Below are positions 1 through 62,429 of a DNA stretch of 62,429 nt, in pieces. Under the pieces are notes generated by a model. The model was not told where the DNA came from, searched no databases, and saw nothing but the letters and a program-made list of their open reading frames with translations. The position numbers and the translations under genes are program-made. Every line of letters begins with the position of its first letter. Position 1 is the first letter of the stretch. The stretch is from Truepera sp. bin119 (lineage in GTDB: Bacteria > Deinococcota > Deinococci > Deinococcales > Trueperaceae): the NCBI GenBank assembly GCA_002239005.1, contig MPNL01000016.1, forward strand, positions 1 to 62,429, in the 5' to 3' direction.

Positions 1-851
1 TATTCGAGAACCGCCCCTTCACTCTTCATCATGACCCCCCTACCGGCACCAATTCCAAAACCATGGGCTCTGCTAAGGTCTGGTACACATCTCCAAGGAC
101 GGATTCGCTGGATCTGGTAGGGGTGCGGGATAATCTCACGTCACCACCCAACACACAAGCAAGCAGAACAATTTTGCATTCAAGCAGGGTCAGGCTCTCC
201 GACATCAGTCCGGGATGGCAGGGATGGTGACACCGTTGCTCGACCATATGCCATCGATCTCTTTGCCCCACTTGACTTCTCCTGATCTCTTATGCACCTC
301 CCAGTATGCCCAACGCCGGAGCGAGTCGCTTCAGAAGCACGATTGCGAATGCGAAGAAACGAAGCCCCAACAGCACCTCTGGAATGCACTCTATAGTCTT
401 TGACCAATCTCTGGAACCGTGCTATCCAGGCGAAGCGCCGCAAAGTCGGACTCTTCGGGTCCCCCCCTCACCTTCTGGGTAGCGATACCAACCCCCACTT
501 CGCCTCCCCATGCTTCACCACCAACAGCTTAATCCCCTCCCCCACCGTCGCTTCCAAGGTCGGACGAAGGCGGCTCCATTGGACCGGACCCGTAGAGTTC
601 GTTTTTGCTTCGGGTTTAAAACCAGTTGTGACAGCCCTAGTGGCGGCTACTTGCCACCGGGGAGGTTGTGCGGGTTCTCCTATCCATAGAGGTAGTTGAG
701 GACTTCTCGGCAGTCTTCCCAGGTCCGGCTACGACCGTCCGGTCGTCTTGGTGGCTGAGGGATGAGTGGGCGGGTCCATTGTTCGTCGGTGGGGTCCACA
801 CCTCAGCATGAACTAAGGGTTTATGAGAGAGCTTCTGGTAACCCTTGCGGT
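1..851. other. No recognisable gene
   Basis: Several short open frames exist on both strands, but none resembles a family I know and none has a convincing ribosome binding site. The minus strand between about 260 and 410 reads as a hydrophobic stretch in one frame, interrupted by a stop, which could be the relic of a membrane protein. I cannot name it. The region ends at the cmk start. Confidence 0.5.
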
Positions 852-1508
852 ATGATGGTGGTGATGGGGGCCCCGACCATCATTACCCTCGACGGTCCGG
901 CAGCCTCCGGGAAATCGAGTGTGGCCCGGAGCCTCGCTTGCACCCTGGGAATCCCTTTCGTGTCAAGCGGCCTGTTCTACCGCGCCGCTACCCTGCTGGT
1001 GCTTGACTGCGAGGTCGATCTGAGATGCGAGGACCGGATTCTGACGTTGCTTCGGGGGCACGAGGTGGTTCTCATGCCAGAGCTTGGGGGCAACCGGGTT
1101 CTCGTCGACGACTCTGAGGTGACGGAGCAGTTGCACACCGACCGGATCGACGAGAATGTGTCGGCCGTTTCGATCCACCCGCAGGTCCGGACCTGGGTAC
1201 GGACGCTGTTGCGCCAAGTGCCGCCGCCGTTCGTCGTAGAGGGTCGCGACATGGGTTCTGCAGTGTTTCCCGAGTCAGGTCTCAAGTTCTACCTCACGGC
1301 GTCGCCGAAGGTTCGGGCAGAGCGCCGGGTCGGTGAGCGGAGCGCCGACCTGTCCGCGGTTGCCGAGGCTATCCGGCGTCGAGACTGGCTCGACGCCCGT
1401 CAGCTCAAGCCAGCGCCGGAGGCCATCCACATCGACACGGAGGGATTGACGCTAGATCAGGTGGTCCAGGTCCTGCTTCAGCATGTGCTGGTCGTGGGTC
1501 GGGGGTGA
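852..1508 (+). CDS. cmk: Cytidylate kinase
   Basis: Phosphorylates CMP and dCMP with ATP in cytoplasmic pyrimidine nucleotide synthesis. The P-loop GPAASGKSS lies close to the N-terminus, followed by the NMP-binding SSGLFYRA segment and by GRDMGSAVFP, the usual GRDIGTVVFP signature of Cmk. The frame is open upstream to 762, but homology begins only just before the P-loop. I therefore start at the ATG cluster at 852, 855 or 864, giving about 218 residues, normal for the family. The stop overlaps the nadK start by four bases, so the two genes are probably translationally coupled. Confidence 0.93.
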   Translation: MMVVMGAPTIITLDGPAASGKSSVARSLACTLGIPFVSSGLFYRAATLLVLDCEVDLRCEDRILTLLRGHEVVLMPELGGNRVLVDDSEVTEQLHTDRIDENVSAVSIHPQVRTWVRTLLRQVPPPFVVEGRDMGSAVFPESGLKFYLTASPKVRAERRVGERSADLSAVAEAIRRRDWLDARQLKPAPEAIHIDTEGLTLDQVVQVLLQHVLVVGRG

Positions 1509-2377
1509 TCTTGTTCGACACCCCTGCGATGGACCTCCACCGGGTGGTCGTGACCAGCACCCGTTTTAAGCCCGAGGCCCGCGCTCTGGTTGGGGAGATC
1601 ACCACCCGACTCGAGGCTTTGGGGACGGTCGTTGAGGCTGATCCCGACGGCATCATGATCCTCTCAGAGGTGGCGACCAAGGCGGATCTGGTGATCTCGG
1701 TCGGGGGGGATGGGACCTTGCTCTCCACAGCCCGGAGACTTGTCGGGGTCCACGTGCCAGTGCTAGGGGTGAATCTCGGCAAGCTCGGCTTCCTGGCCGA
1801 GCACAGTCCAGAAGAGGTGATCGCTTACTTAGGTGGAGGCGATCACAACGGCTGGCGCCTCAACCCAAAGATGATGCTCCAGGCCACCCTTGTTGGCGAC
1901 CTACAGGTAACCCGGTATGCGTTGAACGAGTTTGCCCTGTCTCAGGGGGTGATGACGCGTCTCATGGATATCGATATGAAAGTCGATGGTCAGCACGCTA
2001 TTCAGTACCGGGCCGACGGCCTCGTGGTGTCGACCCCTGTGGGGTCAACCGCCTACTCGCTGTCGCTAGGGGGGCCGATCCTGAGTCAGGGGCTCAGGGC
2101 ATTCGTGGTAACCCCGATAGCCCCCCATTCGCTCACCAATCGGCCGATCGTGTTGGACGGCACCTCCAAGGTGAGCTTAGAGTTGAAAACGCCCGTTGAG
2201 GAGGTGGTCCTGCTAGTGGATGGTCAGGAGCGCCTCGACCTGCGCAGCGGTGACCGGGTCGTGATCTCCGCCGCACCCACGGATTTCATCCTGATTTCTA
2301 GCGGGCGCAGGAACTCCTATGACATCCTGCGCCACAAACTCGGCTGGGGCACCACCCCCAATCTCAAAGGAGACTAA
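1505..2377 (+). CDS. nadK: NAD kinase
   Basis: ATP- or polyphosphate-dependent phosphorylation of NAD to NADP in the cytoplasm. The diagnostic GGDGTLL motif is at residues 67-73, with the NE motif (ALNEFAL) and the GSTAYSLSLGGP segment further on, all in the standard order for PpnK/NadK. The 290-residue length is typical. The start is a GTG overlapping the cmk stop (GTGA arrangement), which marks a two-gene operon. No oddities seen. Confidence 0.95.
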   Translation: MILFDTPAMDLHRVVVTSTRFKPEARALVGEITTRLEALGTVVEADPDGIMILSEVATKADLVISVGGDGTLLSTARRLVGVHVPVLGVNLGKLGFLAEHSPEEVIAYLGGGDHNGWRLNPKMMLQATLVGDLQVTRYALNEFALSQGVMTRLMDIDMKVDGQHAIQYRADGLVVSTPVGSTAYSLSLGGPILSQGLRAFVVTPIAPHSLTNRPIVLDGTSKVSLELKTPVEEVVLLVDGQERLDLRSGDRVVISAAPTDFILISSGRRNSYDILRHKLGWGTTPNLKGD

Positions 2378-2522
2378 CCCTCTGCCCTCTCCACTGGAAC
2401 TGGACCGCCGTCCATCGTCGGTCCCCGTTCCCTGCAGACGCAGAAGTGGCGTTTTCCCCAGCGCCTGCGCGTGAGAGACGTGGAAGCCGGTGCGTGTAGA
2501 ATGGTGTCGGAGAGACCGCATA

Positions 2523-3713
2523 GTGGCCAAGGTCACGCTTCTGTCGAACGGTCATGGAGAGGATGCCATCGGGGCACTCCTTGCGTCCGAGTTGCGTCGA
2601 GCCCGCCCCGACCTCCAGCTTCGGGCCTACCCTACAGTGGGTGAGGGAGCAGCGTATCAGGAGATTGGACTCGAAGTCCTCGGTCCCCGCAGAAAGATGC
2701 CGAGTGGAGGTCTTACCCTCCACTCGCCCGCACTCCTATGGCGCGACCTCAGGGCTGGCCTCCTCCCCATGACGTTGCGGCAGTGGTGTGACCTGGGTCG
2801 ACTGGAGACCGACCTCCTGGTGGTCGTTGGCGACATCTACGCCCAACTGTTGTCAGCCCTAGTGAAGACCCGGGTGCGTTTCGTCTACCAATCTCTGGTG
2901 TCGGCCCGGCTCAGAAAGGGGCCGGGGTGGGGGAGCGGCCTTCGGCTGTTCATGGAGGTGATCACCCCGCCCGAGAGGGTGTTGATGCGTAGGCTGGCCA
3001 CCCGTATCTACGTCCGCGACAGCCTCACCGAGACGTTCCTGAAGGCGCGGGGGGTGCCTCACGTAAGAGCGCTGGGTAATCCAGCCCTCGACGCGCTGGA
3101 TGGACGGCCCATCGAGGCGCTGGCGGGAGATGCCAGTGTGGTAGCTCTCCTGCCGGGGTCGCGCGGGCACACCCCTGTGGCATTGACCCTCATGCTCGAG
3201 GCGCTCGCGCTAACACCGGAGTTCACCGGTGCAGTGGCTTGGTCCGGGGGAGGTGTGCCGGCCGCACAGGGGTGGGGGTGGGAGGGCTCTGGAGGAGAGG
3301 AGGGCCTGCTCGGCGTCTACCGACGGGGTGAACAGCGGGTGTGGGTGTTTGAGGGACGCTTCGGCGATGTACTAGCTAGTGCCCAACTGGTCCTCGGAAC
3401 GGCTGGGACCGGTCACGAGCAGGCCGCAGCCCTAGGGCTACCAGTGATCTCTTTTCCGGTCCCGCCCAACCACACATTGGCGTTTCTTGCGAATCAGCAC
3501 CGCCTGCTCGGCCCGGCCCTCACCCTCTCCCCGGCGGACCCCGTTGCAGTGGCAGGACACTTGGAGCGACTGAGCCGTGATCTTGCGGCCTATAGGGAGG
3601 CTGCTCGGGCTGGGCCGACGAGAATGGGGAGTCGGGGCGGGTCGGCGGCGATCGTGAGGGATCTCCTTGAGCAGGCGGTTGCTCTCGGTGCACTTCCGCT
3701 GGCACTGCGTTAA
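2523..3713 (+). CDS. LpxB-related glycosyltransferase-like protein
   Basis: Resembles the lipid-A-disaccharide synthase-related family (NCBIfam TIGR03492 type) of cyanobacteria and Deinococcus, recognised by the N-terminal SNGHGED motif and the C-terminal region with GTAGTGHEQAAALGLPVI and FPVPP. The fold is expected to be GT-B. A real lipid A role is unproven, since these phyla generally lack classical lipid A. The frame opens at 2490, but the GTG at 2523 has a GGAGAG sequence about nine bases upstream and places the conserved motif at the N-terminus as in relatives, giving 396 residues. It follows nadK by 145 bp on the same strand and is followed by a terminator-like hairpin. Confidence 0.75.
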   Translation: MAKVTLLSNGHGEDAIGALLASELRRARPDLQLRAYPTVGEGAAYQEIGLEVLGPRRKMPSGGLTLHSPALLWRDLRAGLLPMTLRQWCDLGRLETDLLVVVGDIYAQLLSALVKTRVRFVYQSLVSARLRKGPGWGSGLRLFMEVITPPERVLMRRLATRIYVRDSLTETFLKARGVPHVRALGNPALDALDGRPIEALAGDASVVALLPGSRGHTPVALTLMLEALALTPEFTGAVAWSGGGVPAAQGWGWEGSGGEEGLLGVYRRGEQRVWVFEGRFGDVLASAQLVLGTAGTGHEQAAALGLPVISFPVPPNHTLAFLANQHRLLGPALTLSPADPVAVAGHLERLSRDLAAYREAARAGPTRMGSRGGSAAIVRDLLEQAVALGALPLALR

Positions 3714-3715
3714 AC

Positions 3716-3740
3716 CCTAGTGATGCACTAGGAATTTTGC
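3716..3740 (+). terminator. Rho-independent terminator candidate
   Basis: A perfect 7-bp inverted repeat CCTAGTG/CACTAGG with a 3-base loop (3716-3732) is followed by AATTTTGC. It sits directly after the LpxB-related stop, so it probably ends the cmk-nadK transcript. The T tract is short. Confidence 0.55.
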
Positions 3741-3773
3741 TACACTTCCCGTGCCACTCTACGGCGACAGGCT

Positions 3774-4889
3774 ATGACTCGAATTCTCCCTATTGAACCT
3801 GACACTGCCGCAGCTACTACCGTAGAACCTACCGTGCTCCGCCTGGAAGGACTCACGAAGAGCTTCCGGGGCCACCCACACCCTACGGTGGCCGACTTCG
3901 ACCTCGAAGTGGCACGAGGTGAGTTCGTCGCCCTGCTAGGCCCTTCGGGTTGTGGTAAGACCACCCTATTGCGGCTGATCGCTGGCTTCGAGGCGCTCGA
4001 CCGGGGGATCGTGGAGGTTGGGAACCACCGGGTGGCTGGGCCCGGCACGTGGGTCCCTCCTGAGAAGCGGAGGGTCGGCTTTGTCTTTCAGGATTATGCT
4101 CTGTTCCCCCATCTAGATGTGCTCCACAACGTCGCTTTCGGTCTAGCAGGTCGGTCCCGACGCGAGCGCATGGAGCGGGCGAGAGAGGTTCTTGACCTCG
4201 TCGGTCTGACTATCTTTAGTGGTCGCTACCCCAGCCAGCTGTCTGGAGGGCAGCAGCAGCGTGTGGCCTTGGCGCGTGCGCTTGCTCCTGCCCCTGACCT
4301 GATCCTCCTGGACGAACCGTTCAGCAGCCTCGATGCTGGCCTAAGGGATAGCACCCGGGAGGAGGTGGGGAGGATCCTCCGTTCCAGCGGGACCACCGTT
4401 CTCCTCGTCACCCACGATCAGGAAGAGGCTATGACCTTCGCTGACCGCATCGCGGTGATGAGGGCTGGCTGGATGGAGCAGGTAGGACCCCCCGAAGAGG
4501 TCTACCTACGGCCCCGGACAGCTTTCGTGGCGACCTTCCTCGGCACCACTAATCTCGTTCGGGGCTTCGCCCGTGGGTGGCTGGCCGACACCCCCCTAGG
4601 GACTCTCCGGCTCAGTCAGTGTGCTGAGGACGCTGTTCTGCTCTCGGTTCGACCCGAGGCACTGGCCTTCGACGAGGCCGACGGGCTGCCCGTCGAGGTG
4701 GTTTCGCGGGCGTTTAAGGGGCACGATCTCACCTTCCTCTGCCGAACGCAGTTCAAAGTGGGTGGTTCCTTGAAGCAGTTCACGGTCCAAACCGGTCCTG
4801 CTTGTGATTTGCGCTCCGGGGATCGAGTGCGCCTGCGTGTGAGGGGCAGGGCTGCCCCCCTCGTGTTCGCAAAGGGAGGACCATCCTAA
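3774..4889 (+). CDS. ABC transporter ATP-binding protein (iron/spermidine/sulfate type)
   Basis: Nucleotide-binding subunit of an importer. It has Walker A GPSGCGKTT, a Q-loop in VFQDYALFPHLDV, the signature LSGGQQQR, Walker B LILLDEPFSSLD and the switch His in LLVTHDQEEAM. The last 100 or so residues form a TOBE-like domain, as in FbpC, PotA and CysA. Length (371) fits that group. No permease or binding-protein gene is adjacent, so it is an orphan ATPase whose substrate cannot be assigned. The two flanking genes do not suggest a partner. A putative terminator lies just upstream, so it must have its own promoter. Confidence 0.85.
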   Translation: MTRILPIEPDTAAATTVEPTVLRLEGLTKSFRGHPHPTVADFDLEVARGEFVALLGPSGCGKTTLLRLIAGFEALDRGIVEVGNHRVAGPGTWVPPEKRRVGFVFQDYALFPHLDVLHNVAFGLAGRSRRERMERAREVLDLVGLTIFSGRYPSQLSGGQQQRVALARALAPAPDLILLDEPFSSLDAGLRDSTREEVGRILRSSGTTVLLVTHDQEEAMTFADRIAVMRAGWMEQVGPPEEVYLRPRTAFVATFLGTTNLVRGFARGWLADTPLGTLRLSQCAEDAVLLSVRPEALAFDEADGLPVEVVSRAFKGHDLTFLCRTQFKVGGSLKQFTVQTGPACDLRSGDRVRLRVRGRAAPLVFAKGGPS

Positions 4890-5224
4890 GGTAGCAGTTC
4901 CTCCCAGCTCTCTGACCCTCTCTGTAAGGTCGCGAGAGGTGGCAGCGATGCTTCTTGACGTACCCGCTGTTGTGATAGCTGGGACTAGTTCATGAGCTTG
5001 GTTGACTGAAACTAGGAGGGTGATTGAAGGTTGGCGCCTCGACTACGACCAGCAGAGGCTGCACAGTGGGGATGCCTGACGCCAGCAGAGTTCGCTCTGA
5101 ACTCTCAAGCTCAATGTAGGCTGGACTTGAGGGCGGAAGTTTGATGTGGCCCTCAAAATGGGGCGGCTTCAAACTCAGTAGAGTTGAGAGTGCAGATTGG
5201 GTCGCAGTGAGCTAGCATGGGGCT
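4890..5224. other. Intergenic, nothing recognised
   Basis: This 335-bp gap between the ABC ATPase and fumC holds no open frame with known similarity and no clear hairpin terminator or riboswitch. It presumably contains the fumC promoter, which I could not place with confidence. Confidence 0.5.
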
Positions 5225-6604
5225 ATGTTGTACCGAATCGAGAAGGATACCCTTGGCGAGGTGAAGGTTCCGGCGGACCGATACTGGGGCGCTCAGACTC
5301 AGAGGTCACTGGAAAACTTTCGCATTGGCGGGGAGAGGATGCCTACCGAGATCGTGCGGGCATTCGCGATCCTGAAGAAGGCTGCGGCCCTAACCAACGC
5401 CGAGTTCGCCGGGCTTGAGGCGGACAAGGTCCGGATCATCGTCCAGGTCTGTGATGAGATCCTTGAAGGCAAGCTTGACGATCACTTCCCGCTGGTGGTG
5501 TGGCAGACTGGTTCGGGCACCCAGTCAAATATGAACGCCAACGAGGTAATAGCCAATCGGGCGAACGAGATCCTTGGTGGGGAGCTCGGGGCGAAAGTGC
5601 CCGTGCATCCGAACGACGACGTGAACCGGTCACAGTCGTCGAACGATACCTTCCCCACGGCGATGCACATCGCTGGCTACACGATGCTTGTCGAGCGGGT
5701 CGTTCCCGCCGTCGCGGCGCTGCGTGACACCTTATCTAGGAAGTCGGAGGCGTTCGCCGATGTGGTGAAGATCGGTCGGACTCATCTCATGGACGCCACC
5801 CCTCTCACGCTGGGGCAGGAATTCTCGGGGTACGCTGCGCAGTTGGATAAGAGTCTTAGGGCGCTCCGGAACGTCCTCCCTCACCTTGCCGAGTTGGCTT
5901 TGGGGGGGACCGCCGTCGGCACGGGGCTCAATGCCCCTCAGGGGTATGCTGAGGCGGTAGCTCGCTGCGTTGCCGAGTTGACGGAGCACCCGTTCGTGAG
6001 TGCCGACAACATGTTTGAAGCGCTGAGTGCCCACGACGCTGTAGTCGAGGCATCGGGGGCGCTCAGGCGGTTGGCAGTGAGCCTGATGACGGTGGCCAAC
6101 AACATCAGACTCCTCGCCTCGGGACCGAGATCGGGGATCGGCGAGATCCTGATCCCTGAAAACGAGCCGGGTTCGTCGATTATGCCGGGTAAGGTCAATC
6201 CCACACAGGCGGAGGCGCTGACAATGGTGTGTGCAGAGGTGGTCGGCAACGACACAGCTGTTGCGGTTGCGGGTGGCCACGGACACTTCCAACTTAACGT
6301 ATTCAAACCGGTGATGATCTTTAACCTCCTCCGGTCCGCAAGGCTTCTGGCTGACGCGTGTGTGTCGTTCGATTCAAAGCTGGTTGCGGGTGTCGAGCCG
6401 AACCGGCAGCGGATTGAAGAGCAACTCAACCGGTCACTTATGCTCGTGACCGCCCTGAATCCCCACATCGGCTACGATAAGGCGGCGGAGATAGCCCGGA
6501 AGGCCCACACTGAGAACACAACTCTGAAGGAGGCAACCTTGGCGCTCGGCTACCTAACCGGGGAGGAGTTCGATCGGATCGTCGTACCGAGGAAGATGGT
6601 CTAG
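5225..6604 (+). CDS. fumC: Fumarate hydratase class II
   Basis: Iron-independent interconversion of fumarate and malate in the TCA cycle. The aspartase/fumarase signature [11 protein letters not shown] is present, along with the substrate-contact regions [26 protein letters not shown] and [21 protein letters not shown]. The 459-residue length and the N-terminus ([26 protein letters not shown]) match class II fumarase rather than argininosuccinate lyase or aspartase. The start is the ATG at 5225; the ribosome binding site is weak. It is monocistronic, with a convergent neighbour 7 bp past the stop. Confidence 0.95.
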
Positions 6605-6611
6605 GTCGGAC

Positions 6612-7361
6612 TCAGTTACGCTCGTCGATCACCTCGGCGTCGGCGGGGATGAAGGTGACATCCTCTTTGACTAGGCCTTGGTCGCGCCGAAAATCCTCGA
6701 GGACGAGGTCGAAGAGCAACACTCCATCTGCCTGAAAGTAGGTGAGTCGATAAGGGTACCAGTCGCCATCCACGATCTGAGCCTCTACATAGCCGACCGC
6801 AGCCTTGGGGTCAAGGTTATCGAAGCGCATCAGGTAGGAGTCGCCTGCCGGGGTGCTTATGTAGTCCATTACAGTGGCCTTGAAGCCTGCGAGGATCTCC
6901 TCGAGATCCAAGGAGGGTTCGAAGGCCTCACCTTCCTCGCTCTGGGGCAGGAGTCCTCCGAGGGCATCGGGGTCAGTCGCATCTAAGAGCATGACCTGAT
7001 TGGTGAGGAATAGATAGTTATAGATGATATCCCCGTCGAGCACAATGAAGTTATCGGCGAGAGCGTCCGGCTGGATGAAGTAGGCCCTGACGGCGCTGGC
7101 TTTGGGGATGGCTTCCACCTCAATCTCGAGGATGATCTCGGTGCCGTCAGGGTCGATTAGGCGGCCGGTCAGAAGGAAAGAGGCGTCCACCAGCGTTTCA
7201 CTGCTCTCCTTAAGCCTGTCGAGAATGGCGTCCACGCTAAGATCCTGAGCCGAGGCGGGGAGACTCAGCACGGTGAGGTAGAGTAGGTAGATCCAGGGCG
7301 AGCGAACCCGGCCGGGACGCCTGAGTCTCTGGGGATTGCGGTGGAGGTATTGACTTCGCAT
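6612..7361 (-). CDS. Outer-membrane lipoprotein carrier (LolA-like) protein
   Basis: Probably an exported periplasmic protein of the LolA/LolB-like superfamily, of the kind annotated as outer membrane lipoprotein-sorting protein in Deinococcota. Residues 1-22 are arginine-rich, followed by a hydrophobic core and an A-S-A cleavage site near residue 38. The mature part begins DLSVDAILDRLKESSETL and continues with alternating beta-strand-like segments, including RLIDPDGTEIILEIEVEA. The 249-residue length fits. No LolCDE or other partner genes are nearby. Assignment rests on overall pattern, so the lipoprotein-carrier role is inferred. Confidence 0.65.
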   Translation of the reverse strand: MRSQYLHRNPQRLRRPGRVRSPWIYLLYLTVLSLPASAQDLSVDAILDRLKESSETLVDASFLLTGRLIDPDGTEIILEIEVEAIPKASAVRAYFIQPDALADNFIVLDGDIIYNYLFLTNQVMLLDATDPDALGGLLPQSEEGEAFEPSLDLEEILAGFKATVMDYISTPAGDSYLMRFDNLDPKAAVGYVEAQIVDGDWYPYRLTYFQADGVLLFDLVLEDFRRDQGLVKEDVTFIPADAEVIDERN

Positions 7362-7491
7362 CTTGCCCCTAGCCTATCGTGATCTCCACGAAAGATGTTC
7401 AAGTTCGGCGATGAGAGCGCTGTAGAGATAGCCCACACCCTCCGGTGTGCGGTCGCGCTACTTTACAATTGCAGGATAAAGAAGGGAGATA

Positions 7492-8250
7492 ATGGACGAT
7501 CGCTCCGGTCTTGTCGCGGTGGTTCTCGCCGGGGGGGCTCGCGACCAACTTGCCGAGGAAGCGGGCGTCGCGACGAGGGCCCTGGTACCGGTGGGGGGGA
7601 GAGCGATGGGAACGTACGTTCTTGATGCCCTCGCGGCGAGTCGCAGGGTGAAACGGGTAGTGCTGGTAGGTGCAGAAGGTCTCTCAGGCCTCACCGATGT
7701 GAGACTTCCAGGCGGGGAGGGGCTTATGGCTTCTCTGTCTCATGGCTGCGCAGCCGCTGCCCAGTTCGGCCCGAAGCGGCTCCTTCTACTGTCTGCGGAT
7801 CTGCCCTGGCTGACGGGCCCAGTGATCGACCGTTGGGTCGAGAGGGCTCCACTTGGAGACCTCGTCTACCCAGTGATACCCAAGTCCGCTTCGGTAGAGC
7901 GGTTTCCGGGTCAGAGGAGGACTTTCGTCCGCTTCCGGTCGGGACGCTACACCGGGGGGAACCTCTTTCTCGTCCTGCCCTCGGTGCTCCCGCAGCTTCT
8001 CCCCTGGATTGATCGGGCCTACAGGGTGCGCAAGAATCCCCTTGCCCTTGCCAGGATGATCGGTTTCTGGACTGCTGCCAGCCTCGCTATGGGCTTGGCG
8101 ACGCTTCAGGGGCTGGAGCGGAGCGTAGGTCGGAACACAGGGCTGGATGTGCGGGTCGACGTGACCGAGGAGGCCGCGATCGGTGCCGATGTAGATCACC
8201 GGGAACACCTGGCCGCCGCAATGTTTCCCAGTATGCGGAGTCCGACGTGA
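7492..8250 (+). CDS. MobA-like NTP transferase family protein
   Basis: A small nucleotidyltransferase with the N-terminal signature VAVVLAGGA followed by ALVPVGGRAMGTYVLDAL, the nucleotide-binding loop of the MobA/GlmU/IspD superfamily, and SADLPWLTG, which carries the metal-binding Asp. The C-terminal 100 residues are not those of MobA proper, so the sugar or cofactor substrate is unknown. Similar stand-alone proteins occur in Deinococcota and Chloroflexota. A good ribosome binding site (AAGGGAG) precedes the ATG at 7492. Divergent from the LolA-like gene. Confidence 0.7.
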   Translation: MDDRSGLVAVVLAGGARDQLAEEAGVATRALVPVGGRAMGTYVLDALAASRRVKRVVLVGAEGLSGLTDVRLPGGEGLMASLSHGCAAAAQFGPKRLLLLSADLPWLTGPVIDRWVERAPLGDLVYPVIPKSASVERFPGQRRTFVRFRSGRYTGGNLFLVLPSVLPQLLPWIDRAYRVRKNPLALARMIGFWTAASLAMGLATLQGLERSVGRNTGLDVRVDVTEEAAIGADVDHREHLAAAMFPSMRSPT

Positions 8251-8647
8251 GGTGGCCGTGTCAGCCCCCTCTTCGCTCTCGCGGAGGATCCGCACTGACT
8301 TCCCGGCCACTCGGACGTAGCGCGATCAGGGAGTACGCTCTGTATCCTGCTCCTGTTCGGGATCGCGGCACCTCCACTGGTCCGGCGGATAGCGTCGAGG
8401 TGCCCATCTTCGGTGCTGCTCAAGGGTCTCCAGAGTGCTGTGGAGATGCGGGTCGCCAGCGTGTAAGAGCGAGTGGGGGTGCTGATTGTCTGATGTCGAC
8501 ACCCTGTAGCTGGCCTAACCATCCAAGGCGCCAGCTATGCGCTGCCACGAAGTGCTGTTGAGGGGTCGACGGTGTCACTTGACAGCGATTCACTACGTTG
8601 CCATGGTCAAGTGACCTAGGGAGACAGACAGTTTGGGTTGTCTCCGT
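8251..8647. other. Intergenic between convergent genes
   Basis: About 400 bp between the nucleotidyltransferase stop and the tsaD stop. The only structured element I see is the inverted repeat at 8574-8615. No protein remnant was recognised in any frame. Confidence 0.5.
8574..8615. repeat. Perfect 10-bp inverted repeat with 22-base loop
   Basis: GTCACTTGAC (8574-8583) is mirrored by GTCAAGTGAC (8606-8615). It lies just past the 3' ends of two convergent genes. It could act as a bidirectional stop signal or be a protein-binding site, but there is no T tract. Confidence 0.6.
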
Positions 8648-9709
8648 TCACAAACCTTTCGGGTTCTGGGTCGAGATGTTTCCAACGGGTTGGAGACGGT
8701 CCCGTTCAGGGGGTGCCGACGGGTCCGATGTCGAGGCGAGCGGGAGGTAGGGTTGCGCGTCGACGGTCCAGTCGCTTGTGGTACCGAGGTCGAGTCTGAG
8801 TTGAGCGGCGAGCGCGATCATGGCGCCGTTGTCCGTTGTCAACTCTAGGGGAGGGACGTAGACTTTGAACCTTTCGTTCTGGAATCGGGCTCTGAGGCGC
8901 CTATTGGCCGCCACCCCGCCTGCAACCACCAACCTCTCCCTTCCAGTGGCCTCTGCCGCCCTCCGGGTCGTCGTGACTAGGCTGTCAGTAACGGCTTCCT
9001 CAAAGCTGGCGGCGACATCGGCGGGGTCCGCGTCTGACGTTTGCTGTAGCAGGGTCACTATTGCCGTTTTGAGGCCGCTAAACGAGAAATCGAAACCCCG
9101 CTGATTGCGGAGCGGCCGCGGGAGGTCGAAGGCCTCTGGTGAGCCCCCCTCGGCGAGATGGCTGAGGGCTGGACCTCCCGGGTAGGGGAGTCCGAGAAGA
9201 CGCGCGACCTTGTCGAAGGCCTCGCCAGCGGCGTCGTCTCGGGTGGCTCCGACCTCGCGGTAGGTGCCCCAGGTAGGGACATCGAACAGGCTGGTGTGTC
9301 CGCCCGATGCAATCAGGCATAAGAAGGGCGGTTGCACCTCCCCGGAGGCGAGGGTCGACGCGATATGGCCCTCAAGGTGGTGGATAGGAAGGAAGGGTAG
9401 CCCCCGAGACCAGGCGAGCGCTCTGCCGTACGTCAGGCCGACAAGGAGGGCGCCGACGAGTCCGGGTCCGTAGGTTGCAGCGACGGCGTCCACGTCGTCG
9501 AGGGTGGCCGTAGCTTGGGCGAGCGCCTTGTCCAAGACAGCGTCCATGACGTTGAGGTGTTCACGGCTCGCTTGCTCGGGAACCACGCCGCCGAAGCGGT
9601 TGTGGAGCGAAGTCTGCGAAGCCACTACGTTGGCCACGACCTCACTCCCCCTCACCAGACCGATGCCGGTATCGTCGCACGACGTGTCGATGCCTAGGAC
9701 GAGCGCCAC
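8648..9709 (-). CDS. tsaD: tRNA threonylcarbamoyladenosine transferase TsaD
   Basis: Catalytic subunit that transfers the threonylcarbamoyl group to A37 of ANN-decoding tRNAs, working with TsaB and TsaE (not in the window). The N-terminus VLGIDTSCDDTGIGLV is the Kae1/TsaD signature. The metal-binding HHLEGH motif and the ASK-fold GLVGALLVG and GGVAAN segments are present. The 353-residue length is normal. The start is a GTG at 9709. It is divergent from the RsmC-like gene. Confidence 0.94.
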   Translation of the reverse strand: MALVLGIDTSCDDTGIGLVRGSEVVANVVASQTSLHNRFGGVVPEQASREHLNVMDAVLDKALAQATATLDDVDAVAATYGPGLVGALLVGLTYGRALAWSRGLPFLPIHHLEGHIASTLASGEVQPPFLCLIASGGHTSLFDVPTWGTYREVGATRDDAAGEAFDKVARLLGLPYPGGPALSHLAEGGSPEAFDLPRPLRNQRGFDFSFSGLKTAIVTLLQQTSDADPADVAASFEEAVTDSLVTTTRRAAEATGRERLVVAGGVAANRRLRARFQNERFKVYVPPLELTTDNGAMIALAAQLRLDLGTTSDWTVDAQPYLPLASTSDPSAPPERDRLQPVGNISTQNPKGL

Positions 9710-9771
9710 GGAGAGACCCTACCATCCAGCTAGATTTAGGAGAAAGGGTTCAGGACACCGTAGACTGGACC

Positions 9772-10881
9772 ATGACTTGGTTGGAGCGCCACTTCGAGGT
9801 GAGGGAGGTGGCGATTCCCGGTGCGAGACCGCTGTTCACCAAGCCGGGGGTGAGAGGTTATCCGGGCCTGGTGCCCGGGCTCGGGGCCTTGCTCGAACGG
9901 GTGGACTCCAGGGGCGAGGCGATGATCGACGCCACCGGTTCCGCCGGAGGGTTCGCCCTGGGGGTAGGTTGGAAAGGCCCTGTGTGGGTGTATGAGCCCT
10001 CTCGTGGGGCCGCCCTCTGTGCCGAGTGCTTGTTGAGGGCGGTGCGGGTCGAGGTCAGGACCGGAGCGATCTGGAACGCTCCCCAGGGGGGTGTCGACCT
10101 CGTGGTGCTGTTGCCGCAGGCTGATCGCGGCAGCGCGCGGGTGACGGCGGAGTTCGAGGGAGCGTTCCGGGCCCTCCGGCCAGGCGGGCACGTGGTCTTT
10201 GCCATCCACCGAGACCTCGGTGCCAGGCGCTACGAGAGGTGGGCCGCGCGCTGGTTCGACACTGAGGTGGTGGGCAGAAGCTCCGGCTGGAGGGTGGTGG
10301 AGGGGAGGCGCCGATCACTCTCATCGGTTACAGAGCCAGCCTGGCTCACCTTCGAGGTGGCCGGTTTGGAACTTTGCGCGCGGCCCGGGGTCTTTGCGGC
10401 GGGCAGGCTCGACTCGGGCTCGGAACACCTCCTCTCAGCACTTCGGGGAGTGGATTTCGCCGGTCGCCGGGTCCTGGATCTAGGCTGCGGGTACGGGATT
10501 CTGGCGCTTGAGGCGGTTCGGAGAGGGGCGGTCGTTACCGCCCTGGACGATGACTGGCCGTCGGTCGAGAGTGCCCGTCGGAACCTGGAGCGCCACGGCC
10601 TGGATGCTGTGGTGCTTCACTCAGACCTCACCAGCGACCTCGGGCCGGGTGACACCTTCGATCTGGTCCTCACCAACCCGCCTTTCCATGTGGGCAAGCA
10701 GGTTCGGCTGGAGCTACCCTCGGCCTTCGTTGAGGCAGCTCATACTCGGCTTCGGCGCGGAGGTGAGCTTTTCCTAGTCGCCAACCGGGCCCTGCCCTAC
10801 GGGGCCCTGTTCGGTCAGTTCTCGCGTGTCGATACGGTCATAGACGAGGGCGGGTTCAGGGTCTACCGGGCGCGAAAGTGA
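9772..10881 (+). CDS. RsmC-like class I SAM-dependent methyltransferase
   Basis: Two-domain protein of the RsmC/RsmG-like rRNA guanine-N2 methyltransferase group. The C-terminal half has the SAM-binding motif VLDLGCGYGILALEA, the acidic loop ALDDDW and the catalytic LTNPPFHVG motif. The N-terminal half looks like a degenerate copy of the same fold (GGVDLVVLLPQ, LRPGGHVVFA), as in E. coli RsmC. The likely substrate is 16S rRNA G1207 or an equivalent, by family inference. The last 26 bases overlap the convergent thrB gene. Confidence 0.78.
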   Translation: MTWLERHFEVREVAIPGARPLFTKPGVRGYPGLVPGLGALLERVDSRGEAMIDATGSAGGFALGVGWKGPVWVYEPSRGAALCAECLLRAVRVEVRTGAIWNAPQGGVDLVVLLPQADRGSARVTAEFEGAFRALRPGGHVVFAIHRDLGARRYERWAARWFDTEVVGRSSGWRVVEGRRRSLSSVTEPAWLTFEVAGLELCARPGVFAAGRLDSGSEHLLSALRGVDFAGRRVLDLGCGYGILALEAVRRGAVVTALDDDWPSVESARRNLERHGLDAVVLHSDLTSDLGPGDTFDLVLTNPPFHVGKQVRLELPSAFVEAAHTRLRRGGELFLVANRALPYGALFGQFSRVDTVIDEGGFRVYRARK

Positions 10882-11764
10882 CCTGAGGTTCTACACTGTA
10901 TCCGCGACCGGATTCCAGTTCTAGTACACACCCATCCGGGCCGGCGAACTCCTGCAGCACTAGCGTGCACGCCTTGATCGCCTTCGCGTCACAGATCACT
11001 CCGGCGGTAGGTCCCGCGCCCGACAGGTAGGCGGCGAATGCTCCTCTCCTGTAAAGCCTCTGCTTGGTGCGGATAAAGCCGGGGACTAGACGAGCGCGGT
11101 ACGGTTCGTGGAGGACATCAAGCGAGGCAGAGCGCAGCAGTTCGGGGTTCGCCTCAGCCACCGCTAGAGTCCACAGTGCCACGCGACCTGCGGTAAGGAC
11201 GGCGTCGTCCCGGCTATAACTTCCGGGCAGGACTCTTCTCGCCACCGGAGTTGGGAGCTCGAAGGTGGGTATGCCAAAGAGCAGGCGCCAATCTGAGGGC
11301 AGCGGGAGATGCCTGTTGACGAATCCCCCTGTCGCTCTGGGGGTGGACACTGTGAAGCCACCAAAGACGGCTGGTGCGACGTTATCCGGGTGGCCCTCTA
11401 GCCCCGCTGCGAGTTGGAACACTCCCTCGCGTCCTAAAGCTCCCTTGAGCAGATGGTCGGCGGCCGCAATTCCGGCAACTAGGGCTGCAGAGGAGGAGCC
11501 GAGACCGCGAGCGAGCGGGATCGGGTTCTCTGCCTCGAACGTGACCGCTGGCGGAACCTCGCCCACCTCGTCGTAGGCTGCTCGGAAGCCGGTGTGGATG
11601 AGGTTGGTGGGGTTCTCGGCGACGGACCCCTCACCCCGGTAGCAAAAGCTGTCCCGCTCAGACAGGGTCAGGTGGACGACGAGATCTAAGTCTAAGGCAA
11701 GCCCCAGGCAATCGAATCCCGGCCCTAGGTTGGCGCTGGTTGCGGGCACCCGGATCTGTATCAC
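10856..11764 (-). CDS. thrB: Homoserine kinase
   Basis: GHMP-family kinase that makes O-phosphohomoserine in threonine synthesis. The GHMP motif is PLARGLGSSSAALVAG, with the N-terminal VPATSANLGPGFDCLGLALD typical of ThrB and the C-terminal AYLSGAGPTAGVI motif. The 302-residue length is standard. The start is a GTG at 11764. It is 13 bp downstream of nnr and probably cotranscribed with it. thrC and hom are not in the window. Confidence 0.93.
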   Translation of the reverse strand: MIQIRVPATSANLGPGFDCLGLALDLDLVVHLTLSERDSFCYRGEGSVAENPTNLIHTGFRAAYDEVGEVPPAVTFEAENPIPLARGLGSSSAALVAGIAAADHLLKGALGREGVFQLAAGLEGHPDNVAPAVFGGFTVSTPRATGGFVNRHLPLPSDWRLLFGIPTFELPTPVARRVLPGSYSRDDAVLTAGRVALWTLAVAEANPELLRSASLDVLHEPYRARLVPGFIRTKQRLYRRGAFAAYLSGAGPTAGVICDAKAIKACTLVLQEFAGPDGCVLELESGRGYSVEPQVTFAPGRP

Positions 11765-11777
11765 CGCGGGAAGCCTA

Positions 11778-13262
11778 TCACGCTATGTCAGCACGGGCGG
11801 CGGGGATGAACGCCGCCAGATCGGAGGCGGAGAGCCCCAATCCGAAGCTGCGAGCGGCAGCTTCGCCCGCGAGCCCGTGAAGTCCCACGGCCGCGCAGCA
11901 GCGAGCGAAAGGGTCAGGAGCGGAGGCTTGCCAGGCTCCGATGAGGCCGGCCAGGACGTCCCCGGTACCGCCCGTCGCCATGCCTGGATGCCCGAAGGTG
12001 TTCACCGCCCGTCTCCCGTCTGGAGCGGCGATGACCGATGATGCCCCCTTGACTACCACCAGTGCCTGGTAGGCGTTCGCCAACTCCTCGGCTGCGGAGA
12101 TCGGATCGGCTGTGACATCGGCAGCCGACATCCCTAACAGCCTTCCGGCCTCGCCCGCGTGCGGAGTCATAACGCAACGGCCGTGCCGCCGCACAGCGTC
12201 TTGCAGGGCTGGCCCTGGAACCAGGGAGCCGGCATCGAGCACCGTGGGGACGTGCCCCGAGGCAAGCAACTCGGGAACTTCCTCGGCACGGTCAGGGTCG
12301 AGGCCGGGTCCGATTACCCAGACTTGGGCCTTCACAGGCTCGATGGCGGAGGTCAAGGAGGCGAGGGTCTGTGCACAGTTCCAGGGGTAGCGGACGATAT
12401 CGGGAAAGCCGCTCGGGGATTTGCCCTCTGAAATGGTCGAGACTAGGCCTGCGCCGCCTCGAAGGGCCCCACGTGCGGCGAGTTCGACCGCTCCGGCGTA
12501 GCGCCTCGAGCCTCCGACGATGAGGACGGTTCCGACAGCATACTTGTGGGCGTCTCGAGCAGGATTAGGGGCGTGCACACGGATGTCCTCACAGGTAACT
12601 AGGTCCGTTTCGGAAACATAGTCCAAGATTTCCGAAGGGATTCCGATCCGTACGACGGTGATTTCGCCGAACGACTCCCGCGCTGGGAAGAGGGCGCTGG
12701 CAACCTTCGGTCCTGCTAGTTGTACCGTTCGGGTGGCGCGGAGGTGAGGACCGGGAGGGTGTGCCCTGTCGGCATCTACGCCGGTGGGAACGTCTGCGCT
12801 GAGCACCGTACGCCCTGCAGCGTTGATTATGTCGACGAGTTCTGCGAGGCGGCCCCCTAGAGGCCGACTGAGGCCGCTCCCAAGGAGGGCATCCACTAGG
12901 ACGTTCGCTGTCAGGATCGATTCCGGGCTGTCGGAACCCAGCGGCACGCATTCGATGCCGTGAGCCTGGGCTGATGCGCGGGCAGCTCGCACGTCGGTCC
13001 CTGCGCCCTCGAGCGAGGGGTCGAGTTCGATGATTCGGACACCTACACCGGCCTCCCGCAGGTGCCGGGCGGCCACGTACCCGTCCCCACCGTTGTTGCC
13101 TCGCCCGCACAGGACGATCACGTTCCTGACTCCCGGCCACCTCCTATAGAGGTCGGCGGCGATTTCCCGTCCTGCATTCTCCATCAGAACCAGGGAGGGT
13201 ACTCCGGCTTCGATGGCTGCAGCGTCTGCTGCCCGCATCTGCGCGGCTGTGTAGAGCCTCAT
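11778..13262 (-). CDS. nnr: Bifunctional NAD(P)H-hydrate epimerase/dehydratase
   Basis: Repairs hydrated NADH and NADPH. The N-terminal YjeF/NnrE epimerase domain (about residues 1-210) has CGRGNNGGDGYVAARHL and PTGVDAD. The C-terminal NnrD domain (about 225-494) has the ribokinase-like motifs VIGPGLD, MTPHAGEAGRLLG and GTGDVLAGLIGA used for ADP-dependent dehydration. The 494-residue fused form is the common bacterial one. Reads directly into thrB. Confidence 0.92.
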   Translation of the reverse strand: MRLYTAAQMRAADAAAIEAGVPSLVLMENAGREIAADLYRRWPGVRNVIVLCGRGNNGGDGYVAARHLREAGVGVRIIELDPSLEGAGTDVRAARASAQAHGIECVPLGSDSPESILTANVLVDALLGSGLSRPLGGRLAELVDIINAAGRTVLSADVPTGVDADRAHPPGPHLRATRTVQLAGPKVASALFPARESFGEITVVRIGIPSEILDYVSETDLVTCEDIRVHAPNPARDAHKYAVGTVLIVGGSRRYAGAVELAARGALRGGAGLVSTISEGKSPSGFPDIVRYPWNCAQTLASLTSAIEPVKAQVWVIGPGLDPDRAEEVPELLASGHVPTVLDAGSLVPGPALQDAVRRHGRCVMTPHAGEAGRLLGMSAADVTADPISAAEELANAYQALVVVKGASSVIAAPDGRRAVNTFGHPGMATGGTGDVLAGLIGAWQASAPDPFARCCAAVGLHGLAGEAAARSFGLGLSASDLAAFIPAARADIA

Positions 13263-13547
13263 GGGGAAAGTTTACCTTCGCCGCTCGAGGCGCGAGACGC
13301 CTATGGCTCCTTTCCGCCTGTGTGCGCCTGATTTAGCTGCTCCGATGTTCCCTTAGGGGCTTCTACAGGATACTGTGCTTTACAATCCTTGGCCTAGCCG
13401 TCCAGGTATTAAGGGTGTGAGGAGGTTCCCTAAGCGGCACTTGAAAAGTGATGCTGAGTCGACTCCTACTCGTCTCGGGTCTCCCCAACGTTCCCCTGAT
13501 CGCTCCAGAGCCGAGCCGCTTGTTACCTACCGACAGAACAACCTCGT

Positions 13548-14027
13548 TTATCCCCTCTTGAGAATGAGATCCTCGAGCCTGCGGGTCAGGCGGGTATGGG
13601 GTAGGAGTCCGGCTGTGAGCGGCCGGACAAGGATAGAGAGGATGCCAGCCAAGTTGGCCCCAAGAACATCCGTGAAGAGCTGATCCCCCACCATGGCCGT
13701 TTCGGAGGGGGACATCTTGAGCCGTCTCAGGCCACGGGCGAAGGCGAAACTGAAGGGCTTGCCGACGAGTGCCAACCCCTCCACACCAAGGATGTTGGCC
13801 CAGTGATCTACCCTTGCGGGCCGACCATTGCTCAGGATCAACACTCCGACTCCGCCCTCCTCGAGTTGCTCGAACCAATTGCGGAATGGTGGGGCCATCG
13901 TATTGCTGTTGGAAGGAATCACTGTGTCATCCAGGTCAACCATTAGCGCACTCCTGCCATGACTTCGCAAGAGGCTAGGGCTAACATCGTAGGCCGTCTC
14001 GACCGTCAGATCGGGCTTGACCAGCAT
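13548..14027 (-). CDS. YqeG-family HAD phosphatase
   Basis: HAD superfamily class IIIA phosphatase. Motif I is MVDLDDTVIP, motif II is LILSNG, and the late motif MVGDQLFTDVLGAN carries the Mg-binding acidic residues. The 159-residue size matches YqeG of Bacillus and Deinococcus. Physiological substrate unknown for the family; some relatives act on phosphatidylglycerophosphate. A 285-bp stretch upstream of nnr, on the 3' side of this gene, shows nothing recognisable. Confidence 0.85.
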   Translation of the reverse strand: MLVKPDLTVETAYDVSPSLLRSHGRSALMVDLDDTVIPSNSNTMAPPFRNWFEQLEEGGVGVLILSNGRPARVDHWANILGVEGLALVGKPFSFAFARGLRRLKMSPSETAMVGDQLFTDVLGANLAGILSILVRPLTAGLLPHTRLTRRLEDLILKRG

Positions 14028-14157
14028 CTAAAGGACTGTAGCATGGGCTGCCGGGCCTGAGGACTCCATGTTCTGGAGTCGCGGTATGGCGTACATCTCT
14101 CACACACAAGTGCGCCACCCACCCCTACGCGATTCTCACGACGCTCTGTTGGTTCCC

Positions 14158-15030
14158 TTACTCTCGGGGCCTATCGGTGATCTTGCCGAGCAGGTTCAGG
14201 AAAGTCTCTGGATCGTCGAGCCAGGGGTAGTGTCCCCCCTCCAGCAGGCTCATGAGAGCCCCAGGCGTTCGCCTCAGTCCTGCCTCGAGCTGATCTGGAA
14301 CCACTGTCCGGTCGTCCTTCCCCGCCAGGATCACTAGTGGAAGGCTGAGCCGGTCGAGTTCCGCAAGCGCATCGAGTTCCCACGGGTCGATGAGCTCTCC
14401 ACTATCGTGGGGTCCGAGCAGCGCGGTGCTATCGCTGTACTCGAGGCGAAGGCGCGCGGCGGGGTTTGGAAACTCGAGGGTGTCAAAGAGCTGCTTGGGT
14501 TTGACCCATTCGAATGCCTGGGCGATTACCTCTGCCGGATCGGGAGCCCCTGTTGCGTCCAAGATCTCCTCGGGTGGCAACGCCTGTTCGACCCGACCGC
14601 TCAGGGTCGCCGCTAGGCGCTGGAGGGTGCGGGTGAGGAGCGGCATGGAGAACCAGGGACTGACTAAGATGAGCCCCGAGATCCGTGTAGGGGAGGTACC
14701 GGCCGCCCGAATGGCGATCTGGGCACCAAATCCGTGGGCGAGCAGGGAAGCGGATTCGATCTCGAGAGTGTCGAGGATCGTCTGGATGTCGTCGGCCAAA
14801 TCATTGATTGTGAAGTCGGCACTCGCGTAGCTTCGTCCAGATCCCCGCTGATCTGCATAGATCATCCGGTATCGAACGAGATCTTCACCGATCAGATCGC
14901 GGAAGGAATGACTGTTGTAGCCCGGTCCCCCGTGCAGATAGAAGATGATGGGGCCATCCTCGGGTCCGACCTGCTCCACGTAGAGATCCGCATTGGAGCG
15001 GGTGAGAGTATAGGGGATGTCGAGGTACAT
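14158..15030 (-). CDS. Alpha/beta hydrolase, proline iminopeptidase-like
   Basis: Has the oxyanion-hole motif HGGPG, then DQRGSGRS, both characteristic of the proline iminopeptidase branch. The nucleophile elbow reads AHGFGAQIA, so the expected GxSxGG serine position is a glycine-rich AHGFG. This departs from the usual G-x-S-x-G and may mean altered or absent activity. A late Asp (LAGKDDRTVVPDQ) and His (EGGHYPWLD) are in place. Length 290. It begins 3 bp after the small upstream gene at 15034-15261, so the two are probably one transcript. Confidence 0.75.
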   Translation of the reverse strand: MYLDIPYTLTRSNADLYVEQVGPEDGPIIFYLHGGPGYNSHSFRDLIGEDLVRYRMIYADQRGSGRSYASADFTINDLADDIQTILDTLEIESASLLAHGFGAQIAIRAAGTSPTRISGLILVSPWFSMPLLTRTLQRLAATLSGRVEQALPPEEILDATGAPDPAEVIAQAFEWVKPKQLFDTLEFPNPAARLRLEYSDSTALLGPHDSGELIDPWELDALAELDRLSLPLVILAGKDDRTVVPDQLEAGLRRTPGALMSLLEGGHYPWLDDPETFLNLLGKITDRPRE

Positions 15031-15033
15031 GCC

Positions 15034-15261
15034 CTAGTTCCCGGCTGGCGATTCGGCGCTCACAAACCGCCACACCTTAGGTCCCACAGGCAGGTTCTCG
15101 AGCGGTGCGGGGAGGGTGCACTGCAAAAGATAGAGATCGGGCTGGTCTGCGCTCTGGAGGAGCTCTTCTGTCTGCAGCCCTTGGTTGGAGAGGTCGGCCG
15201 CAACCCGCTTGAGAGCCTGCTTGGCACCGGCTCCCCGGAGTTCGAAAAAGTAGGTCCACAT
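15034..15261 (-). CDS. Small hypothetical protein
   Basis: A 75-residue protein beginning MWTYFFELRGAGAKQALK, with alternating hydrophobic strands and a helix that could form a ferredoxin-like fold. I do not recognise the family. It deserves listing because its stop lies 3 bp before the start of the hydrolase on the same strand, which is operon spacing. Confidence 0.5.
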   Translation of the reverse strand: MWTYFFELRGAGAKQALKRVAADLSNQGLQTEELLQSADQPDLYLLQCTLPAPLENLPVGPKVWRFVSAESPAGN

Positions 15262-15404
15262 CGGTCCTAGTCTAGCGCTGCGTCTATATCCTTTGGGGAT
15301 CTGGCCTACGCCAAGGTGTGTGCTAGTCTGTAGAGCGTGCCCGATTGAGAGCAGGGGCCTGTCTCTATTAGCCTTTTTAAGCCAGCAGCCCGGAGGTGCC
15401 TGCC

Positions 15405-15842
15405 ATGAGCGATTCAGGGTGGAATGGCCGACTTGGGGGTCTTGCCCCCAAGAGTGGAAGAAGGTCTGGGGTCAGGAACCTCAGCGATCTGCGGCCGCTC
15501 GTCCGAATTGGGAGGTACCGGCTGGGCAGTCACGCTATAAAGCACGCTGCCAGTGAGGGCTTCACCGAATCCGACGTCGTGAACACTGTGCTCTACGGGA
15601 GGGAGCTTGCCCGCTATTGGGAGGATGAGCGCCTCCTCGTGCTCGGTCATATTCCGGCAAGCCCCACCGTAAAGATCCCCCTCCACGTGGTCCTCGAATA
15701 CAGTAGGCCTCGGTGGGTGGATATCGTTACTGCCTTCATTCCGCTCGTGCCACATAAGGTCGTGTCTAGGGCACGGCTCGCGGAAATCCTCCGCTACGAC
15801 CGGAACGCCGCTCGGAGAACGATCATCAGTCCCCGGCGCTAG
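15405..15842 (+). CDS. DUF4258-like protein
   Basis: A 145-residue protein with the pattern SHAIKHAASEGFTESDVVNTVLYG followed by two strands (RLLVLGHI, LHVVLEY) and WVDIVTAF, as in DUF4258 proteins, a family related to BrnT/RelE-like small toxins. No antitoxin partner is adjacent. I start at the ATG at 15405 because CGGAGG lies nine bases upstream; the frame is open nine bases further. The last four bases overlap the convergent tatD gene. Confidence 0.65.
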   Translation: MSDSGWNGRLGGLAPKSGRRSGVRNLSDLRPLVRIGRYRLGSHAIKHAASEGFTESDVVNTVLYGRELARYWEDERLLVLGHIPASPTVKIPLHVVLEYSRPRWVDIVTAFIPLVPHKVVSRARLAEILRYDRNAARRTIISPRR

Positions 15843-16597
15843 GAGAGACCGAACAGCCGGGCGGCGTTGGCGTCGGTCAGACTCTCGAGCTCGTCTGGGG
15901 GGCACCCCCTCAACTCTGCCAGAAATCCCGCTGTGAGGCGAACGTTCGCGGGGATGTTGCGTCGTTCCCGCTTTGGGTGGGGACTGAGATAGGGGCTGTC
16001 AGTCTCCACTAAGAGCCGATCTTCTGGGACCCGGCGGGCGGTCTCTTGGATCGGTGTTGCGCTTCTGTAGGTGAGGTTTCCGGCGAACGAGACCATCCAG
16101 CCGAGTCGGAGACCGGCCTTGAGAAGCTCCTCGTGGCCGTTGAAACAGTGGAGGATACCCTTGTGCCAGCCCGCACGCTGGATGGCACGGGTGGCTGCAC
16201 TGGAGGCGTCGTCGCGACCCTGCCGGTCGCGCACGTGGAGGATGAGTGGTTTGTCGAGAGCTCTGGCGAGTCCTGCGTGCCATTGGAAGAGTTCCTCCTG
16301 AGCCCCCAGAGGTTGCCGGTCCCAATGCGTGTCGAATCCGGTCTCACCGATCGCGACCACCTCCGGCTCCTCTGCTAGGCTGGCGACCCGGTTTCGGGCC
16401 TGGAGGTCTGCACCTTCCTCAGACTCGTTTGGGTGGATACCGACCGCCGCCCAGACGTTCGGCAGGACGCGCGCAAGGTCGAGACAGGTCTGACTACGCA
16501 CTGCCGTAATGCCCACCGTTACGATGGCCGCCAGATCTGGATCGGCAGCGCTGAGAGGGTCGTCACAGAGATCAAGATGGCAATGACTGTCGGTCAT
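15839..16597 (-). CDS. tatD: TatD-family metal-dependent hydrolase
   Basis: TIM-barrel metallohydrolase; family members act as 3'-5' deoxyribonucleases or D-aminoacyl-tRNA deacylases. The metal-binding HxH is in SHCHLD near the N-terminus, with GETGFD, ILHVRD, LHCFNG and the final LVETDSPYLSP all in the usual order. Length 252 is standard. The neighbouring rlpA is divergent. Confidence 0.9.
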   Translation of the reverse strand: MTDSHCHLDLCDDPLSAADPDLAAIVTVGITAVRSQTCLDLARVLPNVWAAVGIHPNESEEGADLQARNRVASLAEEPEVVAIGETGFDTHWDRQPLGAQEELFQWHAGLARALDKPLILHVRDRQGRDDASSAATRAIQRAGWHKGILHCFNGHEELLKAGLRLGWMVSFAGNLTYRSATPIQETARRVPEDRLLVETDSPYLSPHPKRERRNIPANVRLTAGFLAELRGCPPDELESLTDANAARLFGLS

Positions 16598-16750
16598 AAG
16601 GGATAGCTTACTCTGTCTCTCCGGCGGTTCAGAGGGGAGGCCTAACCCTACTCTAGGAGAGCAAGCCCCCTCTTCGACCGGCAGCCTCCGCCCCTGGATT
16701 CAAAAGGAAACTTCACAGCTGCAGCGTTGCACTTCGCCTAACATGACCAA

Positions 16751-17689
16751 ATGCGAAATTTGCTTGTAGTTGGTGTGCTGATGTGGGTCTTGGCTGCCTG
16801 TGCACCATCTCTCACTGGCCTAACTCTTCCGGTTTTAGGCTCGGCCCAGACCCAGGCAGCCGTGCAGGAGGTAGGTCTCGCCTCCTGGTATGGTCCCGGC
16901 TTCGTGGGTCGCAACACCGCCAACGGGGAGATATTCGACCCGGCGCAGTTCACAGCCGCCCATAAGACACTCCCCTTCAACACCATGGTCGAAGTGACCC
17001 GGCTCGATACCGGCGCGAGCGTAGTGGTCCGCATCAATGACCGTGGTCCGTTTAAGCCGGGCAGGATCATCGGCCTCTCTCGAGCCGCAGCCGAGGCTAT
17101 AGACCTCATCGAGGTCGGTGTGGCCAGGGTCGAACTCGGACTGCTGTCGACCAGGGGTGGACAGGCAGCCGTGCAGGAGGTAGGTCTCGCCTCCTGGTAT
17201 GGTCCCGGCTTCGTGGGTCGCAACACCGCCAACGGGGAGATATTCGACCCGGCGCAGTTCACAGCCGCCCATAAGACACTCCCCTTCAACACCATGGTCG
17301 AAGTGACCCGGCTCGATACCGGCGCGAGCGTAGTGGTCCGCATCAATGACCGTGGTCCGTTTAAGCCGGGCAGGATCATCGACCTCTCTCAAGCCGCAGC
17401 CGAGGCTATAGACCTCATCGAGGTCGGTGTGGCCAGGGTCGAACTCGGACTGCTGTCGACCAGGGGTGGAAGGGTACCGCTTGTGCCGGACCCCAGCCTG
17501 AGTGGGTTCCAGGTTCGCTCCTGGACCCATGCTCCAGGAAGTCTGTTCGTGCTCGCTTCCAAGCGGCACCGAGAACCGCTTGTGGTTCGCGCGGTTGGTC
17601 CAGAGCTGGTGGGAACGGGTGCAGGGCTTCTGGTCTCCTTGGAACTCTTCGAACTGCTTGGCAGCGACGCCTACCTGCTCTCCGAGTAG
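16751..17689 (+). CDS. rlpA: RlpA-like lipoprotein with two tandem double-psi barrels
   Basis: Peptidoglycan-associated RlpA-type protein, a family of septal lytic transglycosylases or barrel proteins. The N-terminus is a lipoprotein signal with lipobox LAAC (Cys17), so it is probably anchored in a membrane. Each barrel runs from GLASWYGPGF through NDRGPF. Residues 35-137 and 138-240 are two copies differing at only two residues (G/D and R/Q), whereas normal RlpA has one barrel. The last 70 residues are a different beta-rich domain, not a clear SPOR domain. The unusual copy structure is described under the repeats. Confidence 0.85.
   Translation: MRNLLVVGVLMWVLAACAPSLTGLTLPVLGSAQTQAAVQEVGLASWYGPGFVGRNTANGEIFDPAQFTAAHKTLPFNTMVEVTRLDTGASVVVRINDRGPFKPGRIIGLSRAAAEAIDLIEVGVARVELGLLSTRGGQAAVQEVGLASWYGPGFVGRNTANGEIFDPAQFTAAHKTLPFNTMVEVTRLDTGASVVVRINDRGPFKPGRIIDLSQAAAEAIDLIEVGVARVELGLLSTRGGRVPLVPDPSLSGFQVRSWTHAPGSLFVLASKRHREPLVVRAVGPELVGTGAGLLVSLELFELLGSDAYLLSE
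16853..17161 (+). repeat. 309-bp tandem repeat, copy 1
   Basis: In-frame tandem duplication of the complete double-psi barrel module (103 codons). It is identical to copy 2 at 307 of 309 positions by eye. The two differences are G at 17073 and G at 17082, both A in copy 2. Confidence 0.95.
17162..17470 (+). repeat. 309-bp tandem repeat, copy 2
   Basis: Second copy of the RlpA barrel module, directly abutting copy 1 and in the same frame. A stands at 17382 and 17391 where copy 1 has G. Confidence 0.95.
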
Positions 17690-17697
17690 GTCGCTTC

Positions 17698-18486
17698 CTA
17701 TCCGGTGGGGCGGCGGCAAGCCTCTACGATCTCCACGGCTAGCTCCCGCACAGAGCTTCGCTCCTGAATCGCTCTGATCAGGGCAGAGCCCACGACGACC
17801 CCGTCGGCTACGGCTGCTACGGGTTGGGCTGTCTCGGCGTTAGATACGCCGAACCCCACCGCCACCGGAAGGTCCGTCACCCTCCGCGTGCGTCGCACGA
17901 GGTCTGGGACCTCGGGCGGGAGTTCACTGCGTTCCCCTGTTACTCCTGTGACCGAGACCGCGTACACAAAACCGCGGCAGGCCGCAGTGACCTTTGCGAG
18001 GCGTGCCTCCGTCGAGGTCGGAGCCACTAGGAAGACAGTGTCGAGACCGACCTCCCGGGCGGTCGCGCACAGGGATTCGGCCTCGTCCGGGGGGAGGTCG
18101 GGCAGGATGAGTCCGTCGGCACCCGCCTTCCTGACATCCGCGACGAAGCCACTCTCGCCCGTCGGGTAACAGTAGATTGGATTGTAGTAGGTCATGATTA
18201 CCAAAGGTTTGTCCGTCGTAGCGCGGAGCTCCCCGACCAGATCAAAGGTGGTCGCTGTAGAGACCCCCTGGCTGAGGGCGACCTCCGAGGCCTGCTGGAT
18301 GGTGGGTCCGTCGCCTAGGGGGTCGGAGAAGGGGAGGCCCACCTCAAGTAGGTCGGCCAACTCGAGTAGCTCGGCCGCGTGACGGAGAAATCCATCGCTG
18401 TCGGGGAAGCCGGCAGTAAGGAAGGGTACGAATGCCGCCCGCTCCTCGCCGGAGGCGGTGGCGAAGGCCTTAGCGATCCGACTCAC
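17698..18486 (-). CDS. trpA: Tryptophan synthase alpha chain
   Basis: Cleaves indole-3-glycerol phosphate to indole, which passes to TrpB. The substrate signature [19 protein letters not shown] contains the catalytic Glu, and Asp is in [10 protein letters not shown]. The phosphate-binding end GFGVSNAE and VVGSALI is present. Length 262 is normal. Its start overlaps the trpB stop by four bases, so expression is coupled. Confidence 0.96.
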
Positions 18487-19694
18487 GAGACCGTCTCCTC
18501 CCCCATGACCCTCATCACCTCGGTGGTGTCCTTGTCTCCCCTTCCAGAGAGGTTGACGACGAGCACCTGCCCTCGGTCCATCTCAGGCGCCACCCTGGCC
18601 GTGTGGGCGATGGCGTGGGCGCTCTCGAGGGCGGGGATGATTCCCTCATGTTCGCTCAGGATCCTGAACGCCCTGAGGGCCGCCTCGTCATCTACAGAGA
18701 CGTATTCGGCAACGCCTTGGTCTGCGAAGTAGCTGTGCTCGGGACCAACACCCGGATAGTCGAGGCCTGCCGACACCGAGTGTGCCGGGGTGATCTGCCC
18801 CTGATCGTCGGACATAAGGTACATCAGGGCTCCGTGAAGGACCCCTCTCTTGCCCGCCCCAATGCTGGCGGCGTGGGCGCCACTGTCCAGCCCACGCCCA
18901 GCCGCCTCCACGCCGATTAGGCGAGGCCGCTCCCCCTCGGGCAGGTAGGCGTAGGGGGCGAAGATCCCTATGGCGTTCGAACCACCCCCTACACAGGCGA
19001 TCACCGCGTCGGGGACGCGCCGCCCTTCGAGTTCATCGAGTTGAACCATGACCTCGTTCCCGATCACGCTCTGGAAGTCGCGAACCATCATCGGATAGGG
19101 GTGTGGCCCTACGACCGAGCCGATGATGTAGAAGGTGGTCCGGACATTCGTTACCCAGTCGCGGATCGCCTCGTTGGTGGCGTCCTTTAGCGTCCTACTC
19201 CCGCTCGACACCGGGCGGACCTCGGCCCCTAGGAGTTTCATGCGGAAGACATTGAGGGCCTGCCTTCGGACATCCTCCTCACCCATATAGACGACGCAGT
19301 CGAGACCGAGAAGCGCAGCCGCAGTAGCGCTGGCGACACCGTGCTGGCCTGCTCCGGTCTCTGCGATCACGCGCTTCTTGCCCATCCTTCTGGCGAGCAG
19401 CGCCTGACCGATGGTGTTGTTGATCTTGTGGGCACCGGTATGGTTCAGATCCTCTCGTTTAAGGTAGATGCGGGCTCCACCCAGTCTCCTGCTGAGGTTT
19501 TCGGCCCGGTAGAGGAGGCTGGGGCGCCCTACGTAGCTCTTGAGGTAATCGGCGAACTCGGCCTGGAAGATATCGTCCTCCGTGGCCTCAAGGTAGGCTT
19601 TGGTCAGTTCGTCGAGTGCGGGGATGAGCGTCTCGGGCACGTAGCGACCGCCGTAGGGGCCGAACCGGCCACGTTCATCTGGAAGGGGAAACAT
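18483..19694 (-). CDS. trpB: Tryptophan synthase beta chain
   Basis: PLP enzyme joining indole and serine. The PLP lysine lies in [15 protein letters not shown], with GAGQHG and the phosphate-binding GGGSNAIG loop. The 403-residue length and N-terminus [15 protein letters not shown] identify TrpB1. A strong ribosome binding site (GGGAGG) precedes the ATG. Only trpB and trpA are here; the other trp genes are elsewhere. A possible leader peptide lies upstream at 19744-19833. Confidence 0.96.
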
Positions 19695-19743
19695 TATAGA
19701 GCCACCTCCCTCGAGGATGTTCCAGCGTTGTTTGTGGGTTGTT

Positions 19744-19833
19744 CTAACGTGAGACGACCGCCAGGCACCGCCGCCAGCGCTGGTGGTGCCACTTGAAGCT
19801 GCGGGGGGTACGGACGCGCAGCCTTGGCCTCAT
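19744..19833 (-). promoter_or_regulatory. Candidate trp leader peptide with hairpin
   Basis: A 29-codon frame ends 49 bp before trpB and has Trp codons at positions 15 and 20, which lie in or next to a strong hairpin (19764-19790, arms GGCACC/GGTGCC with inner CCAGC/GCTGG). This arrangement resembles a trp attenuator. There is no obvious terminator T run and the peptide's ribosome binding site is weak, so the call is tentative. Confidence 0.3.
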
Positions 19834-19897
19834 GGCCCCAGTGTAGCCGACCGCTCCTGTCTGCGCCAGCGCACCGGACGACACCGTGGCCACCCCC

Positions 19898-20866
19898 TCA
19901 CTTCGGGCGAGCGCCGAGCCAGGCGAGGTGCGGTTCAGCGAGTCGGAATGGAGTCCAGACGATGTGAGAGGGGTCGAAGTGCCTGAGCGCCTCTGCCGCT
20001 GAAAGCTCGGCAGGATTCTCAAGTAGCCCCAGACTGTATGCGAGGAGGCCCACCACCCGTCCGGCTGGCACCCCAACCTCACGCAGCGCTTTAAGGGTGA
20101 GCGATCCCCTCCGTTTGGATAGCCGTCCACCATCGGTGCCCTTGAGGAGGGGGAGGTGGGCGAAGCTTGGCGGCGCAGCACCCAGAGCACGGTAGAGGAG
20201 GATCTGAGCTGCGGTGCTTGGCAGGAGATCGTCACCCCGGACTACCTCGGTCACGCCCATGGCGATATCGTCTGCCACCACCGCGAGCTGATAGGCCCAT
20301 GCCCCGTCGGCCCGGTAGACTACGATATCCCCGATATCGGTGAGGGCGGAGGCTGCCTGTGGCCCCGCCCAGGCGTCCTCGAACTCGATGACGGTGTCTG
20401 GAACCCGGTAGCGGAGGCTAGGGGACTTGCCCCCTTGGACCTTCCGGCGGGTGGCCCTCTCGTTGGCCGCCCGTTCGCTGGGGCCGTAGGTTGGGGTCTG
20501 GCCGTGCGGGGCGGAGGAGAGCTCGCGCAGTTCCTTGCGGGACAGGTAGCACTCGAAGATCGAACCCTTCACCCTCAGTCTGTCGAGGGTGGCCCGGTAG
20601 AGGTCTTCCCGCTCACTTTGGAGGTAGGGCGCGTGGGGTCCACCTACGTCGGGACCCTCGTCCCAGTCGATGCCGAGCCAGCGCAACTCATCCAGGTTCC
20701 CGCTCACGGCCTCTACAACGGTGCGGGGTCTGTCGAGGTCCTCAACACGGAGGATGAAGCGGCCCCTGAGACTGCGGGCCCGCCACCAGGCGACCAGAGC
20801 TGTCCGGGCATTTCCTAGGTGCAGCCACCCGGTGGGGCTGGGGGCGTAGCGGCCGCGATAGAGCAC
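19898..20866 (-). CDS. gluQRS: Glutamyl-Q tRNA(Asp) synthetase
   Basis: Truncated GluRS paralogue that glutamylates queuosine on tRNA-Asp. HIGH-like motif appears in YAPSPTGWLHLGNARTAL, and the KMSKS-like motif is LSKRRGS. The 322-residue length, with no anticodon-binding domain, separates it from full GluRS. The zinc site of the family (Cys-x-Cys, Tyr, Cys) is incomplete: the segment reads CYLSRKEL and YGPSER, so the second and last cysteines appear missing. It is part of the minus-strand run between xpt and trpB. Confidence 0.85.
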   Translation of the reverse strand: MLYRGRYAPSPTGWLHLGNARTALVAWWRARSLRGRFILRVEDLDRPRTVVEAVSGNLDELRWLGIDWDEGPDVGGPHAPYLQSEREDLYRATLDRLRVKGSIFECYLSRKELRELSSAPHGQTPTYGPSERAANERATRRKVQGGKSPSLRYRVPDTVIEFEDAWAGPQAASALTDIGDIVVYRADGAWAYQLAVVADDIAMGVTEVVRGDDLLPSTAAQILLYRALGAAPPSFAHLPLLKGTDGGRLSKRRGSLTLKALREVGVPAGRVVGLLAYSLGLLENPAELSAAEALRHFDPSHIVWTPFRLAEPHLAWLGARPK

Positions 20867-20870
20867 AGGT

Positions 20871-21452
20871 TTAGGGGGCGAGGCGGATGTTGCTTCCGTC
20901 CATCTCCGTGATCCTTACCAGGCTTACGACCGGTACTCCGAAATGTTTGAGCCGTTCTCGCCCCCCTTCGAAGGTCTTTTCGATCACGCAGCCGATGCCG
21001 AGAAGCGTGGCACCGCTCGCGCGAACGAGGTCGGCAAGAGCATCTACGGTGCGGCCGGTGGCTAGGAAGTCGTCGATGATGAGGACCAGGTCCGGAGGCG
21101 TCAGATATTCGGGAGAGACGATCAGTTCAATAACTCCCCCCTTTGTGTGGCTCGGGGCCTGGGTCGAGAACACCGTGTCGGGCATGGTGATGGGCCGCCT
21201 CTTGCGCGCATAGACGACCGGGACACCGTAGGCCATCCCGGTGGCTAGGGCGGGGGCGATACCGCTAACCTCCGCTGTAACGATCTTGCTGACCTCGGTG
21301 ATTCCGACCACCTCGAAGGCTGCGCGGAACGACCTGCCCATCGCTCCCGTCAGTTCCGGGTCGAGTTGGTGATTGAGGAAGCTATCGACCTTGAGGATAC
21401 CTCCCCCCAGGTTCCTCCCCTCGGTCAGGATGCGCCGCCGGAGTTCATCCAT
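20871..21452 (-). CDS. xpt: Xanthine phosphoribosyltransferase
   Basis: Purine salvage enzyme that makes XMP from xanthine and PRPP. The PRPP-binding motif is LVLIIDDFLATGRT. The N-terminus LGGGILKVDSFLNHQLDP and the middle VVYARKRRP closely follow Bacillus-type Xpt, and the end VIEKTFEGGRERL is also typical. Length 193 is normal. It starts 7 bp after the sucD stop. No purine riboswitch is evident, as expected for an internal operon gene. Confidence 0.92.
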   Translation of the reverse strand: MDELRRRILTEGRNLGGGILKVDSFLNHQLDPELTGAMGRSFRAAFEVVGITEVSKIVTAEVSGIAPALATGMAYGVPVVYARKRRPITMPDTVFSTQAPSHTKGGVIELIVSPEYLTPPDLVLIIDDFLATGRTVDALADLVRASGATLLGIGCVIEKTFEGGRERLKHFGVPVVSLVRITEMDGSNIRLAP

Positions 21453-21459
21453 GGTGGTC

Positions 21460-22398
21460 TCAGACCTTCCCAGCCCTGCGGAGTGCGTCCAGCATGGCTT
21501 CCCCCATGTCCGTCGGGGTGGGGGCGATTACCACCCCTGCGGCCTCAAGGGCGGAGATCTTCTCCCTAGCCGTGCCCTCTCCCCCCGAGATGATAGCGCC
21601 GGCATGTCCCATCCGCTTGCCTGGGGGGGCGGAGGTGCCGGCGATGAGGGCTGCGACGGGCTTGGACATATTCTCCGCAATCCAGGTGGCGGCCTCTTCC
21701 TCGGCGGAGCCGCCGATCTCACCTATCAGAATGACCCCCTCTGTCTTTGGGTCGCGCTCGAACATCTCCAGCGCGTCCACGAAGGTGGTGCCGTGAACGG
21801 GGTCGCCACCGATCCCGATAGCGGTGGTCTGGCCGAGACCGTTCTGGGATAGCTGATGGACCGCCTCGTAGGTGAGGGTTCCAGAGCGGCTCACCACGCC
21901 GACCCGCCCCTCCCGGTGGATGTAGCCGGGCATGATGCCGATCTTACACTGGTGTGGTGTGATCACCCCCGGGCAGTTTGGGCCGACGAGTCGGCTGCCC
22001 TTCCCCTCCAGGTAGCGCTTCACCCGGACCATGTCGAGGACCGGGATGTGCTCGGTGATGGCGACGATGAGGTCGAGCCCGGCATTGGCCGCCTCCATGA
22101 TGGCATCTGCTGCGAAGGGGGCCGGTACGAAGATCATCGAGGCGTTCGCGCCGGTCTCTCTCACAGCGTCCCTAACGGTGGCAAAGATAGGGACCTCGAC
22201 CCGGTAGCGGTCGGGACGTCCGGGGACCCCGCCAGGGTCGGTTTCACCCTCGAATGTCTCGCTCTCCCCAGCTCGGATCGGGTGGGTCGCGGCCACCACC
22301 TCGGTGCCGTAGGCAATGCACCTATCGGTGTGGAAGCGCCCGGCCCCGCCTAGGCCCTGTACCAGCAGTCGGGTGCTGCGGTCGATGAGAACACTCAT
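21460..22398 (-). CDS. sucD: Succinate-CoA ligase alpha subunit
   Basis: Carries the CoA-binding Rossmann domain and the phosphorylated histidine of succinyl-CoA synthetase. N-terminal [21 protein letters not shown] is the CoA site, and GHAGAII contains the active-site His. Length 312 is slightly above the usual 290 because of an insert near residues 40-60. Its start overlaps the sucC stop by four bases. Confidence 0.94.
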
Positions 22399-23618
22399 CG
22401 CGCCAGTTCCACGATCTTCTTGGCCCCGTCCTTCATATCTAAGGCGCTGATCAGGTTGAGCCCCGACTCATCGATGATCTGCTTGCCTAGCTCCACGTTC
22501 GTTCCTTCCAGCCGTGCCACCAGGGGCACCTCGAGCCCGACCTGTCTCACAGCTTCGACGATGCCTCTGGCGATCACGTCGCAGCGCATGATGCCGCCGA
22601 AGATGTTTACGAAGATGCCACGCACGTTCGGGTCGCGGGTGATGATCTTGAACGCCGCCGTTACGTTCTCGGTCGTGGCCCCGCCACCCACGTCGAGGAA
22701 GTTGGCCGGCTCTCCCCCCACGTGCTTGATGGTGTCCATGGTAGCCATAGCCAGCCCGGCGCCGTTCACCAGACAGCCGATGCTCCCCTCGAGCTTGATA
22801 AAGCTCAGATCGTACTTGCTAGCCTCGATCTCTGCCGGGTCTCCCTCAGACAGGTCGCGCAGGTCGAGAAGGTCCTTATGGCGGAAGAGGGCGTTGTCAT
22901 CGACCGACACCTTCCCATCGAGGGCGACCACCTCGCCAGTACCGGTCACCACCAGTGGGTTGATCTCGACGAGGTCGCTGTCGAGACCCTCTGCGGCGTG
23001 TGCCAGCGAGGTGATGAGGCGGCACCCGTTCCGGTAGCTCTCTCCCCTGAACCCCAGTTTCCAGGAGAGAGCATGTGTTTGAAAGGGGAGGAGCCCTACC
23101 GCCGGATCGATGAACTCCCTTAAGATCTTCTCTGGCGCCTCGGCTGCCACCTCCTCGATGTCCGTCCCCCCCTCGGTGGAGGCCATGACTAGGTTGCAGC
23201 CTGCGGCCCGGTCGAGCACTACGGAGATGTAGAGTTCACGGTCGATGTCGACCCCCTGCTCGATATAGAGCCGATTGACCTGCTTCCCTTCCGCGCCCGT
23301 CTGGGCCGTCTTCAGGGTGGATCCAAGCATCCTCTTGCTCAGCTCCCGCACACGCTCTTCGGCAGCCTTGATCCCGCCGGCTCGGCCCTCTAGGACGACG
23401 TTGACACCGGGTAGGTCGGGGTGTTCTGCGAACCGACCCTTACCCCTGCCACCCGCGTGGATCTGGGCTTTCACCACCACTACGGGATTACCGGAACCTT
23501 CCATCAGAGGTCGAACTGCCTGAACCGCCTCCTCGACAGTGTGGGCCATTCGGCCCAGAGGTACTCGGATGCCATAACGCTTAAGCAGCTCCTTGCTCTG
23601 GTATTCGTGAAGCCTCAC
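22395..23618 (-). CDS. sucC: Succinate-CoA ligase beta subunit
   Basis: ATP-grasp subunit of succinyl-CoA synthetase. The N-terminus [16 protein letters not shown] is the family hallmark and fixes the start at the GTG at 23618, even though the frame stays open to 23819; AGAGGA lies upstream. [12 protein letters not shown] and [13 protein letters not shown] are the nucleotide and subunit-interface regions, and the phosphohistidine-contact segment FVNIFGGI follows. The reading gives 407 residues. First gene of the run sucC-sucD-xpt-gluQRS-trpB-trpA. Confidence 0.94.
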
Positions 23619-24281
23619 TCGGTATTCCTCTCCCACCTTGGCTCCGGGTGGTCCCGCTGTCAGGAGGCAGACCGCCTCCGGCCGGATTCGGGGCTCCGCA
23701 GCGTCTCGGGCAGCGGTTCTGAACCGGTGCGGAGCACCGTGAAGCGAGGTGTAGGCGTAACGGGGACTGGAGGTCGGACGTCGATGCACTAGCCTAACGC
23801 GCGTCTTGCACCGTTGCAAAGGTGGTCCCGCTCAAGGGCTGACGAGTGGAAGAGGTGTTGCCCAGAGTGCAGCCCCAGCGGACCGAACGCTACGAGGATT
23901 AAGGTGAGAGACCGCTGAACGGTGGAGGTGTTGACCCCGCTGTGGACCTATTGGCCCAGTCCGTTCAGCTGTTGAGGTCCCTGTCCAGGATCTGTACGGT
24001 CTAGCCGATCCTCAATGAGTAGGCTGTCTCCCGACCGGGACTGTGGACCCGGTCGGATAGGGGGAGGTCGGTCTGGTGCTTAAGGATGTTGGGCCTGCGT
24101 GCCCATACCCGGACGCGACGCTCGCGAGAACCTGCTGGAAGAGCCGGGGGGCTTGAAGTCATTGGGTGGTGTGTAGCTTCTGGGGAGACGTAGAGACTAC
24201 GGTGCTCCGATCTTTGGCTGGACTCCTCCGCAATGGGGGTGACTTACGTCGCCTTACACAACACCTGAGATAGCATAGGGC
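23619..24281. other. Intergenic between divergent genes, nothing recognised
   Basis: About 660 bp separate the sucC start from the DUF456 gene. The reading frame upstream of sucC is open for another 200 bp but has no similarity to SucC. I found no further protein remnant, tRNA or riboswitch. The promoters for both directions should lie here. Confidence 0.5.
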
Positions 24282-24761
24282 GTGACCATAGTCGCGCTCC
24301 TCATCTTCTCCATCGCCCTGCTGGTGGCTGTCGTCGGTCTGGTTCTGCCTGTCCTGCCGGGGGTTCCGATCGCTGCTGTGGGGGCTCTGGTAGCGGCGTG
24401 GATCGTGGGTTTTGAGCGCTTCGGATTCGTGGCAGTGGCGTTCGTGGTCGGTCTGGCCGTGCTGGCCCAGCTAGTCGACCTCGCCGCCAGTTGGGTCGGT
24501 GCAAGGGTTTACGGTGCGGGCCGTGCCGGCCTGTGGGGTGGTGTTATTGGGTCGTTTGCAGGTCTCATTCTCTTTCCCCCCTTCGGATTCCTTCCCGGTG
24601 CGCTCGCCGGGGCGTTCCTCGCTGAGCTGGTAACCGGGCGCCCAGGTCCTGAAGCGCTCCGTTCCGGGTTCGGCGCCCTGGTGGGATCGCTCGGTGGGAT
24701 CTTTGCGAAACTTCTGATCGTCGTCGCGATCGGCGTGGTGGTGTACCCCCGGCTAGTCTGA
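24282..24761 (+). CDS. DUF456 membrane protein
   Basis: A 159-residue, glycine-rich membrane protein with four to five hydrophobic segments, beginning with a signal-anchor-like stretch followed by LVLPVLPGVPIAAVGAL, the DUF456 hallmark. The later GGVIGSFAGLILFPPFGFLPGALAGAFLAEL repeat-like segment is also typical. Function unknown; some relatives are suggested to have glycine-zipper packing. The start codon is a GTG. It precedes lgt by 87 bp. Confidence 0.8.
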   Translation: MTIVALLIFSIALLVAVVGLVLPVLPGVPIAAVGALVAAWIVGFERFGFVAVAFVVGLAVLAQLVDLAASWVGARVYGAGRAGLWGGVIGSFAGLILFPPFGFLPGALAGAFLAELVTGRPGPEALRSGFGALVGSLGGIFAKLLIVVAIGVVVYPRLV

Positions 24762-24848
24762 TCCGCTGTGCCGGTTGGAGTGGCGCCCGCGCTCGCAACT
24801 GGTAAGCTTGGCGTCATGATTTCCGCGCTTTAGGGTGGGAGGTGGCAA

Positions 24849-25754
24849 ATGGATCCTGTGATGATTCAGATAGGCCCCTTGGCGATCCGCTGGTACGGCT
24901 TCCTTATCGCCCTGAGTGTGTTGATCGGCTCGCTGTGGGCTGCACGGTTGGCCGTACGGCGCGGGCTTGACGCCGACAAGCTATTCAACATGGCCCCTTA
25001 CCTGGTGATCGCGGGACTCGTTGGGGCCCGGCTGGTGTACGTTGTTACCAGCCCCGGGGCCTTCTTCGGTCCGGGAGGGGATCTCCTCGATATCATCAGG
25101 ATCTGGAAGGGTGGCGTCAGCATCCATGGTGGGGTTGCAGGGGTGATGGTCGCGGCCTGGATCTGCAGGGGCATCAATATGTGGTCATGCCTCGATGTCA
25201 TGACGCCGCTGGGTGCCCTCGGGATCATGGGGGGGCGCATCGGCAACTTCATGAACGGTACCGACAGCGGGGGTCGGCTGACCGACTGGATCGTCGGTTT
25301 CACCTGGCCCGAGGTCGGTACGCCCACCCTTGGCGCTTTCGGTCGCGTCGTGTTTGGCGATGTCCTGTGGCGCTTCTCTCCACCCATTTGCAGCAGCGTA
25401 CCGATGGGTGAAGCGTGTACGCTTCACCTGACCCCCCTCTACGGCTTCCTAGTCGGTTTTCTGCTGCTCTTCATCGTCCTATGGGCGCTTCGGCGCAGCA
25501 GCACCCCTGGATTTGCCTTCGCCCAGTTCGCCCTCTGGTATTCGGTCTTTCGCAGTCTGATCGAGGAGCCTTTCCGTGACAATCCGCTCTTCTGGCAGTT
25601 GCTCCTGAACGACAGCGCCGGGGTCGGGGTCCTGACCCTCACCCAACTGGTCAGCCTCCCTATCATCCTGGCTGCCCTCTATGCGCTCTTGGTGATCGAT
25701 CCCGATCGTGAGAAGAAGAGGGAGCACCTCGCTCGCAGGACGCGTGGGCGCTGA
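24849..25754 (+). CDS. lgt: Prolipoprotein diacylglyceryl transferase
   Basis: Inner-membrane enzyme that adds diacylglycerol to the lipobox cysteine of prolipoproteins, such as the RlpA-like protein in this window. The signature GRIGNFMNGTDSGG contains the essential Arg and Asn, and SIHGGVAGVM carries the conserved HGG. There are about seven membrane segments. Length 301 is normal. A GGGAGG sequence precedes the start. The next gene starts within 20 bp. Confidence 0.94.
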   Translation: MDPVMIQIGPLAIRWYGFLIALSVLIGSLWAARLAVRRGLDADKLFNMAPYLVIAGLVGARLVYVVTSPGAFFGPGGDLLDIIRIWKGGVSIHGGVAGVMVAAWICRGINMWSCLDVMTPLGALGIMGGRIGNFMNGTDSGGRLTDWIVGFTWPEVGTPTLGAFGRVVFGDVLWRFSPPICSSVPMGEACTLHLTPLYGFLVGFLLLFIVLWALRRSSTPGFAFAQFALWYSVFRSLIEEPFRDNPLFWQLLLNDSAGVGVLTLTQLVSLPIILAALYALLVIDPDREKKREHLARRTRGR

Positions 25755-25773
25755 GGGCGGGGAGGTGCCGGGC

Positions 25774-26874
25774 GTGCGACCCGAGACGTTGGGGATACGG
25801 GGCGAGTCCGATCGACGCGCCCCGCCCGATCCGACAGTGTCCGCCCATACCCCTTCAGAGGCTTATGCGCCCTCGTCGGAACTGCGAGCGGAACCCTCTA
25901 CGCTTGGTCCGGACCTGGCGCTGGTCGTGTTGGCGGCAGGCAAGGGGACGCGGCTGAGGTCGCGCCTCCACAAGGTGCTGCACCCCGTGGCGGGACGCCC
26001 GATGCTCGAGCACGTCCTTCGGGCTGCGGCTCCGGTCCGACCGGAGCGCACCGTGGTGGTGGTCGGCCATGGCGCGGCTGAGGTTGAGGCACGCTTCAGC
26101 GGGATGGGTGTCGAGTTCGTTTTTCAGAGGGAACAGCTTGGGACGGGCCACGCCTTCCTGCAGTCGCGGGAGCTATTAGAGCGCTTTGGCGGGGACATTA
26201 TGGTTCTGAATGGGGATGCGCCACTGTTGACGGAGGCTCCCCTCCGAAGCCTCCACGAGCACCACCGCAGAACCGGTGCGGGCATGACTCTCCTCGCCTA
26301 CAGGGTGGCTAAGCCGTTCGGTTTCGGTCGCGTCGTGCGCTGGAGAGACGGGAGTGTAGCCCGAATTGTCGAGCAGGGGGAGGTCGATGAGGTGACCAGC
26401 AGTATTCGCGAGGTCAATCCCGGCTTCTACCTGTTCGATCGCCGAGTCTTCTCCGTCGCAGCGGGTTTGCGGAACGATAACCCCACCGGTGAGTACCTCA
26501 TCACGGATCTTGTGGCCCTCTATAACCGAGCCGGGTACTCGGTACAGGCCGTCCTCGCGCGGGACGATGCCATATCTGTCATCGGGGTCAACACTCGGGC
26601 TCAGCTTGCGGAGGCGGAACAGATTCTCCGAGATAGGATCCGACGCGGCTGGCTCGAGGAGGGGGTGACCATGCACTGCCCCGACCAGACCTTCATCGAC
26701 GATACGGTCGTACTCGGGCGGGATGTCCTCTTGGAGCCCGGAGTCGTCCTCCGGGGTGCGACGAGGGTGGGGGAGGGCGCTCAGGTGGGCGCGTACGCCT
26801 GCCTGACCGACTGTCTTGTCAACCCTGAGGCCGTGGTAGCTCCGCATACGGTTGCAGTGGGCGTGTCGTTCTGA
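25774..26874 (+). CDS. GlmU-like UDP-N-acetylglucosamine pyrophosphorylase, short C-terminus
   Basis: The N-terminal uridyltransferase domain has [35 protein letters not shown] and NGDAPLL, and [16 protein letters not shown], all as in GlmU. After about residue 290 only the first few left-handed beta-helix turns follow ([19 protein letters not shown]), and the protein stops near 366 residues instead of about 455. The acetyl-CoA-binding part is absent, so it probably makes UDP-GlcNAc from GlcNAc-1-P but not GlcNAc-1-P from GlcN-1-P. I start at the GTG at 25774 because GGGGAGG is eight bases upstream. It is probably cotranscribed with lgt. Confidence 0.8.
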
Positions 26875-26938
26875 TGGGTTCCGCCTGCCCCTGACACCAA
26901 GGCCTTGCCGAGGACGTGCTACAGTTGCCCGGACTGCC

Positions 26939-28090
26939 ATGGCGATGCTTGGCAAACCCCCGGCCATCCTGGTCCTTGAGGACGGCACTATCTACCGCGG
27001 CTACGCCTTCGGATGCCCCGGTCGGACGGTGGGTGAGGTGGTCTTTAACACCTCTATGACCGGCTACCAGGAGATCCTGACCGATCCGAGCTACCACGGC
27101 CAGATCGTGACGATGACCTATCCCCACATCGGTAACTACGGTGTGTCGGTCTACGATATGGAGTCGAACAGGCCGTTCGCCAAGGGGTTCATCGTTAGGG
27201 AGTTTAGCCGCACGGCGAGCAATCACAGGTCGAACCAGGATCTTCAGAGCTTCATGGAGCAGCACCAGATCGTGGGCATTGAGGGCATCGATACCCGCGC
27301 ACTCACCCGTCGTCTCCGGGACGGCGGTGTGATTAAAGGTGTCATCTACCACGGAGACGCCGACGAAGAGGAGGTGACCGCTCTCGTAGCCGACGCAAGG
27401 GAGCACGAGGATATCGACGGTCGTGATATGACGCCCGAAGTCACCACTCCGCTGCCGTACGCCCGCCCGACTTTTAAGGAAAATCCGAGGGTGGTAGTGG
27501 TCGACTTCGGCATCAAACACTCCATCGTCTACAAGCTCGAGCTAGCCGGTTCAGAGGTTATTGTAGTGCCCGCACAGACGACGCCGGCCCAGATCATGGC
27601 GCTCAACCCCTATGGACTAGTCCTCTCGAACGGCCCTGGTGATCCGGACGGCCCGAAGTACGCCCACGACACGGTCTGGCAGCTCCTGGGGCTGTTACCC
27701 ACCTACGGCATCTGCCTCGGACACCAGCTCCTTGGCTTGGCGGTGGGTGGTCAGACCTTCAAGTTGAAGTACGGTCACCACGGCGCCAATACGCCGGTTA
27801 AGAATGTTATCACCGGCGCTGTCGAGATCACCAGTCAGAATCACAACTATGCGGTGAGCATGGATTCACTACCCGGACAGCAGTTCCAGGCCACTCATAT
27901 CAATCTTAATGACGACACCCTGGAGGGGATGGCGCACGTGCGCTACCCTGTGTTCAGCGTCCAGTACCACCCCGAGGCCAGTCCCGGACCGCACGACGCG
28001 GGCTACCTCTTCGACCGGTTCATCGAGGAGGTAAATGCCTTCGAGGGGGCATCCGCACTACCTGCCGTAAAGTTTGAGGGCCGGGTCTGA
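26939..28090 (+). CDS. carA: Carbamoyl phosphate synthase small subunit
   Basis: Glutaminase subunit that supplies ammonia to CarB for arginine and pyrimidine synthesis. The N-terminal CarA domain ([29 protein letters not shown]) precedes a class I glutamine amidotransferase domain with the nucleophile in [13 protein letters not shown] and the His/Glu in [12 protein letters not shown]. The frame is open back to 26852, but the family N-terminus begins at the ATG at 26939, giving 383 residues. carB is not adjacent, which is unusual. Confidence 0.94.
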
Positions 28091-28121
28091 ACGATCGCTA
28101 CCTCCGCCGGCCTCGGTGCTG

Positions 28122-28553
28122 TCAGTTCGGCTGCTCCGAGGATTCGTTTCGCTGCCAGCGCTGCCGGACCAGGAGGTAGATTCCTAGACCGAGGGGACCT
28201 GTGAGCAGGGTGAGGAGCAGGAACAGCCTGGAACCGACCTCCCAATACTTTGCGTCGCGGAAGATCCAGACCGCTGTGAAGAGGTTGAGGGTGAGGTAGT
28301 AGGTCCAGCCCAGGAGGAAACCCCACTCCCTGGCCAGCTCCGCCCGGAGCGCGTCGAAGCTGCTGAGACTGAAGCTCCCAGCGCCGGTGGCCACTGCGGC
28401 GACCAACATCAGTCCAGAGATGCCGCCGAGCACGATGAAGGGCCAGTAGCTGGTGACGAGGTTCTGGGTAAAGCGGGTCTGTGGAAAGAGGAGCATGCCG
28501 ACCCAGAACGGCAGGGGCAGCAGATTCAGAGTGTTGAATAAGGTCTCGGCCAT
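28122..28553 (-). CDS. ABA4-like membrane protein
   Basis: A 143-residue protein with four hydrophobic segments. The N-terminus (LFNTLNLLPLPFWVGMLLFPQTRFTQ) and the WTYYLTLNLFTAVWIFRDA segment match the ABA4-like (DUF4281) family, named for the plant protein needed for neoxanthin synthesis. Bacterial homologues have no established role; a carotenoid link is only inference. It is convergent with carA and divergent from the regulator gene. Confidence 0.8.
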   Translation of the reverse strand: MAETLFNTLNLLPLPFWVGMLLFPQTRFTQNLVTSYWPFIVLGGISGLMLVAAVATGAGSFSLSSFDALRAELAREWGFLLGWTYYLTLNLFTAVWIFRDAKYWEVGSRLFLLLTLLTGPLGLGIYLLVRQRWQRNESSEQPN

Positions 28554-28657
28554 GCCGCAGTGTAGTCCACACGCCTTAGGTCAAGCGCTCCAGCTAGGTT
28601 CTTACTCTGTGTCGGCGACGATGGTGTCGGGATCGTTCCGGTGGCAGACTGTAGGGT

Positions 28658-29368
28658 ATGGCTGGCGAGCGGATTCTGGTGATCGAGGACGACCGCGACA
28701 TCGCCCACCTCACCGCGATCAACCTTTCGGACGCCGGGTACGAGGTCGAGACCACCGTCGACGGTACCTCGGGTCTCGAGTTGGCCCTCAGCGGGCGCTT
28801 CGAGTTGGTGGTGCTCGACCTGATGCTCCCCGGTGTCGACGGCCTCGAGATCTGCCGGCAGGTGAGGAGCGAGCGCCCCACCACCCTGGTCCTCATGCTG
28901 ACTGCGAAGACGAGTGAGGTCGACCGGGTTCTCGGTCTCGAGATCGGGGCTGACGACTACTTGAACAAACCGTTCAGCATGCGCGAGCTCCAGGCTCGTG
29001 TCAAGGCGCTCCTGCGCCGGAAGGCCCTCTTAAGTGCCGGCTCCCATGCGGAGGGCGAGACGGTCATCGAGATCGGCGATCTTCTCATAGACGTAGCTGC
29101 TCGCGAGGTAAAGCTGGCAGATGAGAATGTCAGGCTGACCGCCCGCGAGTTCGACCTTCTGGTCCAATTTGCCCTTAACCCCGGGCGAGTCTACACCCGA
29201 ACGCAGCTCCTCGACCTCGTTTGGGGCTACGGTTATGACGGATATGAGCACACGGTGAATTCGCATATTAACCGGCTCCGGGCCAAGATCGAACGCGATC
29301 CGGCCCACCCGGTGTATATCCAGACCGTGTGGGGGGTCGGCTACAAATTCGGGCCCCGGGAGGGCTGA
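28658..29368 (+). CDS. OmpR-family response regulator
   Basis: N-terminal receiver domain with the acidic pair EDD at 10-12, the phospho-acceptor Asp54 in VVLDLMLPG, and the conserved Lys in LNKPF. A C-terminal winged-helix OmpR/PhoB DNA-binding domain follows, including LTAREFDLLVQFA and VWGVGYKF. Length 236 is standard. The stop is immediately followed by the histidine kinase start, so they form a two-component operon. The regulon cannot be told from the sequence. Confidence 0.94.
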   Translation: MAGERILVIEDDRDIAHLTAINLSDAGYEVETTVDGTSGLELALSGRFELVVLDLMLPGVDGLEICRQVRSERPTTLVLMLTAKTSEVDRVLGLEIGADDYLNKPFSMRELQARVKALLRRKALLSAGSHAEGETVIEIGDLLIDVAAREVKLADENVRLTAREFDLLVQFALNPGRVYTRTQLLDLVWGYGYDGYEHTVNSHINRLRAKIERDPAHPVYIQTVWGVGYKFGPREG

Positions 29369-30823
29369 GTGGCGCGAACCCTCCACGGTCGCCTGCTACT
29401 GGTGCTTGCAGGATTGCTGGTACCGATGGGTGTCCTATTCGTAGCGATCACCCTGGCCTCGGCGCGCGGCTACTATCAGGAGATCACCCAGGAACAGAAC
29501 GCTGGCTTGGCGGCCTCGCTGGTCGAGCAGAGCGACATCATGCTCGGCTCGACCGTGGATCAGGAGAAGCTCAAGAGCCTTACCGAGATGCTCGCCATGA
29601 CCAACCCGAACGTAGAGATCTACGTGCTGGACGAGGATGGGGCGATTCTGGGCAGTGGGACGACGGATACTCGGCTCCTCGCCGACACAGTGGCGTTGGG
29701 CGCCATCGAGACATTCCTGGCAGGTGGGAGTTTCCCGCTGCGCGGCACCGACCCGCGGCGTCGCCAGCGGACCATCTTCTCGGCAGCGCGGCTCGCCGGG
29801 GGTCTAGGCTACCTCTACGTCGTGCTGACAAATGAGGTGCAGACCTCGTTCATCCGCAACGTGCAGACCAGTACGGTGCTGAGGTTAAGCCTCTGGGGGA
29901 GTGGAGTGCTCCTCACCATCCTGCTCCTGGGAGGTTCCCTCGGGTTTGCTCTGCTCACCCGTCGGCTGCGTCGGCTCAGGGCGGCTATGACCGCCTTCGA
30001 GCGGAGCGATCTTGAGACCGTGGAGATGCCGCTCGCTCCGGTTCGGTGCTCTTCAGACGAACTCGACGAAGTGCAGAATATCTTTCTGAGGATGGTCGAC
30101 CGCATCCGCAGGCAGGTCGGCGCTCTTCGTTGGGCCGATGATCAGCGCAGGGAGTTGGTGACCAACATCTCTCACGACCTGCGCACGCCGCTGGCAGCGC
30201 TCCAGGGATACCTGGAGACGCTGCAGATCAAGCACGACTCCCTAACCACAGCCGAACAGGCCAACTACCTCTCTGCGGCTCGGCAACATGGTGAGCGGCT
30301 TGACAGGCTTATCGCCCAACTGTTCGAGCTATCGAGGCTCGATGCCGAGGCCCTGCCCCAGATCGAATCGTTCCCGCTCCAGGAGCTAGCCCACGACGTG
30401 ATCCAGAAGTTCAGGATCCCGGCCGAGGTGAAGGGTGTGGCTCTGGAGGTGTTTGGACCTACAGATCTTCCCTTCGTGATCGGGGATCTGGGACTGATCG
30501 AGAGGGCACTGACGAACCTGATCGACAACGCCATTCGCCATACCCCGGCGGGGGGGACTGTTACCCTGCGCCTGGAGCCGACCGGCGAGCGAACGATCCG
30601 CGTGATGGTGGCCGACACGGGGGAGGGCATCCGATCCGATGCCCTGCCGCGCATCTTCGAGCGCTTCTATCAGGTCCCGTCAGCCGAACGACCCCGGGGC
30701 GGCTCCGGGTTGGGGTTGGCCATCGTCAAACGGATCATCGAGTTGCACGGATCCTCCATCGAGGTGGAGAGTCGACCGGACAAGGGGGCGCGCTTCTGGT
30801 TCGAACTGGCGCCATCGGCCTAG
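29369..30823 (+). CDS. Sensor histidine kinase
   Basis: Membrane sensor paired with the OmpR-type regulator just upstream. It has an N-terminal membrane segment (about 7-30), an extracytoplasmic sensor loop of about 135 residues, a second membrane segment near 170-195, a HAMP region, and a HisKA domain with the phospho-acceptor His269 in ISHDLRTPL. The catalytic domain has N box NLIDNAIRHT, G1 ADTGEGI, F box RIFERFYQ and G2 GSGLGLAIV. All catalytic features are intact. Start codon GTG. Confidence 0.94.
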   Translation: MARTLHGRLLLVLAGLLVPMGVLFVAITLASARGYYQEITQEQNAGLAASLVEQSDIMLGSTVDQEKLKSLTEMLAMTNPNVEIYVLDEDGAILGSGTTDTRLLADTVALGAIETFLAGGSFPLRGTDPRRRQRTIFSAARLAGGLGYLYVVLTNEVQTSFIRNVQTSTVLRLSLWGSGVLLTILLLGGSLGFALLTRRLRRLRAAMTAFERSDLETVEMPLAPVRCSSDELDEVQNIFLRMVDRIRRQVGALRWADDQRRELVTNISHDLRTPLAALQGYLETLQIKHDSLTTAEQANYLSAARQHGERLDRLIAQLFELSRLDAEALPQIESFPLQELAHDVIQKFRIPAEVKGVALEVFGPTDLPFVIGDLGLIERALTNLIDNAIRHTPAGGTVTLRLEPTGERTIRVMVADTGEGIRSDALPRIFERFYQVPSAERPRGGSGLGLAIVKRIIELHGSSIEVESRPDKGARFWFELAPSA

Positions 30824-30839
30824 TCGGGGAGCGGGCAGC

Positions 30840-31289
30840 CTACAGTTCGTCCGTGTCGTACCAGAGCGTCACCGGGCCCATATTGACGAGTTCGACCTCC
30901 ATCTCCGTGCCGAAGTGGCCACTCGCTACCTCGAAGCCCAACGCTTCGAACTCGGCTATAAATTCGTGATACAGAGCCTCTGCCCTCTCCGGTGCGGCCG
31001 CCTTGGAGAAGCCTGGACGATTCCCCCTTTTTAGATCGGCGAACAGGGTGAATTGGCTCACGACGAGGACCGCTCCACTGAAGGCCTCGAGGTCGCGGTT
31101 CATGAGGCCCCGCTCGTCTGGGAAGATGCGCGCTCTGGCGATCTTTGTCGCCAGCCTCGTGACCTCCTCCTTCCCGTCAGCGGGGCCGACTCCGAGGAGG
31201 ATTAGCAGCCCCGGTCCTATCCGGCTCACCCGTTCACCAGCGACCCGGATTTCGGCCCGGGCGACCCGTTGCACGAGCGCGCGCATCAT
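30840..31289 (-). CDS. dtd: D-aminoacyl-tRNA deacylase
   Basis: Removes D-amino acids (and misacylated Gly) from tRNA. The two cross-subunit motifs are present: SQFTLFAD and, at the C-terminus, GPVTLWYD (usual form NxGPVT). The N-terminus MRALVQRVARAEIRVAG is canonical. Length 149 is normal. It is convergent with the histidine kinase gene. Confidence 0.95.
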   Translation of the reverse strand: MMRALVQRVARAEIRVAGERVSRIGPGLLILLGVGPADGKEEVTRLATKIARARIFPDERGLMNRDLEAFSGAVLVVSQFTLFADLKRGNRPGFSKAAAPERAEALYHEFIAEFEALGFEVASGHFGTEMEVELVNMGPVTLWYDTDEL

Positions 31290-31369
31290 CCCCTCTTAGG
31301 CGTGGGCTCGCGCGACCGTCGCAGTCGTGCGCTGTCCAGATCTGCTCGCTGCACTACGCTTCCGTCCGA

Positions 31370-31990
31370 CTAAAACAGTCCACCCTGGCGCGAGGTGTCG
31401 ATCACCGGTTGCTGATTCGCTCCCTTGGAGCCGAGTTCGTCAAGGCGCGCTTTGAGCACCTTCATATCCTCCCACATCTGCCATTTGGAGCTGCCCCGCT
31501 CGCGGCTCGGATTCCGCAGCAGGTAGGCGGGGTGGTAGAGGGGGAAGATGGCGATGCCGCGCCACTCGTACCAGTGGCCGTGGGTACGGGTAATACCTTC
31601 ACGCGTCTGTAGAAAGTGCTGAGTGGGGACGTTGCCCAGGGTGGCGATGATCTGCGGCCGAATCAGCCGGATCTGTTCCATCAGGACCGGTTCGCTGGCC
31701 GCGATCTCTTCGGGCTTGGGGTTTCGGTTTCCGGGTGGGCGGAACTTCACCATATTGGTAATGTAGATGTCATTCCGCTCGATGGTAACGCTCTCGAGGA
31801 TCCTGTCGAGGAGCTGTCCGGCTCGACCCACGAACGGGCGCCCGCTAAGATCTTCCTCTTCACCGGGCCCCTCACCGATGATCATGAGGTCGGCGTCGGG
31901 ATCGCCCTCCCCGAAGACGAGGTTATCGCTCAGTTCGGCGAGCGCAGTGGGCTTGTGAGCAGCCAGGCGTTCGAGTTCGTCCAGGGTCAC
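31370..31990 (-). CDS. Family 4-like uracil-DNA glycosylase lacking cluster cysteines
   Basis: Base-excision enzyme of the family 4 UDG type: motif 1 is GEGPGEEEDLSGRPFVG, followed by NMVKFRPPGNRNPKPEEI and, near the end, HPAYLLR. Family 4 enzymes bind a 4Fe-4S cluster through four cysteines, two near the N-terminus and two around the KCRPP segment. Here these read KFRPP and AASEP, and the 206-residue protein contains no cysteine at all. The active-site motifs are intact, so a cluster-free glycosylase is plausible. Confidence 0.85.
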   Translation of the reverse strand: MTLDELERLAAHKPTALAELSDNLVFGEGDPDADLMIIGEGPGEEEDLSGRPFVGRAGQLLDRILESVTIERNDIYITNMVKFRPPGNRNPKPEEIAASEPVLMEQIRLIRPQIIATLGNVPTQHFLQTREGITRTHGHWYEWRGIAIFPLYHPAYLLRNPSRERGSSKWQMWEDMKVLKARLDELGSKGANQQPVIDTSRQGGLF

Positions 31991-32046
31991 GGATCACACC
32001 TTACCAGGGCGGCTAGGCCCCAGGTGCACAGGTAGCGAAGTTGTCG

Positions 32047-32415
32047 TTAGTTGAGCGGTGTGCGTAGGCTACGGACCTCGCGGCGGACCTTGGGTTCGAG
32101 GCCGACCATGAGGAAGAAATTCTCTAGGGCGTTCTCACGCCCTTTGATATCGGTGTGCTGTGCGATGTCGGGGCCGGAGACGAAAGGCAGGTCCTGGTAC
32201 ATTCGCAACGCCTCCCGCACAACATCGGCCGGACTCCTGGTCTCAGCGACCGCTGTGAGGTCGGCATAGATTCCGCGGCGTGCTTCAGCGTGCCTTCGGA
32301 AGGCTTCGGGGTTATCGGTCTCGGTGGAGCGCAACAGATCGTCCTTGGCGATTCGTCGGTAGTGCTTAAGACCTCGAATAATCTCCTCCGAGCTGAGAAC
32401 CACGTTTACGTCCAT
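32047..32415 (-). CDS. Hypothetical protein
   Basis: A 122-residue charged, helical protein starting MDVNVVLSSEEIIRGLKHYRRIAKDDL. I do not recognise the family. I choose the ATG at 32415 because GGAGAGGGAG lies just upstream, although the frame is open to 32526 without family-like sequence. It sits 56 bp from the UDG start on the same strand and may be cotranscribed with it. Confidence 0.55.
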   Translation of the reverse strand: MDVNVVLSSEEIIRGLKHYRRIAKDDLLRSTETDNPEAFRRHAEARRGIYADLTAVAETRSPADVVREALRMYQDLPFVSGPDIAQHTDIKGRENALENFFLMVGLEPKVRREVRSLRTPLN

Positions 32416-32639
32416 CTTCACTCCCTCTCCGCCCGAGTCGACCGGTCCGGTCGTTGCGGCCACAGCAGCTAAATCCGGGGGCACAGGACCGCGATGAGGA
32501 GGTGACCCCCATTCCGGGTCTATCATACGGTAAATGGGTATGGCAGGTCACGCCTTACAGGGGTTGGAGAGGGATGAGAAGCCCAGGGTCCAGACGGGAC
32601 TCTAAGGAGGGCTGCTCGCGACATGCTCTGCAACGGTTC

Positions 32640-32662
32640 CGAGCCTGCCGTTATCAGGCTCG
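32640..32662. terminator. Stem-loop, terminator-like
   Basis: A perfect 8-bp stem CGAGCCTG/CAGGCTCG with a 7-base loop. On the plus strand it is followed by CTTCTGTCGTT, only moderately T-rich. It lies about 85 bp past the 3' end of the minus-strand gene candidate at 32746, in an otherwise featureless gap. Confidence 0.35.
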
Positions 32663-32745
32663 CTTCTGTCGTTGCCTAGCAGGGTGCTTTACCGTCCGCT
32701 TTTCAGCGCGGCTCTAGAGATCGTTTGGGCGGTGATGGAATCCGA

Positions 32746-33003
32746 CTAGTCGACCAGGTGGGCGAGCAGGAAACACAAGATCAGGCTGGCCGTGTGGGTG
32801 GCTAGCGCTCCGCGCCAGGTCCCCGGCCTGATCCACAGCATAGTGATTGTGCTGAGGATGAGTTGACTCGCCCCAAGGGGACCGACCCAGGGGAGCCCTG
32901 TCCGCTCTAGTGCACGTTGCGTAAGGTCGTGAGCCAGCAATACTCCCCAGATCGGTGTCTGCATAAGGAGCAAGATGTAGTGGCGAGGAACCCAGACCGA
33001 CAC
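32746..33003 (-). CDS. Possible small membrane protein
   Basis: The frame encodes about 85 residues with three hydrophobic segments (HYILLLMQTPIWGVLLAH, GASQLILSTITMLWI, HTASLILCFLLAHLV). The amphipathic pattern looks natural rather than random. The GTG at 33003 is a guess; the frame continues upstream into sequence without membrane character. No homology recognised. Confidence 0.35.
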   Translation of the reverse strand: MSVWVPRHYILLLMQTPIWGVLLAHDLTQRALERTGLPWVGPLGASQLILSTITMLWIRPGTWRGALATHTASLILCFLLAHLVD

Positions 33004-33476
33004 GGTCTCATGATGCGCGTGTCCGGGCCGGGTGCACAGGGAAAAACTCACACTCTGGGCCCTTTGGAGTGGGGAGACACTTCTGCGGATCCTTCCAGGG
33101 CACTCTTGGTACCGGCTCCGGGCGGGCGCCCACTCGCAATGCCCGCCGCCGGCGAGTGTGCGCAGTGCCAAAGGTTGAAAGCCCCCGGGCTTTAACGCCC
33201 TCTTACCCGGCAGGCTACGGTCGGCGGAGTTGGTGTGCCCGGTGCGGGCCGCTTTCAGCGCATCGCCAGTTCCTGAGTTGTCCTGCTGCGCAAGGGGGTC
33301 GAGGCGGGGTAGCGACTATGATACTGTTAACATTCGATTGGGAGGGTGTCCCTACCAGGGTTCTGGAAAGGTTGCATCCTCAAGCTTTCCGACTCGCTAG
33401 GCAAAGCCCCTGCCGCGGTCGGGATCTCTGCGGACCGAGGGGCTGCGCGGACGCGGTTCGGGGGAGGGTGGAACCG

Positions 33477-34199
33477 GTGCGGGAGCGAGGGCAGAATAGA
33501 GCGGTTCTGATCAGTGGGGCGAGCCACGGCCTCGGACTCGCTATCGCCCGACACTTTGCCTCGTCTGGAGCCAGGCTGATCTGTCTGGCCCGCGATGAGA
33601 CCCGCCTCGAGACCGCGACCTCGGATCTGGTAGAGCGGGGAGCGTCGGTGCTACGGATCGCCTGCGACATAGCTGATTCAGGTCAGGTCGCCTCCGCACT
33701 GGAGGTGGCCGAAGGCTTCACCGATCGGCTGGATCTGCTGATCAATAATGCCGGTATCCCGGCCCCGCGTACCCTCCCTGAGACGGGGGTCGAGGACTGG
33801 AATCGGGTGGTCGGTACGAACCTGTCCGGGGCGTTCTATCTGACTCGGGCCTTCTGGCCTCTGCTCACGGCGAGTGCCTCACCCTACGTCATCACCATCT
33901 CCGGGACCGCCGGCTTGCGCGGGAGCGCGAGCCCGGCCTATGGCGCTGCCAAGTTCGGCCTTGCCGGGTTGTCGAGTGCGATCGCCGCTGCGGGAAAGGA
34001 GCATGGACTCAGGTCTACCATCCTCTACCCCGGCAGTATGGACACCGGCTGGCGTGGGGCACCGATCGGAGAGAAGCCGCTTACCGAGACGATGGATCCT
34101 GCAGAGGTCGCCAGGTTCATCGCCTACCTGGTAGATACCCCGCCGCAGTTCGTGCTGAACGAGGCGGTGCTGAATCCGTCGGGGAGCAGCTGGTCGTGA
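33477..34199 (+). CDS. SDR-family oxidoreductase
   Basis: Short-chain dehydrogenase with NAD(P)-binding motif ISGASHGLGLAIA, structural NNAG, catalytic Ser in ITISGTAG, and the Tyr-Lys pair in AYGAAKFGLAGL. The frame is open much further upstream, but the GTG at 33477 has GGGGGAGG nine bases before it and gives a normal 240 residues. Substrate not predictable. The 300 bp upstream, past the membrane protein candidate, shows nothing recognisable. Confidence 0.85.
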   Translation: MRERGQNRAVLISGASHGLGLAIARHFASSGARLICLARDETRLETATSDLVERGASVLRIACDIADSGQVASALEVAEGFTDRLDLLINNAGIPAPRTLPETGVEDWNRVVGTNLSGAFYLTRAFWPLLTASASPYVITISGTAGLRGSASPAYGAAKFGLAGLSSAIAAAGKEHGLRSTILYPGSMDTGWRGAPIGEKPLTETMDPAEVARFIAYLVDTPPQFVLNEAVLNPSGSSWS

Positions 34200-34349
34200 C
34201 GGGGATCCGACGGCTGGCCCTAGACGTGAGGCAGTTCTGGTGACCGGCGCCGACGGCCCCTCTGGGGGCCTGCCCGCATCGGGAAAGCGCCTCTGGGCAC
34301 TTCGGTACCTCGGTGCAGGTCCCCACTGGGTCGATCATCCTCTTGGCCT

Positions 34350-34591
34350 ATGGTCGCCACCACTATGCTAACGGAGGTAGCACTGAGCTTCCTGGTCCTC
34401 GGAGTTTAGCCACTCACGGTCACCTGGGGTCTGATGCGGTCAGATGGTAGGGGGTACCTCGGCAGTGCCTGGTGGATATCGGCCTTTCCCGGGGTCGCCA
34501 TTGCATCAGACAGTTCTGGGGGTGGTATTCCTGGGTGATGCAGGAGCCACTCGACCCAGGGCTGTGCGGTCGCTGGAAGGAAAGGGGGTAG
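34350..34591 (+). pseudogene. DppC/OppC-type permease 3' remnant
   Basis: Three frames read in turn reconstruct the C-terminus of a dipeptide/oligopeptide ABC permease. Frame one gives MLTEVALSFLVLGV, an amber, then WGLMRSDGRGYLGSAWW and ISAFPGVAIA. A shift near 34508 gives TVLGVVFLGDAGA, and another near 34540 gives QEPLDPGLCGR before a stop. Functional relatives read LTEAALSFLGLGVQPP, WGLML, FPGLAI, LLGDGLRDALDPR. The TAG at 34407-34409 replaces the conserved Gln of LGVQ. The N-terminal three quarters are gone. It precedes the catabolic operon, so a transporter has probably been lost. Confidence 0.75.
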
Positions 34592-34655
34592 TGCCCGCGG
34601 GGGTGGGCGGAGTGGGAGTCGGGACTTTAACTGCGAGGGAGGTTCGGCAGAACGT

Positions 34656-35723
34656 ATGAGGCAGACCACAAAAGGGAGGATTCTTGCGGGGCACGGAGCC
34701 AACACGCTGCTGCGAACCCCGATCATCGCGCCGGTCCCCGCAGGTCCTGGCGATCTCCGTTGCGATCAGCCTACGGCTGCGCTCCCGGCCGCGGCCCTCG
34801 AGGGGACCATCGGTGCACTCGAACAGGGGCAGACCCACTACGTCGATGTTCCTGGCATCTTGCCTCTCCGCGAGGCGATCGCGGCTGGACTCGGAGCGGA
34901 CTACCGGGCCGATGCCGTCGTGGTGACAGCCAGCGTCCAGGAGGCGAGGTTCCTGACGTTGCAGGTCCTGGGCCAGGACTCTGGGCCCCTGGCACTTCCC
35001 AGCGTCGTCCACCCCGGAGTGCGCAAGGCGTTGGGCGTCCGGCCACTCGTGCATCGGTGGCTGGAGGTCGGGGACAGCGCCCGATTGCTGCCCTCGGTGG
35101 CGGCGGTTGGGGCGGCACTGGCCTCCGGTGTAAAATGCATCTTTCTTGAGTCGCCTAGTCGCCTGACCGGCGCGGTCTATGACGCGGCAGAGGTCGAGCA
35201 CCTCAGTCGACTGGTTATGGAGCATAGCGCCCTCGTCGTCTGGGATCAGGGCCTCTCGCAGTGGACCGCCTCTGGTGCCTCGCTCGAGGCCCTCGGCGCC
35301 GGTGCCGAGCGGGTGACGCTGATCGGCGAGGTGTTTCCGGGTGTGGGGCTCGAGGGTCTGGCGATCGGCTTTATCGCCACGAGCGGGGCTTACGCGGCGA
35401 GCCTCGCCTCAGTGAAACAGATCGTCGCCATCTGCACCTCCACCGCGAGCCAGTACGCCGCGTTGGGGGTGGATGAGAGCTACGCTGCACGCCGTGACGA
35501 GATCGAGCGTGAGCTTCGGGAGCGGCGCTCCCGGCTGCTGGAGTGGCTCGAGTCGATCGGGGCCCAGGTCCTCGAGGGCGGGGCGGCCAACTTGGTGGCT
35601 GTCAGGCGCACCGACGCCGTGTCGGCTGCTCTGCAGGAGCGGGGTCTGGCGGCAGCCGAAGGGACGGCCTTCGGCGCCCCCGACGTTCTGCGACTGGCCG
35701 TCGCCGGCGAGGTGCTGCAGTGA
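34656..35723 (+). CDS. Aminotransferase class I/II-like pseudoenzyme
   Basis: Same fold and partial similarity to the aminotransferase immediately downstream (shared ILPLREAIA at 68-76; matching order of segments), but the PLP-binding residues are changed. The Schiff-base Lys is Glu225 in TLIGEVFPGVGLEGLAIGF, where the active neighbour has LSKSYAMTGWRTGW. The Asn of SPNNP is lost (SPSRLTG). The PLP-ring Asp is kept (WDQG). The frame is intact for 355 codons, with codon use like its neighbours, so the gene seems maintained. A non-catalytic or heteromeric partner role is inference; early decay is the alternative. Confidence 0.7.
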   Translation: MRQTTKGRILAGHGANTLLRTPIIAPVPAGPGDLRCDQPTAALPAAALEGTIGALEQGQTHYVDVPGILPLREAIAAGLGADYRADAVVVTASVQEARFLTLQVLGQDSGPLALPSVVHPGVRKALGVRPLVHRWLEVGDSARLLPSVAAVGAALASGVKCIFLESPSRLTGAVYDAAEVEHLSRLVMEHSALVVWDQGLSQWTASGASLEALGAGAERVTLIGEVFPGVGLEGLAIGFIATSGAYAASLASVKQIVAICTSTASQYAALGVDESYAARRDEIERELRERRSRLLEWLESIGAQVLEGGAANLVAVRRTDAVSAALQERGLAAAEGTAFGAPDVLRLAVAGEVLQ

Positions 35724-35778
35724 CAGCCGCTTGCAGCCAGAGGGAGTTGGGCCCCGGACCCGTCGTTGGGGGAATCGC

Positions 35779-36933
35779 ATGACCCAAGAGAGACGCGGCA
35801 CCGAGGTGTTTTACGACCTGATCGTGCAGGCCCAGGGGTACGACGACGCCATCGTGCTTGGCCGTGGCGACCCCGATTTCGATACGCCGGCCCACATCAT
35901 CGCTGCAGCCGAGGAGGCTATGGAGCACAGGCTCGGGGAGCCCTCCCCACCCGAGGGCATCTTGCCGCTGCGGGAGGCTATCGCTGAGCGGGTCGAGCGG
36001 GTCAACGATGCGGTGTTCGACCCCGAGACCGAGATCGTGTTCACCAACGGCGGGCAGGAGGCACTCTTCCTGATGGTGGTGGCGGCCATCGCTGAGGGCG
36101 ATCGTCTGCTGGTCCCTGAGCCCAACTACAATACCTACAAGGACTCGGTGGCGTTCGCCCGGGGCGGGATCGTCGGCATGCCCACCTACCCGCAGGAGGC
36201 GTTCCGGGTCGATCCCGAGCGGGTGCGGCGGACGCTGATCTCGGGGGTCCGAGCCCTCCTTCTGGTGTCGCCCAACAATCCTGCCGCCAGCGTGATCTCG
36301 CGCGAAGATCAGCAGGAGTTGATCGCCATAGCCCAGGAGCACGATCTGCTGATCCTCGCCGACGACATCTATGACCTCCTCGTGTACGACGACTTCAGTC
36401 ACACTAGCCCCGCTGCGCTTCGCGGCGGCAAGGAGCGCACGCTTACCCTGAACGCACTGTCGAAGTCCTACGCCATGACCGGCTGGCGCACCGGTTGGGT
36501 GACCGGCCCGGCCGACCTCATGGTCAGGGTTCGGGATCTCAAGGCTGCCATCTCGGGACCGAACTCGATCGTGTCTCAGTATGCCGCTCTGGCGGCCCTC
36601 ACCGGTCCCCAGGAGGAGATGCACGCTATGCAGGGGGCCTACCAGAGGCGGCGCCGCATCGTCCTCGATCACCTCGACGCCATGGGATTCTCCTACGGCG
36701 TCCCTCAGGGGGGGCAGTTCGTCTTCGTCGATGTCAGCCATACGGGCATGAGCTCCATCGAGCTCTCGCAGAGGATGCTCGACGAGGCGCACGTGCTCGC
36801 CTACCCCGGCGGCGCCTTCTATGAGGGGATGGATGACTTCCTTCGCATCACCTTCCTGCAGCCGGAGGACAGGCTTCGCGACGGCCTCGGTCGTATGCAG
36901 CGGGTGATGGAAGCTCTCGGCGTAGGGGAGTAG
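35779..36933 (+). CDS. PLP-dependent aminotransferase class I/II
   Basis: Fold type I aminotransferase with the PLP-contact residues in order: Asn167 in SPNNPAAS, Asp195 and Tyr198 in LADDIYD, Lys229 in NALSKSYAMTGWRTGW, and the C-terminal substrate Arg in FLRITF. The 384-residue length fits. The frame is open upstream to 35473, overlapping the preceding gene in another frame, but family similarity starts at the ATG at 35779. The amino donor is not predictable. Sits 55 bp after its dead paralogue in a plus-strand operon. Confidence 0.9.
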   Translation: MTQERRGTEVFYDLIVQAQGYDDAIVLGRGDPDFDTPAHIIAAAEEAMEHRLGEPSPPEGILPLREAIAERVERVNDAVFDPETEIVFTNGGQEALFLMVVAAIAEGDRLLVPEPNYNTYKDSVAFARGGIVGMPTYPQEAFRVDPERVRRTLISGVRALLLVSPNNPAASVISREDQQELIAIAQEHDLLILADDIYDLLVYDDFSHTSPAALRGGKERTLTLNALSKSYAMTGWRTGWVTGPADLMVRVRDLKAAISGPNSIVSQYAALAALTGPQEEMHAMQGAYQRRRRIVLDHLDAMGFSYGVPQGGQFVFVDVSHTGMSSIELSQRMLDEAHVLAYPGGAFYEGMDDFLRITFLQPEDRLRDGLGRMQRVMEALGVGE

Positions 36934-37018
36934 CCGGAGATGTCGGGCGACCGGGCGAGCTGCTCGCTGAGCTGGAGCGGCTCCGAGCGGGGGAGATCTT
37001 GAGTGTTAGGGAGAGGCC

Positions 37019-38092
37019 ATGGCCTATGATCTGACCAGTAGCGACCCTGTCACCCTCTTTCCCGAGGCGGAGTTGCGAGACTTCGTCGAGGGATTCCTCT
37101 TGGCCCTCGGTGCTACCGGCGAAGAGGCAGGCATCGTCGCCGACGGCATCGTCACCGCCTCGCTCTGGTACCACCCCGGCCAAGGGCAGGGGGTCGAGAA
37201 GCTCGTGCGCTACCACCGACGCGTCCGGGACGGCGGCATTGTCGTCGACGCCCCGATGCGCTGGGAGCGCGAGGGGCCCGGCTACGCCCTGCTCGATGCG
37301 GCCAAGGGGTTCGGCTACGTGGCAGCCCAGCGCGCCATGGCCAAGGCGGTCGAGAAGGCCCGGGTCACCGGCTTCGCCGGATCCTGGGTTCGCAACAGCA
37401 ACCACTTCGGTATCGCCGGTTATCACGCCCTGACGGCTGCCAAAGGGGGCATGATCGGTTGGTCGATGACCAACGCCCGGGCGGAGATGGCGCCCTGGGG
37501 CTCGGCCAAGCCGGTCCTGGCCACCAACCCCTGGGGGATCGCGATCCCCTATCCCAAGGGAGACCGGAGTCCGGTGCTACTCGACATGGCCCTCACCATG
37601 TCCGGGAAGGGCATGATGCGCTGGTACCTCGAGCAGGGCAGGCCGATCCCTGAGACCTGGGCACTGACGCCTGCAGGGGAGAAGACCACCGACCCCGCTG
37701 CGGCGATGGACGGTCCCATGCTGCCCATCGGTGAGTACAAGGGCTACGGCCTCAGTTTCGTTACCGACGTACTGACTGGGGTTATGAGTGGGGCGAGTTT
37801 CGGCCTGTCCGTGTTCCAGAACGAGGACCGCTACGATGTTGGGCACGTCATGATTGCGCTGGACCCCGCCCTGTTCATGCCCCGCGACCAGTTCGACGAG
37901 AGGCTTGCCCAGTTGATCTCGGAGGTGAAGGGTGCGCCACCGATCGATCCTGCCCGACCGGTCATGCTGCCCGGCGACCTCGAGCACGAGCGTGCACTGC
38001 GCCGTCGCCGAGAGGGGATCCCTGTGGCCCAGGACACCCTGGAGGCCCTGCGCCCGTTGGCACTCGGGCTCAACGTAGAACCCTTGGGCTAA
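37019..38092 (+). CDS. Ldh2-family NAD(P)-dependent dehydrogenase
   Basis: Malate/L-lactate/ureidoglycolate dehydrogenase family (Ldh_2), which reduces 2-oxoacids or similar imines. Recognised by GFAGSWVRNSNHFGIAGYHAL (with the catalytic His), the ATNPWGIAIP nucleotide-binding region, and GEYKGYGLSFVTDVLTGV with the conserved Lys-Gly-Tyr-Gly. Length 357 is standard. Because an allantoicase gene occurs 15 kb away, ureidoglycolate dehydrogenase is possible, but operon context favours an amino-acid-derived substrate. Confidence 0.85.
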   Translation: MAYDLTSSDPVTLFPEAELRDFVEGFLLALGATGEEAGIVADGIVTASLWYHPGQGQGVEKLVRYHRRVRDGGIVVDAPMRWEREGPGYALLDAAKGFGYVAAQRAMAKAVEKARVTGFAGSWVRNSNHFGIAGYHALTAAKGGMIGWSMTNARAEMAPWGSAKPVLATNPWGIAIPYPKGDRSPVLLDMALTMSGKGMMRWYLEQGRPIPETWALTPAGEKTTDPAAAMDGPMLPIGEYKGYGLSFVTDVLTGVMSGASFGLSVFQNEDRYDVGHVMIALDPALFMPRDQFDERLAQLISEVKGAPPIDPARPVMLPGDLEHERALRRRREGIPVAQDTLEALRPLALGLNVEPLG

Positions 38093-38094
38093 AG

Positions 38095-40134
38095 GTGCGG
38101 GGGGAGTGGTCGGATGGGGGTTGGTATGGGGATGCGCACTACAGTGGTCCGAGCGGGACCGTAAGCAGGCGCAGCATCCGGCGCGGACCCGAAGACCCGG
38201 TCAGGTTCCGCTCTAGGTGGCTCTCGACCCGGCCAGCGGGTCACGTTTACTGTCAGCGGGTGGATGCGCCTGGGAACGGCTACCGTACCCACCCCTACCT
38301 GAGCGATATCGAGAGGGACGAGTTGGCCCGGGTCACGGGTAGTTCCGGGCGCACCTCGAGCCCAGCCTAGAGTGGCGACGGCGAACACCTCGCCTTCGCT
38401 TGGAGCGACGGGGGGCAGCGTAGCGTACACATCTGGTCGGTTGCGCGCTGCCAGGCCGAGGTGTTCGGTGTGGGCGACGCTCCGTTGACGGGGCTCGACT
38501 GGTCACCGACCAACGACCGCATCGCCGGGGTGAGGTGGACGCCGTTCCGCTACGAGCGCGATTCCGGCCACCGTCCTGGCATTCTCGCCCCGAATGTGAA
38601 GGTGATCCGCCGTCTCCGCTACAAGCAGGATGGGGTCGGCTTCGTGCACGATCGCTACTCCCAGGTCTGGGTGCTCGAGCTCCCCCGCGGGGACCTTGTG
38701 CAGGTCACCGATAGCGAGTGTGACTACTCGGAACCGAGTTGGAGCGGCTCCGGCGACCGGCTCGCCTTCATCGGCCTCGCCCGGGAGCAGAACGAGGCGC
38801 TCGGGCAGGGCCAGATCTTCGTCTGCGCCTACCCCGAGGGTGCCCCTGTGCGCCTGCTCCCGGACTGGCAGGGGGCCTGTCGCAGCCCGGTCTGGGGCGA
38901 CCTTGATCGTTGCATCGTCTTTGCTGGTCACGACTACCCCGCCCCTACCAACCGCCGGATCTTCATGACTCCCCACTCGGCTGATGTCAAGGCTGGGACA
39001 GCGCGTCGGCTTGCGGTCCTGGATCAGGAGGTCGGCAACTACGCCGCGTCGGACTCGAGGACGAGCCTCTCCAACATCACCGTGAAATGCCCCCCTGGGG
39101 ATCCCTGGGTCTACTTCCTGCTCACGGTTGAGGGCAGCGTGCAGCTGTGCCGCATAGGCTTTGAAGGCACCTCCTATGAGCAGCTGGTAACGGGGCCGGG
39201 GGTCGCCTTCGACTTCAGCCCCGCCGCTGGGGGGGTGGTCGCCTACGGTTGGGCCGAACCTACGACTCCCGGCGACCTGTTCGTGTGGACGCCAACCGGG
39301 AGTGAGCGACTCACCGCCCTCAACCCCTGGCTCAACGATCATCGGTTGGCCAAACCTGAGGAGCGCTGGTTCGAGGGTCTGGACGGCGCTCTTGTCCACG
39401 GCTGGTTGCTCAAGCCTCCTGACCTCGATGAGACGAAGCGCTACCCGACCGTCGTCTATGTCCACTGCTCTATGTTCTCCTGGGACTTCAGTCACGAGTT
39501 TCAGTGCCTGACCGAGGCGGGCTACTGGGTCCGCTACTTCAACGCTCGCGGAACCACCGCGGGCTACGGGCAGGCCTGGACCCGAGCCAGCGAGGGCGAC
39601 CAGGGGGGCAAGGATTTCGAGGAGACGATGTTGGGGGTCGATGACCTGATCCGACTCCCTTACGTCGACGCGGAGCGGCTAGGCGTCACCGGAGGTAGCT
39701 GCGGCGGGTTCATGACCAACTGGATTGTGGGTCACAGCGATCGCTTCGCTGCAGCCGTAACCCGGAGGTCGATCGTCAATCAGGTCAGCTTCTTCGGCAC
39801 CTCGGATATCGGCCCGGAGTGTACCGAGGGGGAAACGGGGGCCAACCCCTTCGGGGACCTCGAGACGACCTGGCGACAGTCCCCCATCACCTACGTGGAC
39901 AGGATTCACACGCCGCTACTCATTATCCATAGCGACGAGGATCATCGGTGCCCACTCGAGCAGGCGGTGCAGCTGTTCGCCGCCCTGCGTTGGCTCGGGC
40001 GTGATGTCGAGTTGGTCGTCTTCGAGGGTGAGAGCCACGGGCTGTCGCGTGGGGGCTGGCCGGGGAACCGGATCGAGCGTCTGCGGAGGATTCTGGGTTG
40101 GTTCGAGCGCCACTTGGGAACCCAGCCACCGTGA
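38095..40134 (+). pseudogene. S9-family prolyl oligopeptidase interrupted by an amber codon
   Basis: The frame from GTG 38095 to 40134 is continuous except for TAG at 38368-38370. Sequence on both sides belongs to one protein: VYCQRVDAPGNGYRTHPYLS and DELARVTGSSGRTSSPA before the stop, SGDGEHLAFAWSDGG after it. Homologues read SPRWSPDG here, so TAG most likely replaces Trp (TGG). Downstream is a beta-propeller and an alpha/beta-hydrolase domain with intact triad: nucleophile in GGSCGGFMTNW, Asp in HSDEDHRCP and His in GESHGLS. The total of about 680 codons equals a normal S9 peptidase. Translation from a later start would remove part of the propeller. Confidence 0.8.
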
Positions 40135-40182
40135 TCGAGAGGGCACCTCCCAGGAGGCTGCCGTCGGAAGGGGGTCAGATGC

Positions 40183-41232
40183 ATGCGTGCAGGTAATCTG
40201 GAAGCCAAGCCCGGGGAGCACACCTTCGGGTACCTGGAGGGCCCGAGGTCCCGCTCGGGCCTGGCGCCCGACGTACCGGTGCACCTGTTCGCCGGTGCCG
40301 AACCAGGGCCGACGCTACTGGTGCAGGGGGCCATCCACGGAGCTGAGGTGATCGGTTCGATCGCCATCTTGAACTTCATCAAGGGGCTCGATCCGACCAC
40401 GATCCGTGGCAACGTGATCGCGGTACCTGTGGTGAACCGGGTCGGCTTCGAACTCGGCGAGCGCGGCTCGAGCGTCGACGACAAAGACATCAGCCGGCTC
40501 TTTCCCGGCAAGCCGAATGGGAGCGTCTCGGATCAGATCGCCCACCTCTACTTCCGCGAGGTGATCGAGCAGGCCGACGTGATGATCGACTTCCATGCCG
40601 GGGCCCGAACCGCCTACGAGCGCTACGTGCTCTTCAGCGCCGAAGGGGATCCCGACCACCCCACCGATCTGGAGCTGAAGCGGCGCAAGCTTGTGGTCGC
40701 CTTCGGGCTCGATCAGGCCGCCTTCTTCCCCCCGAACACCTTCGGTGCGAACCGGGCCAAGGAGGCTATTGAGGAGGCGGGGGTAGTCCAGATCACGCTC
40801 GAGTTCGGTGGAGGGACCGGCTGGTTTAAGAATGGTGAGGACAACGTCGCCGACGCTGAGCGCGGCATCTGGAACATCATGAAATCGATGCGGATGATCG
40901 ACGGGGAGTTCGAGGCGGACGGTCCCGAGTGCACGGTCTACAATGCCTGCGTCGTCCTCTGGAAGCCTGCGGTCGACGGCCTCTTTGTCCGCAAGCGTAG
41001 GTTCGGTGAGAGGGTCGCGGCGGGTGAGGTCTACGCCACCCTCGTCGATCCCTACAGTGGTGAGACCCTTGCCGACATCCCCAACACGCAAGACGCCATC
41101 GTGATCCCTAGCGGCCAGGAGTGGGTCACCATCGGGGCGACCTCGATCGGTATCCTGGGCGAGATCGACCGGGTCGAGAACCGTCGCACGGCCGATCTCT
41201 ACGTCTCCTTCGACTTGGAACAGGGGGGTTGA
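40183..41232 (+). CDS. AspA/AstE-family deacylase (succinylglutamate desuccinylase/aspartoacylase type)
   Basis: Zinc carboxypeptidase-like amidohydrolase that removes acyl groups from amino acids; the branch includes ectoine-pathway DoeB/EutE. The zinc ligands are His52 and Glu55 in GAIHGAEV and His138 in MIDFHAG, with catalytic Glu207 in QITLEFGGG, all intact. The C-terminal lid is a short beta domain. Length 349 fits DoeB-like proteins. It lies 48 bp after the peptidase and 1 bp before its own degenerate paralogue. Confidence 0.86.
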   Translation: MRAGNLEAKPGEHTFGYLEGPRSRSGLAPDVPVHLFAGAEPGPTLLVQGAIHGAEVIGSIAILNFIKGLDPTTIRGNVIAVPVVNRVGFELGERGSSVDDKDISRLFPGKPNGSVSDQIAHLYFREVIEQADVMIDFHAGARTAYERYVLFSAEGDPDHPTDLELKRRKLVVAFGLDQAAFFPPNTFGANRAKEAIEEAGVVQITLEFGGGTGWFKNGEDNVADAERGIWNIMKSMRMIDGEFEADGPECTVYNACVVLWKPAVDGLFVRKRRFGERVAAGEVYATLVDPYSGETLADIPNTQDAIVIPSGQEWVTIGATSIGILGEIDRVENRRTADLYVSFDLEQGG

Positions 41233-41233
41233 G

Positions 41234-42202
41234 GTGAGGATCGGATCGATCGAAGCCCAAGCTGGCGAGAAAGTCTACGGCAAGTTCGAGGTCGGTAGGA
41301 CCCAGGCGCGATTCCCCGTCCATATTCCGCTGCACATCGTTCGAGGCGCGTCTGACGGGCCCGTGCTGCTCGTACAGGCCGGCCTGAGCGGTCTCGAGGT
41401 CGAACCCTCTCTGACCCTACCCGGAGTCGTAGCGGAACTCGACCCCGGTGAGTTGGCCGGGACGCTGATCGTGGTTCCGCTGCTCAACACCTCAGGCTTC
41501 GAGTTCGAGCAGGTGAGCGCTGCCTGGGATGGTAAGGACCTGACTGCCTTGGGTCGTGGCGAGGCTGCCGGCACGATCAGCGAGCAGCTGATCCACCGCT
41601 ACTTCACCGAGGTCGTCTCCCGGGTCGACGCGCTGATCGATATCCGCACCGGCGCCCAGTGGGGCTACTTCCGCTACGCTGGGGTCTACCGGACGGGCGC
41701 GGTGGAGGCCTCGAGGGCTCTCGCCAGCGCGCTCGGTCTGCCGCAGGTCCTGTTAGGGCAGCCGGAGGACAGCTCCACTGCTCTCGAGGCGGCCCGCGAC
41801 GAGAAGGTGGTGGTCTCGGCCTGGATCGGCGGTGGTCCGGGGCTACGCGACTACCGGGAGGAGGATATGCGTCGCGTCCGGAACGCTGTCCTGAACGCCC
41901 TGAGGCACCTCGGAATGCTCGCTGGCGAGCTTGAGTTCGAAGGCGGTTCCACCGAGGTGATCGACGGGCACACCTTCCTTACCCCCAGTGGGGAGCGCGG
42001 CTTCACCTTCATAGATAAGGGCAAGCGAGGCTGTTCCGTCGCCGCAGGCGAGCAGCTCGGGTATGTCATGCACCCCTACACGGGTGAGATCCTCGAGGAG
42101 ATCAGGGCTCCCCGGGTCGGCGTCATGCTGCACGCTGGGGCCTCATGGCCGCTCCCTCCGGAGGGGGCCATCCTGGCTATCCTCGGAGACCCGGTCGCTT
42201 GA
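41234..42202 (+). CDS. AspA/AstE-family paralogue without zinc or catalytic residues
   Basis: It aligns with the upstream gene with few gaps: residue numbering of the first two motifs is identical. All key residues except one are replaced. His52 is Ser, Glu55 is kept, His138 is Arg (LIDIRTG), and the catalytic Glu position is Ile (SAWIGGG). The frame of 322 codons is intact, starts with GTG 1 bp after the previous stop and has similar base composition, so it appears under some constraint. It may form a heteromer with the active copy. Decay after duplication is the alternative. Confidence 0.78.
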   Translation: MRIGSIEAQAGEKVYGKFEVGRTQARFPVHIPLHIVRGASDGPVLLVQAGLSGLEVEPSLTLPGVVAELDPGELAGTLIVVPLLNTSGFEFEQVSAAWDGKDLTALGRGEAAGTISEQLIHRYFTEVVSRVDALIDIRTGAQWGYFRYAGVYRTGAVEASRALASALGLPQVLLGQPEDSSTALEAARDEKVVVSAWIGGGPGLRDYREEDMRRVRNAVLNALRHLGMLAGELEFEGGSTEVIDGHTFLTPSGERGFTFIDKGKRGCSVAAGEQLGYVMHPYTGEILEEIRAPRVGVMLHAGASWPLPPEGAILAILGDPVA

Positions 42203-42284
42203 GGCGCAATGGTACGGGATCTGTCGCTGCGATCTGGATCCCGACGACGATCGAGGCAGCCGTCGAGGCAGATAAGGACAGAAG

Positions 42285-43439
42285 ATGCTGACATACGAGT
42301 CCCTTAAACGCGACGTAGCACAGCGTATCGAACGCGTCCAGGCGATGATGGCCGAGCTGGGGTTGGGCGCCCTCATCGTCGTGGCGGGGGGGGCACCGGG
42401 GGGGCTCGGTGCGCTCCGCTACATCAGCAATCTGCACCTGTGGGGGGGGGCGGCCTACGGCGTGCTCGGCAGTGAGGACCCCGACCCCTGGCTTCTCGTC
42501 TGGAGCAGCTACCAGGGGGTCTGGAGTCGCAACGAGGCGACCCTCCCCAGGGAGCGGGTCATCTCACCTTCCGACATCGTCGGGCGGACCGCAGAGCTCG
42601 CCCGCGGCTTCGCAGAGAAGGGTCGGCGCGTCGGCATGGTGAACATGAACAAGCTGCTGAGCGTCGGCGAGCACGCCAAGCTCATGGCCGCCCTTGACGG
42701 CTTCGAGGTGGTCGAAGTTACCGACGCCTACAACGCCATCCGCCAGATCAAGACCCCGTTCGAACTCGAGGCGATCCAGCAGAACGGTGCGATCCTCGAC
42801 GGCTGCATGGACATCTTCCGCGAGAACGCCCGGGTCGGCGCCCGCTACTGGGATGTGTGCGCTGCCACTGAGGCCTTCGCCAAATCCCGCGGCGCCTTCT
42901 GGGGCAGGACCAAGCTGTCGCTCGACCTCACCCCCTACACGGTGCCCACGGCCAAGGAATTGACTATGGGCCGGGACGATGTCATCAACTTCGAGATCGT
43001 GTACGAGTCCCCCTGGGGGTACTGGCTCGAGATGACGACCATCTTCTCGTTCGGTGACCTCCCCGACGAGGCCCACGCCCTGCTGCAGGGCTACCTCCGG
43101 GCGGTCGAAGCCTCTTCCGCAGCGGCCCGGAGTGGCAACACCTACGCCGATATCTCCGAGGCGAACGACACCACCCTGCGCGGGCTCGGCTTCCCCGTGG
43201 TGGGCAAGCACACCCCCGACTGCCACAGCACGGGTCTCGACGGGAGCGACGGACCCAACTCTATCTCGACACCGGGGTTTGAACTCAGGACGAACATGGT
43301 GCTGTCGTTCCATCCGGGGACCGTTCTGGAGGGTGACCGCGGCTTCCTGGTCTCCGACAACTTCCTGGTGACCCCGGAGGGTGCTGTGCGTCTCTCACCC
43401 CACAACGCGAGCCGCTATCACCTCCAGATCGACGGCTAG
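42285..43439 (+). CDS. M24-family creatinase-like hydrolase
   Basis: Pita-bread fold protein of the M24 peptidase/creatinase family, with an N-terminal creatinase domain (about 1-150) and a catalytic-type domain. The five metal ligands of aminopeptidases (Asp, Asp, His, Glu, Glu) are not conserved: the segments read INFEIVYE, YWLEMTTIF, HTPDCHSTGLDG, LSFHPGT and FLVSDNFLVT. Such substitutions are typical of non-metal members such as creatinase, and ectoine hydrolase (DoeA/EutD) also belongs to this family. Next to an AspA/AstE deacylase, a ring-opening amidohydrolase is the best guess. Confidence 0.8.
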   Translation: MLTYESLKRDVAQRIERVQAMMAELGLGALIVVAGGAPGGLGALRYISNLHLWGGAAYGVLGSEDPDPWLLVWSSYQGVWSRNEATLPRERVISPSDIVGRTAELARGFAEKGRRVGMVNMNKLLSVGEHAKLMAALDGFEVVEVTDAYNAIRQIKTPFELEAIQQNGAILDGCMDIFRENARVGARYWDVCAATEAFAKSRGAFWGRTKLSLDLTPYTVPTAKELTMGRDDVINFEIVYESPWGYWLEMTTIFSFGDLPDEAHALLQGYLRAVEASSAAARSGNTYADISEANDTTLRGLGFPVVGKHTPDCHSTGLDGSDGPNSISTPGFELRTNMVLSFHPGTVLEGDRGFLVSDNFLVTPEGAVRLSPHNASRYHLQIDG

Positions 43440-43472
43440 GGGACCTGCCCGGTCGCTGAAGGGGGGTTGAGC

Positions 43473-44609
43473 ATGGCCGCCACTTTCCGGGTTCCCCGGT
43501 CGCGCGTTCACGAGACCCATCGGGCTCTGAGGGAGGAGATCCTGACGGCGCTCGAGCCCCTCCTGTTCGGCCCGGTGGAGGGGGAGGGGCGCGAGATCCG
43601 CCAGGCGCTCGAGCGGCAATTTGCAGCTGCGACCGAGCGGGCCCACGCCACCGCTGTCCACTCGGGGACCGTCGGGCTCATAATCGCCCTGCGGGCCTGT
43701 GGGGTGGGTCCCGGAGATGAGGTCATCACGGTAGCGAACTCGGACATCTCTACGACCGGTGCGATCTCGCTGTGCGGGGCGGTACCGGTGCTCTGCGACG
43801 TCCTCGAGTCCGACTACACGATGGACCCTGGTCTCGTCGAGGCGCTGATCACGGAGCGCACGACCGCGCTCCTGCCGGTCGACCTCCACGGTCACCCGGC
43901 CGATGTCCGGACGCTCCGGGAGCTGGCCTCCGGGCGCGGCCTCAGGATCGTCGAGGATGCCGCCCTGGCTACCGGGGCCCAGGAGCATGGGAGGCCGGTC
44001 GGGGCCTTCGCCGACGCCGCCGTGTTCAGCTTCGCGCCCTTAAAGCCCGTGGGCAGCGTGGGGAGCGGGGGGATGATCACCTGTGACGATCCTGAGCTCG
44101 CCGAGCGGATCGTCCAACTGAGCGGCTACGGTCACGACCCCACTCCCCGCAGCGATGGCTACCAGAGCTACGTTGAGGAGGGCTACAATGTTCGCCTCGA
44201 CCCCCTGCAGGCTGCGCTAATCGGTATCAAACTGCCCCACCTCGAGGCTTGGACTGGGAGACGCCGCGCGATCGCCGAGACCTACCGGCAAGCTCTGGAG
44301 GATACCGCCGCCGTCACCCCTGAGTTCCGGCCAGAGTCGGGCCCGACCTTCCGCTCCTACACCATCCGAGTTCCCGATCAGAGGGGGGCCCACGACGCGT
44401 TGCGGCGGGCGGGGGTGGAGGCGGTGCTGCACTACGCCCCCCCGATATATCGCTACCCCGTGTACCGGTCCGGCCTAGCCGGCTCCGAGGCACTGCCCGT
44501 CACCGATACCCTGGCCACCGAACTGCTCTCGCTACCGGTCGCCGTCGAACTTGCCGAGGAAGAGATTCGCTACGTGGTCGACACCCTTCGCTCCTACCTT
44601 GGGGCATAG
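43473..44609 (+). CDS. DegT/DnrJ/EryC1/StrS-family aminotransferase
   Basis: PLP enzyme of the sugar-aminotransferase family. The catalytic Lys is in FSFAPLKPVGSVGSGGMI, the ring Asp in IVEDAALATGA, and the C-terminal YNVRLDPLQAALIGIKLPHLEAW follows the usual YNxRLxxxQAAxxxxQL. Length 378. I start at ATG 43473, six bases after a GGGGGG ribosome-binding-like run. Such enzymes usually act on nucleotide sugars, so its place in this amino-acid-type operon is odd. A flavoprotein-like fragment starts at its stop codon. Confidence 0.88.
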   Translation: MAATFRVPRSRVHETHRALREEILTALEPLLFGPVEGEGREIRQALERQFAAATERAHATAVHSGTVGLIIALRACGVGPGDEVITVANSDISTTGAISLCGAVPVLCDVLESDYTMDPGLVEALITERTTALLPVDLHGHPADVRTLRELASGRGLRIVEDAALATGAQEHGRPVGAFADAAVFSFAPLKPVGSVGSGGMITCDDPELAERIVQLSGYGHDPTPRSDGYQSYVEEGYNVRLDPLQAALIGIKLPHLEAWTGRRRAIAETYRQALEDTAAVTPEFRPESGPTFRSYTIRVPDQRGAHDALRRAGVEAVLHYAPPIYRYPVYRSGLAGSEALPVTDTLATELLSLPVAVELAEEEIRYVVDTLRSYLGA

Positions 44610-44674
44610 TGGGTGCCGGTCCGGCCGCCGTAGCGACCGCCAGAGCGCTCACCCACGAGGGGGAAAACCATGTC
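44609..44674 (+). pseudogene. Possible FAD/NAD-binding N-terminal fragment
   Basis: Starting at GTG 44609, which overlaps the DegT-type stop, the frame reads VGAGPAAVATARALTHEGENHV, which resembles the first Rossmann motif of flavoprotein monooxygenases (V-x-G-A-G-P-A-G-x-x-x-A-R-x-L). The rest of such a protein is absent; the frame runs antiparallel in sense into the MmgE gene in a different phase. It could be the stub left by a deletion, or chance. Confidence 0.35.
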
Positions 44675-46151
44675 CGACCGCAGTCCGCTGGTTCAACGAC
44701 TGGTCGATCACGCCCTGCAGCTCCGTTACGAAGATATCTCGGAGGGGGCCGTCCGCATCGCGAAGTGGCTGGTGTTCGACTCGATCGGGACCGGGCTAGG
44801 CGGTTACCAGACCCTGAGAGGGCGGAAGGCTGTGGACTACGCCGCCGCGATGATGCCCGGCGACCAGGCCACGGTTCTAGGGAGCGGCCACCGGTCCACC
44901 GTCGAGGGGGCGGCGTTCGCCAACGGGACCATGATCAAGGTCTTGGGTATGGACGATTCGCACCGCTCCGCCGGCCATATCGCTGCGGGGGTGGGGGGGG
45001 CGGCTTCCGACAGGGTCACATAGTGCGGTGTTTGGGGTGGGCCGCTCCCCCCCCCCCCCCCGGCCCTTGGGGGGGGGGGGGTGGTCCCCGCCGTACTCGC
45101 GACGGCCGAGGCCTACCGGACCTCGGGGAGGATTGTGATCGAGGCCATCGTGGCCGCCTACGATCTCGCGGTCCGGCTCGGCAAGGCCGTCCGTACCGAA
45201 CAGCGCCGCCGCGGCCTCGATCTGAAGGGGACCTTGGGCCCCATCGCTGCGGCTCTGGCCGCCGGGCGCTGCGCCGGCCTCGAGCGCCAGATCCTGACCC
45301 ACGCCGTCAGCATGGCCGCCGACATGGCGTCGGGCACAGAGCAGTATGTCTACGAGAGTGGTGACTGCGACACCAAGGATCTGATCTCCGGGTTCGCCGC
45401 GCGCAACGGCGTGTTCGCGGTCCAGCTCGCCCAGTCGGGCTTCTTCGGCCCCTCTGGCGCCCTCGACGGTGAGTATGGGTTCCTGCACGCCTTCGGGGAC
45501 GGTGCCGGCGCCGAGGTCTTTGACGATCTGGGTGAGAGCTTCGCCATCACCTCGACGGCCTTCAAGCCACACGGCGGCTGCCGCCACACCCACCAGTCGG
45601 TCGATGCCGTGCAGCAACTACTCGCTACGGGGCCGCTCGAACCTTCCGAGATCGAGCGGGTGGTGGTGCGCACCTACCGCTCTGCCCTCGAGCCGTTCTT
45701 CCGGGTCGATCCGGACCCGGGCTCGCGCGAGGTGGCGAGCCTAAGCATTCGGGTCGCGACGGCCGTCGCCCTGAGCCGCGGCAGCACCTGGCCGAGCGAT
45801 CTCGCTCACTGGGACGATCCCGAGGTGCGGCGCCTGCGGCGGTTGGTGGAGCTTGAGGTCGACCCCGAGATCGAGAGCCGCTACCCCGACGGCAACGGCG
45901 CCCGCATCGAGGTGCAGCTGAAGGATGGCCGACGCCTCGAGGGGAGCGTCCCCTACGCCAAGGGTGAGCCGGAGTTCCGCATGACCGAGGATGAACTCCG
46001 GGTTAAATTCGAGGCGCTGACCTCGGAGTTGCTCCCGCCAGGCTGCGCCGACGAGCTATTCACGCGCTGCCTGAACCTGGAGAGCGAGCCGGGAGTCGGC
46101 CCGATCCTTGAGCAGACAGCGCCCCGGCTGGCGGTCGGAGCTGCTGACTGA
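44670..46151 (+). pseudogene. MmgE/PrpD-family gene split by a 90-bp insertion
   Basis: MmgE/PrpD proteins include 2-methylcitrate dehydratase and related iminosuccinate or aconitate-type enzymes. The first part (LVQRLVDHALQLRYEDIS, GSGHRSTVEGAAFANGTM, MDDSHRSAGHIAAG) and second part (VVPAVLATAEAYRTSG, AFKPHGGCRHTHQSVDAV) join perfectly if 90 bases are removed. The extra DNA carries an in-frame TAG at 45021. The insertion length is a multiple of three, so the downstream frame matches the upstream one. Without the insertion the protein would be about 463 residues, normal for the family. The interrupting DNA may be an assembly artefact, in which case the gene is intact. Confidence 0.8.
44987..45084 (+). 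repeat. 90-bp poly-C/poly-G insertion between direct repeats
   Basis: The octamer GGGGGTGG occurs at 44987-44994 and again at 45077-45084, exactly 90 bp apart. Between them are a C run (45047-45061) and a G run (45069-45081) that could form a long C:G hairpin with loop GGCCCTT. Removing one period restores the MmgE reading frame without the stop codon. Confidence 0.8.
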
Positions 46152-46204
46152 GTCGCGACCCCATTCCAGCCTGGGACCAGACTGCTTGGCAGCGAGCCGG
46201 TAGT

Positions 46205-46391
46205 GCGTTTAAGCCTCCTGTGCTGCGGACTCGAAGTCGAAAATGCCACGATCAAGCTGAAACGCAAAGCCAGCCGCTTCCGACGGTTACGGTAACGGGA
46301 CCCTTCGGGTCCGTCTCCTGAATACCTTTAAGAACCGAATCACACGCTCAAACGCCTCTGGCGACAGGTCTTTGAGCTTCTGATAGGACAT
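46205..46391 (-). mobile_element. IS5-type transposase remnant with internal deletion
   Basis: On the minus strand from ATG 46391 the frame reads MSYQKLKDLSPEAFER, as at the start of IS5-family DDE transposases, then jumps to VIRFLKVFRR and, in another frame from about 46290, YRNRRKRLALRFSLIVAF, the usual C-terminal end (YRNRRKRFGLRFNLIAG). Nearly the entire catalytic core is missing, so it is a MITE-like deletion derivative. A 6-bp hairpin GGACCC/GGGTCC (46298-46312) lies at the join. I could not define terminal inverted repeats. Confidence 0.55.
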
Positions 46392-46735
46392 AGCCCACAT
46401 TGGCGTTGAATTTCTATGCCCTCCGTAGCCGGGTGAAGCGTAGCTGTTTCCTGCTGCTCGAGAGAAGCCGAGCGGCGCGGTGTGGACGGTTGCTGGAGCG
46501 TAGCTGTGGCCGGGTATGCTCGAGCAAGCGGTCTGAGAACTCGAGCAGAATGAGCGTGCAGGGCAGGTGAGAGCGTGTGTAGAGTATAACTTCTCCTGCT
46601 CTCGGTAGGCCTCGGCTACTCGCACGTCCCCGTTGGCTCCTTCCGGGCACACCACTAGCCCCGTATCCTTGAGCTCATTCAGTTCCGGGCTAGAACGAGT
46701 GGGTATCGGCTAAGACAGCGGTGTGCATGACTATA

Positions 46736-46758
46736 GACCGATGTCGGTATACGCTGCG
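46736..46758 (+). repeat. 23-bp direct repeat, copy 1
   Basis: Starts GACCGATGTCGG and ends TATACGCTGCG; identical to the copy at 46810-46832, 74 bp downstream. Weaker similarity (GTGTGCA...) extends further upstream of both copies. The pair brackets a promoter-like sequence. Confidence 0.85.
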
Positions 46759-46766
46759 TAATCGAC

Positions 46767-46795
46767 TTGCTTGGCCTTAATTATTAAGGTATACT
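46767..46795 (+). promoter_or_regulatory. Promoter with palindromic spacer
   Basis: TTGCTT (46767-46772) and TATACT (46790-46795) are separated by 17 bp. The perfect palindrome CCTTAATTATTAAGG (46775-46789) fills most of the spacer and is strikingly AT-rich for this genome, so it could be an operator. The next gene downstream is the ankyrin-repeat gene at 46912. Confidence 0.5.
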
Positions 46796-46809
46796 GGTGT
46801 GCAGATCAT

Positions 46810-46832
46810 GACCGATGTCGGTATACGCTGCG
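46810..46832 (+). repeat. 23-bp direct repeat, copy 2
   Basis: Second copy of the repeat at 46736-46758. It lies just downstream of the predicted -10 element, within the likely 5' leader of the ankyrin gene. Confidence 0.85.
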
Positions 46833-46911
46833 CAGCGGTCGCTGGACCGAGCAGGTGCTCGAACCTGAAAGTTGGCCTCGAAGCCCGTCGCCACCAGAAG
46901 GAGAACTTGAC

Positions 46912-47892
46912 ATGGCAGAAAGTGTACTGATGCAAGCCGCAACGGCCGTCCATGAGGGCAACCTTGACGGACTGCGCGAGATCATCGCCCGGTCGCCAGC
47001 GGTTCTGGCGGCTCGGGACGAACGTGGACGTACCCTGCTCGACTTGGCCTGCCGTGCCGCGACCGGCGATATCGCTATTCCCCTCGTTGCAGGTACCCGG
47101 GAGCAGCACGCCGCGGTCGATCTCCTGCTTGCGGTCGGTGCCGATCCGGCAACCGGCGACGACGACGGCTGGACGCCGCTGCACACAGCGGGCATGGCCG
47201 GTCATTCCGACCTCGCAAGACGCCTGGTCGGCGCTGGGGCTTCCGTATACGCGAACGCCTACGGAAGGGACGGCGGCTCGGCGCTGTCGTATGCGCTGTT
47301 TTACGCCAAGGCGTACATGGGCGATGTGCTAGCGCCGGTCTATCCCGACAACCTGCGTTCCGCCGCCGCGCTCGGCACCGACTTGGAGCGCTTCGTGGCT
47401 GGCGAAGGATTGACGCCTGCGGCCTCTGCGGGCCTCGACTTCTATGCGCCGGTGTTTTTTCCGATGTGGGAGCGCACCTTCAGCCGTCAGGAGATCCTCG
47501 ACGAGGCGTTGTCGTGGGCGGCGCGCAATGATCAATGCGAGTCGATGGCGGCGCTCGTCGATCTCGGTGCCGACGTCAACGCCAGCGCGTTTCGGGGCAC
47601 GCCGCTGCTCTGGGCCTGCTATAGCGACAAGGTGGCTGCCGCGGCCTGGCTGCTCGACCACGGTGCGGACCCGGATCTGCGCCACGATTGGGGCGGCGAG
47701 GGCCATGGCGTCGCTGCTGTCGCCATGCACCTCGCAGCGCAGCACAACTGCGTCGGCTGCGTGAACCTACTGCTTGACCACGGGGCTGATCCAACCATCG
47801 TCGACGGTGCCTACGGTGGCACGCCGGCCGGATGGGCGGAGTACAGCGGGGCTGCGGACACGCTCGAGCTACTCAGGCGGCGCGTCGGATAG
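46912..47892 (+). CDS. Ankyrin-repeat protein
   Basis: A 326-residue soluble protein composed of about six ankyrin-like repeats: AVHEGNLDGLREIIARSP, AAVDLLLAVGADP with GWTPLHTAGMAGHSDLARRLVGAGA, ESMAALVDLGADVNAS, AAAWLLDHGADPDLR and GCVNLLLDHGADP. Ankyrin proteins bind other proteins; partners cannot be predicted. I start at ATG 46912, preceded by AAGGAG. No signal peptide is seen. The gene stands alone between an IS remnant and pseudogenes, and its promoter region has repeats found nowhere else here, so horizontal acquisition is possible. Confidence 0.88.
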   Translation: MAESVLMQAATAVHEGNLDGLREIIARSPAVLAARDERGRTLLDLACRAATGDIAIPLVAGTREQHAAVDLLLAVGADPATGDDDGWTPLHTAGMAGHSDLARRLVGAGASVYANAYGRDGGSALSYALFYAKAYMGDVLAPVYPDNLRSAAALGTDLERFVAGEGLTPAASAGLDFYAPVFFPMWERTFSRQEILDEALSWAARNDQCESMAALVDLGADVNASAFRGTPLLWACYSDKVAAAAWLLDHGADPDLRHDWGGEGHGVAAVAMHLAAQHNCVGCVNLLLDHGADPTIVDGAYGGTPAGWAEYSGAADTLELLRRRVG

Positions 47893-48142
47893 TCGCGGCA
47901 CCGTCCTCGTCGACCTGCTCGGCCCGCCAGAGACTATTCTCGACCCACTCGGCCTCCTGCGCGAGTAGTGGTGCTCCGATCCCCAGCGTCTTCGCTGAGA
48001 GGGAGTTCCTCCCCAAGACGGCAAAGAGCGGCGGTGAGGTGCCACCGCCTGCGAGTGCCCAGCGGAGCACCTCGCATCCCCTACGAGCGAGCACGCCGGG
48101 TGTTAGTCTCCGAACTCCGACTGAGGATAGGTCTGCGACAGT
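47893..48142. other. Degenerate spacer
   Basis: Between the ankyrin gene and the Gfo/Idh/MocA remnant. The minus strand has an open frame with LTVADLSSVGVRRLTPG, faintly like the C-terminal part of the isocitrate lyase/PEP mutase family, but the rest does not fit, so no gene is called. Confidence 0.4.
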
Positions 48143-48375
48143 GAGGAGCGGTATCGGGGGCCCGAGAGGCGGATCGTCCCCGTCGAGTTCGACCCCGGCA
48201 GAGGGGATCACCTAGCGGGCTACCGCGACCTCCACGCGGCCATCCGGGGGGACGCGTCGCTGTCGACGGGCCGGCCGGGGTTGATGTCGCTTGAGCTTGC
48301 GAACGTCATGCCTTGTACCAGGGTGGCGAGGAGGTCACGCTCCCGGTGGACCGGAGAACTATGCTAGGCTATTGA
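48143..48375 (+). pseudogene. Gfo/Idh/MocA oxidoreductase 3' remnant
   Basis: Reads as the C-terminus of a Gfo/Idh/MocA-type sugar dehydrogenase: YRDLHAAIRGDASLST, then PGLMSLELANVM, and after a frameshift near 48312 the ending YQGGEEVTLPVDRRTMLGY before TGA. Homologues have LANAMLLSS, GREVTLPVDR at these positions. The NAD-binding half is absent. The next gene, an intact SDR, starts 25 bp later. Confidence 0.7.
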
Positions 48376-48400
48376 CCGAACTGCAAGAGAGGAGCATCGC

Positions 48401-49129
48401 TTGGGGAGGCTAGCCGGGACCGTCGCCCTCGTGACCGGGGCCAGCAGTGGGTTTGGCTGGGCGATCGCCCGCTCGGTCGCGGCAGAGGGAGCTGCTGTCG
48501 CCCTAGTCGCGCGCCGGGCGGAGCGGCTTAGGGCTCTAGCAGAGCAGATCGAGGGGGAAGGGGGGAGGGCGGTAGCCTGTCCGGCCGATGTCGGCTCTGA
48601 GGCCGAGATCCTCGCAGCGGTCGAGCAGGCTGAGACCTCGCTCGGCCCGATCGACCTGCTAGTTAACAACGCTGGCACCAACATCGGTGCGCGCAGCATT
48701 GCCGAGACTGACAGCGGTGCGTGGCGGGAGCTACTCGAGGTCGACCTCACCAGCGCGTTCCTGTTCAGCAAGGGGGTGCTGCCGGGCATGATTTCGAGGG
48801 GGCGTGGCACCGTGATCAACATCGCCTCGAGGGCCGCCAGCCACCCGAGCCTCCAGGCCGGCGTGGCCTACAGCACTGCGAAGAGGGGGATGGAGGCGCT
48901 CACGGCGGTGACCAATGAGGAGGGCAACCCCTACAACGTTCGGGCCAGCGTTGTGAACCCGGGCGAGGGCAATACCCCCATCCTCGACCACCGTCCCGAG
49001 CCGCCCGATGAAGTGCAAAGATCGGTGATGATTCAGCCGGAGGACCTGGCCGACCTCGTCGTGCTCATCGCGTCACTTCCCCAGGCCGTCACCGTCGAAT
49101 CCGTGGAGCTCAGGCCGACGCGCCGCTGA
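48401..49129 (+). CDS. SDR-family oxidoreductase
   Basis: Short-chain dehydrogenase with cofactor motif VTGASSGFGWAIA, NNAG, catalytic Ser in INIASRAA and the Tyr-Lys pair in AYSTAKRGMEAL. Length 242 is standard. The start is a TTG at 48401, supported by AGAGGAG six bases upstream. It lies in a run of sugar-related genes and pseudogenes and was probably part of that pathway. Apparently intact. Confidence 0.85.
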   Translation: MGRLAGTVALVTGASSGFGWAIARSVAAEGAAVALVARRAERLRALAEQIEGEGGRAVACPADVGSEAEILAAVEQAETSLGPIDLLVNNAGTNIGARSIAETDSGAWRELLEVDLTSAFLFSKGVLPGMISRGRGTVINIASRAASHPSLQAGVAYSTAKRGMEALTAVTNEEGNPYNVRASVVNPGEGNTPILDHRPEPPDEVQRSVMIQPEDLADLVVLIASLPQAVTVESVELRPTRR

Positions 49130-49441
49130 CCCACCCGCTCCCGCCGGGCGCTTGCTGCGTCGCTCAGGCAGCCCCCAGGGATTCCTCTCAAGCGGTTGCG
49201 AGGGAGTGTGACAGGCCGCGCCGAGCTGCCTGACGCCCTCCGATGCGCTCTCCCCCGGGATGGCGCGGGCGGGTCTGGTTCGCCATAGACAATCAGCCAC
49301 TAGGAGGCGTGAGCGCCCTGGTCGCGGAGGTGGGCTCCTGAGCACTACCTCCGCACCGCCCGATCAGCCTTTGCACAGCCTTGGATGTCAGATAGGTGTT
49401 TGAGGGGGGTGTGGACTAAAGACGCGCCAGAGAGGAGAGAG
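49130..49441. other. Intergenic, possible short relic
   Basis: About 310 bp. Near 49260-49340 a plus-strand frame reads RVWFAIDNQPLGGVSALVAE before a stop, which looks protein-like but which I cannot assign. AGAGAGGAGAGAG just before 49442 is a strong ribosome binding site for the next, broken gene. Confidence 0.4.
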
Positions 49442-49711
49442 ATGTCTGTAGGATTCGCGATCGTCGGCGCGGGCAATATCGCTGGGGTTCAGGTGGAGGC
49501 GACCAGGCACATCCCGGAGGCCCGGGCAGCGGGTCGGGTCGATCCTATGGAGATCGGCTAGGAGCAGCACCGGAAGCAGATCGTCGACCTGATCTCGGCG
49601 CTTCGCGAGGGGCGTGAGCCTGCCGTCTCGGACGCTGAAGCCTGGAGGTCGGTGGAGATCATCCTCGCGATCCACGAGTCGGGCACCCCGATCTCCCTCC
49701 GAGTGGGGTGA
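49442..49711 (+). pseudogene. Internally deleted Gfo/Idh/MocA oxidoreductase
   Basis: The first 29 codons are a normal Gfo/Idh/MocA N-terminus (MSVGFAIVGAGNIAGVQVEA, HIPEARA). The frame then jumps directly to the last part of the same family: TAG at 49559, followed by EQHRKQIVDLISALREGREP and RSVEIILAIHESGTPISLRVG. About 250 central codons are missing. It retains a good ribosome binding site. The stop is 1 bp before the convergent nagB-like gene end. Confidence 0.8.
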
Positions 49712-50488
49712 TCAGAGCTCGAGGAGCGCGGCGGAGTCCCGGTCGAGGAGGAGCCGGGCGTGAGGCGCGCGCCGTAGGACCGAGCCCGGGCGCTCCTCGC
49801 TTATCGGTTCGACCAGGCAGGCCCGCACCGCCTCTGCCTTTCTGGCCTCCGGGGCGATGCAGAGCAGCCGGTCGGCCGCCAGCAGGGCGGGGATCGTGAG
49901 GGTGATGGCGTGGGTCGGCACCTCGTCGAGGGAGCCGAAGTGCCCCTCGCCGACCTGCTGGCGGCGGCTGACCTCGTCGAGTCTGACGATCTTGACCCAG
50001 AGGGGGTCGTCGAACCTGGCGTAGGGCGGGTCGTTAAAGGCGAGGTGACCGTTCTCGCCGAGCCCCAGGACCACCAGGTCGATCGGCTCACGCCGCAGCG
50101 AGGTCTCGTAGTCACGGCAGGCCTGCTCAGGGTCGCCAGGCCGGCTGGGGATGGGGTGGAAGGCCCTGGCGTCGATCTGATCGAGGAGGTGACGGCGCAG
50201 GAAGCGGGGGAAGCTCGCCCGGTGGGTCGGGTCGATGCCGAGATACTCGTCCAGGTGGAAGATGGTCACCTTCGGCCAGGCGACGCCGCCGAGCCTGAGC
50301 AGGGTCCGGAAGAGGGCGAGTTGCGAGTTCCCTGTCGCCAGGACGATCCGGGCACTCCCTTTCGCCTCGACGGCCCCCGTGATCGCTTCGCGGGTGGCCA
50401 GGGCGGCGGCGGCCCCGAGCTGCTCGGGACTCTCGTAGATCGCGACGGGGAGTCGGTCGATCTGCAGCGTTCTGATCGCCTCGGCCAT
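49712..50488 (-). CDS. Glucosamine-6-phosphate deaminase/6-phosphogluconolactonase family
   Basis: NagB-type sugar phosphate isomerase. The substrate loop LATGNSQLALFRTLL, catalytic Asp in FHLDEYLGI and the GLGENGHLAFNDPP motif are all present, favouring glucosamine-6-phosphate deaminase over lactonase. I start at ATG 50488, six bases after GAGGAGGG, giving 258 residues; the frame is open further but without similarity. It follows a ruined NagA-type gene on the same strand, as expected for a nagA-nagB operon. Confidence 0.85.
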   Translation of the reverse strand: MAEAIRTLQIDRLPVAIYESPEQLGAAAALATREAITGAVEAKGSARIVLATGNSQLALFRTLLRLGGVAWPKVTIFHLDEYLGIDPTHRASFPRFLRRHLLDQIDARAFHPIPSRPGDPEQACRDYETSLRREPIDLVVLGLGENGHLAFNDPPYARFDDPLWVKIVRLDEVSRRQQVGEGHFGSLDEVPTHAITLTIPALLAADRLLCIAPEARKAEAVRACLVEPISEERPGSVLRRAPHARLLLDRDSAALLEL

Positions 50489-50498
50489 GGGCCCTCCT

Positions 50499-51137
50499 CT
50501 AGCTATGCAGCGCCTTCTGAGCGCTGAGCGGATGGCGCACCTGGCCAGCGACCACGGTGGTGACGACCTCGAGCCTACCCTCATTCCAACGCAGGATGGT
50601 GAAGCTCTCGGGGCTGAACACGTCTGGTTCGATGCCTGTGTGCCTCTTCCGCAGCGTCTTCGGCTGTTGCGACGCCATGTCGACCGCCAGCTCCGGCTCG
50701 AGTCGGGCGAACCGCGCCGCCTTGTGCGCCGCCTCAGGAATCGTGAGCGCCGCCCCCACCAGATAGTCGCTGCCGGAGAGCCTTACGGCATTGTCCTCGG
50801 TGAGTTCTTGCGACCCGGTAGTGACCCGGCTTAAGGTCTGCGACGGTGGCGGCGTCGCAGACCAGGATCGACCTTGCGGTCCCCTTGGCCCGGATCATGA
50901 CCTTGACGACGTTGGGAGATGGTAGCCGTCGACGATGAGGCTGGCCCAGAACTGGTCGTCGGCGCGCTGATCCCAGATGTGGTTGGGGTGCCTGCGGATC
51001 TCGGAATGGGATCCGTTGCCGAGGTGGGTCGAGAGGAGAGCACCGGCCTCGATGGCCCTCTCGAGCTCCTGGGTGAGGGTGCAGGCCCGGTCGAGGTCGC
51101 TGCTGATCTCATCGCTGATGATGCCGAGCTTGAACAC
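50499..51137 (-). pseudogene. Chimeric isomerase/NagA-type amidohydrolase pseudogene
   Basis: The first 26 codons (MFKLGIISDEISSDLDRAC) are the N-terminus of a sugar phosphate isomerase/epimerase (TIM-barrel). The frame then continues with the middle of an N-acetylglucosamine-6-phosphate deacetylase: LSTHLGNGSHSEIRRHPNHIWDQ, FWASLIVDGYHLP. A frameshift near 50915 leads to VVKVMIRAKGTARSILVCDA, and another near 50830 to LTEDNAVRLSGSDYLVGAA and LTIPEAAHKAARFARL. Thus a deletion fused two genes and later frameshifts broke the product. It ends 11 bp before the NagB-like gene. Confidence 0.8.
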
Positions 51138-51511
51138 TTTGCTCCCTCCACGGGACTAGACCGTCTGACGGTCTGCCCCACGCGCTCGGTGCCTGCCGCC
51201 TAGGCGCAGTCCGCTTGGGTAGGGGATTGGGGTCTCGCGCGGCGTCGGGGGAGCGTTCGAGATCCCACGCCCGCCCCCGAGCGCCATGGAGTCGATGTCG
51301 TTCACGACCGAAACCTGATTCTAGGTCACGGAGTGACTCCGGCCCGCCGAGTAGCTTAAGACCCCCGGCGAGAATGGACGGGAGATACCCCCGCCTCCGG
51401 GCGGAGCATCGAGCGCCCCCTTGCGTCCTGCAGTGATTGTACTTTGACGCTTATTGTAGGATCAACGGCCCGATAAGGGGGTCTTGCACACTGCGCGGAG
51501 GGAGAGGGTAG
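51138..51511. other. Intergenic between divergent pseudogenes
   Basis: About 370 bp with no recognisable gene. It should hold both promoters. The imperfect palindrome TTGTAGGATCAA at 51454-51465 resembles operators of GntR-type regulators of sugar-acid genes, but this is weak evidence. Confidence 0.4.
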
Positions 51512-52068
51512 GTGAGTTCGTTCGAGCTGCAGGGGAAGAGCGCGGTGGTGACTGGCAGCAGCGGTGTCCTGGGAGGGGAGGTGGCCCGCGGCTTGGTGGC
51601 GGTCGGGGCCAGGGTGGCTATCCTCGGGCGCCGCCCGGATACGACGAGCTGTGGACCGCCGGGAAGGTCATATATAAGCTCGAGCCCGCCCTCGCCGAGG
51701 GTGGGGAGCTGATCATCTACGCCCCCCACCTCGCTGAGGTCAGTCAGATGCACGGCAAGTTCATCTACGAGATCGGCTATCACGTGATCGACTTGGCTGA
51801 GTGGGACCGGTTCCGGCACGTTCCCCTGGGGGTGATCGCCCACAGCACCCATGTGCGTGGCGCGGGACGCTACTGGAGGGGAGTGGAGCGTCCCCGCGCT
51901 CAGGTCACGCTTGCCGCTAGGCTCGGTCCGGAGACCTGCGAGCGTCTGGGCCTCGGCTACCGCGACCCCGCCTCCATCGATCTGGAGGCGTGGCGGAACC
52001 GTGAGGCTGAGGGGATCCTGCTCGTACCCGAGGCGGGGGAGATCCTCTGCCGGGTGGGGCAGCCTTGA
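51512..52068 (+). pseudogene. Chimeric SDR/LarA-type pseudogene
   Basis: From GTG 51512 the frame encodes an SDR N-terminus (SAVVTGSSGVLGGEVARGL, VAILGRRP). At about 51635 the sequence passes, in the next frame, into the C-terminal half of a lactate racemase-like LarA/DUF2088 protein: YDELWTAGKVIYKLEPALAE, GGELIIYAPHLAEVS, GVIAHSTHVRGAGRY, GLGYRDPASIDL. Neither part is complete, so the join is a deletion. It lies 19 bp upstream of gluconokinase, consistent with a former sugar-acid operon. Confidence 0.8.
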
Positions 52069-52087
52069 GGGGGTCGGGGCTGCTCCG

Positions 52088-52624
52088 ATGAGCCCTGCGC
52101 CAGTGAGCCCCCTGTCGCTAGGGATTCCAGGACCGTTGGCGCTCGTCGTGATGGGTGTCTCCGGCTCGGGCAAGACCACCATCGGCCGACTGCTGGCAGT
52201 TCGCCTCCGCTGGCCTTTCTTCGACGGGGACGACTACCATCCGGAGGCCAATGTGGCGAAGATGGCGGTCGGATGCCCGCTTACCGACGCGGACCGGCAG
52301 CCTTGGCTGGGGCGGCTCCGCGACCTGATCCAGGAGCGCCTTGCACTGGGTGAATCCTCGGTGGTGGCCTGCTCGGCCCTGAAGCGGAGCTATCGCGCCA
52401 CCCTTAGAGCCGGCGATGAGCGGGTCCGGTTCTTGCACCTTGATGGCGACTTCGACCTGATCTTGGGCCGGATGCGCTCCCGAGCAGGGCATTTCATGAA
52501 GGCCGGCATGTTGCGCAGCCAGTTCGAAACCCTCGAGCCGCCCGCGCAGGCCATAGTGATAGCTGTTGACGCTCCCCCTGAGACTGTTGTCGAGGCGGCT
52601 ATTCGGGCCCTCAGGAGCGGTTAG
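52088..52624 (+). CDS. gntK: Gluconokinase
   Basis: Phosphorylates gluconate to 6-phosphogluconate. P-loop MGVSGSGKTTIG, then FFDGDDYHPEANVAKM and CSALKRSYRATLR, and MRSRAGHFMKAGMLRSQF, are all typical of GntK. The frame opens at 51851, but the ATG at 52088 gives the normal size (178 residues) plus a short N-terminal extension. Apparently intact although the genes around it are broken. Confidence 0.92.
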   Translation: MSPAPVSPLSLGIPGPLALVVMGVSGSGKTTIGRLLAVRLRWPFFDGDDYHPEANVAKMAVGCPLTDADRQPWLGRLRDLIQERLALGESSVVACSALKRSYRATLRAGDERVRFLHLDGDFDLILGRMRSRAGHFMKAGMLRSQFETLEPPAQAIVIAVDAPPETVVEAAIRALRSG

Positions 52625-53128
52625 GCGGAGTGTCTTGGCTGGCTGTGTGTCCGAAGGCGGCACTGCACTATCGATTCGTTCGCTGCGAACGAAAGGCGGG
52701 GTGACAACGGTCGTGACCGCTCTCGGAGCATGATTGGAGCAGCGTCCTGGAGCGACCGTTCATCGTGTAGCGGCCCCGTTTGACCCGGCCCCGGTCCCAT
52801 AGCTCAGGGCCGGTCCAGTCTTACTCGCCGTGGCGGAGAGAAGCACCCTTCTCGCCCGAGGGGTTGTTCGAGACCTGGGCCTAGGAGCAGATCCGGCTAG
52901 AGACGACTTCCCAGGCTAGCCACCGATCTCGAGGATCGGACCCGCCGGATCTCTGCTGCGGCCCCGTGGTGCTGCCGAGTTAGTCCGGCTAGGATATAGT
53001 GCAGCTGGCATTGCCGATGACTAGGAGTAGGTGCCCGTCACGGTGTATGCGAGCGGTCGGTCTCTTTGGGTGACGGTCGGCCCCGGGGGCCAAACCGGCT
53101 GATATTTTGGGCGCGGGAGGAACGTGGC
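52625..53128. other. Intergenic, nothing coding recognised
   Basis: About 500 bp between gluconokinase and allantoicase. Apart from the hairpin at 52675-52693 I see no gene, RNA or remnant in any frame. Confidence 0.5.
52675..52693. terminator. Stem-loop after gluconokinase
   Basis: TTCGTTCG and CGAACGAA form a perfect 8-bp stem with the loop CTG. It is 50 bp past the gntK stop. No T tract follows on the plus strand, so termination is unproven. Confidence 0.4.
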
Positions 53129-54163
53129 ATGGGTGCGACCTCGTCACACGGCGCGATCGAGACGAGACTGGCAGAGATTGCCCGCCAGGCCATCAACTTG
53201 GCCGACGCCCGCCTGGGCGCCGCCGGTATCTCCTGCACGGACGAGTTCTTCGCGCCGCTGGCCCGGATGCTCGAGCCGACGGAGCCGGTTTTCATACCCG
53301 GCAAGTATGATGATCACGGCAAGTGGATGGACGGATGGGAGTCCCGCCGCCGCCGCGGAGGTGGCCACGACTCCTGCGTCGTGCGGTTGGCGGCACCGGG
53401 TGAGGTCATCGCTGTAGAGATCGATACCCGCCACTTCACCGGCAACTATCCCCCCGCTGCGTCGCTAGAGGGTTGTGACGGGGACCCTGACGCCGCCGCA
53501 TGGACCGTGTTGGTGCCCCCGTCCGAGTTGGGTCCCGACGGGCAGCACCTGTTTGAGGTCCAGAACAGCCACGCCTTCAGTCACGTGCGTCTCAACATCT
53601 TTCCCGATGGCGGAGTGGCACGCCTGCGCGTTTACGGCCGGCCACGTCCAGACTGGCGGGTGACCTCTGGAGGCGAGTCGGTGGATCTCGCCAGCGCGCT
53701 ATATGGTGCATTGGCGTTGGCTTGGAGCGATTCACACTATGGGCATCCCAACAACATGCTTAGACCCGACCGGGGCCGGGATATGGGCGACGGTTGGGAG
53801 ACCCGGCGCCGCCGGGAACCCGGCAATGACTGGTGCATAATCGCCCTAGCGCACGCTGGCACGATCCAGCATGTCGTGGTCGACACCTCCCATTTCAAGG
53901 GAAATTATCCGCATCGTTGCTCGCTTCAGGCCGCCCTTCTTCCCGCAGAGCATACGAGCTTGGCGCAATCCTTAACGACGCAATCCATGTACTGGCCGGT
54001 CTTGATGGCCGACCGACTGCTCGAAGCCGACCGGGAGCACGGGTTCGCGGATGCGGAACTGGAAGACCTGGGGTCGGTATCCCATGTGCGCCTCAACATG
54101 ATCCCGGACGGTGGCATCAGTCGGCTGCGGATGTTTGGAACCCCGACTGAGGAGCCCGGTTAG
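53129..54163 (+). CDS. alc: Allantoicase
   Basis: Hydrolyses allantoate to ureidoglycolate and urea in purine catabolism. The protein contains the two tandem allantoicase (jelly-roll) repeats: the first has GKWMDGWESRRRR, DTRHFTGNYPP and SHVRLNIFPDGGVARLRVYG; the second has DMGDGWETRRRR, DTSHFKGNYPH and SHVRLNMIPDGGISRLRMFG. Length 344 is normal. I start at ATG 53129, preceded by GGGAGGAAC. No other ureide genes adjoin; an Ldh2-type enzyme 15 kb upstream could be a ureidoglycolate dehydrogenase, but this is speculative. Confidence 0.92.
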   Translation: MGATSSHGAIETRLAEIARQAINLADARLGAAGISCTDEFFAPLARMLEPTEPVFIPGKYDDHGKWMDGWESRRRRGGGHDSCVVRLAAPGEVIAVEIDTRHFTGNYPPAASLEGCDGDPDAAAWTVLVPPSELGPDGQHLFEVQNSHAFSHVRLNIFPDGGVARLRVYGRPRPDWRVTSGGESVDLASALYGALALAWSDSHYGHPNNMLRPDRGRDMGDGWETRRRREPGNDWCIIALAHAGTIQHVVVDTSHFKGNYPHRCSLQAALLPAEHTSLAQSLTTQSMYWPVLMADRLLEADREHGFADAELEDLGSVSHVRLNMIPDGGISRLRMFGTPTEEPG

Positions 54164-54169
54164 TAGCGG

Positions 54170-54550
54170 TTGCCCGGCACCGCTGGCACGATGCAGTTTG
54201 TCCCGTTCGGTGACGTCGTTGGGGCCGATGGCGCGGAATGGTTCAGCATCGACGACGAGGCCGATGTCTTTCATGGAGAAGTGGTGGACACCCGGGACGT
54301 GATCGTCTTCGAGGGAACCTCTGTCGCCCAACTTAAGAAGGAGTTCAAGTTCTCGGTCGACGACTACCTGAAAGTTTGCGAAGAACGGGGCCGAACTCCA
54401 GATAAGCCCTTTTCCGGCAAGATCCCTCTCCGAGTTCCGCCGGAGGTCCACCGGGCTGCCACCGCAGCCGCCAAGGCCTAGGGCAAAAGCCTCAACGCTT
54501 GGATCGCCGAGACGGTGGAGGTGGCGGCTAGGAAGAGATCAGGTAGAGGC
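54170..54550 (+). pseudogene. HicB-like antitoxin fragment with amber codon
   Basis: Reads DDEADVFHGEVVDTRDVIVFEG, VDDYLKVCEERGRTPDKPFSGK and PLRVPPEVHRAATAAA, characteristic of the HicB-family antitoxin with a C-terminal ribbon-helix-helix. TAG at 54479 interrupts the DNA-binding part; the frame continues GKSLNAWIAETVEVAA after it. The N-terminal strand region is unusual, and there is no HicA toxin gene nearby. The start is uncertain (TTG at 54170 or the ATG a few codons later). Confidence 0.7.
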
Positions 54551-54676
54551 ATGTCCTACTCCGTTGGCCTCCGCGAGCACATCGTTGACGCCGCTCTCCA
54601 CGAGAAATCCACCATCATGTAAGCCGCCGAGACCTTCAGGGTCAGCAAAAGGCAAGCACGTAGACGATCTCCATGA
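54551..54676 (+). mobile_element. IS630-type transposase N-terminal fragment
   Basis: Begins MSYSVGLREHIVDAALHEKST, followed by TAA at 54620 and AAETFRVSKRQARRR, as in the helix-turn-helix N-terminus of IS630-family transposases (SxDLRERVVxAVEEG, AAxxFxVS). The rest is absent. It is in frame with the HicB-like remnant just upstream. Confidence 0.5.
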
Positions 54677-54767
54677 CAACAGCTTCAAAGGTGGCGAGCC
54701 ACGCTGAAAAAGATCTCCGGCGCCCCCGGCCTCCTCATCGCCCCGCTGCTCATCGGCCTCACCCCGC

Positions 54768-55709
54768 CTATAGGTCTACGATTCTGGCTCCCGCTCCGAC
54801 GGTTATCAGGTCAAAGAGTGTCTCGATGAATTCAGAGGAGTCGTTCGGCATTGCTATACGTGCCAGATTCACCCCGAGGGCGGTTGCCGCTTCTAGGGCC
54901 TCTATGTCTATGTCGGACAGTATTTCCAGGTGATTGCAGACGAAACCGAACGGGACAACCAGGATGTTTTTCTTGCCCTCGCGCGAGATCTCCTCGATGC
55001 TATCTAGGATGTCCGGTCCCAACCATGGCGTTACGGTCTTGCCCGCGCTCTGATAGGCGAAGCGCCAGGATTCAACCCCCGCTGCTCGGGCTACCACCGT
55101 GGCACTCTCCATCAATTCTTGAGGATATGGATCCCCATAGTCCAGGATTCGTGCGGGCAGGCTGTGCGCCGTGAACACCACTTCCACATCGGCCGGTTCG
55201 GCGCTGCAATTCCCCATACCATCCCTGATTCTCTGAGCTATGAGCTCTATGAATCGGGGATTGGCGTGCCAACTCTCTATGAAGCGCGTAGCTGGGGGCG
55301 ACGCTACCTTTTCCAGGTTGCGCACTACCATCTCTTCATATCCGGCGATACTCATTTTGGAATAGTGTGGAGCCAGCGGCAACGCGACAAGCTCATCCAC
55401 GCCGTCGGCCACGATACTGTCGATAGCTTCCGAGATGTATGGGTGCCAGTGCTTCATCCCGACATAAACGCGCCATGGGGTGGCGCTGCTTTCCCAGTTC
55501 AGACGCTCCTCCAGCAAGTTCGCGACGCTCAAGGTAATCTCCAGAAGCGGCGTCTTACCGCCCACCATGCGGTATCTCTCCGTGAGTTCATTCACCTCTT
55601 CTGGACTGGGATCTCGTCCCCCACGGATATCGCGGTAGTATGCCGCGACTTCACTCAGGTTTCGCGGTGTGCCGTATGCCATCAGCAGAACACCTTTTGG
55701 CTTGGGCAC
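54768..55709 (-). CDS. hemH: Coproporphyrin III ferrochelatase
   Basis: Inserts iron into the porphyrin in the Gram-positive-type pathway. The LLMAYGTP N-terminus (Tyr at the metal site, as in B. subtilis), the His in TAHSLPAR and the Glu in VCNHLEILSDID are conserved. The MAYGTP form favours the coproporphyrin enzyme CpfC over protoporphyrin ferrochelatase. I choose the GTG at 55709, just after the hemY stop, giving 313 residues; the frame is open upstream without similarity. Last gene of the heme operon. Confidence 0.92.
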   Translation of the reverse strand: MPKPKGVLLMAYGTPRNLSEVAAYYRDIRGGRDPSPEEVNELTERYRMVGGKTPLLEITLSVANLLEERLNWESSATPWRVYVGMKHWHPYISEAIDSIVADGVDELVALPLAPHYSKMSIAGYEEMVVRNLEKVASPPATRFIESWHANPRFIELIAQRIRDGMGNCSAEPADVEVVFTAHSLPARILDYGDPYPQELMESATVVARAAGVESWRFAYQSAGKTVTPWLGPDILDSIEEISREGKKNILVVPFGFVCNHLEILSDIDIEALEAATALGVNLARIAMPNDSSEFIETLFDLITVGAGARIVDL

Positions 55710-55735
55710 CTGACTACTCCGTTTCCAGTTCGCGA

Positions 55736-57211
55736 TTAGACATTCAGGGTTTGCGCGGGTCTTCGTCTGGAGTCTTGGAGCGCAAATGCGCGGATGCGCT
55801 CTGCGGTGTCGCGCCCCTGGCGAATGCAGTCGGGAACGCCTATACCCCGGTAAGAGGCTCCGCACAGGAACAGGTCGGGGTACTCGGCAGATTCCTGGTC
55901 CACTCCGCCTAACCATTCTGTATGGTCCACCCGGTACTGTGGCATTCCCTCTGCCCACCTGTGGACCCAGGCGCGTTCCGGTGCGCCCCGTATTCCGAGC
56001 AGAGGCCGCAGCGTTTCGGTCGCAACTTCAACTAGTTCGGGGTCGCCATATTCCAAGAATGAATCGTCCTTTGATCGGCCCAGGAACGCGCGCAGTAGCA
56101 CATAGTCTTTCGGGCTGCGGCTTGGCCACTTGGAGGATGTCCAGGTGCATCCGGTCACCAGCCCTGTTTCTGAGCGCGGCATCAGAAAACCCGACCCATC
56201 CAGGGGATGGGAGATCTCCTCGCAGCGGAACGCCATATGGATGCTGCCGGTGGCGGAACTCCGCATCCGCTCCAGCAATCGGGTCAGTCCTGGAGCGAAT
56301 GACCTGACGAGACTTGCCGCGTCCTGCGCGGGAGTCGCAAGCGCGAGGACATCCGACTCGAACGACTGCAGGTCGTCCAGGGTAACCCGGTAGCGGGGTG
56401 GGTATCCAGCTTCCATCCGATCGACCGCGACGGCCGCCCGTCCCCTGATGATCTCTGTCCTCTCAAGACTGTCCGCGATCGCCCGGACTATCTGGTGTGC
56501 GCCGGTGCCGAAAGAGAAAAGCGGGCTCAGAGGCTGTCTGTGGCCAGGCGCAAACTTCTTCGACTCGCGCATCCCGCGCGTTATGCTGCCATAGCGTTGC
56601 TCCCATTGCTCCAGCATCGGGAACAGTGCGTCCAGACTCATGTCGTAGGAGTTGCCCCCGTATATTCCGGCGGTCAGGGGTTCTAGCAGGGTGTCGGTAA
56701 GCTCTGCCCCGAGGCGTCTTCGGAGGAAATTCCCCAGGGACTCGCGTCCTGCGGCTTTGCGTCTTCTCACCAGTGGTTCGAGATTGGCGCGCAGCTTGCC
56801 GCGCCACGATAGGAATGTCGCACTCCACACGTCCCGCCGACTCGTAGGCGCGGGCCCCATCAGGCCGCGGGGGATGGGGTGAAGCTCTCCGTTGCGAAGC
56901 AGCGACGTTCCTGCAGCCTGTATGTAGACCACATCATCCGAGAGACCGAGTTCGTTCGTGAGGTCTAGTGCCCAGGGTTTTCTCGTCAGGAAACCGTCCG
57001 GCCCCCCCTCGATGATGAAGCCGTCCTCGTTCAGCGTGCGAATTTTGCCGCCCAGCCAGTTCTCGCGCTCCACCATGACGACTGAAAGGTTCAATCCGTC
57101 TTCGCGGCCCGCTTTTTCGAGGTACCACGCGGTCGCAAGTCCGGTGATTCCGCCGCCGATGATGATCGCCGAAAGACGATCATCGTCCGTTAACGGGTGG
57201 TCAGGAACCAA
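55736..57211 (-). CDS. hemY: Coproporphyrinogen/protoporphyrinogen oxidase (HemY/CgoX)
   Basis: FAD-dependent oxidation of coproporphyrinogen III in this pathway. The N-terminal FAD motif is IIGGGITGLATAWYLEK, followed by ERENWLGGKIRT and GPDGFLTRKP. The C-terminal RWAEGMPQYRVDH and LCGASYRGIGVPDCIRQG complete the amine-oxidase-like fold. Length 491 fits. The TTG start overlaps the hemE stop by 11 bases. HemY-type enzymes need oxygen. Confidence 0.92.
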   Translation of the reverse strand: MVPDHPLTDDDRLSAIIIGGGITGLATAWYLEKAGREDGLNLSVVMVERENWLGGKIRTLNEDGFIIEGGPDGFLTRKPWALDLTNELGLSDDVVYIQAAGTSLLRNGELHPIPRGLMGPAPTSRRDVWSATFLSWRGKLRANLEPLVRRRKAAGRESLGNFLRRRLGAELTDTLLEPLTAGIYGGNSYDMSLDALFPMLEQWEQRYGSITRGMRESKKFAPGHRQPLSPLFSFGTGAHQIVRAIADSLERTEIIRGRAAVAVDRMEAGYPPRYRVTLDDLQSFESDVLALATPAQDAASLVRSFAPGLTRLLERMRSSATGSIHMAFRCEEISHPLDGSGFLMPRSETGLVTGCTWTSSKWPSRSPKDYVLLRAFLGRSKDDSFLEYGDPELVEVATETLRPLLGIRGAPERAWVHRWAEGMPQYRVDHTEWLGGVDQESAEYPDLFLCGASYRGIGVPDCIRQGRDTAERIRAFALQDSRRRPAQTLNV

Positions 57212-58247
57212 GAGAGACGTCCCATTCCCTTACGCAATCGATCATGTGAAAGATACTATCCAGCGGAGTCTGGGGCAGGAAACCATGTCCGAGGTTGAAG
57301 ATGTGCCCCGGTCGACCTCCCGCCCGTTCTAGCACGTCGCGGGTCTGATCCTGCACCACAGCGGGCGGCGCCAGTAGAACGGCCGGGTCCAAGTTCCCCT
57401 GTACGGCGACGTCCCCCAGAGATTCCCAGGCCTCGTCCAGCGGAATTCGCCAGTCTAGTCCCACTACGTCCGCACCCCCGTCTTTGATGATCTTGTTCAG
57501 CCCTCCCGCTCCGGTTGCGAAGTGTACGACCGGAGTCCCACCTGCTTTGACCGACCTGATGATGTTGCCGGTGTAGGGAAAGACGTAGTCGAGATAGTCG
57601 CGCCTGCTCAGCCAGCCGACCCAGCTATCGAATAGCTGAAGGACTTGCGCTCCGGCTCTTGCCTGAGCCAGAAGATAGCCGATAATCATATCGCTGAGCC
57701 GGTTCATCAATTCATGCCACAGATCGGGCTGCCCATACATCAGCGACTTGGTCGTGGAGTAGTTTCGGGACGGGCCGCCTTCGATCAGATAGGTGGCTAG
57801 CGTGAAGGGGGCGCCGGAGAAGCCGATGAGCGCCTTCTCTTGGGGCAGCTCGGCCCTCACCAGTCTAAGCGCCTCCATCAGGTACGGCAGGTCCTGGTCG
57901 GGTTCGAGCTGGCGAAAGCGTTCGAGATCGCTCCTTGACCGGACCGGTGAAGCTATTACCGGCCCCACCTGCTCGACTATCTTCAGATCCACGCCGACTC
58001 CGACCAACGGGGTGACGATGTCCGCAAAGATGACGGCGGCATCGACATCGAACCGTTCGACCGGCTGGAGCGTGACCGTCGCGGCGAGTTCGGGAAGCCG
58101 GCAGATCTCCAGGAGACCGTAACTGCTGCGCACCTTTCGGTACTCGGGCAATACCCGTCCGGCCTGGCGCATGAACCAGACGGGGGTGCGCTCGGTCTGC
58201 TTCATCCTGGCAGCTTGTACCAGGGCAGGCTCACATCCTCTGTCCAT
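57201..58247 (-). CDS. hemE: Uroporphyrinogen decarboxylase
   Basis: Converts uroporphyrinogen III to coproporphyrinogen III. The signatures PVWFMRQAGRVLPEYR (substrate-binding Arg), IIFADI-like VIFADIVTP and, at the C-terminus, GHIFNLGHG are in place. Length 348 is normal. It begins 25 bp downstream of hemQ and overlaps hemY. Confidence 0.95.
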   Translation of the reverse strand: MDRGCEPALVQAARMKQTERTPVWFMRQAGRVLPEYRKVRSSYGLLEICRLPELAATVTLQPVERFDVDAAVIFADIVTPLVGVGVDLKIVEQVGPVIASPVRSRSDLERFRQLEPDQDLPYLMEALRLVRAELPQEKALIGFSGAPFTLATYLIEGGPSRNYSTTKSLMYGQPDLWHELMNRLSDMIIGYLLAQARAGAQVLQLFDSWVGWLSRRDYLDYVFPYTGNIIRSVKAGGTPVVHFATGAGGLNKIIKDGGADVVGLDWRIPLDEAWESLGDVAVQGNLDPAVLLAPPAVVQDQTRDVLERAGGRPGHIFNLGHGFLPQTPLDSIFHMIDCVREWDVSLGS

Positions 58248-58272
58248 CGTGAGAGCTCTCCTTGGGGGCCGA

Positions 58273-59100
58273 CTAGCCGAGCAGGTTCAGGATCCGCTCG
58301 GGGCTTCTATGTACACAGGTGAAGATCGGGGTGTCCTGCAGGGTGTACCGCCTGGCCTCGGTGGAGCGGAGTTCGATGACGAGATCCTGAAACTCTGCGA
58401 GCGAATCGGTCTCGTAGCCGACTATGAATTCCTGATCTCCCAGGCCGGTCGAGTACAGGAGTAGCTGGCTGATATTCGGAAAGGTCCGTCCCACCCGAAT
58501 ATGCTCATTCATCATTCCCTGCCTCGCCTCTCGAGCCATGAGATACCACGCTATGGTCTTGGTGAAGGGGTAGAGGACGAAGTATCTGCCCTTGTCCTCT
58601 GACTGTTCCGCATGGTCCTGCCTCGTTCGCGCCTGGCCATAAGTGGAGCGTCTGAGCAGCCCGAAGTAGGCGTGGCTGACTTCCAGAAACGCCCCCAGTT
58701 CGGTGGCAAGCAGGTCGCTGAGAGTATCCTCTAGGTCTTCAATCCCTGGAGCTGTTCGCCACAGCATGAAATCGGTGTCTGCGCGCAGTCCGAGGGTGCT
58801 GAACGAATGGGTCGCAACCCCGGCTTCCGTCTCCTGCAGGGTATTCAGGAACTCCTCTTTGTGGCCGGCCCTCGTTTCAGCGGGCAGCCTTCGCCACGAC
58901 CTATCCACCTTGAAGAAGACGAACTGGACACAGGTATCGCCTGTCGCTGTGGCACTGTCTTTCAACTTGTGCTGTCCTTTCCTGGTCACAGTGGAATCAG
59001 CAGTTCGAGGTGTAACGCGTTCAGCCGTGCTGCCCTGGTGACGAGGTAGCCTGGAGAGGCTGGGTCCCTCGGCGCTCTCAAGCTGAAGCAGGGAAGCCAT
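58273..59100 (-). CDS. hemQ: HemQ (chlorite dismutase-like coproheme decarboxylase)
   Basis: Last enzyme of the coproporphyrin-dependent pathway; decarboxylates coproheme to heme b. Residues from about 60 onward follow HemQ: YFVLYPFTKTIAWY, EARQGMMNEHIRVGRTF, GLGDQEFIVGYETDSLAEFQDL, TLQDTPIFTC. The N-terminal 50 or so residues before VQFVFFKVDRSW have no family similarity, so the true start may be the GTG at 58989. The frame stays open to 59205; I list the ATG at 59100. First gene of hemQ-hemE-hemY-hemH. Confidence 0.85.
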   Translation of the reverse strand: MASLLQLESAEGPSLSRLPRHQGSTAERVTPRTADSTVTRKGQHKLKDSATATGDTCVQFVFFKVDRSWRRLPAETRAGHKEEFLNTLQETEAGVATHSFSTLGLRADTDFMLWRTAPGIEDLEDTLSDLLATELGAFLEVSHAYFGLLRRSTYGQARTRQDHAEQSEDKGRYFVLYPFTKTIAWYLMAREARQGMMNEHIRVGRTFPNISQLLLYSTGLGDQEFIVGYETDSLAEFQDLVIELRSTEARRYTLQDTPIFTCVHRSPERILNLLG

Positions 59101-59256
59101 GGGGACTCTACCACGTCGGCGTGGTGTTTGAGTCCGCTCTCCGCGCGGTCGGTCAAGCTTCGCGGATTCTCCGTGAGGTTTGCGTGACAAGCCCATCGCC
59201 CGCAACTGGTTCCGCCCGGAACGTAGGTTGCGGCTTACCCTGTGGCCTGTGGGGGA

Positions 59257-59721
59257 CTACTCTTGAGAGGCTGCTTCCTGCCTGGTCATCTTCTCCTGGT
59301 GATTGCGCTGAAGCTCCGGCCAACTGCTCTTGATGAAGGCAAGGACGCCTAGGATCTCGTCATCGGTGAGCAGGTCGCCGAAGCCGGGCATGCCGCTGTT
59401 GAAATTGTCTACTCCTCGCGCCGCCAGCGTCGCTTTGCCGCCGAGTTTGGTGTAGTCGAACAGCAGTTGGTCGCCATGGTGCCAGGTGTGGCCAGTCTCA
59501 TCGTGGGGCGGCGCAGGGAAGCGGCCGTCGGGTCCTCGCCGTTGCCAGTTCGGAGCGCCTTCCAACTCTGCTCCGTGACATGAGGCGCAGTGGGCCGCGT
59601 AGAGCGCTGCACTCTGTGAAAGATCGACCTGGGCCGTCGGTGCCGGGAAAAAATACTTGAACAGGATCCAGCCGCCGAGAATGGCACCTGCCCCGGCAAT
59701 CATGAGCATAACCGGCCGCAT
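59257..59721 (-). CDS. Membrane-anchored mono-heme cytochrome c
   Basis: A 154-residue class I cytochrome c: an N-terminal membrane anchor (VMLMIAGAGAILGGWILF), the heme-binding CASCH, and a probable axial Met in NSGMPGFGDLLTDDEI. I start at ATG 59721, preceded by GAGGGGGG. It begins 13 bp after the copA stop on the same strand, so it is probably part of the copper-responsive transcript. The electron partner is unknown. Confidence 0.85.
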   Translation of the reverse strand: MRPVMLMIAGAGAILGGWILFKYFFPAPTAQVDLSQSAALYAAHCASCHGAELEGAPNWQRRGPDGRFPAPPHDETGHTWHHGDQLLFDYTKLGGKATLAARGVDNFNSGMPGFGDLLTDDEILGVLAFIKSSWPELQRNHQEKMTRQEAASQE

Positions 59722-59734
59722 GGTGCTGCCCCCC

Positions 59735-62182
59735 TCAGATCCGTGCCGACCGCAGGCGCAATGCGTTGCCGATGACCGAGACATCAGACAGGATCATTGC
59801 CGCGGCTGCGATCATCGGTGACAGGAGTATGCCGAACACGGGGAAGAGCACGCCGGCTGCGATCGGGATGCCTGCAGCGTTGTAGATGAAGGCAAAGTAG
59901 AGGTTCTGGCGAATGTTGTTCATGGTCGCCTGCGCCAGCAAGCGAGCGCGGACGATCCCCGTCAGATCGCCTTTGACCAGCGTCATCCCCGCGCTCTCCA
60001 TGGCGACATCCGCGCCGGTGCCCATGGCGATGCTGATATCCGCCGCTGCCAGCGCGGGTGCGTCATTCACGCCGTCTCCGGCCATGGCGACGTTCGAGCC
60101 TTGGTGCCGGAATGCTTCGACGAGCGCGCTCTTTTCCTCGGGACCGACCTCGGCGTGCACCTCATCTATACCCAGGTCGCGGGCGACGGCCTCGGCCGTG
60201 CGGCGGCTGTCGCCGGTCGCCATAACGATGCGCAAGCCCGCCTCCTGAAGTGCCCGGATAGCGCTGGGGGTGGTCGCCTTGACTCTGTCGGTCACGGCGA
60301 TCAGACCTGCTAGCGCGCCGTCTACTGCGACGAACATCGCTGTCTGGCCGCTGGCCTGCAACTCGCCAGCCTGCTTCAACTGACCACGGAGATCGAGGCC
60401 CAGTTCCTTCATCATGGCGGCGTTCCCGAGGGAGACCCGATCTCCGTCGACCGTACCGCGTACGCCCTTACCGGTCACCGCTTCGAAATCGGTCACCTCG
60501 AGGCGTGGCGCTCCCTCTGCCTCGGCACCTTCGACGATCGCTTCGGCCAGCGGGTGCTCCGAGCCGCGTTCGAGCCCTGCTGCGAGCGCCAGGAGCCGCA
60601 GGCGGTCGAAGGTGCCCACCGGAGTCGCGTTTGCCAGAGTCGGGCGTCCCTCGGTCAGGGTGCCGGTCTTGTCGACGATCAACACCTCCGCCTTGGCGAG
60701 GAGTTCGAATGCCTCGGCGTCGCGAACGAGCACGCCCGCCTGCGCCCCGCGCCCGGTCCCGACCATGATCGACATCGGCGTGGCGAGGCCCAGTGCACAG
60801 GGGCAGGCGATGATCAGTACACTCACCGCCGCGACCACTCCGTAACTGAGCGCCGGGGAGGGGCCGAGGGCCAGCCAAGCGAGAAAGGTGAGGAGGGCAA
60901 TGCCTACGACCGTCGGCACAAAGTAGCTGGCGACCCTGTCGGCGAGCGCCTGGACCGGCGCGCGGCTACGCTGCGCTTTTGCAACCATATCGATGATGCG
61001 GGACAGGGTCGTCTCAGTACCGACCTTCTCGGCCTGCATCACGAAGCTGCCCGACCTGTTAAGCGTCCCTCCGGTCACCGGATCACCCTCGGCCTTCTCC
61101 ACCGGGAGGGCCTCGCCCGTGATCATGCTTTCGTCGATGGAGGACCGGCCCTCGGTCACGACCCCGTCCACAGGCACACTCTCACCGGGCCGCACCCGGA
61201 GCCGGTCGCCCACGCGAACTTTGTCGAGCGGTACGTCAGCCTCGCTCTCTGCCTGCAACCGGCGTGCGGTCTTGGGCGTGAGCCCCATCAGCGCGCGGAT
61301 CGCGTCGCCGGTCCGCTCCCGCGCGGTCAGCTCCATCACCTGTCCGACCAGCACGAGGATCAGGATCACCGCAGCCGCCTCGAAGTAGACGGGCGGTTGT
61401 CCTTCCGCACCGCGGACCGCGTCGGGGAACAGGCCTGGGACGAGCAGCGCCACCAGGCTGAAGAGATAGGCCGCCCCCGTGCCGAGCGCGATCAGCGTCC
61501 ACATGTTGGGTGACCGGTTTACGATTGAGGCCCAGCCACGCCTGAAGAGGGGGTGTGCGATCCACAGCACCGGCGTCGCCATCAGGAATTGCAGCCAGGC
61601 GTGTAGGCGCGGCCCGAACCAGATATCGAACGGGATGCCGACATGGGTCCCCATCTCGAGGGCGAACACAGCCGCCGCGAACGGCGCGCCGATCCATAGC
61701 CGGCGCCGGAAGTCGATCAGTTCGGGATTTGGCCCGGTGTCGATCGAGGGCGTCAGCGGCTCGAGCGCCATGCCGCAGATCGGGCAGTCTCCCGGTTCCT
61801 CGCGCACGATCTCGGGATCCATCGGGCAGGTGTAGAGCGTGCCGGCGGGCATCGGTTCGGGTTCGGTTCGGTCGCCGAGAAAGTCTGCTGGCTCTGCCTC
61901 AAAGCGGGTCTGGCAGTGCTCCGAGCAGAAATAGAAGCGCTCACCCGCATGCTTGGCCAGGTGGCGGGCGCTGGCACGGTGCACGGTCATACCGCAGACG
62001 GGATCGGTCGCCTCGATATAGGCGTCGGGGTCGGCCTCGAACTTGGCGCGGCAGCCCTCGGCGCAGAAGTGGTAGCGGTGGTCTCCGTGGGTAAGTGACG
62101 GCTTTCCGGCTGCGGGATCCACAATCATCCCGCAGACGGGGTCGCGCGTCCTGCTCCCCATCGACGTCTCGTGCTCTTTCAT
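59735..62182 (-). CDS. copA: Copper-translocating P-type ATPase
   Basis: P1B-type ATPase with the CPC metal site (CPCALGLA), phosphorylation site DKTGTLTEG, the HP motif SEHPLAEAI and [11 protein letters not shown]. Instead of classic CXXC HMA domains it has, at the N-terminus, two YHS domains (DPVCGM twice, about residues 12-110) and a heavy-metal-binding YTCPMDPEI...CPICGM module. About 815 residues. The ATG at 62182 is preferred: the predicted promoter would give a 20-base leader containing GAGGAG; 62200 is possible. Exports Cu(I) presumably; silver or other soft metals are possible. Confidence 0.92.
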
Positions 62183-62211
62183 GGACTCCTCGTGGGCCAT
62201 GCCTTGTAGCA

Positions 62212-62242
62212 AGATTACAGATTCCAGTAACTGGAAGGTCAA
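62212..62242 (-). promoter_or_regulatory. MerR/CueR-type promoter of copA
   Basis: On the minus strand, -35 TTGACC (62237-62242) and -10 TAATCT (62212-62217) are 19 bp apart, the long spacer typical of MerR-family promoters. The perfect palindrome TTCCAGTAACTGGAA (62222-62236) lies in the spacer and resembles CueR operators. The predicted MerR-family gene starts divergently at 62310. Confidence 0.8.
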
Positions 62243-62309
62243 GGAGGTATCATCTCTTTAGGCTTTCCGGCTGCGGGAGTCTTGTAGCCTTTAGGTCATG
62301 GAGCGGGTC

Positions 62310-62429
62310 ATGAACATAGGTGATGTTGCGGAGGCGAGCGGGCTTCCGGCGAAGACGATCCGCTACTACGAGGATATCGGTCTCATTCGGCCTGCGCGGG
62401 GCACGAACGGGTATCGCAATTTCGGCGAG
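62310..62429 (+). CDS. MerR-family copper regulator (CueR type), cut by window end
   Basis: The first 40 residues are visible: MNIGDVAEASGLPAKTIRYY and EDIGLIRPARG, the helix-turn-helix of CueR-like MerR regulators. The ATG at 62310 has GGAG just upstream; an in-frame ATG lies at 62298. The metal-binding cysteines are beyond the window. It is divergent from copA, whose spacer palindrome is its likely operator. Confidence 0.85.
   Translation, partial: MNIGDVAEASGLPAKTIRYYEDIGLIRPARGTNGYRNFGE

Follow-up and report, generated by a model that had tools for sequence, protein, structure and literature searches.

Human aspartoacylase and bacterial AstE both belong to the AspA/AstE zinc deacylases. 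In the 62,429-nucleotide stretch of DNA from Truepera sp. bin119 that was analysed here (the window), two adjacent genes, which we call P1 and P2, encode an intact member of this family and its zinc-free sister. One of the closest described systems is DoeB/EutE (N-acetyl-L-2,4-diaminobutyrate deacetylase; 6twl, 6twm), which shares the fold and, by sequence and structure, ranks with the best-matching solved proteins for P1 and P2 alike. The likeness extends to the gene neighborhood: the DoeB/EutE gene also adjoins one for an M24-fold hydrolase (eutD), and the title of a 2020 paper by Mais et al. reports a hydrolase–deacetylase complex for EutD–EutE. Ectoine catabolism is not known to us to involve a dead sister subunit. 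Ectoine catabolism was considered as the pathway served by this locus and rejected on its NCBIfam scores, P1 reaching 109 bits and P2 54.5 against the DoeB/EutE equivalog TIGR02994, far below its cut-off of 402.7. The cyanophycin dipeptide hydrolase CphZ (8ein, 8eip) likewise has an AspA/AstE-type fold and a dipeptide-like substrate; it matches P2 with a TM of ~0.6-0.7 at 12-14% identity and has, to our knowledge, no dead partner.

Pseudoenzyme partners are well known among proteases and kinases. The heterodimeric metalloprotease TldD/TldE, whose activity was seen only with both subunits, is like P1/P2 a homologous pair with a metal site in one member and not in the other (PMC5810440); its fold and substrate are unrelated, and the P1–P2 complex is putative. 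M16 proteases are described as having catalytic and non-catalytic halves that are both required, with the active residues in one half as in P1/P2, on an unrelated fold (PMC12731061). The enzyme–pseudoenzyme principle is therefore already known, and the AspA/AstE case is new as far as the searched open-licence papers go, among which we found no report of an AspA/AstE pseudoenzyme or enzyme–pseudoenzyme pair.

P1 (40183..41232, plus strand; 349 aa) has an intact active site made up of His52 (40336-40338), Glu55 (40345-40347), His138 (40594-40596) and the catalytic Glu207 (40801-40803), and its closest solved relatives are 3cdx and the DoeB/EutE structures. Its TGA stop codon (41230-41232) is separated by one nucleotide from the GTG start (41234) of P2 (41234..42202, plus strand; 322 aa), in which the equivalent positions hold Ser52 (41387-41389), Glu55 (41396-41398), Arg138 (41645-41647) and, in place of the catalytic Glu, Trp197 (41822-41824). 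Both proteins match PF24827, the AstE/AspA catalytic domain, above its curated cut-off of 25 bits (P1 81.3 bits, P2 42.8 bits), and they align with each other over 315 residues at 31% identity (E=4e-48), a homology far beyond chance. P1 combines this homology with the HxxE...H ligands and the catalytic Glu of the catalytic family; P2 has the homology and the fold and lacks both the zinc-ligand set and the catalytic Glu. A first-pass annotation had described the coordinates, frames and spacing of the two genes, the intact 322-codon P2 frame, the four P1 residues and, at the same numbering, Ser52, Glu55 and Arg138 of P2, and all of this was reproduced. It had also assigned Ile to the P2 catalytic position. 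The alignment around that site (ITLEFGGG in P1, VSAWIGGG in P2) instead places Trp197 there and pairs Ile198 with P1 Phe208, the numbering having diverged by Glu207 because P2 is 10 residues shorter ahead of that point.

A P2 query against the GTDB genome collection (84,980 species, each represented by a single genome) returned 14 loci at 58-68% identity, whose titles name Anaerolineae/Anaerolineales, Armatimonadetes/Armatimonadota and one Pleurocapsa bin labelled cyanobacterial. Two further orthologues were added from within the family to which the window belongs. With the window included, the comparison set thus holds 17 P2 genes from its own lineage, Chloroflexota, Armatimonadota and the one cyanobacterial-labelled bin. 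Wherever the contig flank suffices, P1 lies directly upstream of P2 in the same order and on the same strand, at a spacing of -4 to ~+100 nt (locus L041 begins too near P2 to show P1, and L037 and L040 hold only its 3' end).

The tree of P1, P2 and 50 other AspA/AstE paralogues resolves P1 and P2 as single clades (SH-aLRT 100 each) that are sisters at 98, and a second tree has the same topology. This placement points to one duplication as the origin of both genes, which were inherited together afterwards. Among 111 genomes of the phylum that contains the window, three carry P2-type genes; for the phylum of L049 the count is two in 43, and for that of the Anaerolineae locus L045 it is one in a sample of 400, namely L045's own genome. 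Across the 111 and the 400, P1-type genes occur in exactly the genomes that hold P2-type genes, and are set apart by score (~690-700 bits versus ~190 or less for the remainder). The pair is rare and patchy and its members almost always co-occur. The exception to strict pairing is an Armatimonadota genome, G199, which has two P1–P2 pairs and an extra P1 copy (L094, 12034-13113) that is 66% identical and intact in its active site; no P2 follows this copy in the remaining 400 bases of the contig.

All 17 P2 reading frames are open. The dN/dS of P2 is 0.04 for L040/L041 and 0.10 for L045/L050, that of P1 is 0.03 for L045/L050, and synonymous sites are saturated or nearly so in the majority of the remaining pairs. 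Mean distances over shared loci are 0.49 for P2, 0.49 for the neighboring S9 peptidase and 0.29 for P1. Together with the low dN/dS, these distances show that P2 is under purifying selection and is being retained, with less constraint on it than on P1. The first-pass annotation had called P2 a maintained pseudoenzyme and had proposed a dN/dS comparison and a search for the pair in relatives as checks on this view. Both come out in its favor: the ratio is not near 1, no frame is broken, P2 changes no faster than its S9 neighbor, and genomes without P2 also lack P1-type genes, with the single extra copy in G199 as a qualification. Suspicious breaks nearby in the window assembly might suggest that P2 is a sequencing artefact, or a recent duplicate in decay; we give this next to no credence, since 17 open genes in several phyla with dN/dS of 0.04-0.10 rule it out.

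What has been lost in P2 bears on what it could still do. Every complete P1 orthologue keeps all four HEHE residues. In all 17 P2 proteins His52 is replaced, by Ser or in one case Gly, and so is Glu207, by Trp, Tyr, His or Phe; Glu55 is kept throughout, and at position 138 eleven proteins have Arg and six have His. The initial description of all but one active-site residue as replaced therefore holds for the window's P2, where Glu55 alone is kept, but does not extend to the six proteins that retain His138, so that the constant losses are those of His52 and Glu207. Invariant Glu55, with His138 where present, could in principle form an altered metal site in a P2 that is still catalytic. The Arg at position 138 in most of the set and the universal absence of His52 and Glu207 make this a very improbable account.

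P2 also has invariant residues of its own, Trp98, Asp99, Arg108, Trp143, Tyr145, Arg205, Asp206 and Arg208 in 17 of 17 proteins, through which it might have become a metal-independent enzyme for a different step. The M24-fold hydrolase encoded just downstream (42285..43439, plus strand; PF00557/PF01321) indicates that metal-free members of metalloenzyme folds occur at this locus: aligned to proline dipeptidase and to its orthologues, it has E, E, H, H and S, conserved across those orthologues, at the metal positions, where metal-dependent M24 enzymes have D, D, H, E and E. However, P2 switches between Arg and His at position 138 and among Trp, Tyr, His and Phe at position 197, unlike a catalytic centre, and we know of no non-metal catalysis in the AspA/AstE fold. 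We regard a neofunctionalised enzyme as distinctly unlikely.

The most conserved segments of P2, at 82-93 (PLLNTSGFEFEQ), 197-208 (GGGPGLRDYR) and 47-58 (SGLEIEP), are pocket-side or near-pocket loops. The extra conservation of the former pocket loops is just modestly above chance, the ancestral active-site stretches having an entropy of 0.59 versus 0.96 for the rest of the domain, with 4.6% of circular shifts as low. Such loops would fit a P2 repurposed as a free-standing protein that binds or senses small molecules, with a pocket retained for a substrate or product of the pathway, and that regulates the pathway without a stable P1 complex. This view has no need of the near-obligate adjacency and co-occurrence with P1, and P2 has lost the equivalents of P1 Arg94 and the FPG-loop Arg105 as well; we hold it to be unlikely, if worth keeping in mind.

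The genes conserved around the pair encode an Opp/Dpp-type ABC binding protein and permeases, two adjoining class I/II aminotransferase-fold proteins, an Ldh_2-family 2-oxo/2-hydroxy acid dehydrogenase (37019..38092; PF02615), an S9 prolyl-oligopeptidase-type peptidase directly upstream of P1 (38461..40134; PF00326; syntenic in 11 loci) and the M24-fold hydrolase. A DegT/DnrJ-type aminotransferase gene (43467..44609; PF01041), conserved downstream in L051, L052 and L049, is followed by an MmgE/PrpD-family gene (44670..46151) that is split in this assembly; all of these window genes are on the plus strand. Several Anaerolineae cassettes also hold a third AspA/AstE gene, intact, and some cassettes a D-2-hydroxyacid dehydrogenase, an M55 D-aminopeptidase, or DegT and PrpD genes. 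From its gene content, the cassette seems to import and degrade a peptide-like compound or an N-acylated amino acid.

The window assembly has several irregularities here. S9 homology extends upstream of the listed open reading frame (38158-38461), which is shortened by an in-frame TAG that is either a true nonsense change or an assembly error. The PrpD gene carries an insertion of ~30 codons (45000-45090), rich in G/C runs and containing a stop, that is absent from the L052 orthologue and looks like an assembly artefact. Frameshifts were considered for both breaks and ruled out by the in-frame TAG and the insertion, respectively. Upstream of the aminotransferase-fold gene C8 (see below) stands a remnant of an OppC/DppC-type permease (34350-34539; 78% identity over 51 aa, in two frames); the permease genes at this place are intact in L051 and L052.

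The two aminotransferase-fold genes form a pair of a similar kind. C6 (35782..36933, plus strand) is an intact class I/II aminotransferase that keeps the PLP Lys (LSKSYAMTGWR); its best NCBIfam match, GntC, is below cut-off. The adjoining C8 (34656..35723, plus strand) matches aspartate aminotransferase 1o4s (E=2e-21), and in an alignment of seven C8 and seven C6 proteins the PLP-lysine segment is replaced by GE-x-[FW]-PG-[VL]-G-[LI]-E in all seven C8 proteins. C8 diverges much faster than C6 (53% versus 78% identity between the window and L051), and its dN/dS in one close pair, L040/L041, is 0.16. C8, conserved in seven loci, appears by alignment to be a second pseudoenzyme in the cassette.

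Structure prediction bears on both the fold of P2 and its possible contact with P1. The AF2 model of the window's P2, built on a 64-row alignment, has a pLDDT of 91.4 and a pTM of 0.91, and its best structural matches are DoeB/EutE 6twm and 3cdx at a TM of ~0.8; P2 is thus predicted to keep the AspA/AstE (DoeB/EutE) fold. For L044, P1 was joined to P2 in a single-chain model by translating across the in-frame stops, which leaves a 31-residue linker; this model, from a shallow alignment of 17 rows, has a pLDDT of 73.6 and a pTM of 0.67. By our own estimate a pTM of ~0.5 is roughly expected for two equal halves whose relative placement is free, and the higher value is at most suggestive of a defined P1–P2 arrangement. 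Distance correlation (mirror-tree) was tried as a sign of contact and set aside as uninformative, because the P1–P2 value of 0.82 is not above those of P1 with other cassette genes (0.90 for S9, 0.93 for M24).

P1 and P2 are catalytic and non-catalytic homologues that are conserved and encoded together, as in known heteromers, and the role that the first-pass annotation had suggested for P2, as part of a heteromer or a regulatory subunit, is plausible. An intact dead copy kept beside P1 in several phyla suggests a partner subunit rather than an enzyme. The sister clades, fixed gene order, co-occurrence, purifying selection and pocket-loop conservation all count for a heteromer, as does the linked L044 model, which is the one direct hint of contact; the extra P1 without a P2 in G199 and a mirror-tree that lends no specific support count against it. 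Operon adjacency and co-inheritance also fit two proteins of the same pathway that never touch. On balance we favor a model in which P1 and P2 are an obligate enzyme–pseudoenzyme heteromer, encoded within a cassette for oligopeptide-type uptake and breakdown, where we infer the complex, the role of P2 and the substrate. We envision that P1 would be a zinc deacylase of the AspA/AstE fold, with DoeB/EutE, a deacetylase of ectoine catabolism, as its nearest characterised relative, and that one tandem duplication of a common ancestor produced P1 and P2, with P2 then losing the zinc site and the catalytic Glu. P2 would have been retained as a subunit with no catalysis of its own, serving to shape, gate or stabilise P1 or to bind an effector. 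The pathway could run from oligopeptide-type ABC import through the S9 and M24 hydrolases to deacylation by P1/P2 and then to aminotransferase and dehydrogenase steps.

Weak matches to P2 led to a second set of adjacent intact and dead AspA/AstE genes in other lineages, in the genomes G146/G645, G115/G711 and G138/G733 (loci L092, L109, L110, L111, L112 and L113). In every pair the first gene retains the complete HEHE set, which is lost from the second; positions 52/55/138/207 of the second read R/E/T without Glu, Q/H/Q/S, H/H/Q/S, Y/E/C/K or Y/E/H/H. These dead copies have uninterrupted frames, with a dN/dS of 0.13 for G146/G645 and somewhat higher values in more distant pairs. In a quick tree the first and second genes of this set form one clade (98) apart from P1/P2, and on that tree the arrangement appears to have arisen at least twice. 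The first-pass claim of a new arrangement is in keeping with the open-licence papers searched, but with this second family the pair is not unique. A circularly permuted ATP-grasp gene (CP_ATPgrasp) lies near two of the second-set loci, and the G115 and G711 pairs follow genes for a histidine kinase and a sigma-54 regulator. Two other tandems were rejected as such pairs: both AspA genes of L053 are intact, and the AspA/AstE-like genes at L091 2834-4781, with HGDD for HGxE and no catalytic Glu in either, are a different case. Genomes of the window's own family also hold AspA/AstE paralogues (L034, L055, L056, L057 and L058) that keep the zinc ligands and have Met or Gln for the catalytic Glu.

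A second, separately derived family of adjacent genes is what would be expected if the fold tends toward working dimers with one dead subunit. We speculate, tentatively and at somewhat less than even likelihood, that enzyme–pseudoenzyme heteromers make up the catabolic pathway of the cassette, one pairing a deacylase with its zinc-free twin and the other an aminotransferase with a twin that lacks the lysine, and that AspA/AstE pairs arose at least twice in bacteria, so that this fold would tend to form dimers in which one subunit can be freed from catalysis to gate substrates or bind effectors.

P2 passes the PF24827 cut-off and would be annotated automatically as an active deacylase; such annotations may therefore be wrong. 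The cross-phylum pair, with its 17 P2 genes, and the second family offer a clean system for the role of a dead subunit in a small-molecule deacylase, and C8/C6 provides an aminotransferase-type pair for comparison in the same operon.
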